This document shows positions 1 through 64,000 of a DNA stretch of 64,000 bases, in pieces. Below the pieces are notes generated by a model that worked only from the letters and a program-made list of their open reading frames with translations, was not told the origin of the DNA and did not search any database. How positions within the stretch are numbered: position 1 is the stretch's first letter; every line of letters starts with the position of its first letter. Made by a program: the position numbers and the translations under genes. Source of the stretch: Albidovulum litorale (lineage in GTDB: Bacteria > Pseudomonadota > Alphaproteobacteria > Rhodobacterales > Rhodobacteraceae); assembly GCF_025751495.1 (NCBI RefSeq), contig NZ_JAOWKZ010000003.1, positions 124,001 to 188,000 on the forward strand. The letters run 5' to 3'.

Positions 1-680
<680 letters not shown>

Positions 681-703
681 TCGGCGGGCCATCTGACACA
701 AGG

Positions 704-734
704 AAAGCGCCCCGGATACCGGGGCGCTTTTCTT
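704..734 (+). terminator. Rho-independent terminator after katG
   Basis: A perfect 12-bp stem (704-715 with 719-730) closes a three-base loop and runs into a T-rich tail (TTTTCTTTTC). It lies between the convergent katG and DUF6456 genes and probably ends both transcripts, because the stem's 5' side begins with AAA. Confidence 0.85.
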
Positions 735-735
735 T

Positions 736-1875
736 TCAACCGATCATCGGAGATTGCCCACCATAGGTTTCGTCATAGTGGCGCTTGAGCCGTTGAAGCG
801 CGATGCGCAGGACGATCTTGCCAGATCGGGCCGACCAGCCCATCCGCTTTTCCGCCGCCTCCAGCCCTTCAAGAAAACAGCAGCAGCGCAGAACCATATC
901 GCCAAGCCCCGGGCCAAGGTCGCGCAGGGCTGCGGCCACCCGATCCCGCGCCTGACCCGAGCCGCCTCCAACACCGCCCGAGAAGGCGCCCCTGTCACCC
1001 GCCGTCAGAAACCTATCCCAGTTCTGGGCGACCCTCGGTCCCATCTGCGCGAGTTCAAAATCTTCGCGCAGTCTTTCACCCGCCGCGACCAGTTCCGGGC
1101 TGAGAAAGGGATTGCCGTCCTTTTCCTTGCGGCGCGCCAGCACCGTCAGCGGGCTTTCGGCGAGGTTGTAGCGGACACGTCGTTGGTTCTCGGCCCCCGG
1201 ATCGGCGACGTTGCGTTCTTCCCAGTCGCGGTGTTGTTCCGCAAAAGGGCTTTGCGCTTCGGCGAAACCGGGATTGCGCGTCGCCTGATCCTGCGCGAGC
1301 AACCGTTTCAGCATCGCGCGCCCTGCCCCGGTGATCTCGTAGGTCGTCACCCGGCCGGTTTTTTGCACGGCGATCCAATCGTTCAGGGCAAATGCCTGTG
1401 CGACAGTCCGGTCCACCACGCCCGTCCTGACAGTACCTTTCAGCACCACCGCCTTTTCCATCTCGGTCGAAACCGCCAGAACGGCGCCGATTTCACATAA
1501 CCTCCGTAGGATACGGCGGGCTTCCCGATGCAATGCAGCTTCATCGGGGACGTGACACTGGGTCGACCGGACCGGTGCACTCATATGGCAGGCTCCTTCC
1601 TGTTTTTGACATGCTGTTTCCGTCTTTCGTGCCCGTTCGGACCAGCTGGGCGGGACATAGAGCCGCCCAAACCGGTTCAGTGCCTCATCAATCAGCGGAT
1701 CGTCGCGGCGGTTTTCGAACGCCCGGACTTTTCTGAGCACAGTCGAGGCATGGCAACCCTCGAACCGCGCAAGTGCGCGGAGCGACAGCCCCTCTTCGAC
1801 ATGGCGCAGGTAAAGACGCGCATTTTCTGGCAGCCAGCCAGGCAATGCTGCTGGCGGTTGGGCCATAACCGTCAT
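736..1875 (-). CDS. DUF6456 helix-turn-helix protein, putative regulator
   Basis: A 379-residue protein. Residues about 15-55 form a helix-turn-helix-like segment (LSLRALARFEGCHASTVLRK), and the last 150 residues match my memory of the DUF6456 domain of Rhodobacterales: a LAESPLTVLARRKEKDG motif, then a helical region ending in LKRHYDETYGG. The middle holds a winged-helix-like stretch (about 125-195). The chosen ATG at 1875 has GGGGG five bases upstream. The gene is divergent from the DUF6477 gene at 2096, a pairing I recognise from relatives. DNA binding is likely from the fold, but its targets are unknown. It ends 5 bases beyond the katG terminator. Confidence 0.8.
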   Translation of the reverse strand: MTVMAQPPAALPGWLPENARLYLRHVEEGLSLRALARFEGCHASTVLRKVRAFENRRDDPLIDEALNRFGRLYVPPSWSERARKTETACQKQEGACHMSAPVRSTQCHVPDEAALHREARRILRRLCEIGAVLAVSTEMEKAVVLKGTVRTGVVDRTVAQAFALNDWIAVQKTGRVTTYEITGAGRAMLKRLLAQDQATRNPGFAEAQSPFAEQHRDWEERNVADPGAENQRRVRYNLAESPLTVLARRKEKDGNPFLSPELVAAGERLREDFELAQMGPRVAQNWDRFLTAGDRGAFSGGVGGGSGQARDRVAAALRDLGPGLGDMVLRCCCFLEGLEAAEKRMGWSARSGKIVLRIALQRLKRHYDETYGGQSPMIG

Positions 1876-2095
1876 TCAATCCCCCGAATTTCCTACAGCT
1901 ATTTACGCTGCATTAACCACAATAAATTCAACCGACGGTTGCTTTCGTTACCTGATCGTTAAAGCCGAGCACGATCCCGAGAATTGTTGATAAATAATAA
2001 ATTTCTCTGAAAGATACGGACGCTGCCCGGCGACAATCCGCAACACCGGGATTTCCTGTTTCATTCTCCGGTTGTCTTCAACATGGAGGAAACAG

Positions 2096-2380
2096 ATGTC
2101 CGATCTTCTGTCTATGGTTCAGGAACTGCACCGCCCCCGTCTTTTGATCCGTGCTGCGCGGGCTGGGTTGGCCGAATACAACCGGAACCGTGACCTGAAG
2201 CGGCTTATGCGGGCCAGCACAGCCCCGACCCCGGACAGGGCTTTGCCCATATTGATGGAGGAGGAAGAGCGGATCGAGGCGACGCGACTGGAAGGTGACG
2301 CGAGCTATTCCTTTATCCGCCACATCGAGGTTCTGATTGCGATGATGGCCGAGGTCCGCCTGCTCAGGTCCTGTGCGTAA
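2096..2380 (+). CDS. DUF6477 family small protein
   Basis: A 94-residue, highly charged, helical protein beginning MSDLLSMVQELHRPRLLIRA. The ATG at 2096 is preferred to the upstream TTG because a GGAGGA box ends five bases before it. The sequence fits the DUF6477 family, known to me only from Rhodobacterales. No catalytic motif or signal peptide is visible, and the N-terminal half is rich in arginine. It is divergent from the DUF6456 gene across about 220 bases of AT-richer sequence that must hold both promoters. This suggests linked function or shared control, but its role is unknown. Confidence 0.8.
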   Translation: MSDLLSMVQELHRPRLLIRAARAGLAEYNRNRDLKRLMRASTAPTPDRALPILMEEEERIEATRLEGDASYSFIRHIEVLIAMMAEVRLLRSCA

Positions 2381-2403
2381 CTAGGACCTGTCCGCCAATT
2401 AAA

Positions 2404-2429
2404 AGGGCCGCCCGATCCGGGGCGGCCCT
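2404..2429. terminator. Hairpin between convergent DUF6477 and mttB-like genes
   Basis: A 10-bp GC-rich stem (2404-2413 with 2420-2429) with a 6-base loop lies 24 bases after one stop and 27 before the other. The T-run is weak on the plus strand (GTGTCTTT). On the minus strand the stem is followed by TTTTAATTGG, so it may mainly end the minus-strand transcript. Confidence 0.6.
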
Positions 2430-2456
2430 GTGTCTTTCGATACCGGTTTGCGCCGA

Positions 2457-4001
2457 TCACATGAAGGCGTCGGGCATCGAGGCCTTTTTCTTCGCCACGT
2501 ATTCGTTCAGCGCCTCTTCGATCGCGGGATCGATTGCAGGCTTCTGGTAGTCGTTAAGAAGCTTCGTGACGCGCGCCTTGGCGAGCGCGACCGTGTCGCG
2601 CGCGCCTTCTTCGTCCCAGGTTTCGAACGGCTTGTAATCCAGAAGTTCGGTCCGCCAGAAGGCTTGCTTGAAATTCGCCTGCGTATGGGCGCAGCCCAGA
2701 TAGTGACCGCCCGGGCCAACTTCACGGATTGCATCCATTGCCTGCCCGGTCTCGGACATATCGATGCCTTTGGCAATATGATGCAGCACGCCAAGCTGAT
2801 CCGCATCCATGACAAACTTCTCGAAGGACGAAACAAGACCGCCCTCCAACCAGCCGCAGGAATGAAGCATGAAGTTCACACCGGCCAGCAGACCCATGTT
2901 GAGCGAGTTCGACGTCTCGTAGGCCGCCTGGGCGTCCGGAAGCTTAGAACCGCAGAACGACCCGGCCGAGCGGTAGGGCAGCCCCATGCGGCGGGCAAGC
3001 TGGCCGGCGCCATAGGTGATATGCGCTGCTTCCGGCGTGCCAAAAGTCGGCGCACCCGAGTTCATGTCGATCGAGGTCACGAAAGCACCGAAGATCACCG
3101 GCGCGCCCTGACGGATGAGCTGGCTGTAGGCGACGCCAGCCAGAACCTCGGCCATGACCTGCGTCAGCGTGCCCGCGACCGTCACCGGCGCCATTGCGCC
3201 GCCGACAATGAAGGGCGAGATGATCGCGGCCTGATTGGCCTTCGCATAGACCTCAAGCGCGCCCATCATGATCCCGTCAAAGGTCATCGGCGAGTTGATG
3301 TTGATGAGCGAGGTCATGACCGTGTTCTGGTCGACAAAGTCGGACCCAAAGAGGATCTTCGACATCTCGACCGAATCCTCGGCCCGGACCGGCTCCGTCA
3401 CCGAACCCATATAGGGCTTGTCGCTGAGAGTCATGTGCGCGAGCAGCATGTCGAGGTGGCGCTTGTTCACCGGCACATCGGTCGGCTCGCAAACCGTGCC
3501 GCCCGAATGGTGCAACCACTTCGACATGTAGCCGAGCTTCACGAACTTCTGGAAGTCGTCGAGCGTCGCATAGCGGCGGCCGCCATCGGCATCGCGCACG
3601 AAGGGAGGGCCATAGACCGGCGCGAGAACAAGCCCCTTGCCACCGACGGTGACGTTACGCTCAGGGTTCCGGGCGTGCTGGACATAAGACGAAGGCGCGG
3701 TTTTGCAGAGCTGACGGGCAAGACCCTTCGGGATGCGGACGCGTTCGCCGGTGACGTCGGCGCCAGCATCCTTCCAGCGCTTCAGCGCTTCGGGGTTTTC
3801 GACGAAGTTGACGCCGACCTCTTCGAGAATCGTTTCGGCATTGGCCTCGATGATCTCCAGCGCCTCGTCGTTTAGAATCTCGAGGTTCGGGATGTTGCGT
3901 TCGATGAACTTCGCGCATTCAATACGCACAGCCGTCCGTTCCGCCCGCCGCGCAGCACCGCCGCCACCCCGTGCCCGCCGGCCTTCCGCAACTTCACTCA
4001 T
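2457..4001 (-). CDS. Trimethylamine methyltransferase (MttB) family protein, non-pyrrolysine
   Basis: A 514-residue TIM-barrel protein of the MttB superfamily, which moves a methyl group from quaternary or tertiary amines (trimethylamine, glycine betaine, carnitine and similar) to a corrinoid protein. The frame has no internal amber codon, so it belongs to the pyrrolysine-free branch, several members of which demethylate glycine betaine-like substrates. The family is recognised from the N-terminal LEIIEANAETILEEVGV segment and the central GAPVIFGAFVTSIDMNSGAP stretch. The ATG at 4001 (MSEVAEGRRARGG) is chosen over an upstream extension because the upstream residues do not fit the family. No corrinoid protein or activator gene is adjacent, so the substrate cannot be assigned. 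Confidence 0.85.
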   Translation of the reverse strand: MSEVAEGRRARGGGGAARRAERTAVRIECAKFIERNIPNLEILNDEALEIIEANAETILEEVGVNFVENPEALKRWKDAGADVTGERVRIPKGLARQLCKTAPSSYVQHARNPERNVTVGGKGLVLAPVYGPPFVRDADGGRRYATLDDFQKFVKLGYMSKWLHHSGGTVCEPTDVPVNKRHLDMLLAHMTLSDKPYMGSVTEPVRAEDSVEMSKILFGSDFVDQNTVMTSLININSPMTFDGIMMGALEVYAKANQAAIISPFIVGGAMAPVTVAGTLTQVMAEVLAGVAYSQLIRQGAPVIFGAFVTSIDMNSGAPTFGTPEAAHITYGAGQLARRMGLPYRSAGSFCGSKLPDAQAAYETSNSLNMGLLAGVNFMLHSCGWLEGGLVSSFEKFVMDADQLGVLHHIAKGIDMSETGQAMDAIREVGPGGHYLGCAHTQANFKQAFWRTELLDYKPFETWDEEGARDTVALAKARVTKLLNDYQKPAIDPAIEEALNEYVAKKKASMPDAFM

Positions 4002-4147
4002 GTCCTCGAGTCTCCTGACAAGTCGGTTTCGGCCACCTTGTACTCGGATTGCCCTTTTCACGAACGCGGGATGCGTCGTTTCGCGGGCGAAAACGACATT
4101 TGACGGTACCGTAAGCGACAATCGGACCAGAGGTCGCGCCCTGACGG

Positions 4148-4939
4148 TCAGGCGGCGCGGGCCAAACAGTCGGGCGCGAAGGGTTCCACCGTCACAGCCT
4201 CGCCGTCAAAGGTACAGAAGCTGCCGGGTGGCACTGCTTCCCAGCATTCACCGGTCTCCAGCGGTTCGGACACAACCGCGCGGCCGATCCGGGTTTCGGA
4301 CCAGCGATGGTAGAGCGTGGGTGCCTTGTCGTCGGTCGCATAGCGCGCGGCGTAAAGCCGTTTTCCGTCAGAAAAAGCCACGGTCATGCGGACATGCGGG
4401 CCGGTTCCTTTCTCACGCGAAAGAGCCTCCAGCCGACCCGTCGCACGTTCCAGTGCCCCCTTGGCATCATCATCCAGCCCTTCTCCTAGCGCGATGAGGA
4501 ACAAGGCCTCGCTGTCCGTTGCGCCTTTCCGGTGCGCATAAAGGTGATCGGGGATCAGCATCTCGGCGTCGCGGCGAAGGCCATCATAACCACCGATCTG
4601 GCCGTTATGCATGAATGACCAGCGCCCGACCGCGAAGGGATGGCAATTGTTGCGGCTGGTCGCCGTTCCGGTCGAGGCGCGGACATGGGCGAGGAAAAGA
4701 TGCGACTTCACCTGAGCGGTCAGTGAGCGCAGGTTCGGGTCCGACCATGCAGGAAGGATGTCGCGGAAGAGCCCCGGCTCCTCGCGTTCACCGTACCACG
4801 CGAGGCCAAACCCGTCGGCATTGATCGCCGACTTGCATTCCGACGCGCATTGACTCTGGTGGATCAGCGAATGCCCCGGGCGGCTGACGATATCCTCAAG
4901 AAAGATCGGAGTGCCGGTATAGGCTGCCCATCTGCACAT
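4148..4939 (-). CDS. Class II glutamine amidotransferase (YafJ/EgtC-like)
   Basis: A 263-residue stand-alone Ntn-type glutaminase domain. It begins Met-Cys-Arg-Trp, so Cys2 becomes the N-terminal nucleophile after Met removal; this fixes the start at 4939 even though the frame stays open upstream. Other family marks are the SRNNCHPF loop, the HNGQIGGYDGLR stretch and GATDSEALF. Such proteins hydrolyse glutamine or cleave gamma-glutamyl bonds (EgtC removes glutamate in ergothioneine synthesis; YafJ has an unclear role). No ergothioneine genes are adjacent, so the YafJ-type unknown role is the safer call. It probably forms its own transcription unit. Confidence 0.88.
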   Translation of the reverse strand: MCRWAAYTGTPIFLEDIVSRPGHSLIHQSQCASECKSAINADGFGLAWYGEREEPGLFRDILPAWSDPNLRSLTAQVKSHLFLAHVRASTGTATSRNNCHPFAVGRWSFMHNGQIGGYDGLRRDAEMLIPDHLYAHRKGATDSEALFLIALGEGLDDDAKGALERATGRLEALSREKGTGPHVRMTVAFSDGKRLYAARYATDDKAPTLYHRWSETRIGRAVVSEPLETGECWEAVPPGSFCTFDGEAVTVEPFAPDCLARAA

Positions 4940-5087
4940 ATTCTTGCCTCTGCTCGCGGGCGGGTTGCCGAAATCCTCCACCTTTGCGGAAGTATGGCGC
5001 GCACCTCGTTGATTTGGGCTTAATTTAGCGCGGCGGATGGCAAATATCGACATATTTCATGTGTCGCGGTTTCAGCGTCGAGCTGCA

Positions 5088-5576
5088 TTACGCAGCGGGC
5101 GGCTCCGACGCCTTCGACACTACCGTGTCGCCAATCCTGATCCGACCGGGCCGGATCACTTCAGCATACCAGCCGCCATGGCCGCGCATGGCGTTGTAGC
5201 CGCCTTGCCCCAATGCCTTCTCCATCCGAGAGCATGGCGGGCACGGGCCGGTAAGGGCGATCTCGACCCCGCCAATTACCAGTCGGGAATGGCGAAGCGC
5301 CGTCAGGTTGATCCCCTCAACCACGATATTGCGGCGCAAAAGGTCCGGTGTGACATGATCACGTCGGCAAAGCGCCGCGATCACCGGCAAATGCTCGGCC
5401 TGAATGAGCGTAAGCGCCCGCCTGCCAGCGCGGGCATGGTCGCCTACCAGCCCCTCCTCGGTCAATTCGGCTTCTTTTACAGCGACCAGTTCAGCCAGCC
5501 GCGCGGCGCGAACCCCGATCCACGTCACCCGCCCTGCCCCGGCATGGGTCGCCAGCAGCCGGGCAAGGGCGGCCAT
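5088..5576 (-). CDS. MOSC domain-containing protein
   Basis: A 162-residue protein covering one MOSC domain, the sulfur-carrier fold found at the C-terminus of molybdenum cofactor sulfurases. Visible marks are EGLVGDHARAGRRALTLIQ near residues 40-60, a FLRRN-like LLRRNIVVEGINL segment, and the conserved cysteine in LTGPCPPCSRME near 110-120. The ATG shares one base with the TGA of the DUF1330 gene (TGATG), indicating translational coupling in an alaS-DUF1330-MOSC operon. A role in metal-sulfur handling is inferred from the family; its substrate is unknown. Confidence 0.88.
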   Translation of the reverse strand: MAALARLLATHAGAGRVTWIGVRAARLAELVAVKEAELTEEGLVGDHARAGRRALTLIQAEHLPVIAALCRRDHVTPDLLRRNIVVEGINLTALRHSRLVIGGVEIALTGPCPPCSRMEKALGQGGYNAMRGHGGWYAEVIRPGRIRIGDTVVSKASEPPAA

Positions 5577-5872
5577 CAGGCTTCCTCGACCACCATCAGG
5601 TCGCGTTCTGACGCGCCCTTCGCATGGGCAAGTGCTGCCTGATATTCCGCGCTGTTATAGCACTCGACAGCCGCCTCCAGCGACGGAAAGCGCGCCACGA
5701 CATTACGCGGCCGGTCATTGCCCTCAAGCTGCACATACCGACCGCCACGGGCCAGAAATACCCCGCCATGTTTGGCGATCGCCGGACCGGCTGCGGCGGC
5801 ATATTTTCCATAGGCCTCGGCGTCCGTCACTTTCACATGCGCAATCCACAGCGCAGATTTGGCTTCGCTCAT
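5576..5872 (-). CDS. DUF1330 domain-containing protein
   Basis: A 98-residue protein of the DUF1330 family, a small dimeric alpha-beta barrel related to ABM monooxygenases. The family marks are [28 protein letters not shown] and [20 protein letters not shown]. No enzymatic role is established. Its start overlaps the last four bases of alaS (ATGA) and its stop overlaps the start of the MOSC gene, so the three are very likely translated from one message. Confidence 0.9.
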
Positions 5873-8532
5873 TTTACCCCTCCGATCACCGCCTCGGCGG
5901 CCTTGACCGCATCGTCGGCCTTAGACGCATCCGCACCACCGGCCTGCGCCATGTCCGGCCGTCCCCCGCCCCCTTTGCCGCCAAGCGCCTCAGCCGCCGC
6001 CTTGACGATGTCGACGGCCGAAAGCCGCGCGGTCAGGTCGGCGGTGACACCCGCAGCGACCGCCGCCTTGCCACCGGTATCGGCCACGACCAGCACCGCG
6101 CCGGAGCCGACGCGCGATTTCAGTTCATCGACCAGCGCTGGCAGGTCCTTGCCCGAGACGCCCGAGACAACTTGCGGCAGGAACCTGATGCCATTGACCT
6201 CTCGGTCTGCGGCCGCACCCGCAGCCCCGCCACCCATCGCCAGCTCGCGGCGCAGTTGCGCGACTTCGTTTGCCAGCGCCTTTCGTTCGTCCATCAGCGC
6301 TTTCACCCGCGCCGGAACATCAGCTGCCTGTGCCTTAAGCGCCAGCGCCACTTCGGCCAGCCGGAGATCCTGCGCGCGCAGATAGTCGAGTGCTGCCTGC
6401 CCGGTCAGTGCCTCGATCCGACGCACCCCAGCGGACGAAGCGCTGTCACCAAGTGTGACGAAGGCGCCGATATCGCCGGTGCGCTTCACATGCGTGCCGC
6501 CGCACAGTTCCAGCGAATAGGTTGACCCATCCGCGCCCTTGCCCGACCCGGCCTCATGGCCCATCGAGACCACGCGCACCTCATCACCGTATTTCTCACC
6601 GAAGAGCGCCTGCGCGCCGATGGCGCGCGCATCATCGGGTGTCATGATCCGGGTTTCGACGGGCGCATTCTGCCGAATGAACGTGTTCACCTCGGCTTCG
6701 ACCCCTGCAAGTTCCTCTAGGCTCAGCGCCTTGGAATGGCTGAAATCGAAGCGCAGCCGGTCCTCGGCATTCAGTGAGCCGCGCTGCGCGACATGACTGC
6801 CAAGCGCCTTGCGCAGCGCCTCATGCAGAAGGTGGGTTGCGGAATGGTTGGCGCGGATCGCGGTGCGGCGGGCATGGGCTACTTCCAGCTTCGCAGGCTG
6901 GCCACGCGCGATCTCGCCCTCGGTCACCTCGGCGATATGGATGAAGACACCGGCCGATTTCTTCGTATCGGTCACGGTCGCCATGCCCGTATCGGTGCGA
7001 ATCAGACCGCTATCCCCGACCTGACCGCCGCTTTCGGCATAGAACGGCGTCTGATTGACGACGATCTGAACCTTGGTGCCCGTTGCGGCTGCTCCGGATT
7101 CCTTGCCATCTGCAACCAGAGCAAGAATCTGGCCCTCTGCAGTTTCCGTATCATAACCGAGGAACTCGGTACCCCCATGCTTTTCAGCGAGGTCGTACCA
7201 GATCGTCGCGTCCTGGGTTTCACCTGAACCGGCCCAGGCGGCGCGGGCCTTGGCTTTCTGTTCCTGCATCGCGTGGTCGAAGCCCTCGACATCGACGGTG
7301 CGGCCTTTTTCACGCAAAGCGTCCTGCGTGAGGTCGAGCGGAAAGCCATAGGTATCATAAAGCTTGAACGCCGCCGCACCGGGCAGCGGCTGGCCCTCCC
7401 TCAACTTGCCGAGTTCGTCGTCCAGCAGCCGCAGACCCCGGTCCAGCGTCTGCTTAAACCGCGTCTCTTCCAGCTTCAGCGTTTCCTCGATCAGTGCCTG
7501 CGCACGGGTCAGTTCGGGATAGGCCGCGCCCATCTGACGAACCAGCGCGGGAACCAGCCGGTGCATGAGCGGGTCCTGAGCACCAAGCAGATGAGCATGC
7601 CGCATCGCGCGCCGCATGATCCGGCGTAGCACATAACCGCGCCCTTCATTCGAGGGCATCACCCCGTCGGCAATCAGGAACGAAGTCGACCGCAGATGGT
7701 CCGCGATCACCCGGTGATGCACCTTGCCCGGCCCGTCGGGATCGGAGGAGGTGCCATGGGCTGAGGCCTCGATGAGGCTGCGCATCAGGTCAGTGTCATA
7801 GTTGTCGTGCTTGCCCTGCAAGAGCGCGCCGATCCGCTCCAGCCCCATGCCGGTATCGATCGACTGCATGTCGAGCGCGCGCATCGAGCCGTCCTCGAAC
7901 TGCTCGTTCTGCATGAAGACGAGGTTCCAGATCTCGATGAAACGGTCGCCGTCCTCCTCGGCCGAGCCGGGAGGACCGCCCCAGATATGGTCGCCGTGAT
8001 CGTAGAAGATCTCGGTGCAGGGGCCGCAAGGGCCGGTCGGTCCCATGCGCCAGAAATTGTCGTCCGTCGGAATGCGGATGATCCGGTCGTCGGAAATCCC
8101 CGCAACCTTCTTCCAGATCCCCGCAGCCTCGTCATCGGTGTGATAGACCGTGACCAGAAGTTTGTCCTTGTTCAGCCCGAAATCCTTGGTCAGCAACTCC
8201 CAGGCAAAGGGGATCGCCTCATTCTTGAAATAATCGCCGAAGCTGAAATTCCCCAGCATTTCAAAGAACGTATGGTGCCGCGCGGTATAGCCGACATTGT
8301 CGAGGTCGTTGTGCTTGCCGCCCGCCCGCACACATTTCTGGCTGGTCGAGGCGCGCACATAGTCCCGCGTCTCTACCCCGGTGAAGAGGTTCTTGAACTG
8401 CACCATGCCCGAGTTGGTGAACATCAGGGTCGGGTCGTTCCGGGGCACCAGCGGCGAGCTGTCGACGATCCGGTGATCGTTGCGCCGAAAATAGTCGAGG
8501 AAGGTGGAGCGGATATCGTTCAGGCTGGGCAT
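5869..8532 (-). CDS. alaS: Alanyl-tRNA synthetase
   Basis: The full-length 887-residue class II synthetase charges tRNA-Ala with alanine in the cytoplasm. The catalytic core holds the [10 protein letters not shown] motif near residue 41 and [18 protein letters not shown] near 85-102. The editing domain carries the zinc ligands of HSATH (563-567) and Cys677/His681 in CGGTH. A C-terminal oligomerisation domain ends in a glycine-rich [16 protein letters not shown] segment. The length is typical. It leads an operon with the DUF1330 and MOSC genes and is followed upstream on the same strand by an NTF2-like gene and recA, a synteny common in alphaproteobacteria. Confidence 0.98.
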
Positions 8533-8623
8533 CGGACAGGCCTCATGGGGCGGAAGGGATCAGCCTTGGCGTGTTAGCCCGTGTCAGCCCCCATGTCCAT
8601 ATTCCTGCGGTGCAGCATCGCGC

Positions 8624-8983
8624 TCAGGTCAGGTGCAGAAAAACCTTTGAAACGATCTGCCAGCGGCCCTCATTCTGAAGCATCGTCAGCGTATCGCGGA
8701 AATTGAGACCGGCCCAGACATCGTGAACCCGTACGATCGCCGTATCTCCGGCAATCGCAATAGACTCGATCTTATAGGGCGGGACCGGCGTCTCGGCACC
8801 GATCGCCTCGGTTTTGCAGGCCGCGATGAACTCTTCGACACTCGCCCATTCGAGTTCACCATCGAAATGCCCGATTGAGCTGGCTTTCGGATGAAAGGCG
8901 CGACGAAGCAATACCGCATCCCCCCGCGCAATTCCCGTCACATAGTCCTCAACAACCGCGGCTATGGCTTCGCATGCCCCCAT
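8624..8983 (-). CDS. NTF2-like / putative lumazine-binding family protein
   Basis: A 119-residue protein with the cone-shaped NTF2-like fold expected from ACEAIAAVVEDYVTGIARGD, a FHPKASSIGHFDGEL loop, a central EEFIAACK helix and a C-terminal strand run ending GRWQIVSKVFLHLT. Members of this group are described as SnoaL-like or putative lumazine-binding proteins and bind small hydrophobic ligands; no catalytic residues can be assigned. The ATG at 8983 is chosen over a TTG at 9016, because the extra residues start in a run of A/T and add a non-conserved hydrophobic tail. It sits between recA and alaS on the same strand and may be transcribed with either. Confidence 0.75.
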   Translation of the reverse strand: MGACEAIAAVVEDYVTGIARGDAVLLRRAFHPKASSIGHFDGELEWASVEEFIAACKTEAIGAETPVPPYKIESIAIAGDTAIVRVHDVWAGLNFRDTLTMLQNEGRWQIVSKVFLHLT

Positions 8984-9070
8984 CTGGCCCCCCAACAAAA
9001 AAAACGGCACGAACAACCCTGTCCGCGCCGTTATGATACCGTCAATGTGCCACAGGGCAACTTTTCGGGG

Positions 9071-10147
9071 TCAGGCTTCCATCACCTCGTCGCTCGGACC
9101 TTCATCGTCCGACGATCCGAAATCGAGGCCATGGCTTGCCCGGATCTTGTCCTCGATCTGCCAGGCGATATCGGGATTGTCCTTCAGAAACTGCTTGGCG
9201 TTCTCCCGGCCTTGACCGATGCGTTCGTCACCATAGGAATACCAGGCGCCTGACTTCTCCACGACGCCGGCCTTGACCCCAAGGTCGATCAACTCGCCGG
9301 TCTTGGAGATGCCTTCGCCGTACATGATGTCAAACTCGACCTGCTTGAAGGGCGGTGCGACCTTGTTCTTCACGACCTTCACGCGGGTCGTGTTACCCAC
9401 AACCTCGTCCCGGTCCTTGATCGAACCGATGCGGCGGATATCGAGACGAACAGACGCGTAGAATTTCAGGGCATTACCACCCGTCGTGGTTTCCGGGGAT
9501 CCGAACATCACGCCGATCTTCATGCGGATCTGATTGATGAAGATCACCATGCAGTTCGAACGGCTGATCGAAGAGGTCAGCTTGCGCATCGCCTGGCTCA
9601 TCAGGCGGGCATGAACGCCCACGCTCGAATCGCCCATATCGCCTTCAAGTTCGGATTTCGGAGTCAGTGCCGCGACACTATCGACAACGACAAGACTGAC
9701 CGCGCCCGACCTTACCAGCGTATCGACAATCTCCAGCGCCTGTTCGCCAGTATCGGGCTGCGAAATAAGCAGCTCATCAAGGTTCACGCCAAGCTTCTTG
9801 GCATATTGCGGGTCAAGCGCGTGCTCAGCGTCGACGAACGCGCAAACCCCGCCTTTTTTCTGTTCTTCGGCCACAGCATGAAGGGTCAGAGTGGTTTTCC
9901 CTGAGCTTTCCGGCCCGTAAATCTCGATCACCCTGCCCTTAGGCAAGCCGCCGATGCCCAAAGCAATGTCGAGGCCGAGCGAGCCGGTCGAGGTCGACTC
10001 GATCTCCATCACCGGATTGTCGGCACCCAGCTTCATGATGGAGCCCTTGCCGAACTGCCGCTCGATCTGCGCCAATGCGCTGTCCAACGCCTTTTGTTTG
10101 TCCGCGCTGCGCTTGTCGTTCATGCTTAGAAGATCCGCTGTCGCCAT
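9071..10147 (-). CDS. recA: Recombinase RecA
   Basis: The 358-residue RecA forms ATP-dependent filaments on single-stranded DNA for recombination and stimulates LexA self-cleavage. The Walker A motif GPESSGKTT lies near residues 70-78, the Walker B region is [11 protein letters not shown], and the family stretch [20 protein letters not shown] is intact. An acidic tail ([14 protein letters not shown]) is typical. The ATG at 10147 has AAGGAAG six bases upstream. A GTTC-N7-GTTC LexA box lies 51 bases upstream of the start, so SOS induction is expected. Confidence 0.98.
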
Positions 10148-10197
10148 GTTTTGCTTCCTTATTTCACACCCGAAAGGGCGCGGCAATCATTGCTCGT

Positions 10198-10212
10198 GTT
10201 CGCCTCTTGTTC
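10198..10212 (-). promoter_or_regulatory. LexA (SOS) box upstream of recA
   Basis: GTTC at 10198-10201 and GTTC at 10209-10212 are separated by exactly seven bases. This is the direct-repeat LexA site described for Rhodobacter and other alphaproteobacteria, and it differs from the palindromic enterobacterial box. It lies in the recA leader region between the divergent recA and sulfotransferase genes. It is about 127 bases from the latter, so control of that gene is less likely. Confidence 0.85.
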
Positions 10213-10338
10213 TCATTCTTATGAGATCAAAACGCGAACAGATCAACCCAATTTTCCTAAAATCGACTTTTTCTTCTTCCGGTAAATCTTTAGTTAACGG
10301 GAACGTGTTTTCTCGTGCCGGACCCTGAAGGAGACGTA

Positions 10339-10944
10339 ATGCTGGTTTTCTGGAAACAACGTCTGGTCTATCTCGCCACCCCGAAAACCGGATCGACGGC
10401 GATCGAGGCCGCGCTTGAACCGCTCGCCAGCGTGGTGATCCAGCGGCCGCCGGAACTGAAGCACACTTCGGCTTTCCGATACTGGAAGCATCTCGCCCCC
10501 TATCTCGGCCAGGCGGCGGACGAGGATTTCATGGTTGTCGCCGTGATGCGCGAACCGCTTGACTGGCTCGGCAGCTGGTACCGGTACCGGCAACGGCCGG
10601 GTAATCAAAACAAGGAAAACAGCACCCGGGATGTCAGTTTCGACACGTTCATTGAGGGTTATCTCAGCGACCCGCAGCCCAATTATGCCAATGTCGGCCG
10701 TCAGAGCCGGTTTCTGATTCCAGAACGCGGCCCGGGTGTCGACCGGATCTTTCGCTACGACGATATGCCGGGTTTCGTCAGCTTTCTCGAAGACAGGCTG
10801 GATTGCGAGATATCTCTGCCGCGCCTCAACGTCTCTCCCGAAGGGACGACCGACCTCGCGCCTGACCTCGAACGCCGGCTGCGAGAGGAATGCGCCCGCG
10901 ATTTCGCGCTATACGAGACGTTGAAAACAGAACAAACCGCATGA
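10339..10944 (+). CDS. Small sulfotransferase-family protein
   Basis: A 201-residue protein with a P-loop-like 5'-phosphosulfate-binding motif near the N-terminus (YLATPKTGSTAIE) and the downstream VVAVMREPLDWLGSWYRYR segment, which resembles the 3'-phosphate-binding R..P...W motif of PAPS-dependent sulfotransferases. In relatives this family is sometimes mislabelled gamma-glutamyl kinase; nothing here resembles ProB. The ATG at 10339 has AAGGAG five bases upstream. The substrate is unknown, and a cell-surface sugar is only a guess. It is divergent from recA. Confidence 0.75.
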   Translation: MLVFWKQRLVYLATPKTGSTAIEAALEPLASVVIQRPPELKHTSAFRYWKHLAPYLGQAADEDFMVVAVMREPLDWLGSWYRYRQRPGNQNKENSTRDVSFDTFIEGYLSDPQPNYANVGRQSRFLIPERGPGVDRIFRYDDMPGFVSFLEDRLDCEISLPRLNVSPEGTTDLAPDLERRLREECARDFALYETLKTEQTA

Positions 10945-11016
10945 CCGACAAGGGGGAGCGCGCGACCGCAATCGCCACCTCCCCACCCTTTCATAACGGT
11001 TCGCGACAATTGGACA

Positions 11017-13323
11017 TCAATGAATTTGCCCCTGAACCGTCGCCGTCAACTCACTTAGGGAAAACGGTTTGGGCAGAAAGACTGAATTCGGGATGCGTTC
11101 GCGGGTCTGTGTCAGGCTTTCCTCGGAATAGCCCGAGACGAAGACGACCCGAGTGTTTGGGCGGGCCTTCAGCGCTTCGCGCACCCAAGACGGGCCATCC
11201 ATGCCGGGCATTATGACATCAGTGACGAATACGTCGACAGCCAGCGCTTCGTCTTCCAGGGCTTTCAGAGCATCTTCGGCGCTCTCCGCCTCAATGACCG
11301 TATAGCCCCTCAACCTAAGCGCCCGACTGGCAAAGGCGCGGACCGGGGCTTCGTCCTCCACCAGCAGGATCACACCTTCACCCGATTGCGTAACGCGGCG
11401 CGGCTGCGCGGCTGGAACCACCTTTTCCTCGACCTCGTCAGACGCTTCATGGGCCGGGAAGTAAAGCGAAAACGTCGTGCCCTGCCCCGGCACCGTGTCG
11501 CAAAAGATAAAGCCGCCAGTCTGCTTAATGATTCCATACGCGGTCGAAAGACCGAGCCCTGTGCCCTCACCCTGGCGTTTGGTCGTGTAAAACGGCTCGA
11601 ATATCTTCGGTAGCTGTTCAGGTGCTATGCCGCAGCCCTGATCCGTAACACGAACAATCACATAGTTGCCGGGTTCAACGGTGGCCCGATCGCGGTGAAG
11701 GTCTTCCTTCAGTGTAACGGTTTCGGTTTCTATCTTTATCTCTCCCCCCTGCGGCATCGCATCGCGCGCGTTGACCACAAGGTTCATGATGACCTGTTCC
11801 AGCTGCCGCTTGTCAGCACGGATTGGCGCAAGATCCGAACCATGCATGAGTGTCAGCCGCACTTTCTCCCCGACCAGACGATTGAGAAGATGGGTCAAAT
11901 CCGACAGCGTATCTCGCAGGTCTATTGTGGTCAGCTTCAGCGTCTGCTTGCGGGAAAACGCCAGTAGCTGGCCGACAAGGCTCGCGGCGCGATTGGCGTT
12001 CTGATTGATTTGAACGAGATCAGCATAGTCCGGATCGCTCTTGTCATGTCGCAGCAGGAGCAGGTCACAATGCCCCGAAATCGCGGTTAGAAGGTTATTA
12101 AAGTCATGTGCGACACCTCCCGCCAGCTGCCCGATTGCCTGCATCTTCTGACTTTGGACGAATTGTGCCTCAAGCGTCTTCAACTGGGTCGCGTCCGATA
12201 GGACGGCGACCAAAGCAGGGCTTCCATCTTCCAGAACACGTGTCAGGGTCACCTGCAGGAATGTATCCTGATCCGATCTGCGCACTTTAAGCACCTCGGG
12301 TCGCCTTTCACCTCGGCCAGCCAAAGCGTCAGACAGCCAGTCATCCACCGGTCTTCCCAGCCCTTCCACTATGGTCGCCAGCGGGGTCCCGGGTTCGACT
12401 TCACCAAGCAATGCACGCGCGGCGCGGTTGGTGTCGATAAGCTGTCCATCGTCATCCAGCCGCAACAAAGCGACCGGAAGGGTTTCGAAGGCGGTCGGAT
12501 CTCCCGTCTGAACCGGAAAGCACGCCGCCGGAAGGAAATAGATCTCACGACGCCCACCACTGCCATCAACCGCCGCGACGAGCGCCCTGACCGGCCCATC
12601 TGCACCGACGATTTCATGCTCTTCGCCGGGTCGAACCGGCAAGTCCTTGAATATCGCTTCAAGTGTCTTGACCCGGTCACCGACAAGGCGCTTTAGCGCT
12701 TCGTTCATGAAAAGGATCATTCCTGTCTTGGATGCGGTGAGCATGGGCAGGCTGATCGTGTCGGCGCTGCGCCCGCCCGCACCACGATCCATCATATCCT
12801 CTAGCCGCCAGAGGAATCCGGTTTCCCCGATCCTGTGAACCGCAAGACGGACATGCCCCCTGCGGGTTACGACATCCTCGTGCGCGAAGCCGTTTGCCTC
12901 GGCACATCTCTGCAAACGATGCAGCACCGTCGCGGGGCTGGCGAACAGTTCCGACAGCGCGCGTGTCAGGGTCTGACCGTTCCGCCACCCGAACCTCTCC
13001 AACGCAGCCTGATTCTGGGTTCCGATTTCTCCGACCAGATCCGTGGTAAAACTCGGTGCAGCATCATGGGCAATGAACGCTGCCAGGTGTGACTGCAGGT
13101 CGTCATAGGCCCGCCGTTGCCCTTTCCGGAGCCAGACAATTAGGACCGCCATAACGGCAAAAGTCCCCGATACGCCGCAGACTACCAAAGCGAACATGCC
13201 TTCGGCAAAAGCATACGCGAACCCGGCGAAGAGCAGGGAGGTCAGCACAAGGTACTGGCTGTACACCGAAAATCGCACTGCCGTGCGCGTCATCGGATTC
13301 GGTGTGAGCGCCGGATTCGACAC
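11017..13323 (-). CDS. cckA: Hybrid sensor histidine kinase CckA
   Basis: A 768-residue hybrid kinase. Two membrane helices lie within about residues 20-66, two PAS-like regions follow (about 190-270 and 280-380), then a HisKA domain with the phosphorylated His near 406 (GGVAHDFNNLLTAISGH), an ATPase domain with the GTGLGLSTAYGI G-box, and a C-terminal receiver whose Asp lies in VTDVIMPGMDG. This matches CckA, which with ChpT feeds phosphate to CtrA and, in Rhodobacteraceae, affects motility and gene transfer agent release. The GTG at 13323 is chosen because a GGAGG box lies seven bases upstream; a TTG three bases earlier is possible. No chpT or ctrA lies nearby, which is usual. Confidence 0.92.
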   Translation of the reverse strand: MSNPALTPNPMTRTAVRFSVYSQYLVLTSLLFAGFAYAFAEGMFALVVCGVSGTFAVMAVLIVWLRKGQRRAYDDLQSHLAAFIAHDAAPSFTTDLVGEIGTQNQAALERFGWRNGQTLTRALSELFASPATVLHRLQRCAEANGFAHEDVVTRRGHVRLAVHRIGETGFLWRLEDMMDRGAGGRSADTISLPMLTASKTGMILFMNEALKRLVGDRVKTLEAIFKDLPVRPGEEHEIVGADGPVRALVAAVDGSGGRREIYFLPAACFPVQTGDPTAFETLPVALLRLDDDGQLIDTNRAARALLGEVEPGTPLATIVEGLGRPVDDWLSDALAGRGERRPEVLKVRRSDQDTFLQVTLTRVLEDGSPALVAVLSDATQLKTLEAQFVQSQKMQAIGQLAGGVAHDFNNLLTAISGHCDLLLLRHDKSDPDYADLVQINQNANRAASLVGQLLAFSRKQTLKLTTIDLRDTLSDLTHLLNRLVGEKVRLTLMHGSDLAPIRADKRQLEQVIMNLVVNARDAMPQGGEIKIETETVTLKEDLHRDRATVEPGNYVIVRVTDQGCGIAPEQLPKIFEPFYTTKRQGEGTGLGLSTAYGIIKQTGGFIFCDTVPGQGTTFSLYFPAHEASDEVEEKVVPAAQPRRVTQSGEGVILLVEDEAPVRAFASRALRLRGYTVIEAESAEDALKALEDEALAVDVFVTDVIMPGMDGPSWVREALKARPNTRVVFVSGYSEESLTQTRERIPNSVFLPKPFSLSELTATVQGQIH

Positions 13324-13428
13324 CAACCTGCCTCCATTCAGATTCTGGTGTTCCGCATTCCGACCGGAAATGCTTAATCGCTGATTAACTCAGGTCAAAA
13401 CACTACTTTAAATTGTGTAAACTTATGA

Positions 13429-14613
13429 TCACTCTCGCGTCAATAGCGCGCTGTAGAAGCCGTCGCCGCCATCGATCGGTGTAAACATCCGCTCGGCGCA
13501 ACAATGCCAACCGGGGTTGCGCGCGATGAACGCGTCGATCTGCTCCCGGTTCTCCGCGTCCAGAAGCGAACAGGTCATATACGCGATCGCACCGCTTGGT
13601 GCGACAATATCCACGGCCCCATCAAGAATCTCAGCCTGAACCTTCACCAAGTCCGAAAGCCTGTCTGGCGTGAGCGTCCATTTGGCGTCAGGCGCCCTAC
13701 GCCATGTGCCACTGCCGGAACAGGGCACATCCAGCAAGACAAGGTCAAAACGCTGGCCTATCAGTGCCTTTCCATTCCGGATCGAGACCGCAACCCCGGC
13801 GCGGCGTGCGCGCTCGGGCAGATCGCGCATTCGTTGCGGGGCGACATCATGGGCGGTGTAGTCAGCATCGCAAAGGGCCGCCATTGCCAGGGTCTTGCCG
13901 CCGCCCCCAGCGCAGAAATCGAGCACCTTCATGCCGCGACGGAGCGGCAGCGCCGCGACGGCGGCTTGAGGACTTGCGTCCTGAAGCTCGACCAAACCAC
14001 TGAGATACGCCGCCGAGTTACGGATCCGCCGCGCGCCCCCAATGACTTCGATGGCAGTTTGCGTCAGCGGATGCGGCTGCGCCTCGACGCCGTCGTCAGC
14101 CAGAGCCTCAATAGCAGCAGGAACATCCGCGCGCGCGGAATTGACCCGCAGAAATACAGGTGCGCGCTCACGAAAGGCCTGCAAGACGTGTGTAAAATTT
14201 TCGCCCAACGCGTCCTTCAGAGGCACCATAAGCCAATCTGGACAATCCAATGCAACCGCCTCGGGCAGCGCGCCGGCCTCCGGCGCAACAGAAAGGGCAT
14301 TACGCTCGGTCTGAGACAACGGCAGCGGCGCGTACGCTTCCCCGGTGAAGAACTCGTCCGGCTCCTGCCCGGCAGCGCGAAGCGAACCGAGGATCAGCGC
14401 CCGCCCGCTCGGCGTATGGGCACCGGCCATCGCTGTAAACGACCGCAGACAACGTAGCGCGTCATAGACATGATCTCGGATCGCTGCCCGATCACCTGAC
14501 CCGGCAAATCGGCTGGCCCGCGCCCATGACGTCAAGGCCTGTTCGGCCGCAGCCCCGGAAAGCACCCGGTCCAGAATGTCGATCGCCGCGCCGAGCCGTG
14601 CCGCCGGGGTCAT
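13429..14613 (-). CDS. RsmB/NOP family rRNA cytosine-C5 methyltransferase
   Basis: A 394-residue S-adenosylmethionine-dependent enzyme that methylates a cytosine in rRNA, by family precedent C967 of 16S rRNA. The N-terminal third is an NusB-like helical domain. The catalytic domain has the SAM motif DFCAGGGGKTLAMAAL, motif IV with a cysteine in DVPCSGSGTWRR, and the catalytic motif VI cysteine in YMTCSLLDAEN. It lies between guaB and cckA on the same strand, 58 bases from guaB. The exact target base is inferred, so I leave the symbol empty. Confidence 0.9.
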   Translation of the reverse strand: MTPAARLGAAIDILDRVLSGAAAEQALTSWARASRFAGSGDRAAIRDHVYDALRCLRSFTAMAGAHTPSGRALILGSLRAAGQEPDEFFTGEAYAPLPLSQTERNALSVAPEAGALPEAVALDCPDWLMVPLKDALGENFTHVLQAFRERAPVFLRVNSARADVPAAIEALADDGVEAQPHPLTQTAIEVIGGARRIRNSAAYLSGLVELQDASPQAAVAALPLRRGMKVLDFCAGGGGKTLAMAALCDADYTAHDVAPQRMRDLPERARRAGVAVSIRNGKALIGQRFDLVLLDVPCSGSGTWRRAPDAKWTLTPDRLSDLVKVQAEILDGAVDIVAPSGAIAYMTCSLLDAENREQIDAFIARNPGWHCCAERMFTPIDGGDGFYSALLTRE

Positions 14614-14671
14614 GATCCCGCCTTCCGATCCGCTTGAGGATCGCCCCGCAAGACAAGGCGATCACATGGTT

Positions 14672-16237
<1,566 letters not shown>

Positions 16238-16265
16238 TCAATCCGGAGAAATGAGGGAGGAAACG

Positions 16266-16964
16266 ATGCGGGTGGCCATTGTCGAGAATATTGACGGTAC
16301 GTCCCTGGGATCGGTCGGTCAGGCGCTGAACGAAGCTGAGGCTGAATGCACACTGTTCAGGCCCCGGCATGACGGTCGGCTTCCTGCCGGTCCGGACGCC
16401 TTCGACGCGCTTGTAGTCCTTGGCGGCGAGCAATCAGCCGTCGACGATGCTGACCATCGCTACCTTGAACCGCTGTCCCGGCTGATGCGCAGCTACGGCG
16501 AGTCCGATCGCGCCGTTCTCGGCATCTGCCTTGGCGCACAACTTCTGGCGCGGGGATATGGCGGGACAAATCTGATCGGGGCAGCGCCCGAATTTGGCTG
16601 GCTTAACGTGCAGACGACCGTTGCTGGACTAAGCGACCCTGTCCTTTCCTCCGCCGGTGCGGCGTTTCCGATATTCCAGTGGCACCGCGATACGTTCACT
16701 TTGCCTCAGGGTGCAGTGCACCTCGCCGAAAACAGGGGCGCCACTCATCAAGCATTCCGCCTCGGTCGAGCTGTCTACGGCACGCAATTCCACTTTGAGG
16801 CCAATCGCACCGTCGTTGCGGACTGGACCCGCGACTTCCCGGAGGCTGCCGAGGTGATGTGGCCCGGCTGGAGCGCCGATCACGCGGCTGAGGAAGCCAT
16901 TCACGGCGCCAAGGCCGATGCCGCGGGTCTCGCGCTTGCCCGCGCCTGGGTCAGCCTTATCTAG
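16266..16964 (+). CDS. Type 1 glutamine amidotransferase (GMP synthase-like domain)
   Basis: A 232-residue stand-alone class I glutaminase. The nucleophile Cys lies in VLGICLGAQLLARG near residue 82 and the catalytic His in YGTQFHFEANR near 180; the gamma-glutamyl-binding glycines are in LVVLGGEQSAVDD. Such proteins resemble the glutaminase half of GMP synthase, but free-standing members also hydrolyse gamma-glutamyl amines such as gamma-glutamylputrescine. The ATG at 16266 has a GGAGG box close upstream, and an alternative ATG lies at 16251. Its stop overlaps the stop of the TehA-like gene by four bases, tail to tail. The substrate is unproven. Confidence 0.82.
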   Translation: MRVAIVENIDGTSLGSVGQALNEAEAECTLFRPRHDGRLPAGPDAFDALVVLGGEQSAVDDADHRYLEPLSRLMRSYGESDRAVLGICLGAQLLARGYGGTNLIGAAPEFGWLNVQTTVAGLSDPVLSSAGAAFPIFQWHRDTFTLPQGAVHLAENRGATHQAFRLGRAVYGTQFHFEANRTVVADWTRDFPEAAEVMWPGWSADHAAEEAIHGAKADAAGLALARAWVSLI

Positions 16965-17926
16965 GCAGTCGCCGCGTTGGTCTTTACGGCAAGTTGTCCG
17001 CCCGCCCAAAGACGAATAATCCAGAAAGCGATAGGCGGGACGATGAAGGTGGCAAGCGCTAACGCCGCTATTCCGGGCCAGTGCCAAATGCCGCCCAAAG
17101 TCAGCCACAAAGATGCGGTCGCGGCAGCGGGGAAGGTGAAAGCCCCCCAAAGCGCGGAAAACCCACCCGCCGTCAGCCAGAGTACACGCACGAGAAGCCA
17201 GACGAGGATCACTGCCGACAGCGCTGCAAAACAAGTCGCTACCGCTTCAAGTCCGAGCGCCGCAGCCACCAACCCCAGAAGTGCCGCCGGAGAGAGATGG
17301 ATCGCTTGAATCGGACGCAAGGGGGGTGGCACCGTTTCGCGCAGCACCTGCTCAAGCCCCACGGCCCAGATCCAGACCGCGATCAGTGTCGTTACACCGA
17401 ATACAGCAAGCGCCCCGAACGGCGAACCAAGCTGGGTCAGGGCAAGCGCCCCGATGATAAAGCCGACGAAATTCAGATGCCATACCGGCGTAACGCGCCT
17501 CTGCTCTGCGGGTCCGGTTGCGAAAACAAAAATCAGAACCAAGACCAATACGCCATGAGCGGCGAACCCTGCCATTGCGATCACATAAGCGACGGACGCT
17601 GCATAGGGCGCCAAGGCAAGTGCCAGCAAATAGAGGCAGAGAACCATCGTTCCAACCCCGGCACGCCCCGGCACGATGCGCAATTCCTCAATCAACACGC
17701 CCGGCCGGCGCGCAAGTTTCGAAAGATAGGCGACAAGTGCGAAGAGGAACAGCAATGACGCCGCGCCGAGGATCACCTCACCGATGCCCTCAGGCCCCGA
17801 GACAGCATCAGCGGCCCGCCGCCATGCCAGACCAAGTCCGAACAACCCCATGATCGACGGAAAAACAGCCGGAGGCGTGCGCCGCCACAATCCGGGCTTC
17901 GTCGCTGGAGGAGGTTTGAACGCCAT
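16961..17926 (-). CDS. TehA/SLAC1-family membrane channel
   Basis: A 321-residue inner-membrane protein with about ten hydrophobic helices, fitting the TehA/SLAC1 fold (voltage-independent anion channel or C4-dicarboxylate transporter). The conserved N-terminal motif TPPAVFPSIMGLFGLGLAWR and the central PVWHLNFVGFIIG segment support the family. E. coli TehA confers tellurite resistance when over-produced, but most bacterial members have no proven substrate. No TehB methyltransferase is adjacent. Confidence 0.85.
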   Translation of the reverse strand: MAFKPPPATKPGLWRRTPPAVFPSIMGLFGLGLAWRRAADAVSGPEGIGEVILGAASLLFLFALVAYLSKLARRPGVLIEELRIVPGRAGVGTMVLCLYLLALALAPYAASVAYVIAMAGFAAHGVLVLVLIFVFATGPAEQRRVTPVWHLNFVGFIIGALALTQLGSPFGALAVFGVTTLIAVWIWAVGLEQVLRETVPPPLRPIQAIHLSPAALLGLVAAALGLEAVATCFAALSAVILVWLLVRVLWLTAGGFSALWGAFTFPAAATASLWLTLGGIWHWPGIAALALATFIVPPIAFWIIRLWAGGQLAVKTNAATA

Positions 17927-18135
17927 CTCTTGGGTGCTCCGATGTTATTCACCACCGGAGGATGGCGAAGCGACGCCCGGGATGCGAGGCTTTGCGGGTT
18001 CGACACGGAAAGTTTCCTGCGCGATGCGGCTTTTCGGTCGCGCACGAACGGACACAGATCGCCCGGCCTTCCCTCTGCGGCAAATCGCGCGCAGTGTTGC
18101 GGAGAAAGGTCAAGCATCTTCGCGGAGGGAGCCTG

Positions 18136-19110
18136 ATGGGTGGACACGGATATGAAAGCGGCCGGCTCAATCTGCCTTTCGTCGGAATATCGACCTTCGG
18201 CAAGCGCCCCTACACAGAGGACTGGAGCAGGATCGAGGCCGATGTCGCGATCCTTGGCGCGCCGTTCGACTTTGGTACGCAGTTCCGCCCCGGCGCGCGC
18301 TTCGGCCCGCGCTCCGTGCGCGAGGCCTCTACCCTCTTTTCCTTCGGCCATGCCGGGGCCTATGATCATGAGGACGACGCCACATATCTCGGATCTGATG
18401 TTCGGATCGTCGATATTGGCGACGCCGACATCGTGCATACCGATACCGAAAAGAGCCATGCCAATATCGAGGCAGGCGTGCGCGCGATCCTGAAAGCCGG
18501 CGCCCTGCCCGTGGTGATCGGCGGCGACCATTCGGTCAATATCCCGTGTATCCGCGCCTTTGACGATCAGGGGCCGATCCATATCCTGCAGATCGACGCC
18601 CATCTCGATTTCGTCGACGAACGCCATGGGGTGCGCCACGGCCACGGCAACCCGATGCGCCGCGCCGCCGAGATGGTCTATGTCACCGGCCTGACGCAAC
18701 TCGGTATCCGCAATGTGTCATCGACCGCGAAGGAAGGTTATGAAGCGGCCCGTAATATGGGTGCGGATATCCTGTCGGTGCGTCAGATCCGCAAACTTGG
18801 GACCGAAGCGGTTCTGGCGCGCATCCCGAAGGGCGCGCGCCTTTACGTTACCATTGACATCGACGGCTTCTGCCCCTCCATTGCACCGGGTACCGGAACC
18901 CCCAGCCATGGAGGCTTCCTTTATTACGAGGTTCTGGAGCTTTTGCAGGGCGCTGCGCGGGCGCACGACATAGTCGGCATTGATCTGGTGGAAGTTGCGC
19001 CGGATTATGATCCGACCGGCTCCACCGCCATCCTGGCGGCGCAGGTGCTGTTGAATTTCCTCGGCTTCATCTTCCATGAACGCGGCAAATCCGCCGGTGC
19101 ATCTGCATGA
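18136..19110 (+). CDS. Agmatinase / guanidino-acid ureohydrolase
   Basis: A 324-residue arginase-family enzyme that hydrolyses a guanidino compound to urea and an amine. The binuclear manganese site is complete: His in VIGGDHSVN, Asp-X-His-X-Asp in QIDAHLDF, and Asp-X-Asp in VTIDIDGFCPS. The closest match by eye is SpeB-like agmatinase, but guanidinobutyrase and proclavaminate amidinohydrolase-like members look the same at this level. The ATG at 18136 follows a GGAGG-type box. Its last four bases overlap the start of the EamA transporter gene, suggesting that the transporter handles the substrate or product. Confidence 0.9.
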   Translation: MGGHGYESGRLNLPFVGISTFGKRPYTEDWSRIEADVAILGAPFDFGTQFRPGARFGPRSVREASTLFSFGHAGAYDHEDDATYLGSDVRIVDIGDADIVHTDTEKSHANIEAGVRAILKAGALPVVIGGDHSVNIPCIRAFDDQGPIHILQIDAHLDFVDERHGVRHGHGNPMRRAAEMVYVTGLTQLGIRNVSSTAKEGYEAARNMGADILSVRQIRKLGTEAVLARIPKGARLYVTIDIDGFCPSIAPGTGTPSHGGFLYYEVLELLQGAARAHDIVGIDLVEVAPDYDPTGSTAILAAQVLLNFLGFIFHERGKSAGASA

Positions 19111-20012
19111 CCCAATTCATTGCGCCTGTGGCCGGGGTTCACCGTCCGGTGGCCGCAGCCTTCTGGATGATCGGCTCGATCCTCGGCTTTTCCGCTCTCG
19201 CGATATCGGGACGCGAGATCGGCGCGGCGCTCGATACGTTCGAAATGATGCTTTACCGATCGCTCATCGGGGTCATCGTCGTGGTGGCCTTTGCGAGAAC
19301 GACCGGCCGCCTGAACGAGATCGAGCTCCGCCATCTTGGTCATCACGCCTTGCGCAACATCATCCATTTCGCCGGACAGAACCTCTGGCTCTATGCGCTT
19401 GCCCTCATTCCGTTGGCGCAACTCTTTGCGGTGGAGTTCTCGAGCCCGCTGATCGTCGCTCTGACGGCACCGTTCTTTCTGTCCGAACGGCTGACGCGAA
19501 CCAAACTGATGGCGGTGCTCATCGGGTTTTGTGGCATCCTGATCGTTGCACGACCGTTTGGAACTGGCGGCCTATCCGTCGGTCTTGTCACAGCCCTGCT
19601 CTGCGCCGTGGCATTTGCGGGCACGGCCATAGCAACAAAGCGCCTGACCCGTCGCGCATCAATCATCGGAATCCTCTTCTGGCTGGCGGCCATGCAATCA
19701 ATCTTCAGTCTGATCTGCGCCGGTTATGACGGGAGCATCACCTGGCCGGACGCCGAAACGATTCCCTGGGTCATCGTGATGGGTCTGGCCGGGCTCGGCG
19801 CACATTTCAGTCTGACCAAGGCCCTCACGCTCGCACCCGCCTCGGTCGTGACGCCCGTCGACTTCCTGCGCCTGCCCGTCATCGCGCTGATTGGTATGGC
19901 CTTTTACGCCGAGCCGCTCGACCTATTGGTGATTTTTGGCGGAACGATCATCTTTTTCGCGAATCTGCTCAACATCCGCGCCGAAGCAAAGTATCGTTAC
20001 GTCACGACCTGA
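19107..20012 (+). CDS. DMT-superfamily (EamA) transporter
   Basis: A 301-residue inner-membrane protein with about ten transmembrane helices in two EamA repeats, typical of drug/metabolite transporters that export small metabolites. Translation is coupled to the ureohydrolase gene by an ATGA overlap. Transport of a polyamine, guanidino compound or amino acid is a context-based inference only. About 110 bases separate its stop from fadL, so the two are probably independent units. Confidence 0.88.
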   Translation: MTQFIAPVAGVHRPVAAAFWMIGSILGFSALAISGREIGAALDTFEMMLYRSLIGVIVVVAFARTTGRLNEIELRHLGHHALRNIIHFAGQNLWLYALALIPLAQLFAVEFSSPLIVALTAPFFLSERLTRTKLMAVLIGFCGILIVARPFGTGGLSVGLVTALLCAVAFAGTAIATKRLTRRASIIGILFWLAAMQSIFSLICAGYDGSITWPDAETIPWVIVMGLAGLGAHFSLTKALTLAPASVVTPVDFLRLPVIALIGMAFYAEPLDLLVIFGGTIIFFANLLNIRAEAKYRYVTT

Positions 20013-20124
20013 TCTTCATAGATAAGTACGCTGCGTCACAAATTGACGTGCGCTTAATGCCCCGCATAGGGTCGGTGCAAAAAACAACACAAGCAACCAC
20101 GATCTTGTTAGGGATGAGGAAAGA

Positions 20125-21207
20125 ATGAACAGAACTCTGGCCGTGACGAGCGGTCTCTTACTAAGCGCGTCAACAGCCTTGGCTGGAGGCCTCGAGCGGT
20201 CGGCCCAATCCGTGGCGATCCTGTTTGAGCCGGGTAACTATGCCGAGTTTACGCTCGGTGCGTTTAACCCCGTTGTAACCGGCGTCGGCAATGGTCCTTT
20301 CGCAGGGCTTGTGAGCGGTGATATGGCGGGAAGTTATGTCACCTATTCGCTCGGTTACAAGCAGGCCCTGAACGACAAGGTTGACCTCGCGATTATCGTA
20401 GACCAGCCGATTGGGGCGAGTGTCAGCTATCCGGCGGGCAACGCACCCTACCCGTTTGCAGGCTCGTCAGCAGACGTCGAGTCGCTCGCCGTCACCGGAC
20501 TGCTGCGCTACAAGCTGCCATCGAATTTTTCCGTCATTGGCGGCGTTCGCGTGCAGGCATCCAAGGGCCAGGTTCATCTCGAAACTCCCGTCCTCACCAA
20601 CTACGATCTATCCGCAGATCGCGACACGGCACTCGGTTATGTGATGGGCGTTGCTTGGGAAAAGCCCGAGATCGCAGCCCGGGTGGCCCTGACCTACAAC
20701 TCGAAGATCGATCAGAGCTACGACACGGTTGAAACCGGTCTTGCGTTGATCCCGCTGAACGGCACGCTCGACGTTCAGATCCCGCAATCGGTCAACCTTG
20801 AGTTTCAGACCGGCATCGCGGCCGATACGCTTCTCTTCGGGTCGATCCGCTGGGTCGACTGGACGGTCTTCGACATTACGCCACAGTTCCTTGGCTCACC
20901 GATCGTGTCTTATTCGAACGACATCGTGACCTACAATCTCGGCGTCGGCCGCAAGTTCAACGAGCAGTGGTCTGGCGCGGTTCTCGTCGGTTACGAAAAG
21001 AACCTCGGCGATCCGGTCGGCAACCTTGGCGCGACCGACGGCTATACGAGCTTTGGGCTTGCTGCGACCTACAAGGTGGACAACATGAAGATCACCGGCG
21101 GTGTCCGCTATGTTGCCATCGGCGACGCGACGACAACTTCCGTCGGCTCCAGCTTCAACGACAACTCCGGTATCGGTGCCGGTATCCGCGTCGGCTACAG
21201 CTTCTGA
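20125..21207 (+). CDS. FadL/TodX-family outer-membrane porin
   Basis: A 360-residue outer-membrane protein with a signal peptide (MNRTLAVTSGLLLSASTALA, predicted cleavage near residue 20) and a C-terminal aromatic residue (GYSF) typical of beta-barrels. The barrel-like repeats and the N-terminal GLERSAQSVAILFEPGNYAEF hatch segment (here broken by family comparison) place it in the OmpP1/FadL family, which admits long-chain fatty acids or other hydrophobic compounds. It is somewhat shorter than E. coli FadL. A TTGACG element about 80 bases upstream may be its -35 box. A terminator follows 23 bases after the stop. Confidence 0.88.
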   Translation: MNRTLAVTSGLLLSASTALAGGLERSAQSVAILFEPGNYAEFTLGAFNPVVTGVGNGPFAGLVSGDMAGSYVTYSLGYKQALNDKVDLAIIVDQPIGASVSYPAGNAPYPFAGSSADVESLAVTGLLRYKLPSNFSVIGGVRVQASKGQVHLETPVLTNYDLSADRDTALGYVMGVAWEKPEIAARVALTYNSKIDQSYDTVETGLALIPLNGTLDVQIPQSVNLEFQTGIAADTLLFGSIRWVDWTVFDITPQFLGSPIVSYSNDIVTYNLGVGRKFNEQWSGAVLVGYEKNLGDPVGNLGATDGYTSFGLAATYKVDNMKITGGVRYVAIGDATTTSVGSSFNDNSGIGAGIRVGYSF

Positions 21208-21230
21208 ACAGCCGCAAAGATTCAGGTTGC

Positions 21231-21262
21231 AAGGCCCCGCTTCTGGCGGGGCCTTTGCGTTT
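21231..21262 (+). terminator. Terminator after the FadL-family gene
   Basis: A perfect 10-bp stem (21231-21240 with 21246-21255) with a five-base loop is followed by TGCGTTT. Confidence 0.8.
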
Positions 21263-21346
21263 CCTGTGCAGCCCCGCGAAAAATTGCGTGATCTTCTTTG
21301 CTGATCCGGTTAGGCAAACGCCGGAACGGCAATCGGGATTTCGGTG

Positions 21347-22210
21347 ATGATCTACCAGTCGGCGTCAGAGTGGCAGGCAGCAAAGCGTAAGCGGGTGCTC
21401 GTGTTCGGCATGTCGGGGCTCGGCAAGACCCATATTGCCAATCTCCTGCGCGCGGGCGGCAATTGGTTCCACTACTCTATCGATTACCGCATCGGCACCC
21501 GCTACATGGGCGAACATATCGCCGACAACTTCAAGCGCGAGGCGATGAAGGTGCCGCTCTTGCGCGAACTGCTGATGACGGATTCCGTTCACATCACCTC
21601 CAATATCACCTTCAACAACCTCGCGCCGCTATCGACCTATCTCGGCAAGCCCGGCGATCCGGCCAAAGGCGGTTTGCCCTTCGCCGAATACATGCGGCGT
21701 CAGGATCAGCACCGGACAGCCGAGATTTCCGCCCTGCTTGACACCGTCCATTTCGCCGATCGGGCGCAATCGCTTTACGGCTACGATCACTTCATCTGCG
21801 ACAGCGGCGGGTCGATCTGCGAGGTCGTGGACCCTGACAATCCCGCCGACCCTGTGCTAACCGCACTGTCGGATGCGGCGCTCATGGTCTGGATCAAGGG
21901 TTCTGACGCCCATACCGAGGAACTGATCCGCCGTTTCGACCGTGCGCCGAAGCCGATGTATTACCAGCCCGACTTCCTGCACGCGGCCTGGGCGGAGTAT
22001 CTGAAAACCAACGGGCTGACGGAAGAAAAGGTCGACCCCGACGCCTTCGTCCGCTGGGCCTATTCCCGCGCGCTTGCCCATCGTCAGCCGCTTTACGAGG
22101 CAATGGCGCGGAACTGGGGCATCACGGTCACCGCGGAAGAGGTGGCGCAGATCCGTACGCCCGGCGATTTCGAAAGCCTTGTCGCTGCGGCCCTTGAGGC
22201 CCGCGCCTGA
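21347..22210 (+). CDS. P-loop ATPase of unknown role, next to metA
   Basis: A 287-residue cytoplasmic protein with a Walker A motif near the N-terminus ([13 protein letters not shown]) and possible Walker B-like residues in [15 protein letters not shown] near 145-155. The rest is unlike common kinases. Related proteins are annotated only as ATPases in Rhodobacteraceae. The gene ends 37 bases before metA on the same strand, so they probably form one operon, and a link to methionine or sulfur metabolism is inferred. Two starts are possible: GTG at 21344 and ATG at 21347. A kinase acting on a small molecule is an alternative to an ATPase role. Confidence 0.78.
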
Positions 22211-22247
22211 CCGACCTATCTCTGGCCTTCCGAACAGGAGAACCCGG

Positions 22248-23180
22248 ATGCCCATCACCCTGCCCGAGACGCTGCCCGCCTTCGACGTGCTGTCGCAGGA
22301 AGGTGTCATGGTGATGTCGCCGGACCGGGCCGCGCATCAGGACATCCGGCCGCTGCGGATCGGGCTTCTGAACCTTATGCCCAAGAAGATCCAAACGGAA
22401 AACCAGTTCGCCCGGCTGATCGGCGCGACACCCCTTCAGATCGACTTCCAGCTGATCCGGATGAGCGAGCACCAGACCCGCAACACCGCCGCCGAGCATA
22501 TGGAGGCTTTCTATCGTCCGTTTCAGGAGGTGAAGGCCGAAAAATTCGACGGGCTGATCATAACCGGCGCGCCAATCGAACATCTCCCGTTCGAGGAGGT
22601 GAGTTACTGGGATGAGCTTCTTGAGGTCATGGACTGGACCCAGACCCATGTCCATTCCACCTTCGGCGTATGCTGGGGCGGCATGGCCATGGCTTATCAT
22701 TTCCACGGGCTGAAAAAACACATGCTGGACGCCAAGGCCTTTGGCTGCTTCCGCCATCTGAACCTCGCCCCGGCCTCGCCCTATCTGCGGGGATTTTCCG
22801 ATGACTTCGTCATTCCGGTCAGTCGCTGGACAGAGATGAAACAGGCCGAGGTTGACGGCGCTGAGGGTCTCAGGACGTTGCTCGGCTCGGACGAGGTCGG
22901 CCCCTGCCTGATCGAAGACCGCTGCCACCGCGCACTCTATATCTTCAACCACTTCGAATATGACAGCGGCACGCTGAAAGAAGAGTATGACCGCGATGTG
23001 TCGAACGGCACCCCGATCAATGTGCCGATGAACTACTATCCCGATGACGATCCGAGCCGGCAGCCGCTGAACCGCTGGCGCAGCCACGCGCATCTTCTCT
23101 ACGGCAACTGGATCAACGAGATCTACCAGTCGACGCCCTTCGACCTTGCCCGGATCGGCAGCGCAGACGATTCCGTTTAG
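22248..23180 (+). CDS. metA: Homoserine O-acyltransferase (MetA family, predicted acetyl type)
   Basis: The 310-residue enzyme activates homoserine for methionine synthesis. The catalytic residues sit at the standard numbers: Cys142 in FGVCWGGMA, and His235 and Glu237 in FNHFEYD. Residue 111 is Glu ([10 protein letters not shown]), as in the acetyl-CoA-using Bacillus cereus enzyme, whereas E. coli, which uses succinyl-CoA, has Gly there; so acetyl transfer is predicted. The ATG at 22248 has AGGAG seven bases upstream. It follows the P-loop gene closely. No SAM-II-type riboswitch could be recognised upstream. Confidence 0.95.
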
Positions 23181-23192
23181 ACCGCGGCGGCC

Positions 23193-23255
23193 GGAAAAGT
23201 TTTGGACAAAACTTTTCCCTCGCCAAAGGGAAAGAATTTTGTCTCAAAATTCTTT
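23193..23255. repeat. Twin palindromic hairpins between metA and ppk2
   Basis: Two perfect 11-bp inverted repeats stand side by side: 23193-23203 with 23208-23218 (loop GGAC), and 23231-23241 with 23245-23255 (loop TCT). Both are built from A/T tracts (AAAAGTTTT and AAAGAATTTTG arms). Neither is followed by a T-run, so a simple terminator is not obvious. They may be a dispersed intergenic repeat or a processing/termination site for metA. Confidence 0.8.
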
Positions 23256-23341
23256 CAACCGTCGGGGAAACTGCCGACCGGGCAATTGTGCGCGACCGTG
23301 CAATCGCCATACTGAAACCACAAGGTCACGGGAGGATTGTC

Positions 23342-24238
23342 ATGGCGAAGACGCAGAAAACGGAACCGCAGACAATTCCATTTGTCGGCGATATCACGAA
23401 GTACCTCGAAAACGAGGCTCCCGCCGCGATCCGCAAAGCTATCGCCGAAGGCGACAAGGACGATATCCTGTCCGGCACCTATCCCTATGACCGCGAGATG
23501 AAAGGCAAGGATTATGCCCGCCAGATGGATGCGTTGCAGATCGAACTGGTGAAGATGCTGTATGACTTCCGCAACACCGGCAAACGGCTCTGCGTTCTCT
23601 TCGAGGGTCGTGATGCCGCTGGAAAAGGCGGCACGATCGAACGGGTGCGCGAAAACCTGAACCCGCGTTCGGCCTATATCGTCGCCCTGCCGAAACCGAC
23701 GGAGCGCGAGGCAACGCAGTGGTATTTCCAGCGCTATACCGACTGGCTGCCTGCCGCCTCTGAAATCGCACTTTTTGACCGGTCCTGGTATAACCGGGGC
23801 GTCGTTGAACATGTCTTCGGCTTCTGCACGCCCGATCAGCGCAAGCTTTTTTTCCGCCAGTTGCCCGACTTTGAGAAGATGATGGTCGACGAGGGGATCA
23901 CACTGGTGAAGCTCTGGCTGAACGTGGGCCGTGCCGAGCAGCTTCGCCGGTTTCTAAAGCGCGAGAAGGACCCGCTGAAACAATGGAAGCTCAGCTGGAT
24001 CGACGTCGAAGGGCTGAAGAAATGGGACGCCTATACCGACGCCATCCGGGAAACGCTTGCAAAGTCGCATTCTAAGCACGCGCCCTGGACGGTGATCCGG
24101 TCAGACGATAAGGCCCGCGCCCGCATCGCAGCGATCCAGACGATCCTCAATCGCGTGGACTATGCAGGCAAGGACAGGACGGCCATCGGCAAGGTCGATG
24201 GCAAGATCTGCGGGGGCCCGGACCTTCTCGATGCCTAA
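23342..24238 (+). CDS. ppk2: Polyphosphate kinase 2 (class I PPK2)
   Basis: A 298-residue enzyme that moves phosphate between polyphosphate and nucleotides, in class I mainly making NTP from NDP. The Walker A motif [11 protein letters not shown] lies near residue 84-94, the Walker B DRSWYNR near 145-151, and the lid-region arginines in [18 protein letters not shown] are intact. The length fits single-domain class I members. The ATG at 23342 has GGAGG six bases upstream. The stop overlaps the start of the TetR gene by eight bases, so the regulator is probably co-translated. Confidence 0.95.
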
Positions 24239-24848
24239 GCAGGGCTATCATCACGGCGACCTGAGGCGTGCGCTGGTCGATGCGGCGCTGATGCTGATCG
24301 AAAAGCAGGGTCCACAGGGCTTTACCCTGTCGGATGCGGCAAAGTCGGCCGGCGTGACGCCCGCTGCCGTCTACCGCCATTTTGCCGGCCGCGACGACCT
24401 CATTGCCGAATGCGCACGGCAGGGGTTCGAGATTTTCGCTGACCTCATGGATCACGCCTATAACGGCGGCAAGCCTTCTGCCCTGTCCGCTTTCGAAGCC
24501 ACGGGCCGCGCCTATCTTGCCTTCGCCCGCAAATTCCCCGGCCATTACATGGCGATGTTCGAAAGCGGCATTTCGCTGAACACGAACCCCGACCTTGCCC
24601 GGGCCTCGGAACGGGCGCGGCAGGTCTTTTCCCGCGCGGCTGAAAAGCTGTCGCAGCATATCCCGGCGGACAAACGGCCCCCGGCCGCGATGTTTTCGGC
24701 CCATATCTGGGCGATGAGTCATGGCGTCGTGGAACTCTTCACCCGCGGCAAACCCGGCGCAAGGGCCCCGTTTCCGCCCGAGGAACTTCTTGAGGCCGGG
24801 ATCGGTATCTATTTGCGTGGCCTCGGCCTTGTGCCGCCAGACGAATAG
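24231..24848 (+). CDS. TetR/AcrR-family transcriptional regulator
   Basis: A 205-residue repressor-type protein. The N-terminal helix-turn-helix spans about residues 10-55 ([20 protein letters not shown] onward to [16 protein letters not shown]), and the rest is an all-helical ligand domain. The ATG lies inside the last codons of ppk2, with an eight-base overlap. It may control the ppk2 operon, but no operator could be assigned. The ligand is unknown. Confidence 0.88.
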
Positions 24849-24905
24849 GCGTGGTGGCAGTGCCGAACCAGCCGCCAATTGTCGCCCTTAAGCAAAGGCG
24901 CGGGT

Positions 24906-26108
24906 TTACCCCAATAACCGCGAATAGAGCAGGATACCGGCCTGCACCAATACACGCTCAGCCGGGCGCCAGAGCGCGTTGAAGGCGAAGGGGTCGAGCC
25001 GCGTCGCCTGAGCCAGCACCGATAGTGGCTTGCGCCCGTCTATCCCGGCCAGCAGAGGGGCCACGTCACGCGATAGCGTCAGCCGGGTCTTCTCAGCCCC
25101 GCGGGCGATTGTGATCTCACCCTTGCGCGCCACCTCGCGCGAGAGATCGGCACCGCTGACGCCCTTCAGATGCGGGACTGATGCCATGTCCTTACCCGGA
25201 ACCGGGATCACCCGGTTTTTAGGAGCGGCATAAACAACATGGGTCTTGATCGTGCCGTCGAGCCTTTCGGCCAGTGCCATTCGTGAGGTCGGGTCAAGCC
25301 CGTTGGGCAGCGCGATGCCATCGGGCAGGAACCGAGCGAGATCGTAGAGCCCCGCCTGTGGCGCACCGGCAAAAGCGAGCCCCGCCGCCTCAAGCGCCGC
25401 GATGAGGTCGTCGATTGCGAAAGGCCGGTCCTGCGAATGCAGAAGAAGATCGTAGAACCCTGCATCGCCCTGTTCATGGTCGACGAGATGCGGATTGCGC
25501 TTAAAGGGATGACCATCGGGCAGCCTTTCGTAAATCGATTTCGCCGCCTTCAGCCGTGCCTTCGGCGTCATCCCATCGGTCAGTGTGCTGAAAGCCTCCT
25601 GCAACGGATAGACGCCGGAACGGCCGTAAGGGGCATAGACCATCAGTCCCATGCCCCCTTCTGGCGCCAGCGCCCGCGCCAGTGCGTCAAACCCCGCCTG
25701 AGGTTCGGGCAGGTGATGCAGCACCCCGCAGCAGTCGATATAGTCAAAGCTGCCATAGCCGGCGGCATCGAGGAGGCTTCCGGTCTCGAACCGGATACTC
25801 TTCAGTTCCCGCACCTTCGCCCGCTCCTCAGCTATCTTGCGCGAGGCACGGGAGAGGTCGAGATAGGTGATCTCGTAGGGTCGCCCGGCGGCAGTCAGGA
25901 CGGTCGCCACCTGAATGAGCGCATCCCCTGTCCCGCCACCGGCAACCAGCGCCCGAAGCGGTCGCGACCAGTCGCGTTTGCCACCCCAGAGGAAATGGTC
26001 CATCTCCAATGGATGCGAGGGCGAGCCGGTGATCAGCCGTTTCCGCTCATCGGCGGGATTGCGCTCCGGATAGGGATAGGCCTCGTACTGTTCGCTGACC
26101 ATGTCCAT
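24906..26108 (-). CDS. Class I SAM-dependent methyltransferase
   Basis: A 400-residue protein with an N-terminal SAM-binding Rossmann domain: motif I LVAGGGTGDALIQVA near residue 57, an acidic ITYLDLSRAS loop, and DYIDCCGVLHHLPEP near 125-140. The C-terminal 200 residues lack a recognised motif and look like a winged-helix or substrate domain. The N-terminus EQYEAYPYPERNP is typical of a group of alphaproteobacterial methyltransferases without known substrate. The ATG at 26108 has GGAGG five bases upstream. The gene stands alone between the tetR and ABM-like genes. Confidence 0.82.
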   Translation of the reverse strand: MDMVSEQYEAYPYPERNPADERKRLITGSPSHPLEMDHFLWGGKRDWSRPLRALVAGGGTGDALIQVATVLTAAGRPYEITYLDLSRASRKIAEERAKVRELKSIRFETGSLLDAAGYGSFDYIDCCGVLHHLPEPQAGFDALARALAPEGGMGLMVYAPYGRSGVYPLQEAFSTLTDGMTPKARLKAAKSIYERLPDGHPFKRNPHLVDHEQGDAGFYDLLLHSQDRPFAIDDLIAALEAAGLAFAGAPQAGLYDLARFLPDGIALPNGLDPTSRMALAERLDGTIKTHVVYAAPKNRVIPVPGKDMASVPHLKGVSGADLSREVARKGEITIARGAEKTRLTLSRDVAPLLAGIDGRKPLSVLAQATRLDPFAFNALWRPAERVLVQAGILLYSRLLG

Positions 26109-26309
26109 ACCCGCCTCCCCCTTCACCGATGCTCCCTCCTAGCAAGCGTGGCGGAGCGAAGCAAAGCCGGAAACGGAAGCAGCCCGCGTGAAATCCATCG
26201 GACTCCAACTGACGTGTTGCGGCATCAGGGAAACTGCAAAACTTTAAGTGCCATCCACACTTAGCCCAAGGCCCACTGAGGGGCCCCAGGCCTTGAAGCA
26301 TCCGGGGCG

Positions 26310-26621
26310 TCAGGCGTGCGCCCCGGCCTTGGCCGAGATATGCAGCGCGGACTTGCCTTCAGTCACCTGTGGCGCGGGCGCTCCGATGTGACCGGCATTG
26401 GCCTTCAGCCATTCCTTGGCGACGGCGAGGCTGCGGTCCGTGCCGGCCTTGTCCTTGCAAACCGTCACGGTGAAACAGCCGTCGTCGGTCTCGACCAGAT
26501 CATAGCTGACCAGACCGGGCACATTCCCGATGAGTTTCTCGACTTCGTCTTTGCGGGAAACAAGGAGCTTGGTCAGATCGGCCGCGCCCTTACCGGTATA
26601 ACTGCGTGTCATAACATGCAT
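26310..26621 (-). CDS. ABM-fold small protein, putative
   Basis: A 103-residue protein with the dimeric alpha-beta barrel pattern of antibiotic biosynthesis monooxygenase-like proteins: MTRSYTGKG, then a helix (AADLTKLLVSRKDEVEKLI), the strand GLVSYDLVETDDGCFTVTVC, and DRSLAVAKEWLK. No catalytic residues can be named. The ATG at 26621 has GGAGG seven bases upstream. It is divergent from dddP across 269 bases, so shared regulation is possible but unproven. Confidence 0.7.
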   Translation of the reverse strand: MHVMTRSYTGKGAADLTKLLVSRKDEVEKLIGNVPGLVSYDLVETDDGCFTVTVCKDKAGTDRSLAVAKEWLKANAGHIGAPAPQVTEGKSALHISAKAGAHA

Positions 26622-26890
26622 CGTCAAACCTCCCTATGACGTCAGTTGGACATCGTCGTCGGGCGTTCTCTCTCGCCCGAAGGCGACTGAGAGAGAATAC
26701 CCGAAATGGGGCGAATCCGACAGGACGTTCTGTGTTCAACCCGCTGCCAGGCCCTTTTCGACACGTGACCCGCATCGCGGATACACGTAGAACAATGGAA
26801 AAGCCGGAAACGGACGCGATCCGTGTCGCAATCGGACGGGATTGCGCGACCGGAGGGCCGGATGCTCGGGCCTGAAAACGGAGAGCCCCC

Positions 26891-28234
26891 ATGGACACGC
26901 ACTATTCCGACACCCGCAAGATCGATCCGACCAAGGGCAAGGCCCTGGGGGATGGCAGCCCGAACGACAACAACCGGATCGAGATCGGGCCGACCCAGTT
27001 GGCGTTCCGCGAATGGGAAGCGGCGGGGCTTACGCTGCCGAACCTTGAGCGGATGCGGGAGTTCCGCTGGAAACGGCTCACGCAGCATGTCGTCGAGCGC
27101 GGCTGGGGCGGCATCCTGCTCTTCGATCCCCTGAACATCCGCTATGCCACGGATGCGACGAACATGCAGCTTTGGAATACCCACAATCCGTTCCGGGCGC
27201 TTCTTCTCTGCGCCGATGGCTACATGGTACTCTGGGAATACAAGAACTCGCCCTTCCTGGCCGAGCACAACCCGCTGGTCCGTGAGGTCCGGTCGGGTGC
27301 GTCCATGTTCTACATGTCGACCGGCGACCGGGGGGAGGCAGCGGCAAAGCGCTTCGCAGCTGATGTCGATCAGGTGATGCGCGAACATGCCGGGACGAAC
27401 CGCAGGCTCGGTGTCGACAAGATCATGGTTCACGGCCTGCGGGCGCTGGAAGGCGTAGGATTCATCGTCGGGGAAGGCGAGGAATGCACGGAAAAGGCCC
27501 GCGTCATCAAGGGACCGGACGAAATCCTTGCCATGCGCTGCGCCCATGACGCCTGCGAGAAGTCCATCGCCGCGATGGAAAAGGCCTGCCGCGAAGGCGT
27601 GCCACAGGGCAATATGAGCGAGGATGACGTCTGGGCCGTCCTCCATGCCGAGAACATCAAACGTGGCGGCGAGTGGATCGAAACCCGGCTGCTTGCCTCG
27701 GGACCACGCACAAATCCGTGGTTTCAAGAATGCGGGCCGCGCATCATCCAGCCGAACGAGATCGTGGCCTTCGACACCGACCTCATCGGCTCCTACGGTA
27801 TCTGCATCGACATTTCACGGACATGGTGGGTGGGTGACGCCAAACCCACCAATTCGATGATCTATGCCATGCGCCACGCACATGAGCATATTGCGACGAA
27901 TATGGAGATGCTGAAGCCCGGCGTGTCCTTCCGCGATCTGGTCTTCGGTGGCCACAAGCTCGACCCGGAATTCGACCGTCTGAAATACGGGGTCAAGATG
28001 CATGGTGTCGGTCTGTGCGACGAATGGCCCTCGATTGTCTATCCCGATGCATGGGAAGACGGCGCCTTCGACTACGAGGTTCAGCCGGGCATGGTGCTCT
28101 GCGTCGAGGCTCTAGTCAGCCAGGATGGCGGGAACTTCTCGATAAAGCTAGAGGATCAGGTCCTGATCACCGAGACAGGATACGAGAACCTTACGAAATA
28201 TCCGTTCGACGAAAGGCTGATGGGGCTGGCCTGA
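26891..28234 (+). CDS. dddP: DMSP lyase DddP (M24-family fold)
   Basis: A 447-residue protein of the M24 (creatinase/aminopeptidase) fold that cleaves dimethylsulfoniopropionate to dimethyl sulfide and acrylate in the cytoplasm. The six metal ligands known from the Ruegeria lacuscaerulensis enzyme fall at the same numbers here: Asp295 and Asp297 (AFDTDLIG), Asp307 (ICIDISR), His371 (KMHGVGLCDEW), Glu406 (LCVEALV) and Glu421 (KLEDQV). The family-specific segments DGSPNDNNRIEIGPTQLAF (near 21-39) and NMQLWNTHNPFRA are present, separating it from peptidases. No acrylate-handling gene is adjacent. A hairpin spans its stop codon. Confidence 0.96.
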   Translation: MDTHYSDTRKIDPTKGKALGDGSPNDNNRIEIGPTQLAFREWEAAGLTLPNLERMREFRWKRLTQHVVERGWGGILLFDPLNIRYATDATNMQLWNTHNPFRALLLCADGYMVLWEYKNSPFLAEHNPLVREVRSGASMFYMSTGDRGEAAAKRFAADVDQVMREHAGTNRRLGVDKIMVHGLRALEGVGFIVGEGEECTEKARVIKGPDEILAMRCAHDACEKSIAAMEKACREGVPQGNMSEDDVWAVLHAENIKRGGEWIETRLLASGPRTNPWFQECGPRIIQPNEIVAFDTDLIGSYGICIDISRTWWVGDAKPTNSMIYAMRHAHEHIATNMEMLKPGVSFRDLVFGGHKLDPEFDRLKYGVKMHGVGLCDEWPSIVYPDAWEDGAFDYEVQPGMVLCVEALVSQDGGNFSIKLEDQVLITETGYENLTKYPFDERLMGLA

Positions 28235-28245
28235 CCAGCCCCATC
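28219..28245. terminator. Hairpin spanning the dddP stop codon
   Basis: A perfect 11-bp stem (28219-28229 with 28235-28245) encloses the dddP stop in its loop and ends three bases before the convergent small gene. It lacks a long T-run, with only TTAATCG on the plus side, so it is a probable bidirectional terminator. Confidence 0.5.
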
Positions 28246-28247
28246 CC

Positions 28248-28448
28248 TTAATCGTTCGTCCAGCCCGAGGCGCGCACATTGCCGTGCCAGTCTTCGACTG
28301 CGACCGCTGTGCTGGCGTTCGGGTAAGGAACGGTCGGGGCCGACGCGACAATGGCCATGCCGCCAAGGACGAGAAGAATGAGCCCGAGCGATAACGATGC
28401 GGACGGCTCGGGTGCGGTGTCGCGGTTGATGCAATCGGTGCATGTCAT
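28248..28448 (-). CDS. Small single-pass membrane protein, unknown
   Basis: A 66-residue protein with an N-terminal CTDC motif (MTCTDCINRD) followed by one hydrophobic helix (LSLGLILLVLGGMAIVA) and a hydrophilic tail. AAGGAG lies seven bases before the ATG, which is the main evidence that it is real. The two N-terminal cysteines could bind a metal. It is convergent with dddP. No family is recognised. Confidence 0.6.
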   Translation of the reverse strand: MTCTDCINRDTAPEPSASLSLGLILLVLGGMAIVASAPTVPYPNASTAVAVEDWHGNVRASGWTND

Positions 28449-28668
28449 GGCAAATCTCCTTGGGTGGGGGTCGTTCTCCGTCCTATCTAGGCGCGCGATT
28501 AGAATTATTAAAACGAATGTATGTTCTGATATTAATAACGTATCGTGATGAATTATGGTGAGTGGCTAGACGCCTCGCCCTCACCACTACGTGACGACCC
28601 GGTCACATTCCTTGTCATCCCCCCGGATTGCACCAAGTCTTGCGGGAGCGCGCAATACGGAGAGAGAA

Positions 28669-29892
28669 ATGGCAACCGAACGCATCACCTTTCCCGGCCA
28701 TTCCGGGGCAGAGCTTTCGGCGCGGCTCGACCTGCCCGAAGGCCCGCATCTTGCCCCCGCACTCTTTGCCCATTGCTTCACCTGCGGCAAGGATGTGATC
28801 GCCGCCCGTCGCATCGCCGCCCGGCTGGCTGCGATGGGAATTGCGACCCTGCGCTTCGATTTCACCGGCCTTGGCCAGTCCGGGGGCGACTTCGCTGAGA
28901 CGGGGTTTCTGTCGAACGTCGCCGACCTGATCGCCGCCGCCAACTATCTGGACGGGCGCGACATGGCGCCCGCTCTGATCATCGGTCATTCGCTGGGTGG
29001 CGCCGCTGTCCTGAAGGCCGCCGGACAGATCGAAAGCATCCGCGCGGTGGTCACCATCGGCGCTCCCTTCGATCCCGGCCATGTCACCCACAACTTCGCT
29101 GGCGCTCTTGACCGGATCGACAAAGAGGGCGTGGCCGAGGTTGATCTCGGCGGCCGCCCGATCCGAATCGGCCGGGATTTCGTGCGCGAGGTTGCGGCCG
29201 AGGAACTCTCGGCCTCAATCGCCAGTCTCAAACGCGCGCTTCTGGTGCTGCATGCCCCCCGCGACCAGATCGTCGGGATCGAGAATGCTGGCGCCATCTT
29301 TTCCGCCGCGAAACATCCAAAGAGCTTCGTCACACTCGACAATGCGGATCACCTTATCTCCGACCCTGCTGATGCCGACTATGCCGCCGAGGTCATCGCG
29401 GCGTGGGGCGCGCGCTATCTGAGTCTGAAGCAGCCCGAAGCCCCGAAAGGCGCGCCCGAAGGCATCGTCCGTGTGTCCGAGGCTGACCCGGAGGGCTTCC
29501 TCCAGCATGTCAATGACGGTCCGCTGCACCATGCACTGGCCGATGAGCCCGAGGCCTATGGCGGCACCAATCGCGGCATGTCGCCTTATGGCTTCCTTGC
29601 AGCGGGTCTCGGCGCCTGCACCTCGATGACGATCCGCATGTATGCACGGCGCAAGAAATGGAAGCTGACTCATGTCCGGGTAGATGTCAGCCATTCCAAG
29701 GTCCATGCCGAGGACTGCGCCGATTGTGACAAGGGCGCAAAGATCGACGTGTTTCTGCGCGAGATCACGCTGGAGGGTGATCTGGATGATGAACAGCGCG
29801 CAAGACTCTTGGAAATTGCTGATAAATGCCCGGTCCACCGCACGCTTGAAGCCACGTCCCATATCAAGACGGCACTGACCGCACCCGCTTGA
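28669..29892 (+). CDS. Alpha/beta hydrolase-OsmC fusion protein
   Basis: A 407-residue two-domain protein. Residues about 1-255 are an alpha/beta hydrolase with the nucleophile Ser in IIGHSLGGAAV and an Asp/His pair near APRDQIV and NADHLIS. Residues about 265-407 are an OsmC/Ohr-like domain, whose marks are GTNRGMSPYGFLAAGLGACT and the second cysteine in DKCPVHRTLE. The two OsmC cysteines are the thiol-peroxidase pair of that family. Such fusions occur in several bacteria, with a suggested role in organic peroxide or ester handling. The ATG at 28669 is the natural start. An AT-rich 220-base gap precedes it. Confidence 0.88.
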   Translation: MATERITFPGHSGAELSARLDLPEGPHLAPALFAHCFTCGKDVIAARRIAARLAAMGIATLRFDFTGLGQSGGDFAETGFLSNVADLIAAANYLDGRDMAPALIIGHSLGGAAVLKAAGQIESIRAVVTIGAPFDPGHVTHNFAGALDRIDKEGVAEVDLGGRPIRIGRDFVREVAAEELSASIASLKRALLVLHAPRDQIVGIENAGAIFSAAKHPKSFVTLDNADHLISDPADADYAAEVIAAWGARYLSLKQPEAPKGAPEGIVRVSEADPEGFLQHVNDGPLHHALADEPEAYGGTNRGMSPYGFLAAGLGACTSMTIRMYARRKKWKLTHVRVDVSHSKVHAEDCADCDKGAKIDVFLREITLEGDLDDEQRARLLEIADKCPVHRTLEATSHIKTALTAPA

Positions 29893-29940
29893 ACAATCCA
29901 GCCCTCCGGGCCATCGTGCGCGCAAGTTCGGGGGGTGTGA

Positions 29941-30810
29941 ATGCGGATCGCGGCCAACAATATCCATCTGGAAGTCGAAGAGCACGGCGATCCCGGCGCT
30001 CCGGTTCTGATCCTAGTCCGGGGGCTGGGTTCGCAGATCGTTCACTGGGCTCCCGAACTGATCACCGGCTTTGTGGCGGCAGGCTACCGGGTCGTGACCT
30101 TCGACAATCGCGATGTGGGTCTGTCCGACCGGTGCCCGGCGCCCGGGTCGCAGGGTGATGCCGACGCCATTCTCGCGGACGTGCAAGCGGGGCGGGTGCC
30201 GAAGCCTGCTTATGACCTGCAGGACATGGCACGCGATGTCACGGCGCTTATGGATGCGCTCGGCATCGAGTGCGCCCATGTGTTCGGCATTTCCATGGGA
30301 GGCGCCATCGTTCAGATTCTCGCTTGCGACCACCCGGACCGCTTTCGGTCTGCGACGATCGTCATGTCGTCAGCCCGATTGCGTGGCCTTGATCTGGGCG
30401 AACGCCTGTTGTCCCGGCCGGTGGATCGGGCGGGATATGTCGATGGTGCGCTTGCTGGCGATCGCGAATGGGGTAGCCCGGGTTATCCGGCATCGGAAAC
30501 CTATCTCAGGGCGCAGGCCGAACGCGCCTACGACCGCGGGGCCGAAGCGGAGGGGGTAAACCGGCAACTGGTGGCGATCCTGAACACGTCAGACCGGCGC
30601 AATGCCCTGGGGCGCGTTACCCTGCCCTGCCTTGTGATCCATGGCACCGATGACACGCTGATCCCGCCGGAAGAGGGGCGCGAAATCGCGTCGCTGATTC
30701 CAGATGCGGAACTGGAGGTCATCGACGGAATGGGTCATGTCATCACGCCCGCGCTCGCGCCTCTTATCGTGGAGCGGGTGAACCGCTTTATCGCAGGTCG
30801 TTCTGTCTGA
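29941..30810 (+). CDS. Alpha/beta hydrolase
   Basis: A 289-residue alpha/beta hydrolase with the nucleophile elbow FGISMGGAIVQ near residue 121, the acid in HGTDDTLIPP and the catalytic His in DGMGHVITP. The oxyanion region is LVRGLGSQIVHW, and TFDNRDVGLSD matches a group of esterase/epoxide-hydrolase-like enzymes. It lies 48 bases after the hydrolase-OsmC gene on the same strand, so co-transcription is likely. The substrate is unknown. Confidence 0.88.
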   Translation: MRIAANNIHLEVEEHGDPGAPVLILVRGLGSQIVHWAPELITGFVAAGYRVVTFDNRDVGLSDRCPAPGSQGDADAILADVQAGRVPKPAYDLQDMARDVTALMDALGIECAHVFGISMGGAIVQILACDHPDRFRSATIVMSSARLRGLDLGERLLSRPVDRAGYVDGALAGDREWGSPGYPASETYLRAQAERAYDRGAEAEGVNRQLVAILNTSDRRNALGRVTLPCLVIHGTDDTLIPPEEGREIASLIPDAELEVIDGMGHVITPALAPLIVERVNRFIAGRSV

Positions 30811-30819
30811 GCGCCCTGA

Positions 30820-31233
30820 TCAGCGCGAATACCGGCTGGTCATCGTATAATCCTTGCGCGGCCCTTTCACCGTCCATTCCGCCTGCCAGTCAGGCCATCC
30901 ACCAAAGTCGTAGCGCACGCGGTAATCATCGGGATCGCAGGCATGATGTGCCGCCGGATCAGCCGGATCGAAATCGTGAAACACCCGGCCATCACAATAA
31001 TCGACCGCAATACGCCCGCCCGCGTCGCGCCAAAGGTATTCCCGCACTGCGGTCATTGGCGGACCGCCCGTAAGGCTCAGCAGCCCTTCCTCGCGGTAAC
31101 GCAAGACATCGCCGTCGGCCACGAAACGCGCATGACCCTCAAACCGACCTTCTTGACCTGAGAGGCGATCTTCGATCACCCGGTCGATCTTCCAGTTTCC
31201 AATGAAATCATAAAGTTCAGGAACAAAGCTCAT
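30820..31233 (-). CDS. DUF6314 family protein
   Basis: A 137-residue cytoplasmic protein with a predicted beta-rich fold: repeated strands around GRFEGHARFVADGDVLRYRE and AVREYLWRDAGGRIAVDYCD, and the C-terminus DWQAEWTVKGPRKDYTMTSR. The pattern fits the DUF6314 family, whose function is unknown. Its start overlaps the end of the secreted-protein gene by four bases (ATGA), so the two are coupled. It is convergent with the hydrolase at 29941. Confidence 0.75.
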   Translation of the reverse strand: MSFVPELYDFIGNWKIDRVIEDRLSGQEGRFEGHARFVADGDVLRYREEGLLSLTGGPPMTAVREYLWRDAGGRIAVDYCDGRVFHDFDPADPAAHHACDPDDYRVRYDFGGWPDWQAEWTVKGPRKDYTMTSRYSR

Positions 31234-31580
31234 TCGTCGGAATAACTCCCGACCGACATATCGCCGCTCGCTCCGGCAAAGCGGAACCGCCCGGTATCAA
31301 CATCCCGCTCCAGAGTATAGCAGCTCCACGTCGCCGCTGGTGGCCAGTTCGAACAATACTCATCACCCTCCACCCGCCAGCGCCCCTCGCTGAGACCGGA
31401 CCCGACGCTATACGTCGTCGCGCCACTTTCGCGGAAGACCTGAACGGCGCCGTTTTCATAGGTCAGTTCACGCTCGTCGAGCGCCTCGGCAATGTCTGCC
31501 CCGCCAAGCACCTGCCAGTCCTCTGCAAGAACCGGCGTCGCCAGACAGAGCCCTACCGCCACTATCAATCGCCGCATCAT
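31230..31580 (-). CDS. Secreted protein of unknown function
   Basis: A 116-residue protein with a clear signal peptide (MRRLIVAVGLCLATPVLAED, cleavage after ALA). The mature part has two cysteines that could pair (DEYCSNWPPAATWSCYTLE) and a beta-rich pattern. Two ATG codons begin the frame, at 31580 and 31577. The second is three bases further from the GGGGAG box and may be preferred. It is coupled to the DUF6314 gene. I do not recognise the family. Confidence 0.72.
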   Translation of the reverse strand: MMRRLIVAVGLCLATPVLAEDWQVLGGADIAEALDERELTYENGAVQVFRESGATTYSVGSGLSEGRWRVEGDEYCSNWPPAATWSCYTLERDVDTGRFRFAGASGDMSVGSYSDE

Positions 31581-31658
31581 CTCCCCTGCCCGCTTGCCTC
31601 CGGTACGCCGCCAGTCTAGGACACGCCCGCGCGTCCCTCAAACGGAAAGGCCCCACGG

Positions 31659-32963
31659 ATGATCCCCCGTTATTCCCGCCCCGACATGGTTGCCATCTGG
31701 TCGCCGGAAACTAAATTCCGAATCTGGTACGAGATCGAGGCCCATGCCTGTGACGCGATGGCCGACTTGGGCGTGATCCCGCGGGAAAACGCGGAAGCGG
31801 TGTGGAAAGCCAAGGATGTGGAATTCGATGTGGCACGGATCGATGAGATCGAGGCCGTCACCAAACACGATGTCATCGCCTTCCTGACCCATCTGGCCGA
31901 ACATGTCGGCAGCGAGGAGGCGCGCTTTGTCCATCAGGGCATGACCTCGTCCGATGTGCTCGACACCTGCCTGAACGTGCAGCTGGTCCGCGCAGCGGAT
32001 ATCCTTCTGACCGGTGTCGACAAGCTGCTGGCGGCGCTGAAAAAGCGCGCCTATGAGAACAAGGATACGGTCCGCGTCGGCCGCAGCCACGGCATCCATG
32101 CCGAACCGACCACGATGGGCCTGACCTTTGCCCGCTTCTATGCCGAGATGGACCGCAACAAGAACCGGCTGGAAAAGGCCCGGTGGGAAATTGCGACCGG
32201 TGCGATTTCCGGTGCGGTCGGCACCTTCGCCAATATCGACCCCGCGGTCGAGGAACATGTCTGCGAAAAGCTGGGCCTCCGCCCCGAACCGATTTCGACG
32301 CAGGTTATCCCGCGCGACCGCCACGCGATGTTCTTTGCCACCCTCGGCGTCATCGCCTCTTCGATTGAAAACATCGCCATCGAGATCCGCCACATGCAGC
32401 GCACCGAAGTGCTGGAAGGGGCGGAGTTCTTCTCCATGGGGCAGAAGGGCTCCTCGGCCATGCCGCACAAGAAGAACCCGGTCCTGACCGAGAACCTGAC
32501 CGGGCTGGCGCGGCTCGTCCGCATGGCGGTGATCCCGGCGATGGAGAATGTGGCGCTCTGGCACGAACGCGACATCTCGCATTCTTCGGTCGAACGCGGC
32601 ATCGGCCCGGATGCGACCATCACGCTCGACTTCGCCCTGCACCGGCTGGCCGGCGTGGTCGAAAAGATGCTGATATTTCCGGAAAACATGCTGGCCAACA
32701 TGAACAAGTTCCCCGGCCTTGTCATGTCGCAGCGGGTTCTCTTGGCGCTGACCCAGGCCGGTGTCAGCCGCGAGGACGCCTATGCGATGGTGCAGCGCAA
32801 TGCGCTGAAGGTCTGGGAAGACCGCGTCGATTTCCGCGAAATGCTGCTGGCCGATGACGACGTCGTGAAAGCCCTCGGAAAGGACGCGATCAACGAGAAG
32901 TTTGACATGGGCTATCACACCAAACATGTCGACACGATCTTTCGACGGGTGTTCGGGGACTGA
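31659..32963 (+). CDS. purB: Adenylosuccinate lyase
   Basis: A 434-residue enzyme that splits SAICAR in IMP synthesis and adenylosuccinate in AMP synthesis. The fumarase-superfamily signature GSSAMPHKKNP lies near residue 264-274 with its mobile-loop serine, and TSSDVLDTCLN near 95-105 and RSHGIHAEPTT near 140 form the substrate site. The N-terminus MIPRYSRPDMVAIWSPE is standard. A small secreted-protein gene follows after about 100 bases. Confidence 0.97.
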   Translation: MIPRYSRPDMVAIWSPETKFRIWYEIEAHACDAMADLGVIPRENAEAVWKAKDVEFDVARIDEIEAVTKHDVIAFLTHLAEHVGSEEARFVHQGMTSSDVLDTCLNVQLVRAADILLTGVDKLLAALKKRAYENKDTVRVGRSHGIHAEPTTMGLTFARFYAEMDRNKNRLEKARWEIATGAISGAVGTFANIDPAVEEHVCEKLGLRPEPISTQVIPRDRHAMFFATLGVIASSIENIAIEIRHMQRTEVLEGAEFFSMGQKGSSAMPHKKNPVLTENLTGLARLVRMAVIPAMENVALWHERDISHSSVERGIGPDATITLDFALHRLAGVVEKMLIFPENMLANMNKFPGLVMSQRVLLALTQAGVSREDAYAMVQRNALKVWEDRVDFREMLLADDDVVKALGKDAINEKFDMGYHTKHVDTIFRRVFGD

Positions 32964-33069
32964 CACCCCGGCACACGATTCCGTGAACAATAAGGGGTTT
33001 CGCGCAGCTTTTGTTTGCGTGGCGCCCCCTTCCGCTGGCACACTCGATCCGAACAGGATGGAGGATAAA

Positions 33070-33237
33070 ATGCCGATGAAGTCTCTGATCACTGCGCTTG
33101 CGCTTGCAGCCGGACTTGTCCCGGCGGCAGTTCAGGCGCAAGGGTGCAGCCACGGAGAGCGTCAGGCCCAGATCAGCTGCGCCGAAGGCACGGCTTGGGA
33201 TGCCGCGACCCAAAGCTGCGTCACCGTCGGAAGCTGA
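33070..33237 (+). CDS. Small exported cysteine-containing protein
   Basis: A 55-residue protein: a 23-residue signal peptide (MPMKSLITALALAAGLVPAA then VQAQ) followed by about 32 residues with three cysteines (GCSHG, ISCAEG, QSCVTV). The spacing around CAEGTAWDAATQSC resembles a fragment of chitin-binding peritrophin-like modules. GGAGG lies five bases before the ATG. It follows purB, as I recall from relatives. The function is unknown. Confidence 0.7.
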   Translation: MPMKSLITALALAAGLVPAAVQAQGCSHGERQAQISCAEGTAWDAATQSCVTVGS

Positions 33238-33306
33238 ACAACCGTAACGACGCCTTAACCGCTTTCTGAGAGCCTCCTCCGAAGACCGGATCGGAGGTGA
33301 TGCTAC

Positions 33307-34377
33307 ATGACGGCCCTGACACCCTTGTCGCGACCGCAAGCAGGTTCCGTAACCGGTCGTCCCCTCGCACCATCCACCATGACCGGTCGACAGAAGGCCG
33401 CGATTATCGTGCGGCTTCTCCTGTCCGAAGGTGGCAACCTGCCGCTGCGCGATCTACCCGACCATCTACAGGCCGCGCTGACCGAACAGATCGGCTCCAT
33501 GCGCTCGATCGATCGCGACACGTTGCGAAATGTGGTGGAGGAGTTCCTGACACGTCTTGAATCGGTCGGCTTGTCCTTTCCCGGCGGCATCGACGGCGCC
33601 TTGCAGATGCTTGATGGCCATATCTCGGCCACCGCCGCCAGTCGGTTGAAACGGCTCGCCAGCGCCTCGGCCAAGGCCGATCCCTGGGACCGGATCGCCG
33701 CGCTTGATCCGGAAAAACTCCTGCCCGTCCTGACCGAGGAAAGCGTCGAGGTCGGCGCGGTGATGCTGTCGAAACTCGCCGTTTCGCGCGCCGCCGAGCT
33801 GCTCGGTAAGCTGCCGGGCGACCGCGCCCGCCGCATCGCCTATGCGGTCAGCCAGACCGGCAACATAGACCCGGAGACGGTGCGCCAGATCGGCCTGTCG
33901 CTGGTCGGCCAGCTGGAAGCGCAACCGATCCGGGCTTTTGACACCGACCCGGTGGAACGGGTCGGCGCGATCCTGAACTTCTCACCTGCCGCGACACGCG
34001 ATGACGTATTGCAAGGCCTGACCGAGACTGACACCGATTTCGCCACGCAGGTCCGCCGCGCGATCTTCACTTTTGCCGACATTCCAGCACGGATCGAGGG
34101 GCGCGACATATCCAAAGTCACGCGCGGCGTGGACCAGGCAACTCTTATCAACGCGCTGGCCGGGGCGGCCGGCGATGACGACAGGGCCGCGGCGGAATTC
34201 ATCCTGTCGAACATGTCGCAGCGCATGGCTGCCTCGCTGAGGGAAGAGATGGCCGAACGCGGCAAGGTCAAGGATAAGGATGCCGAGGCGGCCATGACCG
34301 CTATCATCGTCGCCATCCGCGATCTGGAAAGCGCTGGCGAACTGGTGTTGAAGACCAGCGACGAGGACGACGACTGA
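33307..34377 (+). CDS. Orphan FliG-like protein
   Basis: A 356-residue homologue of the flagellar switch protein FliG. The N-terminal domain begins TGRQKAAIIVRLLLSEGG; a middle domain spans about residues 120-220; the C-terminal torque domain is clear (DIPARIEGRDI, then AEFILSNMSQRMAASLREEM). Against E. coli FliG, Arg281 is kept, Asp288/Asp289 are Glu/Glu, Arg297 is Lys and Lys264 is Ala. The start has a GGAGGTGA box six bases upstream. No flagellar gene lies in the window; neighbours are purB and an acyltransferase. It may be a second FliG outside the flagellar cluster or a repurposed copy. Confidence 0.82.
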   Translation: MTALTPLSRPQAGSVTGRPLAPSTMTGRQKAAIIVRLLLSEGGNLPLRDLPDHLQAALTEQIGSMRSIDRDTLRNVVEEFLTRLESVGLSFPGGIDGALQMLDGHISATAASRLKRLASASAKADPWDRIAALDPEKLLPVLTEESVEVGAVMLSKLAVSRAAELLGKLPGDRARRIAYAVSQTGNIDPETVRQIGLSLVGQLEAQPIRAFDTDPVERVGAILNFSPAATRDDVLQGLTETDTDFATQVRRAIFTFADIPARIEGRDISKVTRGVDQATLINALAGAAGDDDRAAAEFILSNMSQRMAASLREEMAERGKVKDKDAEAAMTAIIVAIRDLESAGELVLKTSDEDDD

Positions 34378-34522
34378 CGCGCCGGCTGTCGCAGGTTAAA
34401 TCCCTACTAGGGCGGTCCCGGCCGCTTCCCCCATGCGCTTGTGATCGCGCTTTCGCGCCTCTATGTCTGGCTGCGGAAGGTGCGCGCCGGAAAGATGAGC
34501 CGCGCCAGATCGACGAGGACCG

Positions 34523-35398
34523 ATGACGGCGGAGAACGGACTGAAGGCCAGCCTGCGCGACAAAGTGACGGACGGTGCCTTCCGGCTGCTGCTGACGCTG
34601 GCCCGGACCCTGCCCTACGAGCGGCGCGTTCCGGTTGCGGGCTGGGTAATCTCGCGCCTCATCGCGCCGCTTGCGGGCTGGTCGCGCCGGGTGCGCGACA
34701 ACCTTGCACTCGTCTGCCCGGACCTGCCCGAAGCCGAGGTCAGGCACCTTGTCCGCGCCGTGGCCGACAATGTCGGCCGCACCACGATCGAGCTTTATTC
34801 AGGCCGCGAATTCATCAAGCGCGTGCGCGACCTGCCGCTGACCGGTCCGGGGGCAGAGGCGCTGGAAGCCGCCCACCGCGGAGGCCGCCCGGTGATCCTC
34901 GCCACCGGGCATTTCGGCAATTACGACGTCGCCCGTGCGGCCCTGATCGCGCGCGGCTACCGGGTCGGCGCGCTCTACAAGCCGATGAAGAACCCGCTTT
35001 TTAACGCCCATTACCTCGACACGATCTCGGTGATCGGCACGCCATTGTTCCCGCGCGGGCAGAAGGGCATGGGGGCGATGGTCAAGTTCCTGCGTTCGGG
35101 CGGTATGCTAGGCCTGCTGATGGACCAGCATATGGGGCGGGGCGAGAAGCTGAGCTTTTTCGGCCATCCGGCCTATACCGCGACCTCTGCCGCCGATCTG
35201 GCCTTGAAATACGGGGCCGAGATCATCCCGGTCTATGGCGTGCGGGAACCGGACGGGCTCAATTTCCGGATCGTCACCGACGCACCCATTCCACATAGCG
35301 ATCCGCTGACCATGACGCAGGCGATCAATGACAGCCTTGAGCGGCTGGTGCGCGACCATATGGATCAGTGGTTTTGGATTCATCGCCGCTGGAAATAG
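34523..35398 (+). CDS. Lipid A biosynthesis-type acyltransferase (LpxL/HtrB family)
   Basis: A 291-residue inner-membrane acyltransferase that adds a secondary acyl chain to lipid A or a similar acceptor. The catalytic H-X4-D motif is GHFGNYD near residues 130-136. A glycine-rich region and MDQHMGRGEKLSFFG near 195-210 match the family, as does the C-terminal DQWFWIHRRWK. No strong ribosome-binding site precedes the ATG. It lies 145 bases after the FliG-like gene. Confidence 0.88.
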   Translation: MTAENGLKASLRDKVTDGAFRLLLTLARTLPYERRVPVAGWVISRLIAPLAGWSRRVRDNLALVCPDLPEAEVRHLVRAVADNVGRTTIELYSGREFIKRVRDLPLTGPGAEALEAAHRGGRPVILATGHFGNYDVARAALIARGYRVGALYKPMKNPLFNAHYLDTISVIGTPLFPRGQKGMGAMVKFLRSGGMLGLLMDQHMGRGEKLSFFGHPAYTATSAADLALKYGAEIIPVYGVREPDGLNFRIVTDAPIPHSDPLTMTQAINDSLERLVRDHMDQWFWIHRRWK

Positions 35399-35407
35399 AG
35401 GCGCAGT

Positions 35408-36808
35408 TCAGCGCATCATGTAACGGGCGAAGAGTTTCACGAACCTCCCGCCGGGGCGTCCGAACGGAATGAGACTGCGGCGCGGCTCCTCGAAGACACC
35501 CTTTGCATGGCTCATCGCCTCGAACCCGGCGCGGCCGTGGTAGGCACCAATGCCGCTTGCGCCTACCCCGCCGAACGGAAGGCTTTCGACTGCGTAATGG
35601 GTCATAACTCCGTTCAGGGTTACATTGCCGCTGAGAGTGTCGCGCAACACGCGGCCCTTCAGATCGCGGTTGGCTGTATAGAGATAAAGCGCCAGCGGGC
35701 GCGGACCGGAGCCGATCCGGGCAATCGCCTCTTCCATCGTCGCATAGGTCACGACCGGCAAAAGCGGGCCGAAGATCTCTTCGCGCGTCAACCGCATCTG
35801 AGGCCGGAGGCCAATGATAATCGTAGGGGTGACGTTACCCTCCTCGCCTGTTTCGATCACTACGGCACCCCCGATCCGGGCCTCCTCCTGAAGCGATGCA
35901 AGCCGTTCGGCATGTCTTGCGCTGATGATCCCGGCCGGACCGCCCCGCCGCCCCGCGATTTTCGCCGCGCGGGCCATTTCTGGTTTCAATCGGGCGATGA
36001 AATCCTTGGTGTCGTCCTCATGCACCAGCACGTAGTCCGGCGCGATACAGGTCTGTCCGGCATTCGCCACCTTGCCGAAGGCGATGTCGCGCGCGGCCTT
36101 GGCGAAATCCGCGTCACGGGCCAGCAGAACCGGCGACTTGCCGCCAAGTTCGAGCGTCACCGGCACGAGGTTTTCCGCCGCCGCTCTCATCACCTTGCGT
36201 CCGACTTCGGTTGATCCGGTGAAGAACAGGTGATCGAAAGGCAGTCCTGCGAAGACCGTGCCAGTTTCCACCCCGCCTTCGACCACAGCGACCTGCGTGG
36301 CTTCGAATGTGTCTGCGAGCAGATCAGCCAGCAGGCGCGATGACGCGGGAGCCAGCTCCGAAGGCTTCAGCATCGCCCGGTTTCCTGCCGCAAGGGCCGT
36401 CGCCAAGGGCAGCAGCGACAGACCGAACGGATAGTTCCATGGCGCCATGATGCCGACGACCCCCAACGGCTGACGGTGGATATGCGCCCGTCCGGGCCAG
36501 AGCGTGTGGGGCACCGGCACCCTTTCGGGCCGCATCCAGGCGCCAAGGTGACGGTGCATGTGGTTGATGCCCTGCACGACGGGACCGATGTCGAGTATCA
36601 GCGTATCCTCTGCGGGCCGGCGTCCGAAATCCTCGCGTGCGACGGCTACAAAGTCGTTTCTATGGGCCCGGATTGCCGCTTTAAGCCGGGCGAGGTCGGT
36701 CCGGCGGGACGCCAAGTCAGGCACAACCTCGGAGGCAGCCGCTTCGCGTTGCGCGGCCAGAACCGCAGCCAGCCTTCGGGTTTCGCCAGTAACCGTATCG
36801 CTGTCCAT
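35408..36808 (-). CDS. NAD(P)-dependent aldehyde dehydrogenase (coniferyl aldehyde type)
   Basis: A 466-residue aldehyde dehydrogenase that oxidises an aldehyde to the acid. The general base Glu lies in VTLELGGKSP near 210, the catalytic Cys in NAGQTCIAPDYV near 244, and the cofactor motif is FFTGSTEVGRKV. The APDYVLV following the Cys and the C-terminal hydrophobic tail are typical of coniferyl-aldehyde/fatty-aldehyde types (CalB, ALDH3-like). The ATG at 36808 has GGGAG five bases upstream. The true substrate is unknown. Confidence 0.9.
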   Translation of the reverse strand: MDSDTVTGETRRLAAVLAAQREAAASEVVPDLASRRTDLARLKAAIRAHRNDFVAVAREDFGRRPAEDTLILDIGPVVQGINHMHRHLGAWMRPERVPVPHTLWPGRAHIHRQPLGVVGIMAPWNYPFGLSLLPLATALAAGNRAMLKPSELAPASSRLLADLLADTFEATQVAVVEGGVETGTVFAGLPFDHLFFTGSTEVGRKVMRAAAENLVPVTLELGGKSPVLLARDADFAKAARDIAFGKVANAGQTCIAPDYVLVHEDDTKDFIARLKPEMARAAKIAGRRGGPAGIISARHAERLASLQEEARIGGAVVIETGEEGNVTPTIIIGLRPQMRLTREEIFGPLLPVVTYATMEEAIARIGSGPRPLALYLYTANRDLKGRVLRDTLSGNVTLNGVMTHYAVESLPFGGVGASGIGAYHGRAGFEAMSHAKGVFEEPRRSLIPFGRPGGRFVKLFARYMMR

Positions 36809-36898
36809 GATCACTCCCTCGGCCCGATCCGGGCCAGAGCAAGGAACGCGGTGCAGCCCGGAGTCAACCGGTCGGGCGCAAAGACGTTGCGGCAGACC

Positions 36899-37606
36899 TC
36901 AGCGAAGGCGCGCTGCGGCCAGTATGGGGCCGGGCCCGTCTTCCTGAATGATGACAACGACCGGTTCCGCGCCCGACGCGGACAACTCCAGCGAAAGCTC
37001 GCTTTTGCCATCCCATTCTGCGACCCGCATCCAGTCGGTGACGATATTGCTGTATGTCAACGTGCGTCCGGCATTCTCTCCGCGGCCGATCTCGACCCGC
37101 CGCTCGGGAAGATACCGCACGACCTGAACCACCGCCTTGCGCGAGAAGGGTGCGGCGGTCTGCGCCCGCACCCTCAGCCGGTCGCCACTGCGGCCAAGCG
37201 CAAGAGATACCGTTCCTTTCCGGGCAGCATGACGACGGATCGTCTGGTCAAGCTCTGCCGGACGGCTGCCGACGAGGTGATCCATACCCGCGACGATAAT
37301 CTGCGGCGTATAGACGGTGCGCGCACCTGCATGTGCCGCATAGGCGCGCTGGCGATCGGAATACTGCCGCTTCGCGAAAATGTCCTTCCAGCCGATATAA
37401 TCCCAATAGTCGACATGCAGACCAAGGGCGATGACATCGTCCCGCGCGGCGAACCCGCTAAGGATCTTGTCGGCCGGCGGACAGGACGAGCATCCTTGCG
37501 ATGTATAAAGCTCCACAACTACCGGGTTGTGACCCGCCGACTGGCCGAGGACGCCCCCCGCGAGACCAAGCCAAAGGCCCGCGGCGGCGCTGATGATCCT
37601 GCGCAT
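36899..37606 (-). CDS. DUF1223 thioredoxin-fold exported protein
   Basis: A 235-residue protein with a signal peptide (MRRIISAAAGLWLGLAGGVL) and a thioredoxin-like domain: VVELYTSQGCSSCPPAD holds a CSSC redox motif near residue 39-42, and ALGLHVDYWDYIGWKD and YTPQIIVAGMD follow. These fit the DUF1223 family of periplasmic proteins with unknown role. The ATG at 37606 gives a sensible signal peptide; the open frame extends far upstream across the acnA promoter but that part is not coding. A disulfide or redox role is inferred from the motif. Confidence 0.87.
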   Translation of the reverse strand: MRRIISAAAGLWLGLAGGVLGQSAGHNPVVVELYTSQGCSSCPPADKILSGFAARDDVIALGLHVDYWDYIGWKDIFAKRQYSDRQRAYAAHAGARTVYTPQIIVAGMDHLVGSRPAELDQTIRRHAARKGTVSLALGRSGDRLRVRAQTAAPFSRKAVVQVVRYLPERRVEIGRGENAGRTLTYSNIVTDWMRVAEWDGKSELSLELSASGAEPVVVIIQEDGPGPILAAARLR

Positions 37607-37707
37607 GTTCTCTGTTCCGTATCCCCTGGTCCCCACATTGGTAGTCAAACCGATCGCAATTGGCCAATCAAGGTTTTGCGAGACTCTGTGACAGGGTGAT
37701 GTACCCC

Positions 37708-37738
37708 TTGCCATTAATTGTGCACAATTGTATACAAT
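37708..37738 (+). promoter_or_regulatory. acnA promoter with tandem operator-like palindromes
   Basis: A TTGCCA (37708-37713) and a TATACA (37731-37736) are spaced 17 bases, a plausible sigma-70 promoter. Over it lie two perfect 12-bp palindromes, ATTGTGCACAAT (37717-37728) and ATTGTATACAAT (37727-37738), whose centres are exactly 10 bp apart. The second resembles sites of GntR/FadR-type repressors such as MatR and VanR, so repression of acnA by such a dimer pair is inferred. Confidence 0.6.
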
Positions 37739-37828
37739 ACATCGTATTTCTCTTGATCGCCCACTTCCCATACGGCACAAGGCAGGCGGAGAGAGACCGA
37801 GAACAGCCCACCGATTAGGGAGATCCCG

Positions 37829-40519
<2,691 letters not shown>

Positions 40520-40537
40520 CCGGTTGATAACCACGAC

Positions 40538-40566
40538 AAAGGGCAGCCGTCAGGCTGCCTTTTTTT
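40538..40566 (+). terminator. Rho-independent terminator of acnA
   Basis: A GC-rich 7-bp core stem (40542-40548 with 40553-40559), extended by an AAAG/TTTT flank, with loop GTCA and seven T in a row. Confidence 0.9.
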
Positions 40567-40877
40567 CGTTTCCTCCCCAAAGCCCTCTGAATGCATGGAA
40601 AGGCCACCGTTCGGCCGCGCGCGCGTCGCGCAGTCAATCGGGGCAATCAGCCCGCGGTTGATGCCGTTTTTGCCAAACGCCCAGCAATTCACCCAGGCGA
40701 CACGGAAGTTGCCGCCACTTCTCAGTGGCTTCATAACTAGAAGATTTACTGGTATTTTAAGCCTGCGTTCACGCGCCATTCATATAACATCAATGTGATT
40801 CTGTGTCGTGAATTAGTTAATTGGTCGTGTTCAAGAAATGATCCGGTAAGAATACGCAACTTGTTTTCACTCCAACA
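40567..40877. other. Intergenic stretch without recognised gene
   Basis: The 311 bases after the acnA terminator become clearly AT-richer toward the right. Short open frames on both strands lack ribosome-binding sites and family resemblance. I see no repeat or RNA signature here. Confidence 0.6.
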
Positions 40878-40906
40878 TTGTTTCACAATATGAAACCGTT
40901 TAATAT
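40878..40906 (+). promoter_or_regulatory. Promoter with spacer palindrome, for a small transcript
   Basis: TTGTTT (40878-40883) and TAATAT (40901-40906) are separated by 17 bases, a good sigma-70-type match. The inverted repeat GTTTCA-N5-TGAAAC (40880-40896) lies over the -35 box and spacer, where a repressor would act. Transcription would start near 40913. Confidence 0.5.
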
Positions 40907-40973
40907 CAATAACTTACAAAGATATCTCCACTTCGGAATATTTTTACCCGACTAAACTTTGTATCAAAACTGC

Positions 40974-41072
40974 ATGAGAGCGATTGTAACCAGACTTCCA
41001 TTTGTTCCGAGTATGCCGTGGTTCGAAACCGCCGGTCTGCTCTTGTTGATCGCCGTAACACGCGCAGGGTGA
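40974..41072 (+). CDS. Possible 32-residue hydrophobic peptide
   Basis: An ATG at 40974 opens a frame that ends in TGA five bases before the strong terminator stem. The peptide begins MRAIVTRLPFVPSMPWF and has a short hydrophobic run (AGLLLLIAV). Its first codons (AGA, GTA, CCA) are unlike the high-GC neighbours and it has no ribosome-binding site. The stop-terminator spacing is its only real support. Confidence 0.22.
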   Translation: MRAIVTRLPFVPSMPWFETAGLLLLIAVTRAG

Positions 41073-41077
41073 CGGCC

Positions 41078-41118
41078 GGCCGCCGCGGAGAGCAGCTACT
41101 CCGCGGCGGCCCATTTTT
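41078..41118 (+). terminator. Strong Rho-independent terminator with no large gene before it
   Basis: A perfect 13-bp GC stem (41078-41090 with 41099-41111) with an eight-base loop is followed by CATTTTTATTTAT. The T-run exists only on the plus strand, so it does not serve the minus-strand ccm operon to its right. Confidence 0.85.
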
Positions 41119-41207
41119 ATTTATCGGTGCATTTAGTGCATTAGCGGGTCATCCGGGCCTGAACATTTACGCAGCACTCGGCCAACACGGTCCACCCGAA
41201 GTGAACC

Positions 41208-41750
41208 TCAGTTCCCGCCCTTAGCCTCATCGATGGCGGGGTAGATATCGGACGTCAGGAAACGTTCGGTGATGGGACCCGCGAACCGCAGGATCACCTT
41301 GCCCTCGCCGTCGATGACAAAGGTTTCGGGAACACCGTAAAGCCCCCAGTCGATACCCATACGGCCGTTTCCATCGGCCCCGGTTGCGGCGAAGGGGTTG
41401 CCAAGTTCGTTCAGGAACCGGAGGGCGGCCTCGGGCTTATCCTTGTAGTTCACGCCGTAAATCGTGATGCCCTCTGACTTCAAGCGCTCCAGATTGGGAT
41501 GCTCAGCCCGGCAGGGCGCACACCAGCTTGCCCAGAAGTTCACCAACTTGACGTTGCCGTCCCGTAGATCTGTATCGGAAAAGACCGGCAGGTCGCCGAG
41601 TGGCGTGACGACCACCGCCGGGGCTTCGCGGCCCTTCAATGCTGAAGGCAGCGCATCGGGGTCTTCCCGGCTCATGCCCCAAACGAAGATCGCGGCAAGC
41701 CCGGCGAAGATCGCCGGAGGCAAAAGCATCAACGGTGAAACCTTAGCCAT
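41208..41750 (-). CDS. ccmG: Thiol:disulfide interchange protein CcmG/DsbE
   Basis: A 180-residue periplasmic thioredoxin anchored by one N-terminal helix (residues about 6-24). The redox motif is WASWCAPC near residues 72-79, and the family's acidic-centre segment GVPETFVIDGEGKV is present. It reduces apocytochrome cysteines for haem attachment in System I cytochrome c maturation. Its ATG overlaps the last eight bases of ccmD, at the end of the ccm operon. ccmE, ccmF and ccmH are not in the window. Confidence 0.95.
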   Translation of the reverse strand: MAKVSPLMLLPPAIFAGLAAIFVWGMSREDPDALPSALKGREAPAVVVTPLGDLPVFSDTDLRDGNVKLVNFWASWCAPCRAEHPNLERLKSEGITIYGVNYKDKPEAALRFLNELGNPFAATGADGNGRMGIDWGLYGVPETFVIDGEGKVILRFAGPITERFLTSDIYPAIDEAKGGN

Positions 41751-41901
41751 TGCGGCCCATCCTGCGTTCCTGCTCTTCCAGCCGCCTGCGCATCTTCGCG
41801 CCTTGCCGGAGGGTCATCCAGACGAGGCCGAGCAGCAGCGCGATTGTCACCCCATAGGCCCCGAGGACCGTGCCCGCGTATTTACCTAGCTCCACCATCA
41901 T
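41743..41901 (-). CDS. ccmD: Haem exporter protein CcmD
   Basis: A 52-residue membrane protein: MMVELGKYAGTVLGAYGV, one hydrophobic helix (TIALLLGLVW) and a basic tail (LRQGAKMRRRLEEQERRM). The size, single helix and basic C-terminus are those of CcmD, which helps release haem-loaded CcmE from the CcmABC complex. It starts inside the stop of ccmC (ATGA) and ends inside the start of ccmG, which is good evidence for a real gene despite its size. Confidence 0.9.
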   Translation of the reverse strand: MMVELGKYAGTVLGAYGVTIALLLGLVWMTLRQGAKMRRRLEEQERRMGRNG

Positions 41902-42626
41902 GCCATCCTTTCCCGCGCTTCCAGCGCCCGTAGACGGCGCGCCCGGATCTCGGTCCGGGTCCTGAGCAGGACGAGTGTCACGAAAAGCAGGACGAAACCG
42001 GCCATGGTGAGCCAGAGCGGATGTGCAAACTGGTCGGCGACATGCTCCTCCTTGTCGAGCGACAGGGACGCGCCCTGATGCAGGCCTTGGTTCCAGAAGA
42101 GCACCGCGTAGCGGCTAAGGAGTGCGAAGACCGAACCGACGAGGCAGAGGACCGAGGTGAGGTCCGCCGCCGTATCGGGGTCGTCGACCGCCTCCCAAAG
42201 CGCGATATAGCCGAGGTAGAAGAGGAACAGGATCAGGAACGAGGTCAGACGCGGGTCCCATGCCCACCATGTGCCCCACATCGGCTGGCCCCAGATCGCC
42301 CCGGTAAAGAGCGCGATCAGCGTCATGGTGATGCCGATCGGCGCCGCGGCCTTTGCGGCCAACACCGAGACATGATGGCGGCGGATCAACCAGACGAGCG
42401 AGGTCACCAACATCATCGCCCAGCAATTGATTGCCATCATCGCCGAGGGCACATGTATGAAGATGATCTTGACCGTGGACCCCTGGCGAAAATCGTCAGG
42501 CGTGAAGAAAAAGCCCCAGACGAGGCCCGTCAGCAGGGTCAGCACGGCAAGCCCCGTCACCCAGGGCAAGGCCCAGGACGAGGTCTGCATGAATTTCTTC
42601 GGGTTCGCATATTCCCAGATCGACAT
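41898..42626 (-). CDS. ccmC: Haem exporter membrane protein CcmC
   Basis: A 242-residue protein with six transmembrane helices and the tryptophan-rich WWAWD motif (GTWWAWDPRLTS near 125-136), which presents haem to CcmE. The flanking histidines expected of the family lie in IHVPSAMMA and in the loop beyond the motif. The ATG at 42626 (MSIWEYANPKKF) is the usual N-terminus. It lies 56 bases after ccmB and overlaps ccmD. Confidence 0.96.
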   Translation of the reverse strand: MSIWEYANPKKFMQTSSWALPWVTGLAVLTLLTGLVWGFFFTPDDFRQGSTVKIIFIHVPSAMMAINCWAMMLVTSLVWLIRRHHVSVLAAKAAAPIGITMTLIALFTGAIWGQPMWGTWWAWDPRLTSFLILFLFYLGYIALWEAVDDPDTAADLTSVLCLVGSVFALLSRYAVLFWNQGLHQGASLSLDKEEHVADQFAHPLWLTMAGFVLLFVTLVLLRTRTEIRARRLRALEARERMA

Positions 42627-42682
42627 GGCGCCCTGACTAGCCGTTCCGGCCTTGGTCCTCAATATTCATAACATGGGTTTCC

Positions 42683-43339
42683 CTAGCGCAGATTGACGCG
42701 GATTGCCGCAGCCGCGGCGAAGGGCAGGATGGCGACGGTGCCGGCGGTGATGCCCGCGAGCATTAAAAGCGGCGTCGCGGTCGCCAGCCCCTCAGCCCCG
42801 CGCTTGGCGGCCTCGGCCCCGAAAATGAGCGTCGGGATATAGAGCGGCAGGACGAGGAGCGAAAGCAGCAGCCCGCCACGTTTCAGCCCGACTGTGAGCG
42901 CTGCACCGAAAGTGCCGATGACGGAAAGCGCGGGTGTTCCGAACAGCAGCGACAGCGTTAGCCAGAGGAACCCCGATTGCGGCAGGTTCAGAAGCACACC
43001 CAGCACCGGTGCAGCGAGCGTCAGCGGCAGGCCGGTCGTCAGCCAATGCGCCAACCCCTTGATCGCCACGACCCCTTCCAACGGGATCGGAGCGGTGGCC
43101 AGCAGGTCAAGCGAGCCGTCCTCGCGATCCAGCGCGAAGATACGGTCGAGCGAGAGGAGGCAGGAGAGCAGTGCGCCGACCCAGAGGATTCCGGGGGCGA
43201 TCCGGGCGAGCGTGCCGCCCTCCGGGCCAACTCCGAATGGAACGAGAACGGTCACGATCAGGAAGAAGGCAAGCGAGAGGCCAAAGCCACCGCCCGCGCG
43301 CGTCGCAAGGCGCAGGTCGCGAAGAAGAAGCGCTAGCAT
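42683..43339 (-). CDS. ccmB: Haem exporter permease CcmB
   Basis: A 218-residue membrane protein with six hydrophobic helices and the family segments LALLLRDLRLA, SLDRIFALDREDGSLDLL and ATPLLMLAGI. It forms the permease of the CcmAB ATPase complex that powers release of holo-CcmE. The ATG at 43339 gives the standard N-terminus. The 76-base gap to ccmA is unusual within this otherwise tight operon and contains a hairpin repeat also found after serS. Confidence 0.95.
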   Translation of the reverse strand: MLALLLRDLRLATRAGGGFGLSLAFFLIVTVLVPFGVGPEGGTLARIAPGILWVGALLSCLLSLDRIFALDREDGSLDLLATAPIPLEGVVAIKGLAHWLTTGLPLTLAAPVLGVLLNLPQSGFLWLTLSLLFGTPALSVIGTFGAALTVGLKRGGLLLSLLVLPLYIPTLIFGAEAAKRGAEGLATATPLLMLAGITAGTVAILPFAAAAAIRVNLR

Positions 43340-43365
43340 CGGCGGGCGCTCCGCTGGCGGAGAGT

Positions 43366-43397
43366 CCCGGGGCGCTGCCCCGGACCCCGGAGTATTT
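43366..43397. repeat. Hairpin repeat, copy 1 (between ccmA and ccmB)
   Basis: A hairpin (CCGGGGC, GCT loop, GCCCCGG; 43367-43383) followed by ACCCCGGAGTATTT. The same hairpin-plus-CCGGAGTATTT arrangement recurs at 48939-48973. Confidence 0.75.
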
Positions 43398-43415
43398 CGG
43401 CAATGAAGAAGCAGG

Positions 43416-44042
43416 TCATGCGAAGGCCTCGTCAAAACCGCCGCCCTGCCCCGGCGCCGGGGTTTTGGCGCGGAAGGGCGCGAGGTCGAGGATGGTGGCC
43501 TCCTCCAGCCCGAGGTCGATATGTGTCGCCATCAGCGCGGCGCCCCCCCGCTTCAGATGCGCGCGCACCGCCTCGGCGAAAAGCGCGACCGAGGCCGCGT
43601 CGAGCGAGACGGTGGGTTCATCGAGAAGCCAGAGGCCACGACCGGTCACCAGGAGGCGGGCAAGGCCAAGGCGGCGTTTCTGCCCGGCCGAAAGGTTCTG
43701 CGCATCGCGGTCGGCGAGAGTTTCGAGATTCATCGCTTTGAGTGCCGGGGCGATGTCGCGCTGCCCGTAGATGCGTGCCCAGAACGTCAGGTTCTCGGCC
43801 ACCGTCAGCGTCGCCTTCAGCCCGTCGGCATGGCCGGAATAGGCGGCCCCTTCCGGCGGCAGTTCGACCCGGCCCGAGACTGGCAGTTGCAGTCCGGCGA
43901 CGGTCCTGAGCAGCGTCGTCTTGCCGATCCCGTTCGGGCCGCGCAGCACCAGCGCCTCGCCCGGCTGAAGCGTCAGCGAGACGGCGTCGAGGATCGTGAT
44001 ACCGCCGCGCGACACGGCAAGGTCCTGGACTGAGAGCATCAT
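43416..44042 (-). CDS. ccmA: Haem exporter ATPase CcmA
   Basis: A 208-residue ABC ATPase with Walker [13 protein letters not shown] near residue 35, signature motif [14 protein letters not shown] near 125 and Walker [13 protein letters not shown] near 145. The LSAGQ and short length are typical of CcmA. With CcmB it uses ATP to release haem-loaded CcmE. Two ATG codons start the frame. It follows the Mth938-like gene by 39 bases. Confidence 0.95.
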
Positions 44043-44081
44043 GGCAAAGGGCTAGCCGATCCTTGTCCCGAGGCAAAGCGT

Positions 44082-44441
44082 CTATTCCACCGGAAGAAGC
44101 GCCGCGGCGATCCGCCGCCCCTCGGAGAGAAGGACGTTGTAGGTGCGCGCCGCCGCATCCGTGGCCATCGCCTCGACCCCGATCCCGGCCTCTTCGAGCT
44201 TCTGCCGAAGCGCCGCAGGCGGGTTGGCGATTGACGTGCCAGTCCCGAGGAAGAGCACGTCGATCTGATCGGCGAGCGCGATCAGGGGCGCGGTATCCTC
44301 ATACCCGCCCCAAACCAGCGCCGAGGTCGAAGTGACCAGCACCGCACCGTGCAGCACCTTGCCATCGACGCGGAAAAACCCCGGCCCGTAACCGTCGATG
44401 GGTGTCAGCCCGTCAAAGGCGATATCGGTTAATTGGATCAT
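44082..44441 (-). CDS. Mth938-like domain (DUF498) protein
   Basis: A 119-residue protein of the Mth938/NDUFAF3 fold. The marks are GYGPGFFRVDGKVLHGAVLV, a GTGTSIANPP loop and a C-terminal TDAAARTYNVLLSEGRRIAAALL. Its human homologue NDUFAF3 assists complex I assembly; the bacterial role is unproven. The gene overlaps secF by four bases and precedes ccmA, a position conserved in relatives. The link to membrane biogenesis is inferred. Confidence 0.88.
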   Translation of the reverse strand: MIQLTDIAFDGLTPIDGYGPGFFRVDGKVLHGAVLVTSTSALVWGGYEDTAPLIALADQIDVLFLGTGTSIANPPAALRQKLEEAGIGVEAMATDAAARTYNVLLSEGRRIAAALLPVE

Positions 44442-45412
44442 TTGCCCGTGGCGAACTGGGTGCCTGCCGGACCGTCATCCTTCTTGCCCCAGTCTCGCTT
44501 CACGCCCAGCATCAGGACCACATTCTTAGCCACATAGACTGAAGAGTAGGTACCCACGACGATTCCCCAAGTCATCGCAAAGACAAAGCCCCGGATCACG
44601 TCGCCACCGAAGATCAGGAGCGCGATCAGCGCCAGAAGCGTCGTGCCCGAGGTCATGACTGTACGGCTGAGGGTTTCGTTGACCGACAGATTGCAAAGGT
44701 CGCGCAAGGGCGTCTGCTTGTACTTGATCAGGTTTTCCCTGAGCCGGTCGAAGACAACCACCGTATCGTTGATCGAATAGCCGAGGATCGTCAGCAAGGC
44801 CGCGATGATCGTCAGGTCGAACTTGATCTGGAAGACCGAGAATATGCCAATCGTCAGCGCGATGTCATGGATCAGCGACACAACAGCGCCAACCGAAAAC
44901 TGCCATTCGAAGCGGAGCCAAATGTAAAAGCAGATCGCGGCCACCCCGGCGAGCACCGACAGGACGGCAGTTTTGATCAGCTCGCCCGACACCTTGGGGC
45001 CAACGGATTCGACGGACGGAAACGTAATCGACGGATCAACGCCCTTCAGCGCCTCTTCGACCTTGGTGATAATTTCGGGCGTGACCGCCTCATACCCTTC
45101 CTGCGCCTGAATGCGCAGCATGGCGACATGCTGGTCGGGCCCGAATGTCGGGTCATAGACCTCTGTGATCGAAACATCGCCGAGGCCGAGCGGCGCGACG
45201 GCGGTGCGGTAGGCACCGACATCGACAGCAGAGGTCGACTCAGTGCGGATCGTCGTGCCGCCCTTGAAGTCGATGCCGAAATTCAGACCCATGATCGCGC
45301 TCAGGATGATCGAGGCGATCACCAGCGCGACCGACCCCCAGAAGGTCAGCCATTGCCAGCGAAAGAAGTCGATATTGGTGTTATCGGGGACGAGTTTGAG
45401 ACGGAATGCCAT
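44438..45412 (-). CDS. secF: Protein translocase subunit SecF
   Basis: A 324-residue inner-membrane protein with six helices and a periplasmic loop. The first helix is followed by GLNFGIDFKGGTTIR, the family's conserved region, and VSLIHDIALTIGIFSVFQIK, then GYSINDTVVVFDRLREN, mark the RND-type core. SecDF uses proton motive force to aid late steps of protein export. It lies 12 bases after secD. Confidence 0.97.
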   Translation of the reverse strand: MAFRLKLVPDNTNIDFFRWQWLTFWGSVALVIASIILSAIMGLNFGIDFKGGTTIRTESTSAVDVGAYRTAVAPLGLGDVSITEVYDPTFGPDQHVAMLRIQAQEGYEAVTPEIITKVEEALKGVDPSITFPSVESVGPKVSGELIKTAVLSVLAGVAAICFYIWLRFEWQFSVGAVVSLIHDIALTIGIFSVFQIKFDLTIIAALLTILGYSINDTVVVFDRLRENLIKYKQTPLRDLCNLSVNETLSRTVMTSGTTLLALIALLIFGGDVIRGFVFAMTWGIVVGTYSSVYVAKNVVLMLGVKRDWGKKDDGPAGTQFATGK

Positions 45413-45424
45413 GAGAATGCCCCC

Positions 45425-47095
45425 TTAGACCGTGATCGTCTTCGGCCGCGTGCGGTCGAACCAGAGAACGACGAAAGTCCGCGTAACAAAAATTGCGGTG
45501 AAGACCGAGGTAACAAGGCCGACGACCAGCGTGACGGCAAAGCCCTTCACCGGGCCGGAGCCAAGGGCGAAGAGGATCAGCGCGGTGATGAACGTGGTGA
45601 TGTTGGCGTCGATGATCGCCGACATCGCCTTTTCATATCCAAGCTCGATTGCCCGCGCGGGCCCTTTCGCGGTCTTCAGTTCCTCGCGTATGCGTTCGAA
45701 GATCAGCACATTGGCGTCAACCGCCATGCCGACCGTCAGCACGATCCCGGCAATGCCGGGCAGCGTAAGCGTCGCGCCGATGGTCGACAGGAAGCCGAAC
45801 ATCATCGAAATGTTGAGGCCGAGCGCGATGGTCGCGAAGACACCGAAAAGCCCGTAGCTCGCAATCATGAAGGCCACAACCGCGACGATACCGACGATGG
45901 CGGCGACCCGGCCCGCATCTATGCTGTCCTGCCCCAGTTCCGGACCAATGGTGCGTTCCTCAAGAAAAGTCATTTCTGCGGGCAGCGCACCCGCGCGCAA
46001 GAGAACCGCGAGATTGGTGGAACTTTCCACCGAGAACGAGCCGGTGATGATCCCGGAGCCTCCCGGGATATGCTGGTTGATGCGCGGGGCGGAAATCACC
46101 TCGTTGTCCAACACGATGGCGAACAACTGGCCGACATTGGCGGCCGTGTAGTCACCGAACTTGCGCGCGCCGGTCGGATTGAACCGGAACGAAACAGCGG
46201 GCCGGCCGTTCTGGTCGAAGTCTGGCCTGGCATCGACAAGGTCCTCGCCCGTGACTACGGGCAATTCGTCCAGCGTGTAGAAGACACCGTTTTCATCGTC
46301 GTCTATCGACGGGTAGATGACCGTGCCCGGCTTGGCGATAGCATTGCCGTCCGTTCCGCGCCCCAGAACCGGGTGAAAAGTCAGTTGTGCAGTTGTGCCG
46401 ATCAGTTCCTTCAGTTCGGTGGCCGAACCGATGCCCGGCACCTGAATCAGAATGCGATTATCGCCCTGCCGCTGAATCGTCGGCTCACGGGTGCCGACCT
46501 CGTCGACCCGGCGGCGGATGATCTCAAGCGATTGTTTCAGCGTCCGGTCGTCAGTCGCGGCACGTTCGGCCTCACTCAGACGGATGACGAGCTGGTTGCC
46601 GTCAACCGTGACATCGATGTCCTTCTGCCCGACCCCGGTCAGGCTGACGACGTTCGAGGCCAGGCCATCCGCAATCTCGACCGCCTTCGCCATCGCCTCA
46701 GGTTTTTCGATCTGGATGCGCAGTTCCGACGGGTCGGAGGGCGCCCGGCGGATGCCGCCAATCTCGCCGCGGGCGTCGGCCAAGGCCCGCCGCATCTCAG
46801 GCCAGAGCCCGTCCATCCGCGCCTTGTAGACATCCGCCACCTGAACCTCGGCCAGAAGATGCGCACCGCCGCGCAGGTCTAGGCCGAGATTGACGAGGCC
46901 CGACGGCAGCCAGTCCGGCCAGAGGGCACGGTCGGCGGCCTGCGCTTCGGTTTCAAAACCCGCGCGTTCGGCAGCCGTCACGGCGTCATTGTGCTTTTCG
47001 ACGCGGGTATAGAACGTGTTCGGCAGCGCCGTCAGCAGCCCAAGGGCGCAAAGCCCCCAGATGACGATCCGCTTCCAGAGGGGGATGTGCAACAT
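45425..47095 (-). CDS. secD: Protein translocase subunit SecD
   Basis: A 556-residue partner of SecF. The N-terminal helix is followed by the large periplasmic region (about 50-370), with LGLDLRGGAHLL near 70-80. The C-terminal half has five helices with the conserved DANVLIFERIREEL motif near 470. The length is normal. It lies between yajC and secF in the standard order. Confidence 0.97.
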   Translation of the reverse strand: MLHIPLWKRIVIWGLCALGLLTALPNTFYTRVEKHNDAVTAAERAGFETEAQAADRALWPDWLPSGLVNLGLDLRGGAHLLAEVQVADVYKARMDGLWPEMRRALADARGEIGGIRRAPSDPSELRIQIEKPEAMAKAVEIADGLASNVVSLTGVGQKDIDVTVDGNQLVIRLSEAERAATDDRTLKQSLEIIRRRVDEVGTREPTIQRQGDNRILIQVPGIGSATELKELIGTTAQLTFHPVLGRGTDGNAIAKPGTVIYPSIDDDENGVFYTLDELPVVTGEDLVDARPDFDQNGRPAVSFRFNPTGARKFGDYTAANVGQLFAIVLDNEVISAPRINQHIPGGSGIITGSFSVESSTNLAVLLRAGALPAEMTFLEERTIGPELGQDSIDAGRVAAIVGIVAVVAFMIASYGLFGVFATIALGLNISMMFGFLSTIGATLTLPGIAGIVLTVGMAVDANVLIFERIREELKTAKGPARAIELGYEKAMSAIIDANITTFITALILFALGSGPVKGFAVTLVVGLVTSVFTAIFVTRTFVVLWFDRTRPKTITV

Positions 47096-47119
47096 GTCGG
47101 GGGCCTGGGGCTTTGCTTC

Positions 47120-47449
47120 TTACTTCGACGCGGCCGGTTCGGTCTTGGACAGGACCGTGGCAATGGTCGCGCGCACAACGCGCACCTTCACGCCCTCGGC
47201 GATCTCGACCTCAAGCTCGCCGTCTTCCTTGACCTTGACGACCTTGCCGATGATGCCGCCCTGCGTGATCACCTGATCGCCGCGGCGCAATGCCTCGACC
47301 ATCGCCTTGTGTTCCTTCATCTTCTTCTGCTGCGGACGGATCAGCAGGAAATACATGATTGCGAAGATGAGGATGAGCGGCAGGAACTGCGCGAAACCGG
47401 CAGCGCCACCGCCCCCGGCGGCCTGGGCATAGGCGGGTGTGATCAGCAT
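47120..47449 (-). CDS. yajC: Preprotein translocase accessory subunit YajC
   Basis: A 109-residue protein with one N-terminal membrane helix (FLPLILIFAIMYFLLIRPQQKK near 23-44) and the cytoplasmic beta domain GDQVITQGGIIGKVVKV. YajC associates with SecDF. The ATG at 47449 (MLITPAYAQAAGGG) is chosen because the upstream part does not fit the family. It is divergent from serS, and secD follows 24 bases after it. Confidence 0.95.
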   Translation of the reverse strand: MLITPAYAQAAGGGGAAGFAQFLPLILIFAIMYFLLIRPQQKKMKEHKAMVEALRRGDQVITQGGIIGKVVKVKEDGELEVEIAEGVKVRVVRATIATVLSKTEPAASK

Positions 47450-47642
47450 GGAAAGCGTCCTCTTGCGTGATGGGGCGCTTGATCGCCCGCTTTTGTCGCC
47501 CGGGAACCTATAGTCGCGGATGGGGCTTTGCAAGGAGCCCGGACCATTCCTGTGCAACCTGATCAATTGCCGGTTCAAATAGCAAAAGAGATCGGGCATA
47601 TGGGGCGTGCCGAACGGCGATACCATGCGAAGGATAATAGAC

Positions 47643-48932
47643 ATGCACGACATCCGCGCGATCCGCGACAATCCTGAACGCTTCGATGCCCTTCTGGCGC
47701 GGCGGGGACTGTCTAGCCTGTCGTCGGAGATCCTCGCGATTGATGAGGCGCGTCGGGCAAAGATTCTGGCCGCCGAGACCGCTCAGGCGGCCCAAAACGC
47801 GGCCTCAAAAGAGGTGGGCGCGGCCAAGGCTAAGGGCGACGAGGCGGAGTTCGAACGGCTGCGCGCGCTCGTGACCGAGAAGAAGGCCGAGGTGGCGCGG
47901 CTGAATGAGGAAGCGGCTGCCGAAGACGAGCGGTTGCGCGATATGCTCATGGGCATCCCGAACCTGCCGCATGATGACGTGCCCGAGGGCGCGGATGAAA
48001 ACGACAATGTCGAAATCCGCCGCTGGGGCACGCCGCGCGCCTTCGACTTCAAGCCGGTCGAGCATTTCGAAATCGCGGGCGTCAAGCCCGGCATGGATTT
48101 CGAGACCGCGGCAAAACTCTCCGGCGCCCGCTTCGTCCTCCTGCGCGGCGGCGTCGCCCGCATCCACCGGGCGCTTGCTCAGTTAATGCTCGACCTCCAC
48201 ACGACCGAGCACGGGCTGACCGAGACGATGACCCCGGTTCTCGTGAAGGACGAGGCGATGTACGGCACCAACCAGCTGCCGAAATTCGCCGAGGACAGCT
48301 ATCAGACCACCAATGGCTGGTGGCTGATCCCGACCTCCGAAGTCACGCTGACCAACACAGTTGCTGGCGAGATCGTCGATGAGGCGGCCCTGCCGATCCG
48401 CATGACCTCGCACACCCAGTGTTTCCGCTCGGAAGCGGGGAGTGCCGGCAAGGACACGTCGGGCATGTTGCGTCAGCACCAGTTCGAGAAGGTGGAGATG
48501 GTGTCGATCACCACGCCCGAAACCTCGCTGGCCGAGCACGAGCGCATGACGAAATGCGCCGAGGCCGTGCTGGAACGGCTCGGCCTGCCCTACCGGACGG
48601 TCGTCCTCTGCACCGGCGACATGGGCTTTGGCGCACGCAAGACCCATGACATCGAGGTCTGGCTGCCCGGGCAGGACAAGTACCGCGAAATCAGCTCGGT
48701 TTCGGTCTGCGGCGACTTTCAGGCCCGGCGGATGAATGCCCGCTACCGCCCGGCGGGCGGCAAGCCGGACTTCGTCCACACGCTGAACGGCTCCGGCCTC
48801 GCCGTCGGCCGCTGCCTGATCGCGGTGCTGGAGAACGGCCAGCAGGCGGACGGGTCGGTCGTGATGCCCGAGGCGCTGGTGCCATGGCTCGGCGGCAAGA
48901 CGCGATTGACGGAAGACGGCGCGTTGGTCTGA
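47643..48932 (+). CDS. serS: Seryl-tRNA synthetase
   Basis: A 429-residue class II synthetase. The N-terminal helical hairpin that binds the tRNA long arm spans about 25-105. Motif 2 is [20 protein letters not shown] near 255-275, and motif 3 is NGSGLAVGR near 378. The ATG at 47643 gives the standard [12 protein letters not shown] start. It stands alone on the plus strand and is followed by a hairpin repeat. Confidence 0.98.
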
Positions 48933-48938
48933 CAAAAA

Positions 48939-48973
48939 GCGGGGGCGCTGCCCCCGCACCCCCGGAGTATTTT
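48939..48973. repeat. Hairpin repeat, copy 2 (after serS)
   Basis: An 8-bp stem (48939-48946 with 48950-48957, loop GCT) followed by CCCCCGGAGTATTTTC. It may end the serS transcript, but it shares its layout with the copy inside the ccm operon at 43366-43397. Confidence 0.75.
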
Positions 48974-48995
48974 CAGACAGAAAGTGAAGTGGGGC

Positions 48996-50456
48996 TCAGG
49001 ATTTCTTGACCTGAGTCCCCTTGTGCTTCCTGAGCCGCGACGGCGTGTGGAACTTCTTGTCCTTGAAGGGGTTCTTGTCGCCCTGATCGCGCATGGTCAG
49101 CCGAATCGGCGTGCCGGGCATGTCAAAGTCGGCCCGCAAGCCATTGACAAGATAGCGGGAATAGCTGTCTGGCAGCATGTCGCCATGATTGCACATCACG
49201 ACAAATGCCGGGGGTCGGGTCTTTACCTGCGTCATGTAGCGCAGCTTGATCCGCCGCCCGCCAGGCGCGGGGGGCGGATGCGCCTCGGTCATCGCGGTCA
49301 GCCACTGGTTCAGCTTGGCGGTCGTCACCCGGCGGTTCCAGACCTCATAGGCCTTCAGGATGGCCGCGTGCAGCCGGTCGAGCCCTTTGCCGGTCTTGGC
49401 AGAGACGGTCACCATCGGCGCGCCGCGTAGCTGCGGCAGCAGGCGCTCGAACGACTCGCGCAACTCCTTTAATTTCTCGGTCTTGTCTTCTTCGAGATCC
49501 CACTTGTTCGCGGCCACGACCACCGCACGACCTTCGCTTTCGGCGAAATCGGCGATGCGCAGGTCCTGCTGTTCGAAAGGAATGCCGACATCGAGAAGCA
49601 CCACGACAACCTCGGCGAACCGCACCGCGCGCAACCCGTCCGAAACCGATAGTTTCTCTAGTTTTTCAGTGACTTTCGCCTTTTTCCTCATCCCCGCCGT
49701 ATCGAAGATGCGCATCGGTGTACCCATGAATTCGGCACTGACCGAAATCGCATCACGGGTGATCCCGGCCTCGGGGCCGGTCAGCAGCCGCTCCTCTCCG
49801 ATGATCTTGTTGATCAGCGTGGATTTGCCCGCATTCGGGCGGCCGATGACCGCGATCTGAAGCGGCTTCTCACGGGTGGGCGTGCGCGGCCCCGCCTCAC
49901 TCTCGTCGTCGGAAACATCGACATCGACCTCGGGCGCGTCCATCGCGGCCTTCGCCTCGAATTCCTCGGCGAGGGGACGCAGCATATGGTAAAGCTCGTC
50001 CATCCCCTCGCCATGTTCGGCCGAAAGCCGCAGAGGCTCGCCTAGCCCGAGCGAATAGGCCTCCAGCACGCCTGCATCAGCGTTCTTGCCCTCGGCCTTG
50101 TTGGCGGCAAGGATCACATGGGCGTTCTTCTTGCGCAGGATCTCGGCAAAGACCTGATCGGTGGGCGTGACGCCTGCCCGCGCGTCGATGATAAACAGGC
50201 AGATATCGGCCATCTCGACCGCCCGTTCGGTCAGACGCCGCATCCTTCCCTGAAGGCTGTCATCGGTCACATCCTCGAGCCCCGCCGAGTCGATAACCGT
50301 GAACTTCAGATCGCCCAGTCGCGCGTCACCTTCACGCAGGTCGCGCGTGACCCCCGGCGTGTCATCGACCAGCGCGAGTTTCTTGCCGACGAGGCGGTTG
50401 AACAAAGTCGATTTGCCGACATTCGGGCGCCCGACAATGGCGAGGGTGAAGCTCAT
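48996..50456 (-). CDS. der: Ribosome assembly GTPase Der (EngA)
   Basis: A 486-residue protein with two tandem GTPase domains. G1 motifs are GRPNVGKST near residue 8 and GRPNAGKST near 208; the second domain also has [11 protein letters not shown] and NKWD. The first domain has NKAE in place of NKxD, as is common in Der proteins. A C-terminal KH-like domain and a basic end ([13 protein letters not shown]) fit. It acts in 50S assembly. A BamB-like gene lies directly upstream in the same direction. Confidence 0.97.
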
Positions 50457-50501
50457 GGGGTTCTTCCTGATAAGAAGCCGCCCGCATACACGGGTTTTCC
50501 C

Positions 50502-51818
50502 CTATCGGAAAGCCCGAAGCTTGCCATCCTTGGTCACGACGTAGAGGACACCGCCCGCGATGGCCGGACCTGTGGCCGCACCACCCGGCAGATCGACGGT
50601 TCCCACCAACGCGCCCGAGGCCGGGTCAAAGCTGCGGATCAGCCCGTCGGAGGACACAAGCACCAGCCTCCCTCCGGCCAGCACCGGCCCGTAATGGGCG
50701 TGGATCGCCTTGCGCCGCTTTTCCTTGTCTTTTGTGAAATACGGCAGGTCCACGCGCCAGATTTCTTCGCCCGTCGCGGCATTCAAGCGCATCAGTTGAT
50801 CCTCATCGTTGACGAGGAAGACTGAACCGCCCGCGACGCTCACCGCGCTAAGGGCGCCGTCGGGGGCGCTCCAGACTGGCTGGCCGGTATCGGCGTTGAT
50901 CGCAACGAACCGGCCCGCGGATGTCCCGGCATACACGATGCCGTCGGCGATGACGGGATCACCCGTAAGGTCGGACACGGTGGCATAGGCGCGGCCGCGC
51001 CGCTTACCCGCCACATGGGCCTGCCAGAGACCGGTACCGCTGTCCTTCGCGACCGCGATCATCTGTCCTGAGGAGAACGGATAGACCACCTGCCGCTGAT
51101 CTACCGCGGGGGCGGAAACACCGGCCACACCGGCACCCGACGGCGTCCCGGGCAGAATCCATTCGACCTTGCCATCGGCGGCACGCACAGCCCAGGCCGC
51201 ATCATCCCTCGCGACGATAAAGACCTTTCCGTCCGACACGGCGGGCGCCCCGCCAATCGCGGCCTCGACCTTTTGCCGCCAGACGACACCGCCGGAAGCG
51301 GGATCAAGTGCCACCAGCTCGCCGAAGCCCGTCGCAGCGAAAACGAGTCCCTCGCCAGCGGCAAGACCGCCGCCCGAAGCATCGCCCGAACGATCCGATG
51401 CGGGCGTCAGGTCAGTTTGCCACAGCGTGGCGCCGTTGGTGCCGGTCGCTGTTACCCGCGCCTCGGCATCAAGTGTGAAAATCCGCCCGCCCGCGACAAC
51501 CGGACTGGCCGTAATTCGGTTCTTGCGGCTGTCACCTGAACCGATGGAGGCGGTCCAGATCTGGGCCGGGGCGGAGGACAGCGCGAGATTGCCGGAACGG
51601 TGCAGCGCGTTGCCACCGCGTTGCGCCCAGTCGGCATTGGCCACGGCTGCCGGAAGCGCGATCGGTTCCGCTTGCGCTGCAATCGCCGTTGCCGGGTCCT
51701 CACCCATCGCGGCGGTCCTGACATCCAGACGTTCGCCCGGCAGGATAACCTCGCCTTTGGTACATCCCACCACAAGGGCGAGAACGGCCAGAGTGCCAAC
51801 ACCTTGGGAAATCTTCAC
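50502..51818 (-). CDS. BamB-like beta-propeller lipoprotein
   Basis: A 438-residue lipoprotein. Residues 1-17 form a short signal ending in the lipobox LVVGC, followed by PQQ-type beta-propeller repeats, for example RIFTLDAEARVTATG, GELVALDPASGGVVW and GRFVAINADTGQPVW. This is the BamB family, which joins BamA in folding outer-membrane proteins. The GTG at 51818 has AAGGGG seven bases upstream and gives a proper lipoprotein signal; the longer frame does not. It lies between the YfgM-like gene and der, a common order. Confidence 0.88.
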   Translation of the reverse strand: MKISQGVGTLAVLALVVGCTKGEVILPGERLDVRTAAMGEDPATAIAAQAEPIALPAAVANADWAQRGGNALHRSGNLALSSAPAQIWTASIGSGDSRKNRITASPVVAGGRIFTLDAEARVTATGTNGATLWQTDLTPASDRSGDASGGGLAAGEGLVFAATGFGELVALDPASGGVVWRQKVEAAIGGAPAVSDGKVFIVARDDAAWAVRAADGKVEWILPGTPSGAGVAGVSAPAVDQRQVVYPFSSGQMIAVAKDSGTGLWQAHVAGKRRGRAYATVSDLTGDPVIADGIVYAGTSAGRFVAINADTGQPVWSAPDGALSAVSVAGGSVFLVNDEDQLMRLNAATGEEIWRVDLPYFTKDKEKRRKAIHAHYGPVLAGGRLVLVSSDGLIRSFDPASGALVGTVDLPGGAATGPAIAGGVLYVVTKDGKLRAFR

Positions 51819-51864
51819 CAGTCTGCCCCTTCGTTTCTTGCCCACCCGGTACCTGGATGCGGGA

Positions 51865-52524
51865 CTATGCCGCCCCCGGCTCTCCGCCGAGAACCACAAT
51901 CATCTGTGACGCCCGACGACGCAAGCCCGCGGTCACATCCGGCTCGTTCAGAATTTGATTGAAAAGCCCCAGCGCCTCGTCGGTCTTGCCCTCCTTGGCA
52001 AGAACCAGCGCCTGCTGCTCAAGCGCAAGAACACGATAGGGCGCGCCGGCCGCGGCCAAGCGGGACAATGCGGCGTCCCGGTCCGCAGCCGGCATGTCGG
52101 CATCCGCAAGAATTACGGCCTTGAGTTCGGCCAGTTGCCTGTAGCTGTCCGCAAGATTCGTATCCGCAGCCAAAGCCTGAAGACGGGTCAGCGCACCGTC
52201 GCGGTCGCCGCTTTTCAGCGCCTCGTCCGCTGCCAGAAAGCCCAGAACCGCCGTCCGGCCAGCCGCGTCCCCTGCTCCGATCTGCTCCAGCGCCACCGCG
52301 CGTGCGGCGGCATCGTCGCTGTTGAGCGCGGCCAGAATCGAATCACCGAAGACCTGTGCCTCATGCCGGGCCTGCGACTTGGTCCACTCGGTCCAGGCGG
52401 TGCCGCCGACCACGAGCACGACAAGCGCAACACCGATCCAGCCATATTTGCGAAAAAGCTTGTAGAGCCGGTCGCGGCGAACCTCCTCGGTGACTTCCTC
52501 GATGAAACTGTCAGTTTCGCTCAC
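51865..52524 (-). CDS. YfgM-like tetratricopeptide membrane protein
   Basis: A 219-residue protein with one membrane helix (about 28-48, YGWIGVALVVLVVGGTAW) and a periplasmic helical repeat region fitting TPR units (FLAADEALKSGDRDGALTRL, ALVLAKEGKTDEALGLFNQI). This matches YfgM/ancillary SecYEG subunit-type proteins, which help periplasmic chaperone traffic. The GTG at 52524 has GGGAG eight bases upstream; another GTG at 52539 is possible. It lies 46 bases before the BamB-like gene. Confidence 0.82.
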   Translation of the reverse strand: MSETDSFIEEVTEEVRRDRLYKLFRKYGWIGVALVVLVVGGTAWTEWTKSQARHEAQVFGDSILAALNSDDAAARAVALEQIGAGDAAGRTAVLGFLAADEALKSGDRDGALTRLQALAADTNLADSYRQLAELKAVILADADMPAADRDAALSRLAAAGAPYRVLALEQQALVLAKEGKTDEALGLFNQILNEPDVTAGLRRRASQMIVVLGGEPGAA

Positions 52525-52678
52525 GCGGTCTTCTCCCACCTCGGACCGCTAGCGGGCCCCTTGTTCGGCACCGTCTTACACGCAAGCGCGCGACCTTGCC
52601 AAGCCCGGGACCGCTCGCGGAAAAAGTGCCAATGCATGTCTTGCTGGCGCGTTCAGCGCCTGCACAATCGGATCAGGA

Positions 52679-54541
52679 CTAGCCCGCGGCTTCTTCGGCG
52701 TCGGCGAGGCGCAAGCGCGGGCCCGGCGCTTCTTTGGTTTCTTCGTCGGCCGATTGCCGCGCCCACATCGCGGCGTAGCGTCCTCCCCGTGCCAGAAGGT
52801 CGTCATGCGTGCCTTCTTCGACGATCTCACCCTTCTCCAGCACCACGATCCGGTCGGCATCCGCAATGGTCGACAGACGGTGCGCGATGGTGATCACGGT
52901 CCGCCCCTCGCCCATCGCCTTCAGGCTGTCCTGAATGTCGCGCTCGGTCTGGGTGTCGAGGGCCGAGGTGGCCTCGTCCAGCAGCAGGATCGGCGGGTTT
53001 TTCAGAAGCGTGCGGGCGATCCCTACGCGCTGCTTTTCGCCGCCCGACAGTTTTAGCCCGCGTTCACCGACCTTGGTCTCATAACCTTCGGGCAGCGACA
53101 TGATGAAGTCGTGGATTTTCGCCGCTTTCGCCGCCGCGATCAGCTCTTCGCGCGGGGCATCGGGCCGCCCATAGGCGATGTTGTAAAGGACGGTGTCGTT
53201 GAACAGAACCGTATCCTGCGGCACGACCCCGATCTGGGCATGAAGGCTGTCCTGCGTGATGTCGCGCACATCCCTGCCGTCGATTTTCAATGCCCCGCCG
53301 GTGACGTCGTAGAACCGGAACAAGAGCCGCCCGATGGTGGATTTACCTGATCCCGACGGGCCGACGATGGCCACGGTCTGGCCTGCGCCGACCTTCAGAC
53401 TGACCCCTTTCAGGATCGGCCGGGTCGGGTCATAGGCAAACTTGACCGCCTCCAGTTCCACTTCACCACCATCGACCTTCAGATCCGGCGCGCCCGGCTT
53501 GTCGGTGATCTCGGCCGGTTGGCCCAGCAGGTCGAACATCTCGCCCATATCGACAAGCGCCTGACGGATCTCGCGATAAACCGTGCCGAGGAAGTTCAGG
53601 GGCATGGTGATCTGGATCATATAGGCGTTGACCATGACAAAATCGCCGACTGTCAGAACCCCCGCCTGCACGCCCATCGCCGCCATCACCATGACGATGA
53701 CAAGGCCCGTGGTGATGATCAGCGACTGGCCGAAATTCAGCATAGACAGCGACTGACCGGTCTTGACTGCCGCCTGTTCATAGCCCGCCATCGCCGCATC
53801 GTACCGTGCAGCCTCGCGCGCCTCAGCGCCGAAATATTTCACGGTCTCGAAGTTCAGAAGGCTGTCCACCGCCTTCTGGTTCGCGTCGGTGTCCTGTTCG
53901 TTCATTTTGCGGCGGATCTTTACCCGCCATTCGGTGATCTTGAACGTGTAGGTCACGTAAAGCGCGATGGTGATCAGCACCACGGCCGCATATCGCCAGT
54001 CGAAGACAAGCGCGAAGATCACCGTGACCATAGAAAGCTCCAGGATCAGCGGCCCCACGGACAAAAGCATGAAGCGGAGAAGAAACTCCACCCCCTTTAC
54101 GCCGCGTTCGATGATGCGGCTGAGGCCCCCGGTCTTGCGGGTGATATGGTAGCGCATCGAAAGCGCGTGGATGTGGCGGAACGTCTCCAGAGCGAGCTGC
54201 CTGAGCGCCCGCTGCCCGACCCGGACGAAGATCACGTCGCGAAGCTCGTTGAACCCGATCGACCCGACCCGCGCCAACCCGTAGGCCACCGTCAGTCCGA
54301 TGGCGCCGATCGCCAGAAGCCAGGCATCGCTCCGCGTCTCATTCGACAGGGCATCGACGGCCGCCTTATAGAGAAACGGGGTCAGGACAGAGACGACCTT
54401 GGCAAAGGCCAGCGCCATCAGCGACAGCACCACCCGGCGCCTAACCCAAGCCTCGTCTTCCGGCCAGAGATAAGGGGCAACACGGCGCAGGGTGCGCACG
54501 CTTCGCTTCCAGCCGTCACTCTGCTGCGCCGGACCTGCCAT
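52679..54541 (-). CDS. ABC exporter of the Atm1 type
   Basis: A 620-residue half-transporter: six membrane helices (about 40-320) then an ATPase with Walker A GPSGSGKSTIGR near 395, signature LSGGEKQRVGIAR and Walker B ILLLDEATSALD. The FETVKYFGAEAREAARYD segment is a mark of the Atm1/ABCB7 group, which exports glutathione-linked sulfur or metal conjugates. The ATG at 54541 has AAGGAAG six bases upstream. It is divergent from the ArsR gene, suggesting metal-responsive control. Confidence 0.9.
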   Translation of the reverse strand: MAGPAQQSDGWKRSVRTLRRVAPYLWPEDEAWVRRRVVLSLMALAFAKVVSVLTPFLYKAAVDALSNETRSDAWLLAIGAIGLTVAYGLARVGSIGFNELRDVIFVRVGQRALRQLALETFRHIHALSMRYHITRKTGGLSRIIERGVKGVEFLLRFMLLSVGPLILELSMVTVIFALVFDWRYAAVVLITIALYVTYTFKITEWRVKIRRKMNEQDTDANQKAVDSLLNFETVKYFGAEAREAARYDAAMAGYEQAAVKTGQSLSMLNFGQSLIITTGLVIVMVMAAMGVQAGVLTVGDFVMVNAYMIQITMPLNFLGTVYREIRQALVDMGEMFDLLGQPAEITDKPGAPDLKVDGGEVELEAVKFAYDPTRPILKGVSLKVGAGQTVAIVGPSGSGKSTIGRLLFRFYDVTGGALKIDGRDVRDITQDSLHAQIGVVPQDTVLFNDTVLYNIAYGRPDAPREELIAAAKAAKIHDFIMSLPEGYETKVGERGLKLSGGEKQRVGIARTLLKNPPILLLDEATSALDTQTERDIQDSLKAMGEGRTVITIAHRLSTIADADRIVVLEKGEIVEEGTHDDLLARGGRYAAMWARQSADEETKEAPGPRLRLADAEEAAG

Positions 54542-54604
54542 CTTATCTTCCTTTCCGAAACATGACCGCTTGATCGCAGAACCGGGCACCGCTATCAAGG
54601 GCAT

Positions 54605-54633
54605 TAATTCATAAATTCATGAAGTGTTGAATT
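54605..54633. promoter_or_regulatory. Operator-like repeats between atm1-type and arsR-type genes
   Basis: Two direct AATTCAT repeats (54606-54612 and 54614-54620) and a perfect TTCATGAA palindrome (54616-54623) lie just before the ArsR start, in the shared divergent promoter region. Self-regulation by the ArsR protein is inferred. Confidence 0.45.
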
Positions 54634-54975
54634 ATGGAGCGGAAACAGGCCCTGCTCGCGCTGTCGGCGCTGGCGAACGAGACCCGGCTGGACCTTGTGC
54701 GCATGCTCGTGGGCACCGGTGCCGAAGGGCTACCCGCCGGTGAGATTGCCCGGCTGCTCGATATTTCGGCTTCGCGGCTGTCGTTTCATCTTGCGACATT
54801 GGAACAGGCCGGGCTCATCACATCGCGCCGGGAATCGCGCAATGTGATCTATGCCGCGGATGCGACCGGGATCGGTGGCACGATCTCGTACCTTTTGAAC
54901 GATTGCTGCCGCGCAGATCCAGAGGTGCGGGCCTGCTGCATCACCCAGAATGGAACCGCACCATCTGGCGCGTGA
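54634..54975 (+). CDS. ArsR-family transcriptional regulator
   Basis: A 113-residue winged-helix protein: ALSALANETRLDLVRMLVG near residues 9-27, then ISASRLSFHLATLEQAGLI as the recognition region. The tail carries two cysteine pairs, NDCCRA and VRACCI, that could bind a metal or metalloid. It is divergent from the Atm1-type exporter and is the likely regulator of it. Its 3' end overlaps that of the P450 gene by 35 bases, tail to tail. No clear ribosome-binding site is seen. Confidence 0.85.
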   Translation: MERKQALLALSALANETRLDLVRMLVGTGAEGLPAGEIARLLDISASRLSFHLATLEQAGLITSRRESRNVIYAADATGIGGTISYLLNDCCRADPEVRACCITQNGTAPSGA

Positions 54976-56170
54976 TATTGTCAAAGCTGGCATTTCCGCC
55001 AAACATCGGCGGCGCGGTCAGTTCGACCACCTTTGTCTGTTCCAGGATCGCCCGGGCGGTTGTCTGGGTTTCCATCCGTGCCAGCGGTGCACCAAGGCAG
55101 AAATGCGGGCCGCCGCCGAAGGCAAGGTGTTTCGGTGTGGCAGTACCCGGCAGATAGCGGTCTGGGCGGAACACATTCGGCGCGTCGAACACGTCCGGGT
55201 CGCGGTTGCCCGCCGTCAGCCACAACACGACCAGCCCGCCTGCCGGAACCGTGACACCCGCCACCTCCTCCTCGGCCAGCGCATAGCGGTCGATATTGCG
55301 GATCGAGTTGCGCATCCGCAGCACTTCCTCGACCGCGGGCACGGTCAGGTCGGGATTCGCCCGCAACTGCGCCGCCGCGTTTGGAAAGGCATCCATCAGA
55401 CGCACGAAATTGACGATCAGGTTGGTCGTCGTCTCATTCCCCGCGAGAAGGATCAGCATGGCCATCGAAAGAATCTCGTCGTCCGACAGCCGCTGCCCCT
55501 CGACCTCCACGGCCATGAAATCGGAAATCAGATCGCCCTCGCGCGGGCGAGCGCGGCGATCATTCATGTAGTCCTGGAAATAGGCCGTCATCTCCAGCCC
55601 GGTGCGCCGTCCGCGCTCCAGCATCTCCGGGTCCATCGTCGACAGCCATGTCGTCGCGCCGCTGTTTTCGCCCAGAACAGCCGTCCAGCGTCGAATGTCG
55701 CACATGTCGGACCGGGGCAGGCCAAGGATAGCCGTGATCATCGCCACCGTGATCTCGGCCGCGAAATCCTCCACCAGATCGAATTCTTCCCCTGAAAGCG
55801 CCATCTCCATCCGCTCAGTCACGACCGCCTCGACGGCAGGACGGAAACGTTCGACCATCTTCGGCATGAAGACCCGGTTGCCGATCATCCTAAGCCGCCG
55901 GTGCTTTTCGCCCCCTGCCGAGATCATGTTGTTGAAAAGGAAGGCAAGGTTGGCATCCCCAAGCTCACCCCCGCCCAAAAGCGAGCGGTCGGAACTGAAG
56001 CGGTCCGGCGCGGCAAGGATCGCCTGAATGTCGCGGTAGCGCAGCACGTGATGGCTTTCGATCAGGCCGGGATGGAGCCGGACTACGCCCGCGGCCTCGC
56101 GCAGGCGGGCTAACACGGGATAGGGATCGGCGCGGAAGCTGAGCGAGGTCAGGGCGTTAAACTCGTCCAT
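54941..56170 (-). CDS. Cytochrome P450
   Basis: A 409-residue soluble bacterial-type P450. The haem loop is AFGGGPHFCLGAPLAR near 347-362 with its cysteine ligand. The I-helix motif is LLAGNETTTN near 243 (Glu in place of the usual Asp), and the K-helix ExxR is EEVLRM. No ferredoxin or reductase gene lies next to it, so redox partners and substrate are unknown. The coding end overlaps the ArsR gene end by 35 bases. A LysM-protein gene lies five bases upstream on the same strand. Confidence 0.93.
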   Translation of the reverse strand: MDEFNALTSLSFRADPYPVLARLREAAGVVRLHPGLIESHHVLRYRDIQAILAAPDRFSSDRSLLGGGELGDANLAFLFNNMISAGGEKHRRLRMIGNRVFMPKMVERFRPAVEAVVTERMEMALSGEEFDLVEDFAAEITVAMITAILGLPRSDMCDIRRWTAVLGENSGATTWLSTMDPEMLERGRRTGLEMTAYFQDYMNDRRARPREGDLISDFMAVEVEGQRLSDDEILSMAMLILLAGNETTTNLIVNFVRLMDAFPNAAAQLRANPDLTVPAVEEVLRMRNSIRNIDRYALAEEEVAGVTVPAGGLVVLWLTAGNRDPDVFDAPNVFRPDRYLPGTATPKHLAFGGGPHFCLGAPLARMETQTTARAILEQTKVVELTAPPMFGGNASFDNITRQMVRFHSG

Positions 56171-56175
56171 CCTTG

Positions 56176-57696
56176 CTACTCCGCCGGATCGGGCACCTTG
56201 AAGATCTGACCGGGATAGATCAGGTCAGGATCTCGGATGAGATCCCTGTTGGCCTCGAAGACCTTAACATAGAGAATGCCGTCTCCATAATTTTCGCGCG
56301 CGATATGCCAGAGGGTAAAGCCGGGCTGAACGGTGACGATGGTCGCGCGGGTTGTCGGTTGCGGTTGTGACTGGTTTTCGGGCGCGGCGACGACTGTTCC
56401 CACTGCGGCCGACGCAGTCTCCGCCCCGGCAGCTCCTTCACTTTCGGTTTCTCCTTCGGGTGCAGCAGCGATCGGTTCGGATGTCGCAGCGCCTGTTCCG
56501 GGCTCTTCCGGCATGATCTCGGATTCCGAGGTTTGCGCCTCCGGGTCCTGATTGCTTCCGGAGGCAGCGCCCAACGCAGCGACGACCGTCTCAGGTGCCT
56601 CGCGTTGGAAAGGGGTCTCGAAGCGTGACGTGACCTTGCCGGTCCCGTCAACCTGATCGATGCGCAGCGTATACCGCCCCGGCTCGATCTCCGTCAGATG
56701 CATGTTCCAGTGGCCATCAGCGCCAATACCCACAGTCGTCACTTCGCTGTTGTCGAGGTAGAGCCGGGCGAACTGACCGGCCGTTCCGCGCCCGGCGATG
56801 TCGACCTCGCCACCGGCGCCGTAACCGATCGTGTCGATGACAATCCCGACGACCGGGCCCGATGCGGCCTGTTTGCGGACACCGGAATTATCCACGATCA
56901 GCACCTGAGGTGCGGCGGTTTCCGGTTCAGGCGTGGGGTTAGCGCTGGCCACAGCTTCGCTTGCCGCAACCTGATCATCGCCCGTGCCTTCACCGGCCGT
57001 ATCCGACCCGGCCTCGGGTTCGGCAGCCGCGACCACTTCCGGTGCGGCGATCGGCGAAACAATGACGCTGGCCTCGGACGTGATCATGACACCGTCGGGG
57101 CCGGTCATCCGGAGCGTCAACACGCGAGGTACGTCGCTCGGTCCGAGCGTGAAAAGCGAAACGAAGGCACCCCGGTCGTCAGCCTCGACACTGTCTGCCT
57201 CGGCATCATCCACAAGGATCGCCACCGTGCTTCCCGCCCCCGCGCGACCGGCGACAAGGATGGAGCCGTCCGCCTCCACCCGCACCGTATCGAAAGCGGG
57301 CGCCTCGGGCATGGCGATCTCGGGTTCCGCTTCGGGCTGAGCGTCCGGTTCGGGTGTGGTCTCGGCAGCGGACTCGACGGCGGCGGATTCGACTTCGGCG
57401 GGCTCCTGATCGGAGGCCTCTGCTACCGGTTCTGTGACAACGGGCGCCTCAGTACCGGCTGGTTCTTCGGTCACTGTCTCCGCCGCCGTTTCAGTCGCGG
57501 CTTCCGTCTCGGCCGCTACAGCCGTATCCGCACCGGATTCGGGTGCCGTCACAGCAACACTGTCCGGTATGACCGTCGGCTCCTGACGCAGATATACGTA
57601 GAACGACCCGATCGCCACGAGCAGCGCAACAACCGCCGCCACGACCCATTTCAGCGTGGCCGCCTGAGGCCCCTGCCCGTTCGGATTTTCTGTCAT
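56176..57696 (-). CDS. LysM-domain membrane-anchored protein with acidic linker
   Basis: A 506-residue protein: a short cytoplasmic start, one membrane helix (about 16-37, [20 protein letters not shown]), a long Ala/Glu/Pro/Val-rich linker (about 45-135), two Ig-like stretches (about 140-230 and 270-360), a second acidic linker, and a C-terminal LysM domain ([20 protein letters not shown] to GQIFKVPDP). LysM binds peptidoglycan, so it probably tethers the inner membrane to the wall. The ATG at 57696 has GAGGGG five bases upstream. It ends five bases before the P450 start. Confidence 0.85.
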
Positions 57697-57792
57697 GCAT
57701 CCCCCTCGGACGCGCACTCGTCCCCGGTGCGCTTGAGGGACCATAGCAACGCGGTTATCACGGGTCAAAAGGAACCCTGAGCGAGGCCGATC

Positions 57793-58350
57793 ATGAGCAG
57801 CACCCCGAAATCCATCTGTGTCTATTGCGGCTCACGTATGGGGGCCCGGCCTGCCTACGAAACAGCCGCAAGGGCCACCGGAGAGATGCTCGCGCGGAGG
57901 GGTTGGCGGCTGGTTTATGGCGCGGGCGATATCGGGCTGATGGGCACGGTGGCACGCGCCGCACAGGGCGCGGGCGGCACAACCTTCGGGGTGATTCCGA
58001 CCCATCTCTTGCAGCACGAGGTTGGCAAGCGGGACCTTTCGACCTTCGTGATCACCGAGACGATGCATGAGCGCAAGAAGGTGATGTTCATGAATGCCGA
58101 TGCGGTCGTCGTGCTGCCCGGCGGCGGCGGATCGCTGGACGAGTTTTTCGAGGTGCTGACATGGCGCCAGTTGGGGCTGCACAGGAAGCCGATCATCCTG
58201 CTGAACACCGAGGGTTACTGGGACAAACTCGTCGGGCTGATCGACCACATCATCGCGGAAGGCTTCGCAGATGCTACGCTTGCAGGTTTTGTTTCGGTGG
58301 TCGGCGATGTGGCCGAACTGGAAACTGCAATAGCCAACAGCCTCAGCTGA
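57793..58350 (+). CDS. LOG-family protein (cytokinin riboside monophosphate phosphoribohydrolase-like)
   Basis: A 185-residue Rossmann-fold protein of the TIGR00730/LOG family. The marks are [15 protein letters not shown] at the start, [11 protein letters not shown], and the active-site motif [15 protein letters not shown] near 110-124. LOG enzymes release base from nucleoside monophosphates; in bacteria the natural substrate is often unclear. It stands alone and is convergent with rarD. Confidence 0.9.
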
Positions 58351-58354
58351 ACCC

Positions 58355-59257
58355 TTATCCGGCTACGGGTATCGCCCGGCGTTTGCGTTCCTGCCTGAGG
58401 ACGCTGAAAGAATAGAGGCCTAGCGCAGCCCAGATCATCGGAAACGCGATCATGTGCCAGAGCGTCACCGGCTCGGCGAAGATCGTGGCGGCGACGGCGA
58501 ATTGCAGCGTCGGGTTCAGGTATTGGACAAGGCCGACCGTGGCCATGCGCACCCGTTTCATCGCATAGGAAAACAGCATCAGAGGCCCGCCGGTCGCGAC
58601 ACCGGAAACCGCCAGCAGCAGGCTGTCCGCCCAGTTCCTGCCGAACCCCCCGCCGCTGCCCCAGTGACCACTGTGAACGCCCCAGAGCCAGAGTGCAGCA
58701 ATGGGCGCAAGAACCGTCACCTCCCCGGCGACTGATACGACCGGCCCCGCCTCGATCCGCCGCTTGAGAAGGCCATAGAGACCAAACGTAGCAGCAAGGT
58801 AGAGCGCGATCCACGGCCCAGCACCAAGCCCCACCGTCAGGACAAGAACGGCAAGGGTCGCCAGGGCCACCGCCATCCATTGCAGGGGCGCAAGGCCTTC
58901 GCGGTAGATCACCCAACCGATCAGCACGGCAACAAGCGGAAAGATGTAGTAGCCGAGCGACGCCTCGATTACCCGTCCGTTCTGAACCGACCAGATATAT
59001 CCGAACCAGTTCGCCGAGACGAGCAGCGCCGCCAGAACCACGAGCCAGACTGCCTTGCTGACGAGCAACCGCGGCAAATGCCGGAGCCGCCCCTGAATCA
59101 TAAGGACGACCAGGAAGAAGACGAGCGACCAGAGTGTCCGGTGGGCGAGAACCTCGGGAGGCGGCACGTGGTCAATGGCCTTGTAGAGGAGCGCCGACAG
59201 GCCCCAGACCGTGCAGGCCAGCACCATTGCGGCAACGCCCCTGGCCGCGTCGCTCAT
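58355..59257 (-). CDS. rarD: RarD-type EamA transporter
   Basis: A 300-residue inner-membrane protein with about ten helices. The N-terminal CTVWGLSALLYKAIDHVPP and LAHRTLWSLVFFLVV, and the WFGYIWSVQNGRVIEASLGY segment, are characteristic of RarD (chloramphenicol-sensitivity group of the DMT superfamily). The substrate is unknown. Its start overlaps the phosphoesterase stop by four bases (ATGA). Confidence 0.9.
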   Translation of the reverse strand: MSDAARGVAAMVLACTVWGLSALLYKAIDHVPPPEVLAHRTLWSLVFFLVVLMIQGRLRHLPRLLVSKAVWLVVLAALLVSANWFGYIWSVQNGRVIEASLGYYIFPLVAVLIGWVIYREGLAPLQWMAVALATLAVLVLTVGLGAGPWIALYLAATFGLYGLLKRRIEAGPVVSVAGEVTVLAPIAALWLWGVHSGHWGSGGGFGRNWADSLLLAVSGVATGGPLMLFSYAMKRVRMATVGLVQYLNPTLQFAVAATIFAEPVTLWHMIAFPMIWAALGLYSFSVLRQERKRRAIPVAG

Positions 59258-60150
59258 GCACCGATCTCCACCAATGTAATCTCGGGCACGACGCCGAAGC
59301 GGACCGGAATGATCGAACAGCCGATCCCACCCGAGACAATCAGGTCACGCGCGCCTTCCCGGACATGGCCGTAGGCATAGCGATTGCCGAATTTCGACGG
59401 TACAACCGGAGAATAGCCAAAGAGCCTGACCTGCCCGCCATGGGTATGACCCGACAGCGTCAGGCAGAAGCGGTCAGGGACATCCGGGAAGATATCGGGT
59501 TCATGCGCCAGGAGGATGGCGGGCGCGTCGTCGGTGATCTGCGCCATCGTACCAGGCAGATCATCAAGGCCGCGAAACTCCATATGCCCGACACCGATGG
59601 CAAGCTGATCGTCCAGACCCGCCAGCCAGAACGGGCCGGACGCCGCGCCCTCACCCAGCCTGATCGCCCGGTTCTGCAAGACTGGCACGCCCGCTGCACG
59701 CAGATGCTCGGCAATCCGGTTCGGTCCACCACCACGCGCCTGCGCGGCGCGGTCGTGCCACCAGTCGTGATTGCCCAGAATTGCTTGGACACCCATCGGT
59801 GCAGACAGATCCGCGAGGACCTTGGCGGTTTCTTCCATCGACACCCTTGCCGTGACGAAACGGTGGCCGGCCTCCAGATCGCCGAGAATGACGATCAGGT
59901 CAGCGCCGAGCGCATTGGTCCGCGTCACGATCTGCCTGAGCCGGTCGAGCGTGACATAGGGTTCACCCATATGGATGTCGGCCAGAACCGCGATCTTCAA
60001 CGGGCCGCCGCTCCAGTTTGCCGGATTGATCCGCCGCCGTTTGACACGCAGCCGCAAGGCGGGTTCGATGAAGAACCCATAGGCCGACGTGAAAAGGCCT
60101 GCCAGGAACACCCCCAACAGGCCCTTCAGTATTCCGCGTCGTGTGATCAA
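59254..60150 (-). CDS. Calcineurin-type metallophosphoesterase (YkuE/YaeI-like)
   Basis: A 298-residue phosphoesterase with all metal motifs: LADIHMG, ILGDLEAGH, LGNHDWWHD and LSGHTHGGQ. The N-terminus has a hydrophobic stretch after twin arginines (TRRGILKGLLGVFLAGLF), so it is probably membrane-anchored or exported by Tat. Relatives such as YaeI act on lipid-linked or nucleotide phosphates. It lies two bases after sodB on the same strand and is coupled to rarD. Confidence 0.9.
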   Translation of the reverse strand: MITRRGILKGLLGVFLAGLFTSAYGFFIEPALRLRVKRRRINPANWSGGPLKIAVLADIHMGEPYVTLDRLRQIVTRTNALGADLIVILGDLEAGHRFVTARVSMEETAKVLADLSAPMGVQAILGNHDWWHDRAAQARGGGPNRIAEHLRAAGVPVLQNRAIRLGEGAASGPFWLAGLDDQLAIGVGHMEFRGLDDLPGTMAQITDDAPAILLAHEPDIFPDVPDRFCLTLSGHTHGGQVRLFGYSPVVPSKFGNRYAYGHVREGARDLIVSGGIGCSIIPVRFGVVPEITLVEIGA

Positions 60151-60151
60151 C

Positions 60152-60751
60152 TCAGAGGCGCGAGGCGACGTTTTCCCAGTTCACGAGCTTTTCGAGGAAG
60201 TTCGTGAGATAGGCGGGACGCTTGTTGCGGAAGTCAATGTAGTAGGAATGTTCCCACACGTCGCAACCGAGAAGCGCGGTCTGGCCGAAGCAGAGGGGGT
60301 TCACGCCGTTCTCGGTCTTGGTGACCTTCAGGCTGCCATCCTTGTCCTTGACGAGCCAGCACCAGCCCGAGCCGAACTGACCGGCACCGGCAGCGGCGAA
60401 ATCATCCTTGAACTTCTGGACCGAACCGAAGCTTTCAGTGATTGCCTTTTCCAGCGCGCCCGGCATGGATTTGCCGCCCGGCCCCATCATTTCCCAGAAC
60501 TGGGCGTGGTTCCAGTGCTGCGAGGCGTTGTTAAAGATACCGTTCTGTGCAACCGCACCAGCTTGATAGGTGCCGGTCACGATGTCTTCAAGCGACTTGC
60601 CCTCCCACTCGGTCCCGGCAATCAGCTTGTTGCCGTTATCGACATAGGCCTTGTGGTGAAGGTCGTGGTGATATTCGAGCGTTTCCTTCGACATGCCGAG
60701 TCCTGCAAGGGCGTCATGGGCATAGGGAAGGTCGGGAAGGGTGAAAGACAT
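60152..60751 (-). CDS. sodB: Superoxide dismutase, predicted iron type
   Basis: A 199-residue SOD that converts superoxide to H2O2. Metal ligands lie in YHHDLHHKAYVDNGN (His), ASQHWNHAQFW (His), and DVWEHSYYIDF (Asp, His). The Gln in NNASQHWNH is at the position used by iron SODs, and the manganese-type Gln of the C-terminal half is absent (TENGVNPL). AAGGAG lies seven bases before the ATG. A probable promoter is at 60789-60818. Confidence 0.94.
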   Translation of the reverse strand: MSFTLPDLPYAHDALAGLGMSKETLEYHHDLHHKAYVDNGNKLIAGTEWEGKSLEDIVTGTYQAGAVAQNGIFNNASQHWNHAQFWEMMGPGGKSMPGALEKAITESFGSVQKFKDDFAAAGAGQFGSGWCWLVKDKDGSLKVTKTENGVNPLCFGQTALLGCDVWEHSYYIDFRNKRPAYLTNFLEKLVNWENVASRL

Positions 60752-60788
60752 GGGCGGGCTCCTTTCGCGCTATGAGAAGGCTCATCCT

Positions 60789-60818
60789 GTATAAGCTGTT
60801 TCGGGTTCCGAAGGTCAA
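60789..60818 (-). promoter_or_regulatory. Probable sodB promoter
   Basis: On the minus strand TTGACC (60813-60818) and TTATAC (60789-60794) are separated by 18 bases, close to the alphaproteobacterial housekeeping consensus, about 40 bases before the sodB start. Confidence 0.5.
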
Positions 60819-60911
60819 TGGCCCGATCAAATATGTTCATTGTTTTTGATCGGTCACAATCGGCCAGTACTGAAGCCCGATAAGGTCACGTGCGAGGGAG
60901 ACTCCTCTCGC

Positions 60912-61763
60912 TCACTCTGCATGAGAGACTATTCGGTCAAAGCCGCATAGCGCCAGTCCAACTTCGTCCAGATAGTCGAAATGCCGGTCCCGGACACGCT
61001 GCACCTCGGCTTCGGAAGCCGGAACCATCCCGCGCTTTTTCAGAATCCGCGCTTCATGGCGAGGCGTGTCATTGTCACCCCGATGGGTAACTATGTTCGG
61101 AAAATGAGGATCGGTGACGGCGATCATTCGGGACGGGATCTGGTAGTGTCCCCAGTCGAAAACCGTTTTGTCACGATGACGTGTCATGGCGCCGGCTGAA
61201 AAGAACGGACTGTACCAGTTGTAAATACCTTCAGTCGGGCCATCGGTCACGCAGTAGTATTGTTGCGCGAAACTAATGGCGAAGTTCTGATTCTCCCACA
61301 TCGCAGCGGCGTGGCGTCGGGCGCGTCGGATAAAGTCCCTGGACACGCAATCGTCATCATCCAGCCGAAACTGAAGCGTGTTGCCGTGATCGATCTCGAG
61401 TTCAGCCAGCACATCCCGAATTACATCGGAGATATGGCTAGGAGGAACGAAGCGAAGGACGACGGTGCTTACCTCGGCACAAATACGGGTAAGACGTTCC
61501 TTGTATTCCGACGGAAGCCTGTCAGATGTCACGACGAGAAAGTGGAAATTTTGGTCGCTTTGCGCCGCAAACGATTTCAGCGTCAGATGCTCCAAGGTCG
61601 CAAGCCGGTTCTCCATTCGCTCGGGCGCAAACAACTCCCGCGCCTTCTCCTCGTAGATCTCTTCGAGCTTGTCGTCTGGCTGGTTGCGGTATGCTTTCCA
61701 GTCACCGCGCCCAAGCATCGAAAACCGGCACACGCCCAGAATATTGACCGAGTTGGCGTTCAT
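60912..61763 (-). CDS. Putative rhamnosyltransferase-like glycosyltransferase
   Basis: A 283-residue cytoplasmic protein of the putative rhamnosyl transferase family, with a GT-A-like acidic motif FRLDDDDCVSRDF near 131-143 and LGVCRFSMLGRGDW at the N-terminus. The family label is by resemblance, and neither sugar donor nor acceptor is known. The ribosome-binding site is weak (GCAGGAA directly before the ATG). The GT61-type gene lies 39 bases upstream on the same strand, so the two probably work together on a surface glycan. Confidence 0.8.
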   Translation of the reverse strand: MNANSVNILGVCRFSMLGRGDWKAYRNQPDDKLEEIYEEKARELFAPERMENRLATLEHLTLKSFAAQSDQNFHFLVVTSDRLPSEYKERLTRICAEVSTVVLRFVPPSHISDVIRDVLAELEIDHGNTLQFRLDDDDCVSRDFIRRARRHAAAMWENQNFAISFAQQYYCVTDGPTEGIYNWYSPFFSAGAMTRHRDKTVFDWGHYQIPSRMIAVTDPHFPNIVTHRGDNDTPRHEARILKKRGMVPASEAEVQRVRDRHFDYLDEVGLALCGFDRIVSHAE

Positions 61764-61802
61764 TTCCTGCGTCCCAATTTGGTGCTGGCCTTCATTCGTG
61801 AG

Positions 61803-62912
61803 CTAAGAGTTCGCGCTGGCCAAGACGTCGTCGCGGTGAACCGGCCTGCGCGCCACTTCAGTCTTCGCCTTTTCCGCGGCGCGGGCTACGGATGCAGCTA
61901 TTTCATCTTCCGGGGGTGCTTCCCAGCCATGGGCTGTGTCGATGAAGCCATTATGTTCAAGAGCAGCCGCCAGTCTAAGATGGTCCAGTTCACCCCAGCT
62001 AAGATGATTGGACTCGGTCTGGAGCACATCCAGCCAATGCGCTGCCAGCACGTCTATCACGGCCGGATCACGCCCGATCATCGCGCGAATTTGCGCGGTG
62101 ATCGCGTCGTGGCCACCGTTCGAGCGCCGAAGGATGAAGCCGATTCTTTGCGAAGGGTCCGCCATCATCCCGGCGATATGAAACGCCGAGCTGTCAACTC
62201 CGATGATGTGAGTAGCCGACTTGTAGTACCTGAATTGCTCCAAGAGGGGCATCTTCTCGGGGTGCATGATCGTATAGCCGTGTGCGGCCATATTGCGTTC
62301 AAGTGCTGCTTCCGCAATGACCCCACCACGCCCGTTGAACTTCGTGCGCGACACGTAGATCTTGCGCTTTTCGTCGTCGGGAATTCGTTGCCTGATCCGC
62401 CGCATCGCGGCCCGAAACTCGGGCGTGCCCGAAGCGATCTTGCCAAGGCCAAATCCCTGTCCTGGGACAAGAAGCTCCTCAAACTGGGTCGGTTCGCGCG
62501 CGATCGTGATGTCGGTTTCGAGACCGAGGAGGTCCCAGAATTCTTTCTGGTATTGCGCAAAGTCTTTTAGATCCTTGTGTTTGGGCACGAAGACGACGCT
62601 GTCTATTCCCTCTCGGTCAAAGGCCCAGCATCGTGACATTGTTTCGACCATGAAGTGGCCGAAATGCCCGTAATACATGCCGCCCCACATGTGGCGTCCA
62701 CTAACTTTGCGCGCGGGCTCAGGGGGTGGCGATTGAATATCACGCGTCATGCGCATCCCGCTGCGCCACGTCGCGGCATGCGCACAATCGCCATCTTCCG
62801 AGACGACGCCACACACCGGCTGCCACGTCATTTTTTCTGGCGGCACCACCGTCGCGTTTTTCACCGTGACGACCTCGCGTGACCACCCTCCGTCGGGCAA
62901 GGGTTCAGGCAT
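61803..62912 (-). CDS. Glycosyltransferase of the GT61 type
   Basis: A 369-residue protein. Its pattern fits bacterial DUF563/GT61 proteins: GGMYYGHFGHFMVETMSRCW near 74-93, then VPKHKDLKDF, KIYVSRTKFNGRG near 186-198, and IIGVDSSAFHIAGMM near 238-252. These transfer xylose or related sugars in known cases. The ATG at 62912 has AGGAG five bases upstream. Together with the next gene it suggests surface polysaccharide synthesis. A 363-base AT-richer gap lies upstream. Confidence 0.82.
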   Translation of the reverse strand: MPEPLPDGGWSREVVTVKNATVVPPEKMTWQPVCGVVSEDGDCAHAATWRSGMRMTRDIQSPPPEPARKVSGRHMWGGMYYGHFGHFMVETMSRCWAFDREGIDSVVFVPKHKDLKDFAQYQKEFWDLLGLETDITIAREPTQFEELLVPGQGFGLGKIASGTPEFRAAMRRIRQRIPDDEKRKIYVSRTKFNGRGGVIAEAALERNMAAHGYTIMHPEKMPLLEQFRYYKSATHIIGVDSSAFHIAGMMADPSQRIGFILRRSNGGHDAITAQIRAMIGRDPAVIDVLAAHWLDVLQTESNHLSWGELDHLRLAAALEHNGFIDTAHGWEAPPEDEIAASVARAAEKAKTEVARRPVHRDDVLASANS

Positions 62913-63275
62913 ACCTACTCCTGCTCTTTGTTTTGGCCAGTTCTTAGACAAACGTGTCCGCTAGCGCAACCAAAGTCGCCAGAATCTCATGCACCCGACC
63001 GGGACCAACATTACTGTTGACATCTAAATCTCAAATCTTCAGCGGATAGAAAGTCTAAACAAAATAGGGGATGTGTCCCCGCACCAATCGGGTTCGTTTA
63101 TCAAGCCCGTATGTACCAGTCGAATAAAAAACCTTGGAATATTTTCAAGTAGAGACGTTTTCTTAGCGATGCTGCGGTAGGTAGACTCGTCCGGGACATA
63201 ATCAGCATGTGTTCCTCCTGACCTCCGGCCCAGAATCCGATTGATCACTTGGAACAGGTTGCTAAACCTGTCGCC
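62913..63275. other. AT-richer gap with possible gene remnant or small gene
   Basis: No gene here is secure. A minus-strand 35-codon frame at 63101-63208 has a perfect AGGAGG box five bases before its ATG but uses codons rare in this genome (CTA, AGA, ATA). Another minus-strand frame over the same bases (63039-63248, GTG start without ribosome-binding site) reads like the tail of a real protein (DESTYRSIAKK, then PRFFIRLVHTG). Either a small gene or a decayed gene end is possible. Confidence 0.45.
63101..63208 (-). CDS. Possible 35-residue basic small protein
   Basis: The ATG at 63208 is preceded by AGGAGG with five-base spacing, the best ribosome-binding site in this gap. The peptide starts MLIMSRTSLPTAASLRKRLY and ends in a hydrophobic, aromatic stretch (FQGFLFDWYIRA). 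No family is recognised. The codon use differs from neighbouring genes, so transfer or chance is possible. Confidence 0.28.
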   Translation of the reverse strand: MLIMSRTSLPTAASLRKRLYLKIFQGFLFDWYIRA

Positions 63276-63605
63276 ATGTTCAGAATGCTTGCAGCCCGGT
63301 TCCTTTACCTGTGCCTTGCTTTGATGGTCACGGCACAGTCTGCTTTGCCAGTGGCAGAGACGCAGGGATTACCTTGCCAAGCCAACGGAACGACAATGGC
63401 ATCTGGCTACATGCCCACCCCCTGCCCGCCAAGCGGTCAGGTATGTGGGGGTAACGGCTGCCTGAGCCATGTGTTCGTCCTGTCGACCCCCTGTTCGCGT
63501 GTGAGGCCAGCAGTCGGATATTACACCCTTAAGTCGGGCGACGGTCCGGCGGAGCTTCTCCCCTTTCGAATAACCAACAGTCTCTTGCGTCCTCCGAACG
63601 TGTGA
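63276..63605 (+). CDS. Exported cysteine-containing protein, unknown
   Basis: A 109-residue protein: a signal peptide (MLAARFLYLCLALMVTAQSA, predicted cleavage soon after), then a region with five cysteines (GLPCQAN, TPCPPSG, VCGGNGC, STPCSRV) and a C-terminal stretch PFRITNSLLRPPNV. ATG codons at 63276 and 63285 are both possible starts, and no strong ribosome-binding site is seen. It precedes a c-type cytochrome gene on the same strand by about 90 bases. The cysteines suggest metal or disulfide chemistry, but no family is certain. Confidence 0.6.
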   Translation: MFRMLAARFLYLCLALMVTAQSALPVAETQGLPCQANGTTMASGYMPTPCPPSGQVCGGNGCLSHVFVLSTPCSRVRPAVGYYTLKSGDGPAELLPFRITNSLLRPPNV

Positions 63606-63612
63606 CTGAGGC

Positions 63613-63630
63613 CATCCGGGTATCCGGATG
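63613..63630. repeat. Short palindrome before the cytochrome gene
   Basis: CATCCGG-GTAT-CCGGATG, a perfect 7-bp inverted repeat between the exported-protein and cytochrome genes. It has no T-run. It could be an operator or a weak hairpin. Confidence 0.45.
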
Positions 63631-63694
63631 CAACACGGTCACGCAACGGGGTCGGATACGAAACGTAGGGCCCTTCCAAACGTCCGAGGACACC

Positions 63695-64000
63695 ATGAAC
63701 AAAATAGTACTTGCCGCCATTGCTCTCTCCGCACTTCTCGTAGCCGGATATGTCGCTATACCCTTGGGTCAGAAATCCAGTCCTGACGCGCAAGCCACGG
63801 CCACCCGCCCTTCATCTGCGCCGGTAGGAGCACCGATGGTCGAGGTCAAGACGGTTGAACTTTCAGGCGATGAAGTTCTTGGCGAAACCGCCTTCAACGC
63901 CAAATGCGCCGAATGTCACGGGGAGACCGGGGCAGGCCGGAACGGCATGGCGCCGCCCCTGATCCACAAGATCTATGAGCCCGGCCATCACGGCGATCAG
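63695..64000 (+). CDS. c-type cytochrome, N-terminal part (cut by window end)
   Basis: The first 102 residues of an exported c-type cytochrome. A hydrophobic signal or anchor (MNKIVLAAIALSALLVAGYV) is followed by a low-complexity linker and one haem-binding motif, CAECH (Cys71, Cys74, His75), in ETAFNAKCAECHGETGAG. GAGGA lies four bases before the ATG. The axial Met and C-terminus are beyond the window. It would be matured by the Ccm system encoded upstream. Its partner is unknown. Confidence 0.88.
   Translation, partial: MNKIVLAAIALSALLVAGYVAIPLGQKSSPDAQATATRPSSAPVGAPMVEVKTVELSGDEVLGETAFNAKCAECHGETGAGRNGMAPPLIHKIYEPGHHGDQ

What the first reader, a model, noticed from the sequence alone, without database searches (positions are those of the whole stretch)
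40878..41118. Self-contained small transcription unit downstream of acnA
Read directly: TTGTTT-N17-TAATAT promoter, a GTTTCA-N5-TGAAAC palindrome over the -35 box and spacer, about 205 nt of sequence with an internal inverted repeat, then a perfect 13-bp terminator stem with a T-run on the plus strand only. No gene of normal size uses this terminator: acnA has its own at 40538-40566, and the ccm operon runs the other way. A repressor-controlled small RNA, or an mRNA for the 32-residue frame at 40974-41072, is inferred.
Basis: partly seen in the sequence, partly recalled or inferred. Interest (0 to 1): 0.75.

Follow-up and report, generated by a model that had tools for sequence, protein, structure and literature searches.

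The report
Overlooked 32-residue membrane microprotein gene
The short stretch between the aconitase gene and the cytochrome-c maturation genes is a tiny, unannotated gene for a 32-residue protein that probably sits in the cell membrane; recognisable relatives occupy the same place in several related genera, some next to a shared control site, so it looks like a real new small-protein family whose job is still unknown.

Summary
Partly confirmed. The 13-bp terminator is the window's only perfect one of that size and its stem shows compensatory changes. Divergent versions lie at the same place in other Rhodobacteraceae genera, in tandem in Frigidibacter. Predicted shape: short N-terminus, then one hydrophobic helix. 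In several genera a palindrome GAAAC-N5-GTTTC is centred 64-101 nt upstream; elsewhere the site occurs near some exopolysaccharide and RTX genes (no background rate). The window's palindrome has the same arms reversed, so its role is unproven. Best reading: a small regulated gene for a single-pass membrane microprotein, a new family of a known kind, target unknown.

The parts
40974..41072 (+). Small gene: 32-codon frame MRAIVTRLPFVPSMPWFETAGLLLLIAVTRAG plus stop
   Evidence: Peptide match in 15 of 22 genus genomes; pN<pS in 66 of 66 pairs of 12 sequences; synteny
41078..41111 (+). Intrinsic terminator, perfect 13-bp stem, loop AGCAGCTA, T-rich tail 41114-41122
   Evidence: compensatory pairs in the 9 genus sequences aligned; fold
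40962..40967 (+). TATCAA, conserved TAYCA element 12 nt before the ATG; candidate -10 box of a leaderless mRNA
   Evidence: 8 of 14 genus members examined; 8 of 10 in a group chosen after seeing the alignment, shuffle mean 0.06 of 10
40880..40896 (.). Palindrome GTTTCA-CAATA-TGAAAC, possible altered operator, centred 86 nt before the ATG
   Evidence: Kept as GTTTC-N7-GAAAC in D. aestuarii; other genera carry GAAAC-N5-GTTTC centred 64-101 nt before the ATG; role in the window inferred
40878..40906 (+).
   Evidence: not listed by the scan
40820..40863 (+). Conserved 44-nt block ATTG...GAAATGATC...CTTG upstream of the small gene, function unknown
   Evidence: Ungapped in the 12 genus sequences aligned
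40538..40563 (+). acnA terminator (separates acnA from the unit)

Best explanation
The unit is a monocistronic small gene. The product is a single-pass inner-membrane microprotein: a short basic, proline-containing N-terminus, a conserved Glu at the entry of one hydrophobic helix of about 16 residues, and an end just behind it (sequence pattern shown; membrane insertion inferred). In related genera the gene is preceded by a palindrome GAAAC-N5-GTTTC, which elsewhere occurs near some exopolysaccharide and RTX-protein genes, so I infer that a DNA-binding protein switches the microprotein together with cell-surface functions, and that the microprotein acts by binding or tuning a membrane partner. 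Rough probabilities: translated gene 0.95; membrane-inserted 0.85; palindrome is the operator in other genera 0.75, in the window itself 0.35; role in an envelope or surface-lifestyle programme 0.35.
For: Peptide in 15 of 22 genus genomes at E<=0.01, of near-constant length. pN<pS in 66 of 66 pairs of 12 sequences in the true frame, against 40 and 3 of 66 in shifted frames. A genus-only profile scores at least 5 bits in 7 of 41 non-genus acnA/ccmG gaps, 0 on the minus strand, 0.45 per shuffled set; the top two score 21.3 and 19.5. Promoter type, start codon (ATG, TTG, GTG) and leader change while the peptide is kept. Helix 16-31, mean pLDDT 96 in residues 21-30. Basic residues before the hydrophobic segment in 10 of 10 non-genus members. 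GAAAC is the commonest 5-bp arm of N5 palindromes in the 41 gaps (7 gaps; next 2); [AG]AAAC-N5-GTTTC occurs in 8 of 41 gaps, six profile-supported and two with longer, similar peptides. Wider sample: GAAACNCATTGTTTCC has 23 sites in 22 of 394 genomes, reversed-pattern control 0 in the rows shown; 7 sites lie at acnA and/or ccmG and all 7 have a hydrophobic small frame downstream, three of them (L254, L255, L256) outside the 41 gaps.
Against: No transcript, ribosome-profiling or protein data. 7 of 22 genus genomes gave no match, and most of the 41 non-genus gaps have no supported copy. Of the 7 gaps, L190 is not a credible peptide, and L114 and L170 (5.3, 5.2 bits) lie within the range of single shuffled sets (up to 8.8). 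L210 and L218 are below the profile control. TAYCA is absent in 6 of 14 genus members, and the window has no good -35 before it. The window's palindrome has its arms the other way round; its form occurs only once more in its genome, and GAAACNCATTGTTTCC is absent from it. The regular expression was widened to AAAAC after seeing L170. The looser pattern GAAACNNNNNGTTTCC is only mildly enriched in 8 genomes (29 matches, both strands counted, against 18 in the control). The small-frame test is loose: 5 of the 16 other sites also pass it, none with an ATG first start. Many genus members have Arg or His behind the helix, which weakens the topology. The surface-gene link rests on one flanking protein, picked by eye, at 10 of 16 sites, without a background rate.
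Confidence: 0.75

Rival explanations
1. A non-coding regulatory small RNA: the transcript from about 40913 to 41118 acts by base pairing and the 32-codon frame is incidental.
For: Size, own terminator and extra RNA folding (z -3.96 for 40976-41122, in good part the terminator, itself z -3.67).
Against: Codon-level selection in 66 of 66 pairs; peptide homologues in other genera; no Rfam family at gathering score, only weak sub-threshold matches.
Confidence: 0.04
2. A membrane toxin like those of type I toxin-antitoxin loci: the small hydrophobic peptide damages or silences the membrane and is held back by transcriptional control or an antisense RNA.
For: About 32 aa, one hydrophobic helix, tandem copies in Frigidibacter, patchy presence, fast divergence. 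A membrane-silencing role is described for the small membrane protein YohP (PMC12719787, abstract and section list seen).
Against: No antitoxin is known here, though I made no dedicated antisense search (one weak minus-strand promoter-like match at 40967-40940). Purifying selection with a conserved Pro and Glu; fixed genomic address; leader short or absent in the genus, whereas type I toxin mRNAs usually have long structured leaders (recalled).
Confidence: 0.15
3. A leader peptide or attenuator: translation of the Leu/Ile/Val-rich peptide controls the terminator in front of a downstream gene.
For: Run CTG CTC TTG TTG ATC GCC GTA shortly before a strong terminator.
Against: No plus-strand gene follows: ccmG is convergent and ends at or within about 100 nt of the terminator in 13 of 14 oriented genus loci, the other (L004) having it 1.2 kb away. 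The codon run is not kept in relatives.
Confidence: 0.02

Closest known systems
Bacterial small membrane proteins under 50 aa as a class (e.g. E. coli YohP, PMC12719787, abstract and section list seen)
   Same: Tiny, one hydrophobic helix, easily missed by annotation
   Different: No sequence relation shown; no Pfam, NCBIfam or PHROGs match for the members scanned; fixed place between acnA and ccmG
Pos19, a small coding RNA of Rhodobacter sphaeroides (PMC5036791, passages read)
   Same: Small coding transcript with own promoter and terminator in the same bacterial family
   Different: Pos19 lies between cxp and fadB, is RpoE-driven and was reported as not found in other species; this gene lies between acnA and ccmG and occurs in several genera
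PsrA operator of Pseudomonas fluorescens (GAAACN5GTTTC, PMC3510223, passages read)
   Same: Same palindrome as in the other genera here
   Different: The regulator in Rhodobacteraceae is not identified; the window's own palindrome is GTTTC-N7-GAAAC; the TetR-type search was too general to help
Type I toxin peptides (DinQ, PMC3567139, search listing only; TisB, Ibs, Hok recalled)
   Same: Small hydrophobic peptides, sometimes tandem
   Different: No antitoxin RNA known here; conserved Pro and Glu; homology not tested directly

Membership tests
Small membrane protein (class) | Translated frame under 50 aa | tested here: met
   32 aa; codon-level selection in 66 of 66 pairs; translation itself not measured
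Small membrane protein (class) | One hydrophobic helix long enough to span or enter the membrane | tested here: inconclusive
   Helix 16-31, pLDDT about 96 in residues 21-30; 15-residue hydropathy 1.67 for the window and 1.85-2.71 in 10 non-genus members; short, insertion not measured
Small membrane protein (class) | Located in the membrane | not testable with these tools
   Needs fractionation or a reporter fusion
Type I toxin-antitoxin toxin | Antisense or adjacent RNA antitoxin | tested here: inconclusive
   One weak minus-strand promoter-like match at 40967-40940, whose -35 is the conserved TATCAA read backwards; no dedicated antisense search was made
Type I toxin-antitoxin toxin | Growth arrest on overexpression | not testable with these tools
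   Experiment
Regulatory small RNA | Conserved RNA rather than codon constraint | tested here: not met
   Codon constraint in frame; no Rfam family at gathering score
Leader peptide / attenuator | Downstream gene in the same direction | tested here: not met
   ccmG convergent
PsrA-type (TetR) operator | GAAAC-N5-GTTTC palindrome | tested here: not met
   Window: best match to this form has 4 mismatches; it carries GTTTC-N7-GAAAC instead. Met in other genera
PsrA-type (TetR) operator | Bound by a TetR-family regulator | not testable with these tools
   Needs gel shift or DAP-seq; TetR-type genes are many in the 5 genomes searched

The most novel reading that the evidence does not exclude
A previously undescribed, sequence-labile membrane microprotein is anchored at one genomic address (between acnA and ccmG) across Rhodobacteraceae and belongs to a surface-lifestyle regulon defined by GAAACNCATTGTTTCC, shared with exopolysaccharide (chain-length and sugar-transferase) and RTX genes, so that the control site is conserved better than the peptide it controls.
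Probability: 0.3. Interest if true: 0.65.

Novelty: new member of a known kind. Interest (0 to 1): 0.5.

Why it matters
Small membrane proteins are numerous and often missed. This one comes with three handles: a fixed address next to two well-known genes, a conserved Pro/Glu plus helix signature, and in other genera a candidate operator that points to possibly co-regulated surface genes. That makes function directly testable, for example by finding the regulator that binds the palindrome. It also shows that profile searches at family scale can miss such genes: the genus profile found clearly only the genus and one Frigidibacter genome, whereas gene order found them in further genera.

Tried and rejected
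Orphan branched-chain amino acid attenuator (the Leu-Leu-Leu-Leu-Ile-Ala-Val run): rejected, no plus-strand gene downstream and no second copy in the genome at E<=10.

Known RNA family: none at gathering score over the whole window; sub-threshold matches such as FinP and Thermales-rpoB cover the terminator hairpin and were dismissed. Known protein family: none for the window peptide or any of 16 members in Pfam and NCBIfam, none for 3 members in PHROGs, no PDB match for the profile.

Shared bidirectional terminator for ccmG: rejected, because the T-run is on the plus strand only. RpoE-type promoter (TGATCC) for the GAAATGATC block: considered because Pos19 uses it, but no matching -10 at the right distance by eye; left open. 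TTAAC half-sites before the ATG in several genera: seen by eye, not tested.

Family-wide search with the genus profile: 38 of 394 genomes match at E<=0.1, but only G000, G020 and G324 (Frigidibacter) below 1e-6; of the weaker ones I followed only G033, whose match proved to be the syntenic gene (L169). A two-sequence profile found clearly only its own two seeds. My first choice of candidates in gaps used a loose regular expression and was replaced by profile scores against shuffles and the minus strand. L120, L173, L179 and L184 hold similar peptides but stay within the control, so they are not counted; L190 scored 7.1 and 6.1 bits but its frame is not a plausible peptide. L114 and L130 were first found by eye.

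The TetR (BetI) search was uninformative. Ten paper searches showed no description of this gene in their listings; that covers only the held open-access library and those terms. In PMC5521070 and PMC11796252 I only ran term look-ups.

Full report
OBSERVATION. The stretch was read and every stated element is present. Against chance they differ. The perfect 13-bp hairpin with a T-run at 41078-41111 is the only one of its kind on either strand of the 64 kb. The promoter TTGTTT-N17-TAATAT matches 7 of 12 consensus bases; the surrounding 254 nt are 35% GC and contain 8 such matches against 5.1 per shuffle, so it means little on its own. A 6-bp inverted repeat with a short loop occurs in 38% of shuffles.

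THE FRAME IS A GENE. A DNA search of the window's genome and 60 relatives matched 13 of 22 genus genomes below E 1e-5, own included; outside the sister genome the matched part is the frame plus terminator (query positions from 133 on), not the AT-rich 5' part. One non-genus genome (G036) matched only a 38-nt upstream stretch. The genus includes Defluviimonas aestuarii JCM 18630, whose contig has the length and the sequence of sister genome G001. The peptide profile matches 15 of 22 genus genomes. In the 14 oriented genus loci ccmG was found in 14 and acnA in 12, with no acnA in the roughly 1.5 kb held for the other two. Translations align almost without gaps: consensus MRxLxxxLPFxPSMPWxExAGLLxLIxATxxR. 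Among 12 sequences pN is below pS in 66 of 66 pairs in the true frame, mean 0.33 against 0.64; the shifted frames give 40 and 3 of 66. L009, L010 and the G003 copy were left out of that count because of length or late discovery.

HOW IT IS TRANSCRIBED. Of 14 genus sequences examined (L009 left out), 8 have TAYCA starting 12 or 13 nt before the start codon; in a group of 10 chosen after seeing the alignment (without L004, L005, L007, L010) this is 8 of 10 against 0.06 per shuffle. A -10 box at that distance puts the transcript start on or next to the ATG, and the window has no Shine-Dalgarno-like sequence in the last 16 nt. I infer a leaderless mRNA. The weak side is the -35: in the window no good hexamer lies at the right spacing. 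L004, L005 and L007 instead start with TTG or GTG and show TTGACG-N17-CATTCA/CATGCA further upstream (by eye). A 44-nt block ATTG...GAAATGATC...CTTG is ungapped in the 12 aligned intergenic regions, unexplained. The terminator stem pairs in 97.4% of cells with 3 pairs changed on both sides, reached by 4 of 500 shuffles (9 sequences aligned, the other genus loci not). Its T-run is on the plus strand only, so it serves this unit.

BEYOND THE GENUS. The family-wide profile search of 394 genomes from 393 genera gave 38 genomes at E<=0.1 but only the genus and one Frigidibacter genome below 1e-6. Frigidibacter carries two tandem copies between acnA and ccmG, in two species. Because the peptide is short and diverges fast I then used gene order. 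I read 88 non-genus ccmG loci (28, 60; the remaining genomes were not read) and found acnA convergent within about 1.5 kb in 41 (14, 27). With a genus-only profile, 7 of these 41 gaps score at least 5 bits on the plus strand, none on the minus strand, and 0.45 per shuffled set (20 sets); the top four score 21.3, 19.5, 10.4 and 8.6, while single shuffled sets reach up to 8.8. One of the 7, L190, is not a credible peptide. After seeding with five non-genus members and two Frigidibacter copies, three more (L181, L196, L170) exceed 8 bits, a level reached in 0 of 40 shuffled sets. The eight supported members have basic residues, then a Glu at the entry of one hydrophobic stretch, and end just behind it.

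A CONTROL SITE. In the same 41 gaps [AG]AAAC-N5-GTTTC occurs in 8: six of the eight profile-supported gaps and two (L210, L218) with similar but longer peptides that are below the profile control. The arm was widened to AAAAC after seeing L170. Counting all possible 5-bp arms with N5, GAAAC is first with 7 gaps and the next has 2. The centre lies 64-76 nt before the start codon, or 97-101 in the two longer ones. Both Frigidibacter copies have it at 75 nt, one with a single mismatch, and genus member L016 has a one-mismatch form at 65. The looser pattern GAAACNNNNNGTTTCC is only mildly enriched in 8 genomes (29 against 18 in the control). As a test on a wider sample, which includes the genomes used before, I searched 394 genomes for GAAACNCATTGTTTCC: 23 sites in 22 genomes, none for the reversed control in the rows shown. 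Seven sites lie at acnA and/or ccmG (L222, L223, L231, L237, L254, L255, L256), and all seven have a hydrophobic small frame downstream; L254, L255 and L256 were not in the 41 gaps. The same loose frame test is also passed at 5 of the 16 other sites, by frames with GTG or TTG first starts and without the Pro/Glu pattern by eye, so the seven count by pattern rather than by the test alone. At 10 of the 16 other sites I picked one flanking protein by eye for Pfam: two RTX proteins, one Wzz match below its cut-off, a sugar transferase, a family 2 glycosyltransferase and a TetR protein; three related large proteins and one other gave no match. There is no background rate, and 6 sites were not scanned. 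The same palindrome is a demonstrated PsrA site in Pseudomonas fluorescens (PMC3510223, passages read).

WHAT THIS SAYS ABOUT THE WINDOW. The window carries GTTTC-N7-GAAAC centred 86 nt before the ATG: the same arms in reverse order. It is kept in D. aestuarii; a related GTTTC-N6-GAAAC stands at 126 nt in L016; 10 of 13 genus sequences have no exact copy of either form. Its form occurs only once more in the window's genome, and GAAACNCATTGTTTCC is absent there. I treat it as a possible altered operator, not a shown one.

WHAT IT DOES. The predicted model has no structure in residues 1-15 and a helix 16-31 (mean pLDDT 77.7, pTM 0.36, six sequences). With basic residues at the N-terminus this suggests a single-pass inner-membrane peptide with the C-terminus outside, by the positive-inside rule (recalled); Arg or His behind the helix in many genus members speaks against a firm topology. 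A partner-binding or membrane-tuning role fits the conserved Pro and Glu; a toxin role is the main rival. The link to surface functions is the best lead and is inferred from the shared site only.

NOVELTY. No match in Pfam, NCBIfam, PHROGs or the PDB for the members scanned, and no description seen in the listings of ten searches of one open-access library. Small membrane proteins are a known kind, so I file it as a new member of a known kind.

Noticed in passing
L079, L094, L095 (genus genomes G016, G015, G010), acnA-ccmG gap: In three of the seven genus members without a match the gap holds a gene of about 100 aa instead; the one scanned (L094) matches Pfam ABM, antibiotic biosynthesis monooxygenase.
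   Followed up: partly
L251, L263, L267: GAAACGCATTGTTTCC stands next to three related large proteins without a Pfam match; in L251 and L263 the other neighbour looks like citrate synthase (name recalled, not tested).
   Followed up: partly
L261: The same site stands 88 nt before a TetR-family gene, which could be an autoregulated candidate for the unknown regulator.
   Followed up: no
window 40820-40863: 44-nt block ATTG...GAAATGATC...CTTG is ungapped in the 12 aligned genus sequences, about 110-150 nt before the small gene in the window, with no known role.
   Followed up: partly
window 41078-41111 and relatives (e.g. L088): In several relatives the ccmG reading frame appears to run into the terminator hairpin and stop inside it (by eye), whereas in the window ccmG ends 97 nt away; the loop AGCAGCTA is nevertheless unchanged in the 9 sequences aligned.
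   Followed up: partly
L071 and L072 (Frigidibacter): Two tandem small genes, the first followed by its own hairpin (by eye), each preceded by the palindrome or a one-mismatch form at the same distance.
   Followed up: yes
window 44082-44441: A DUF498 gene sits between secF and the ccm genes.
   Followed up: no
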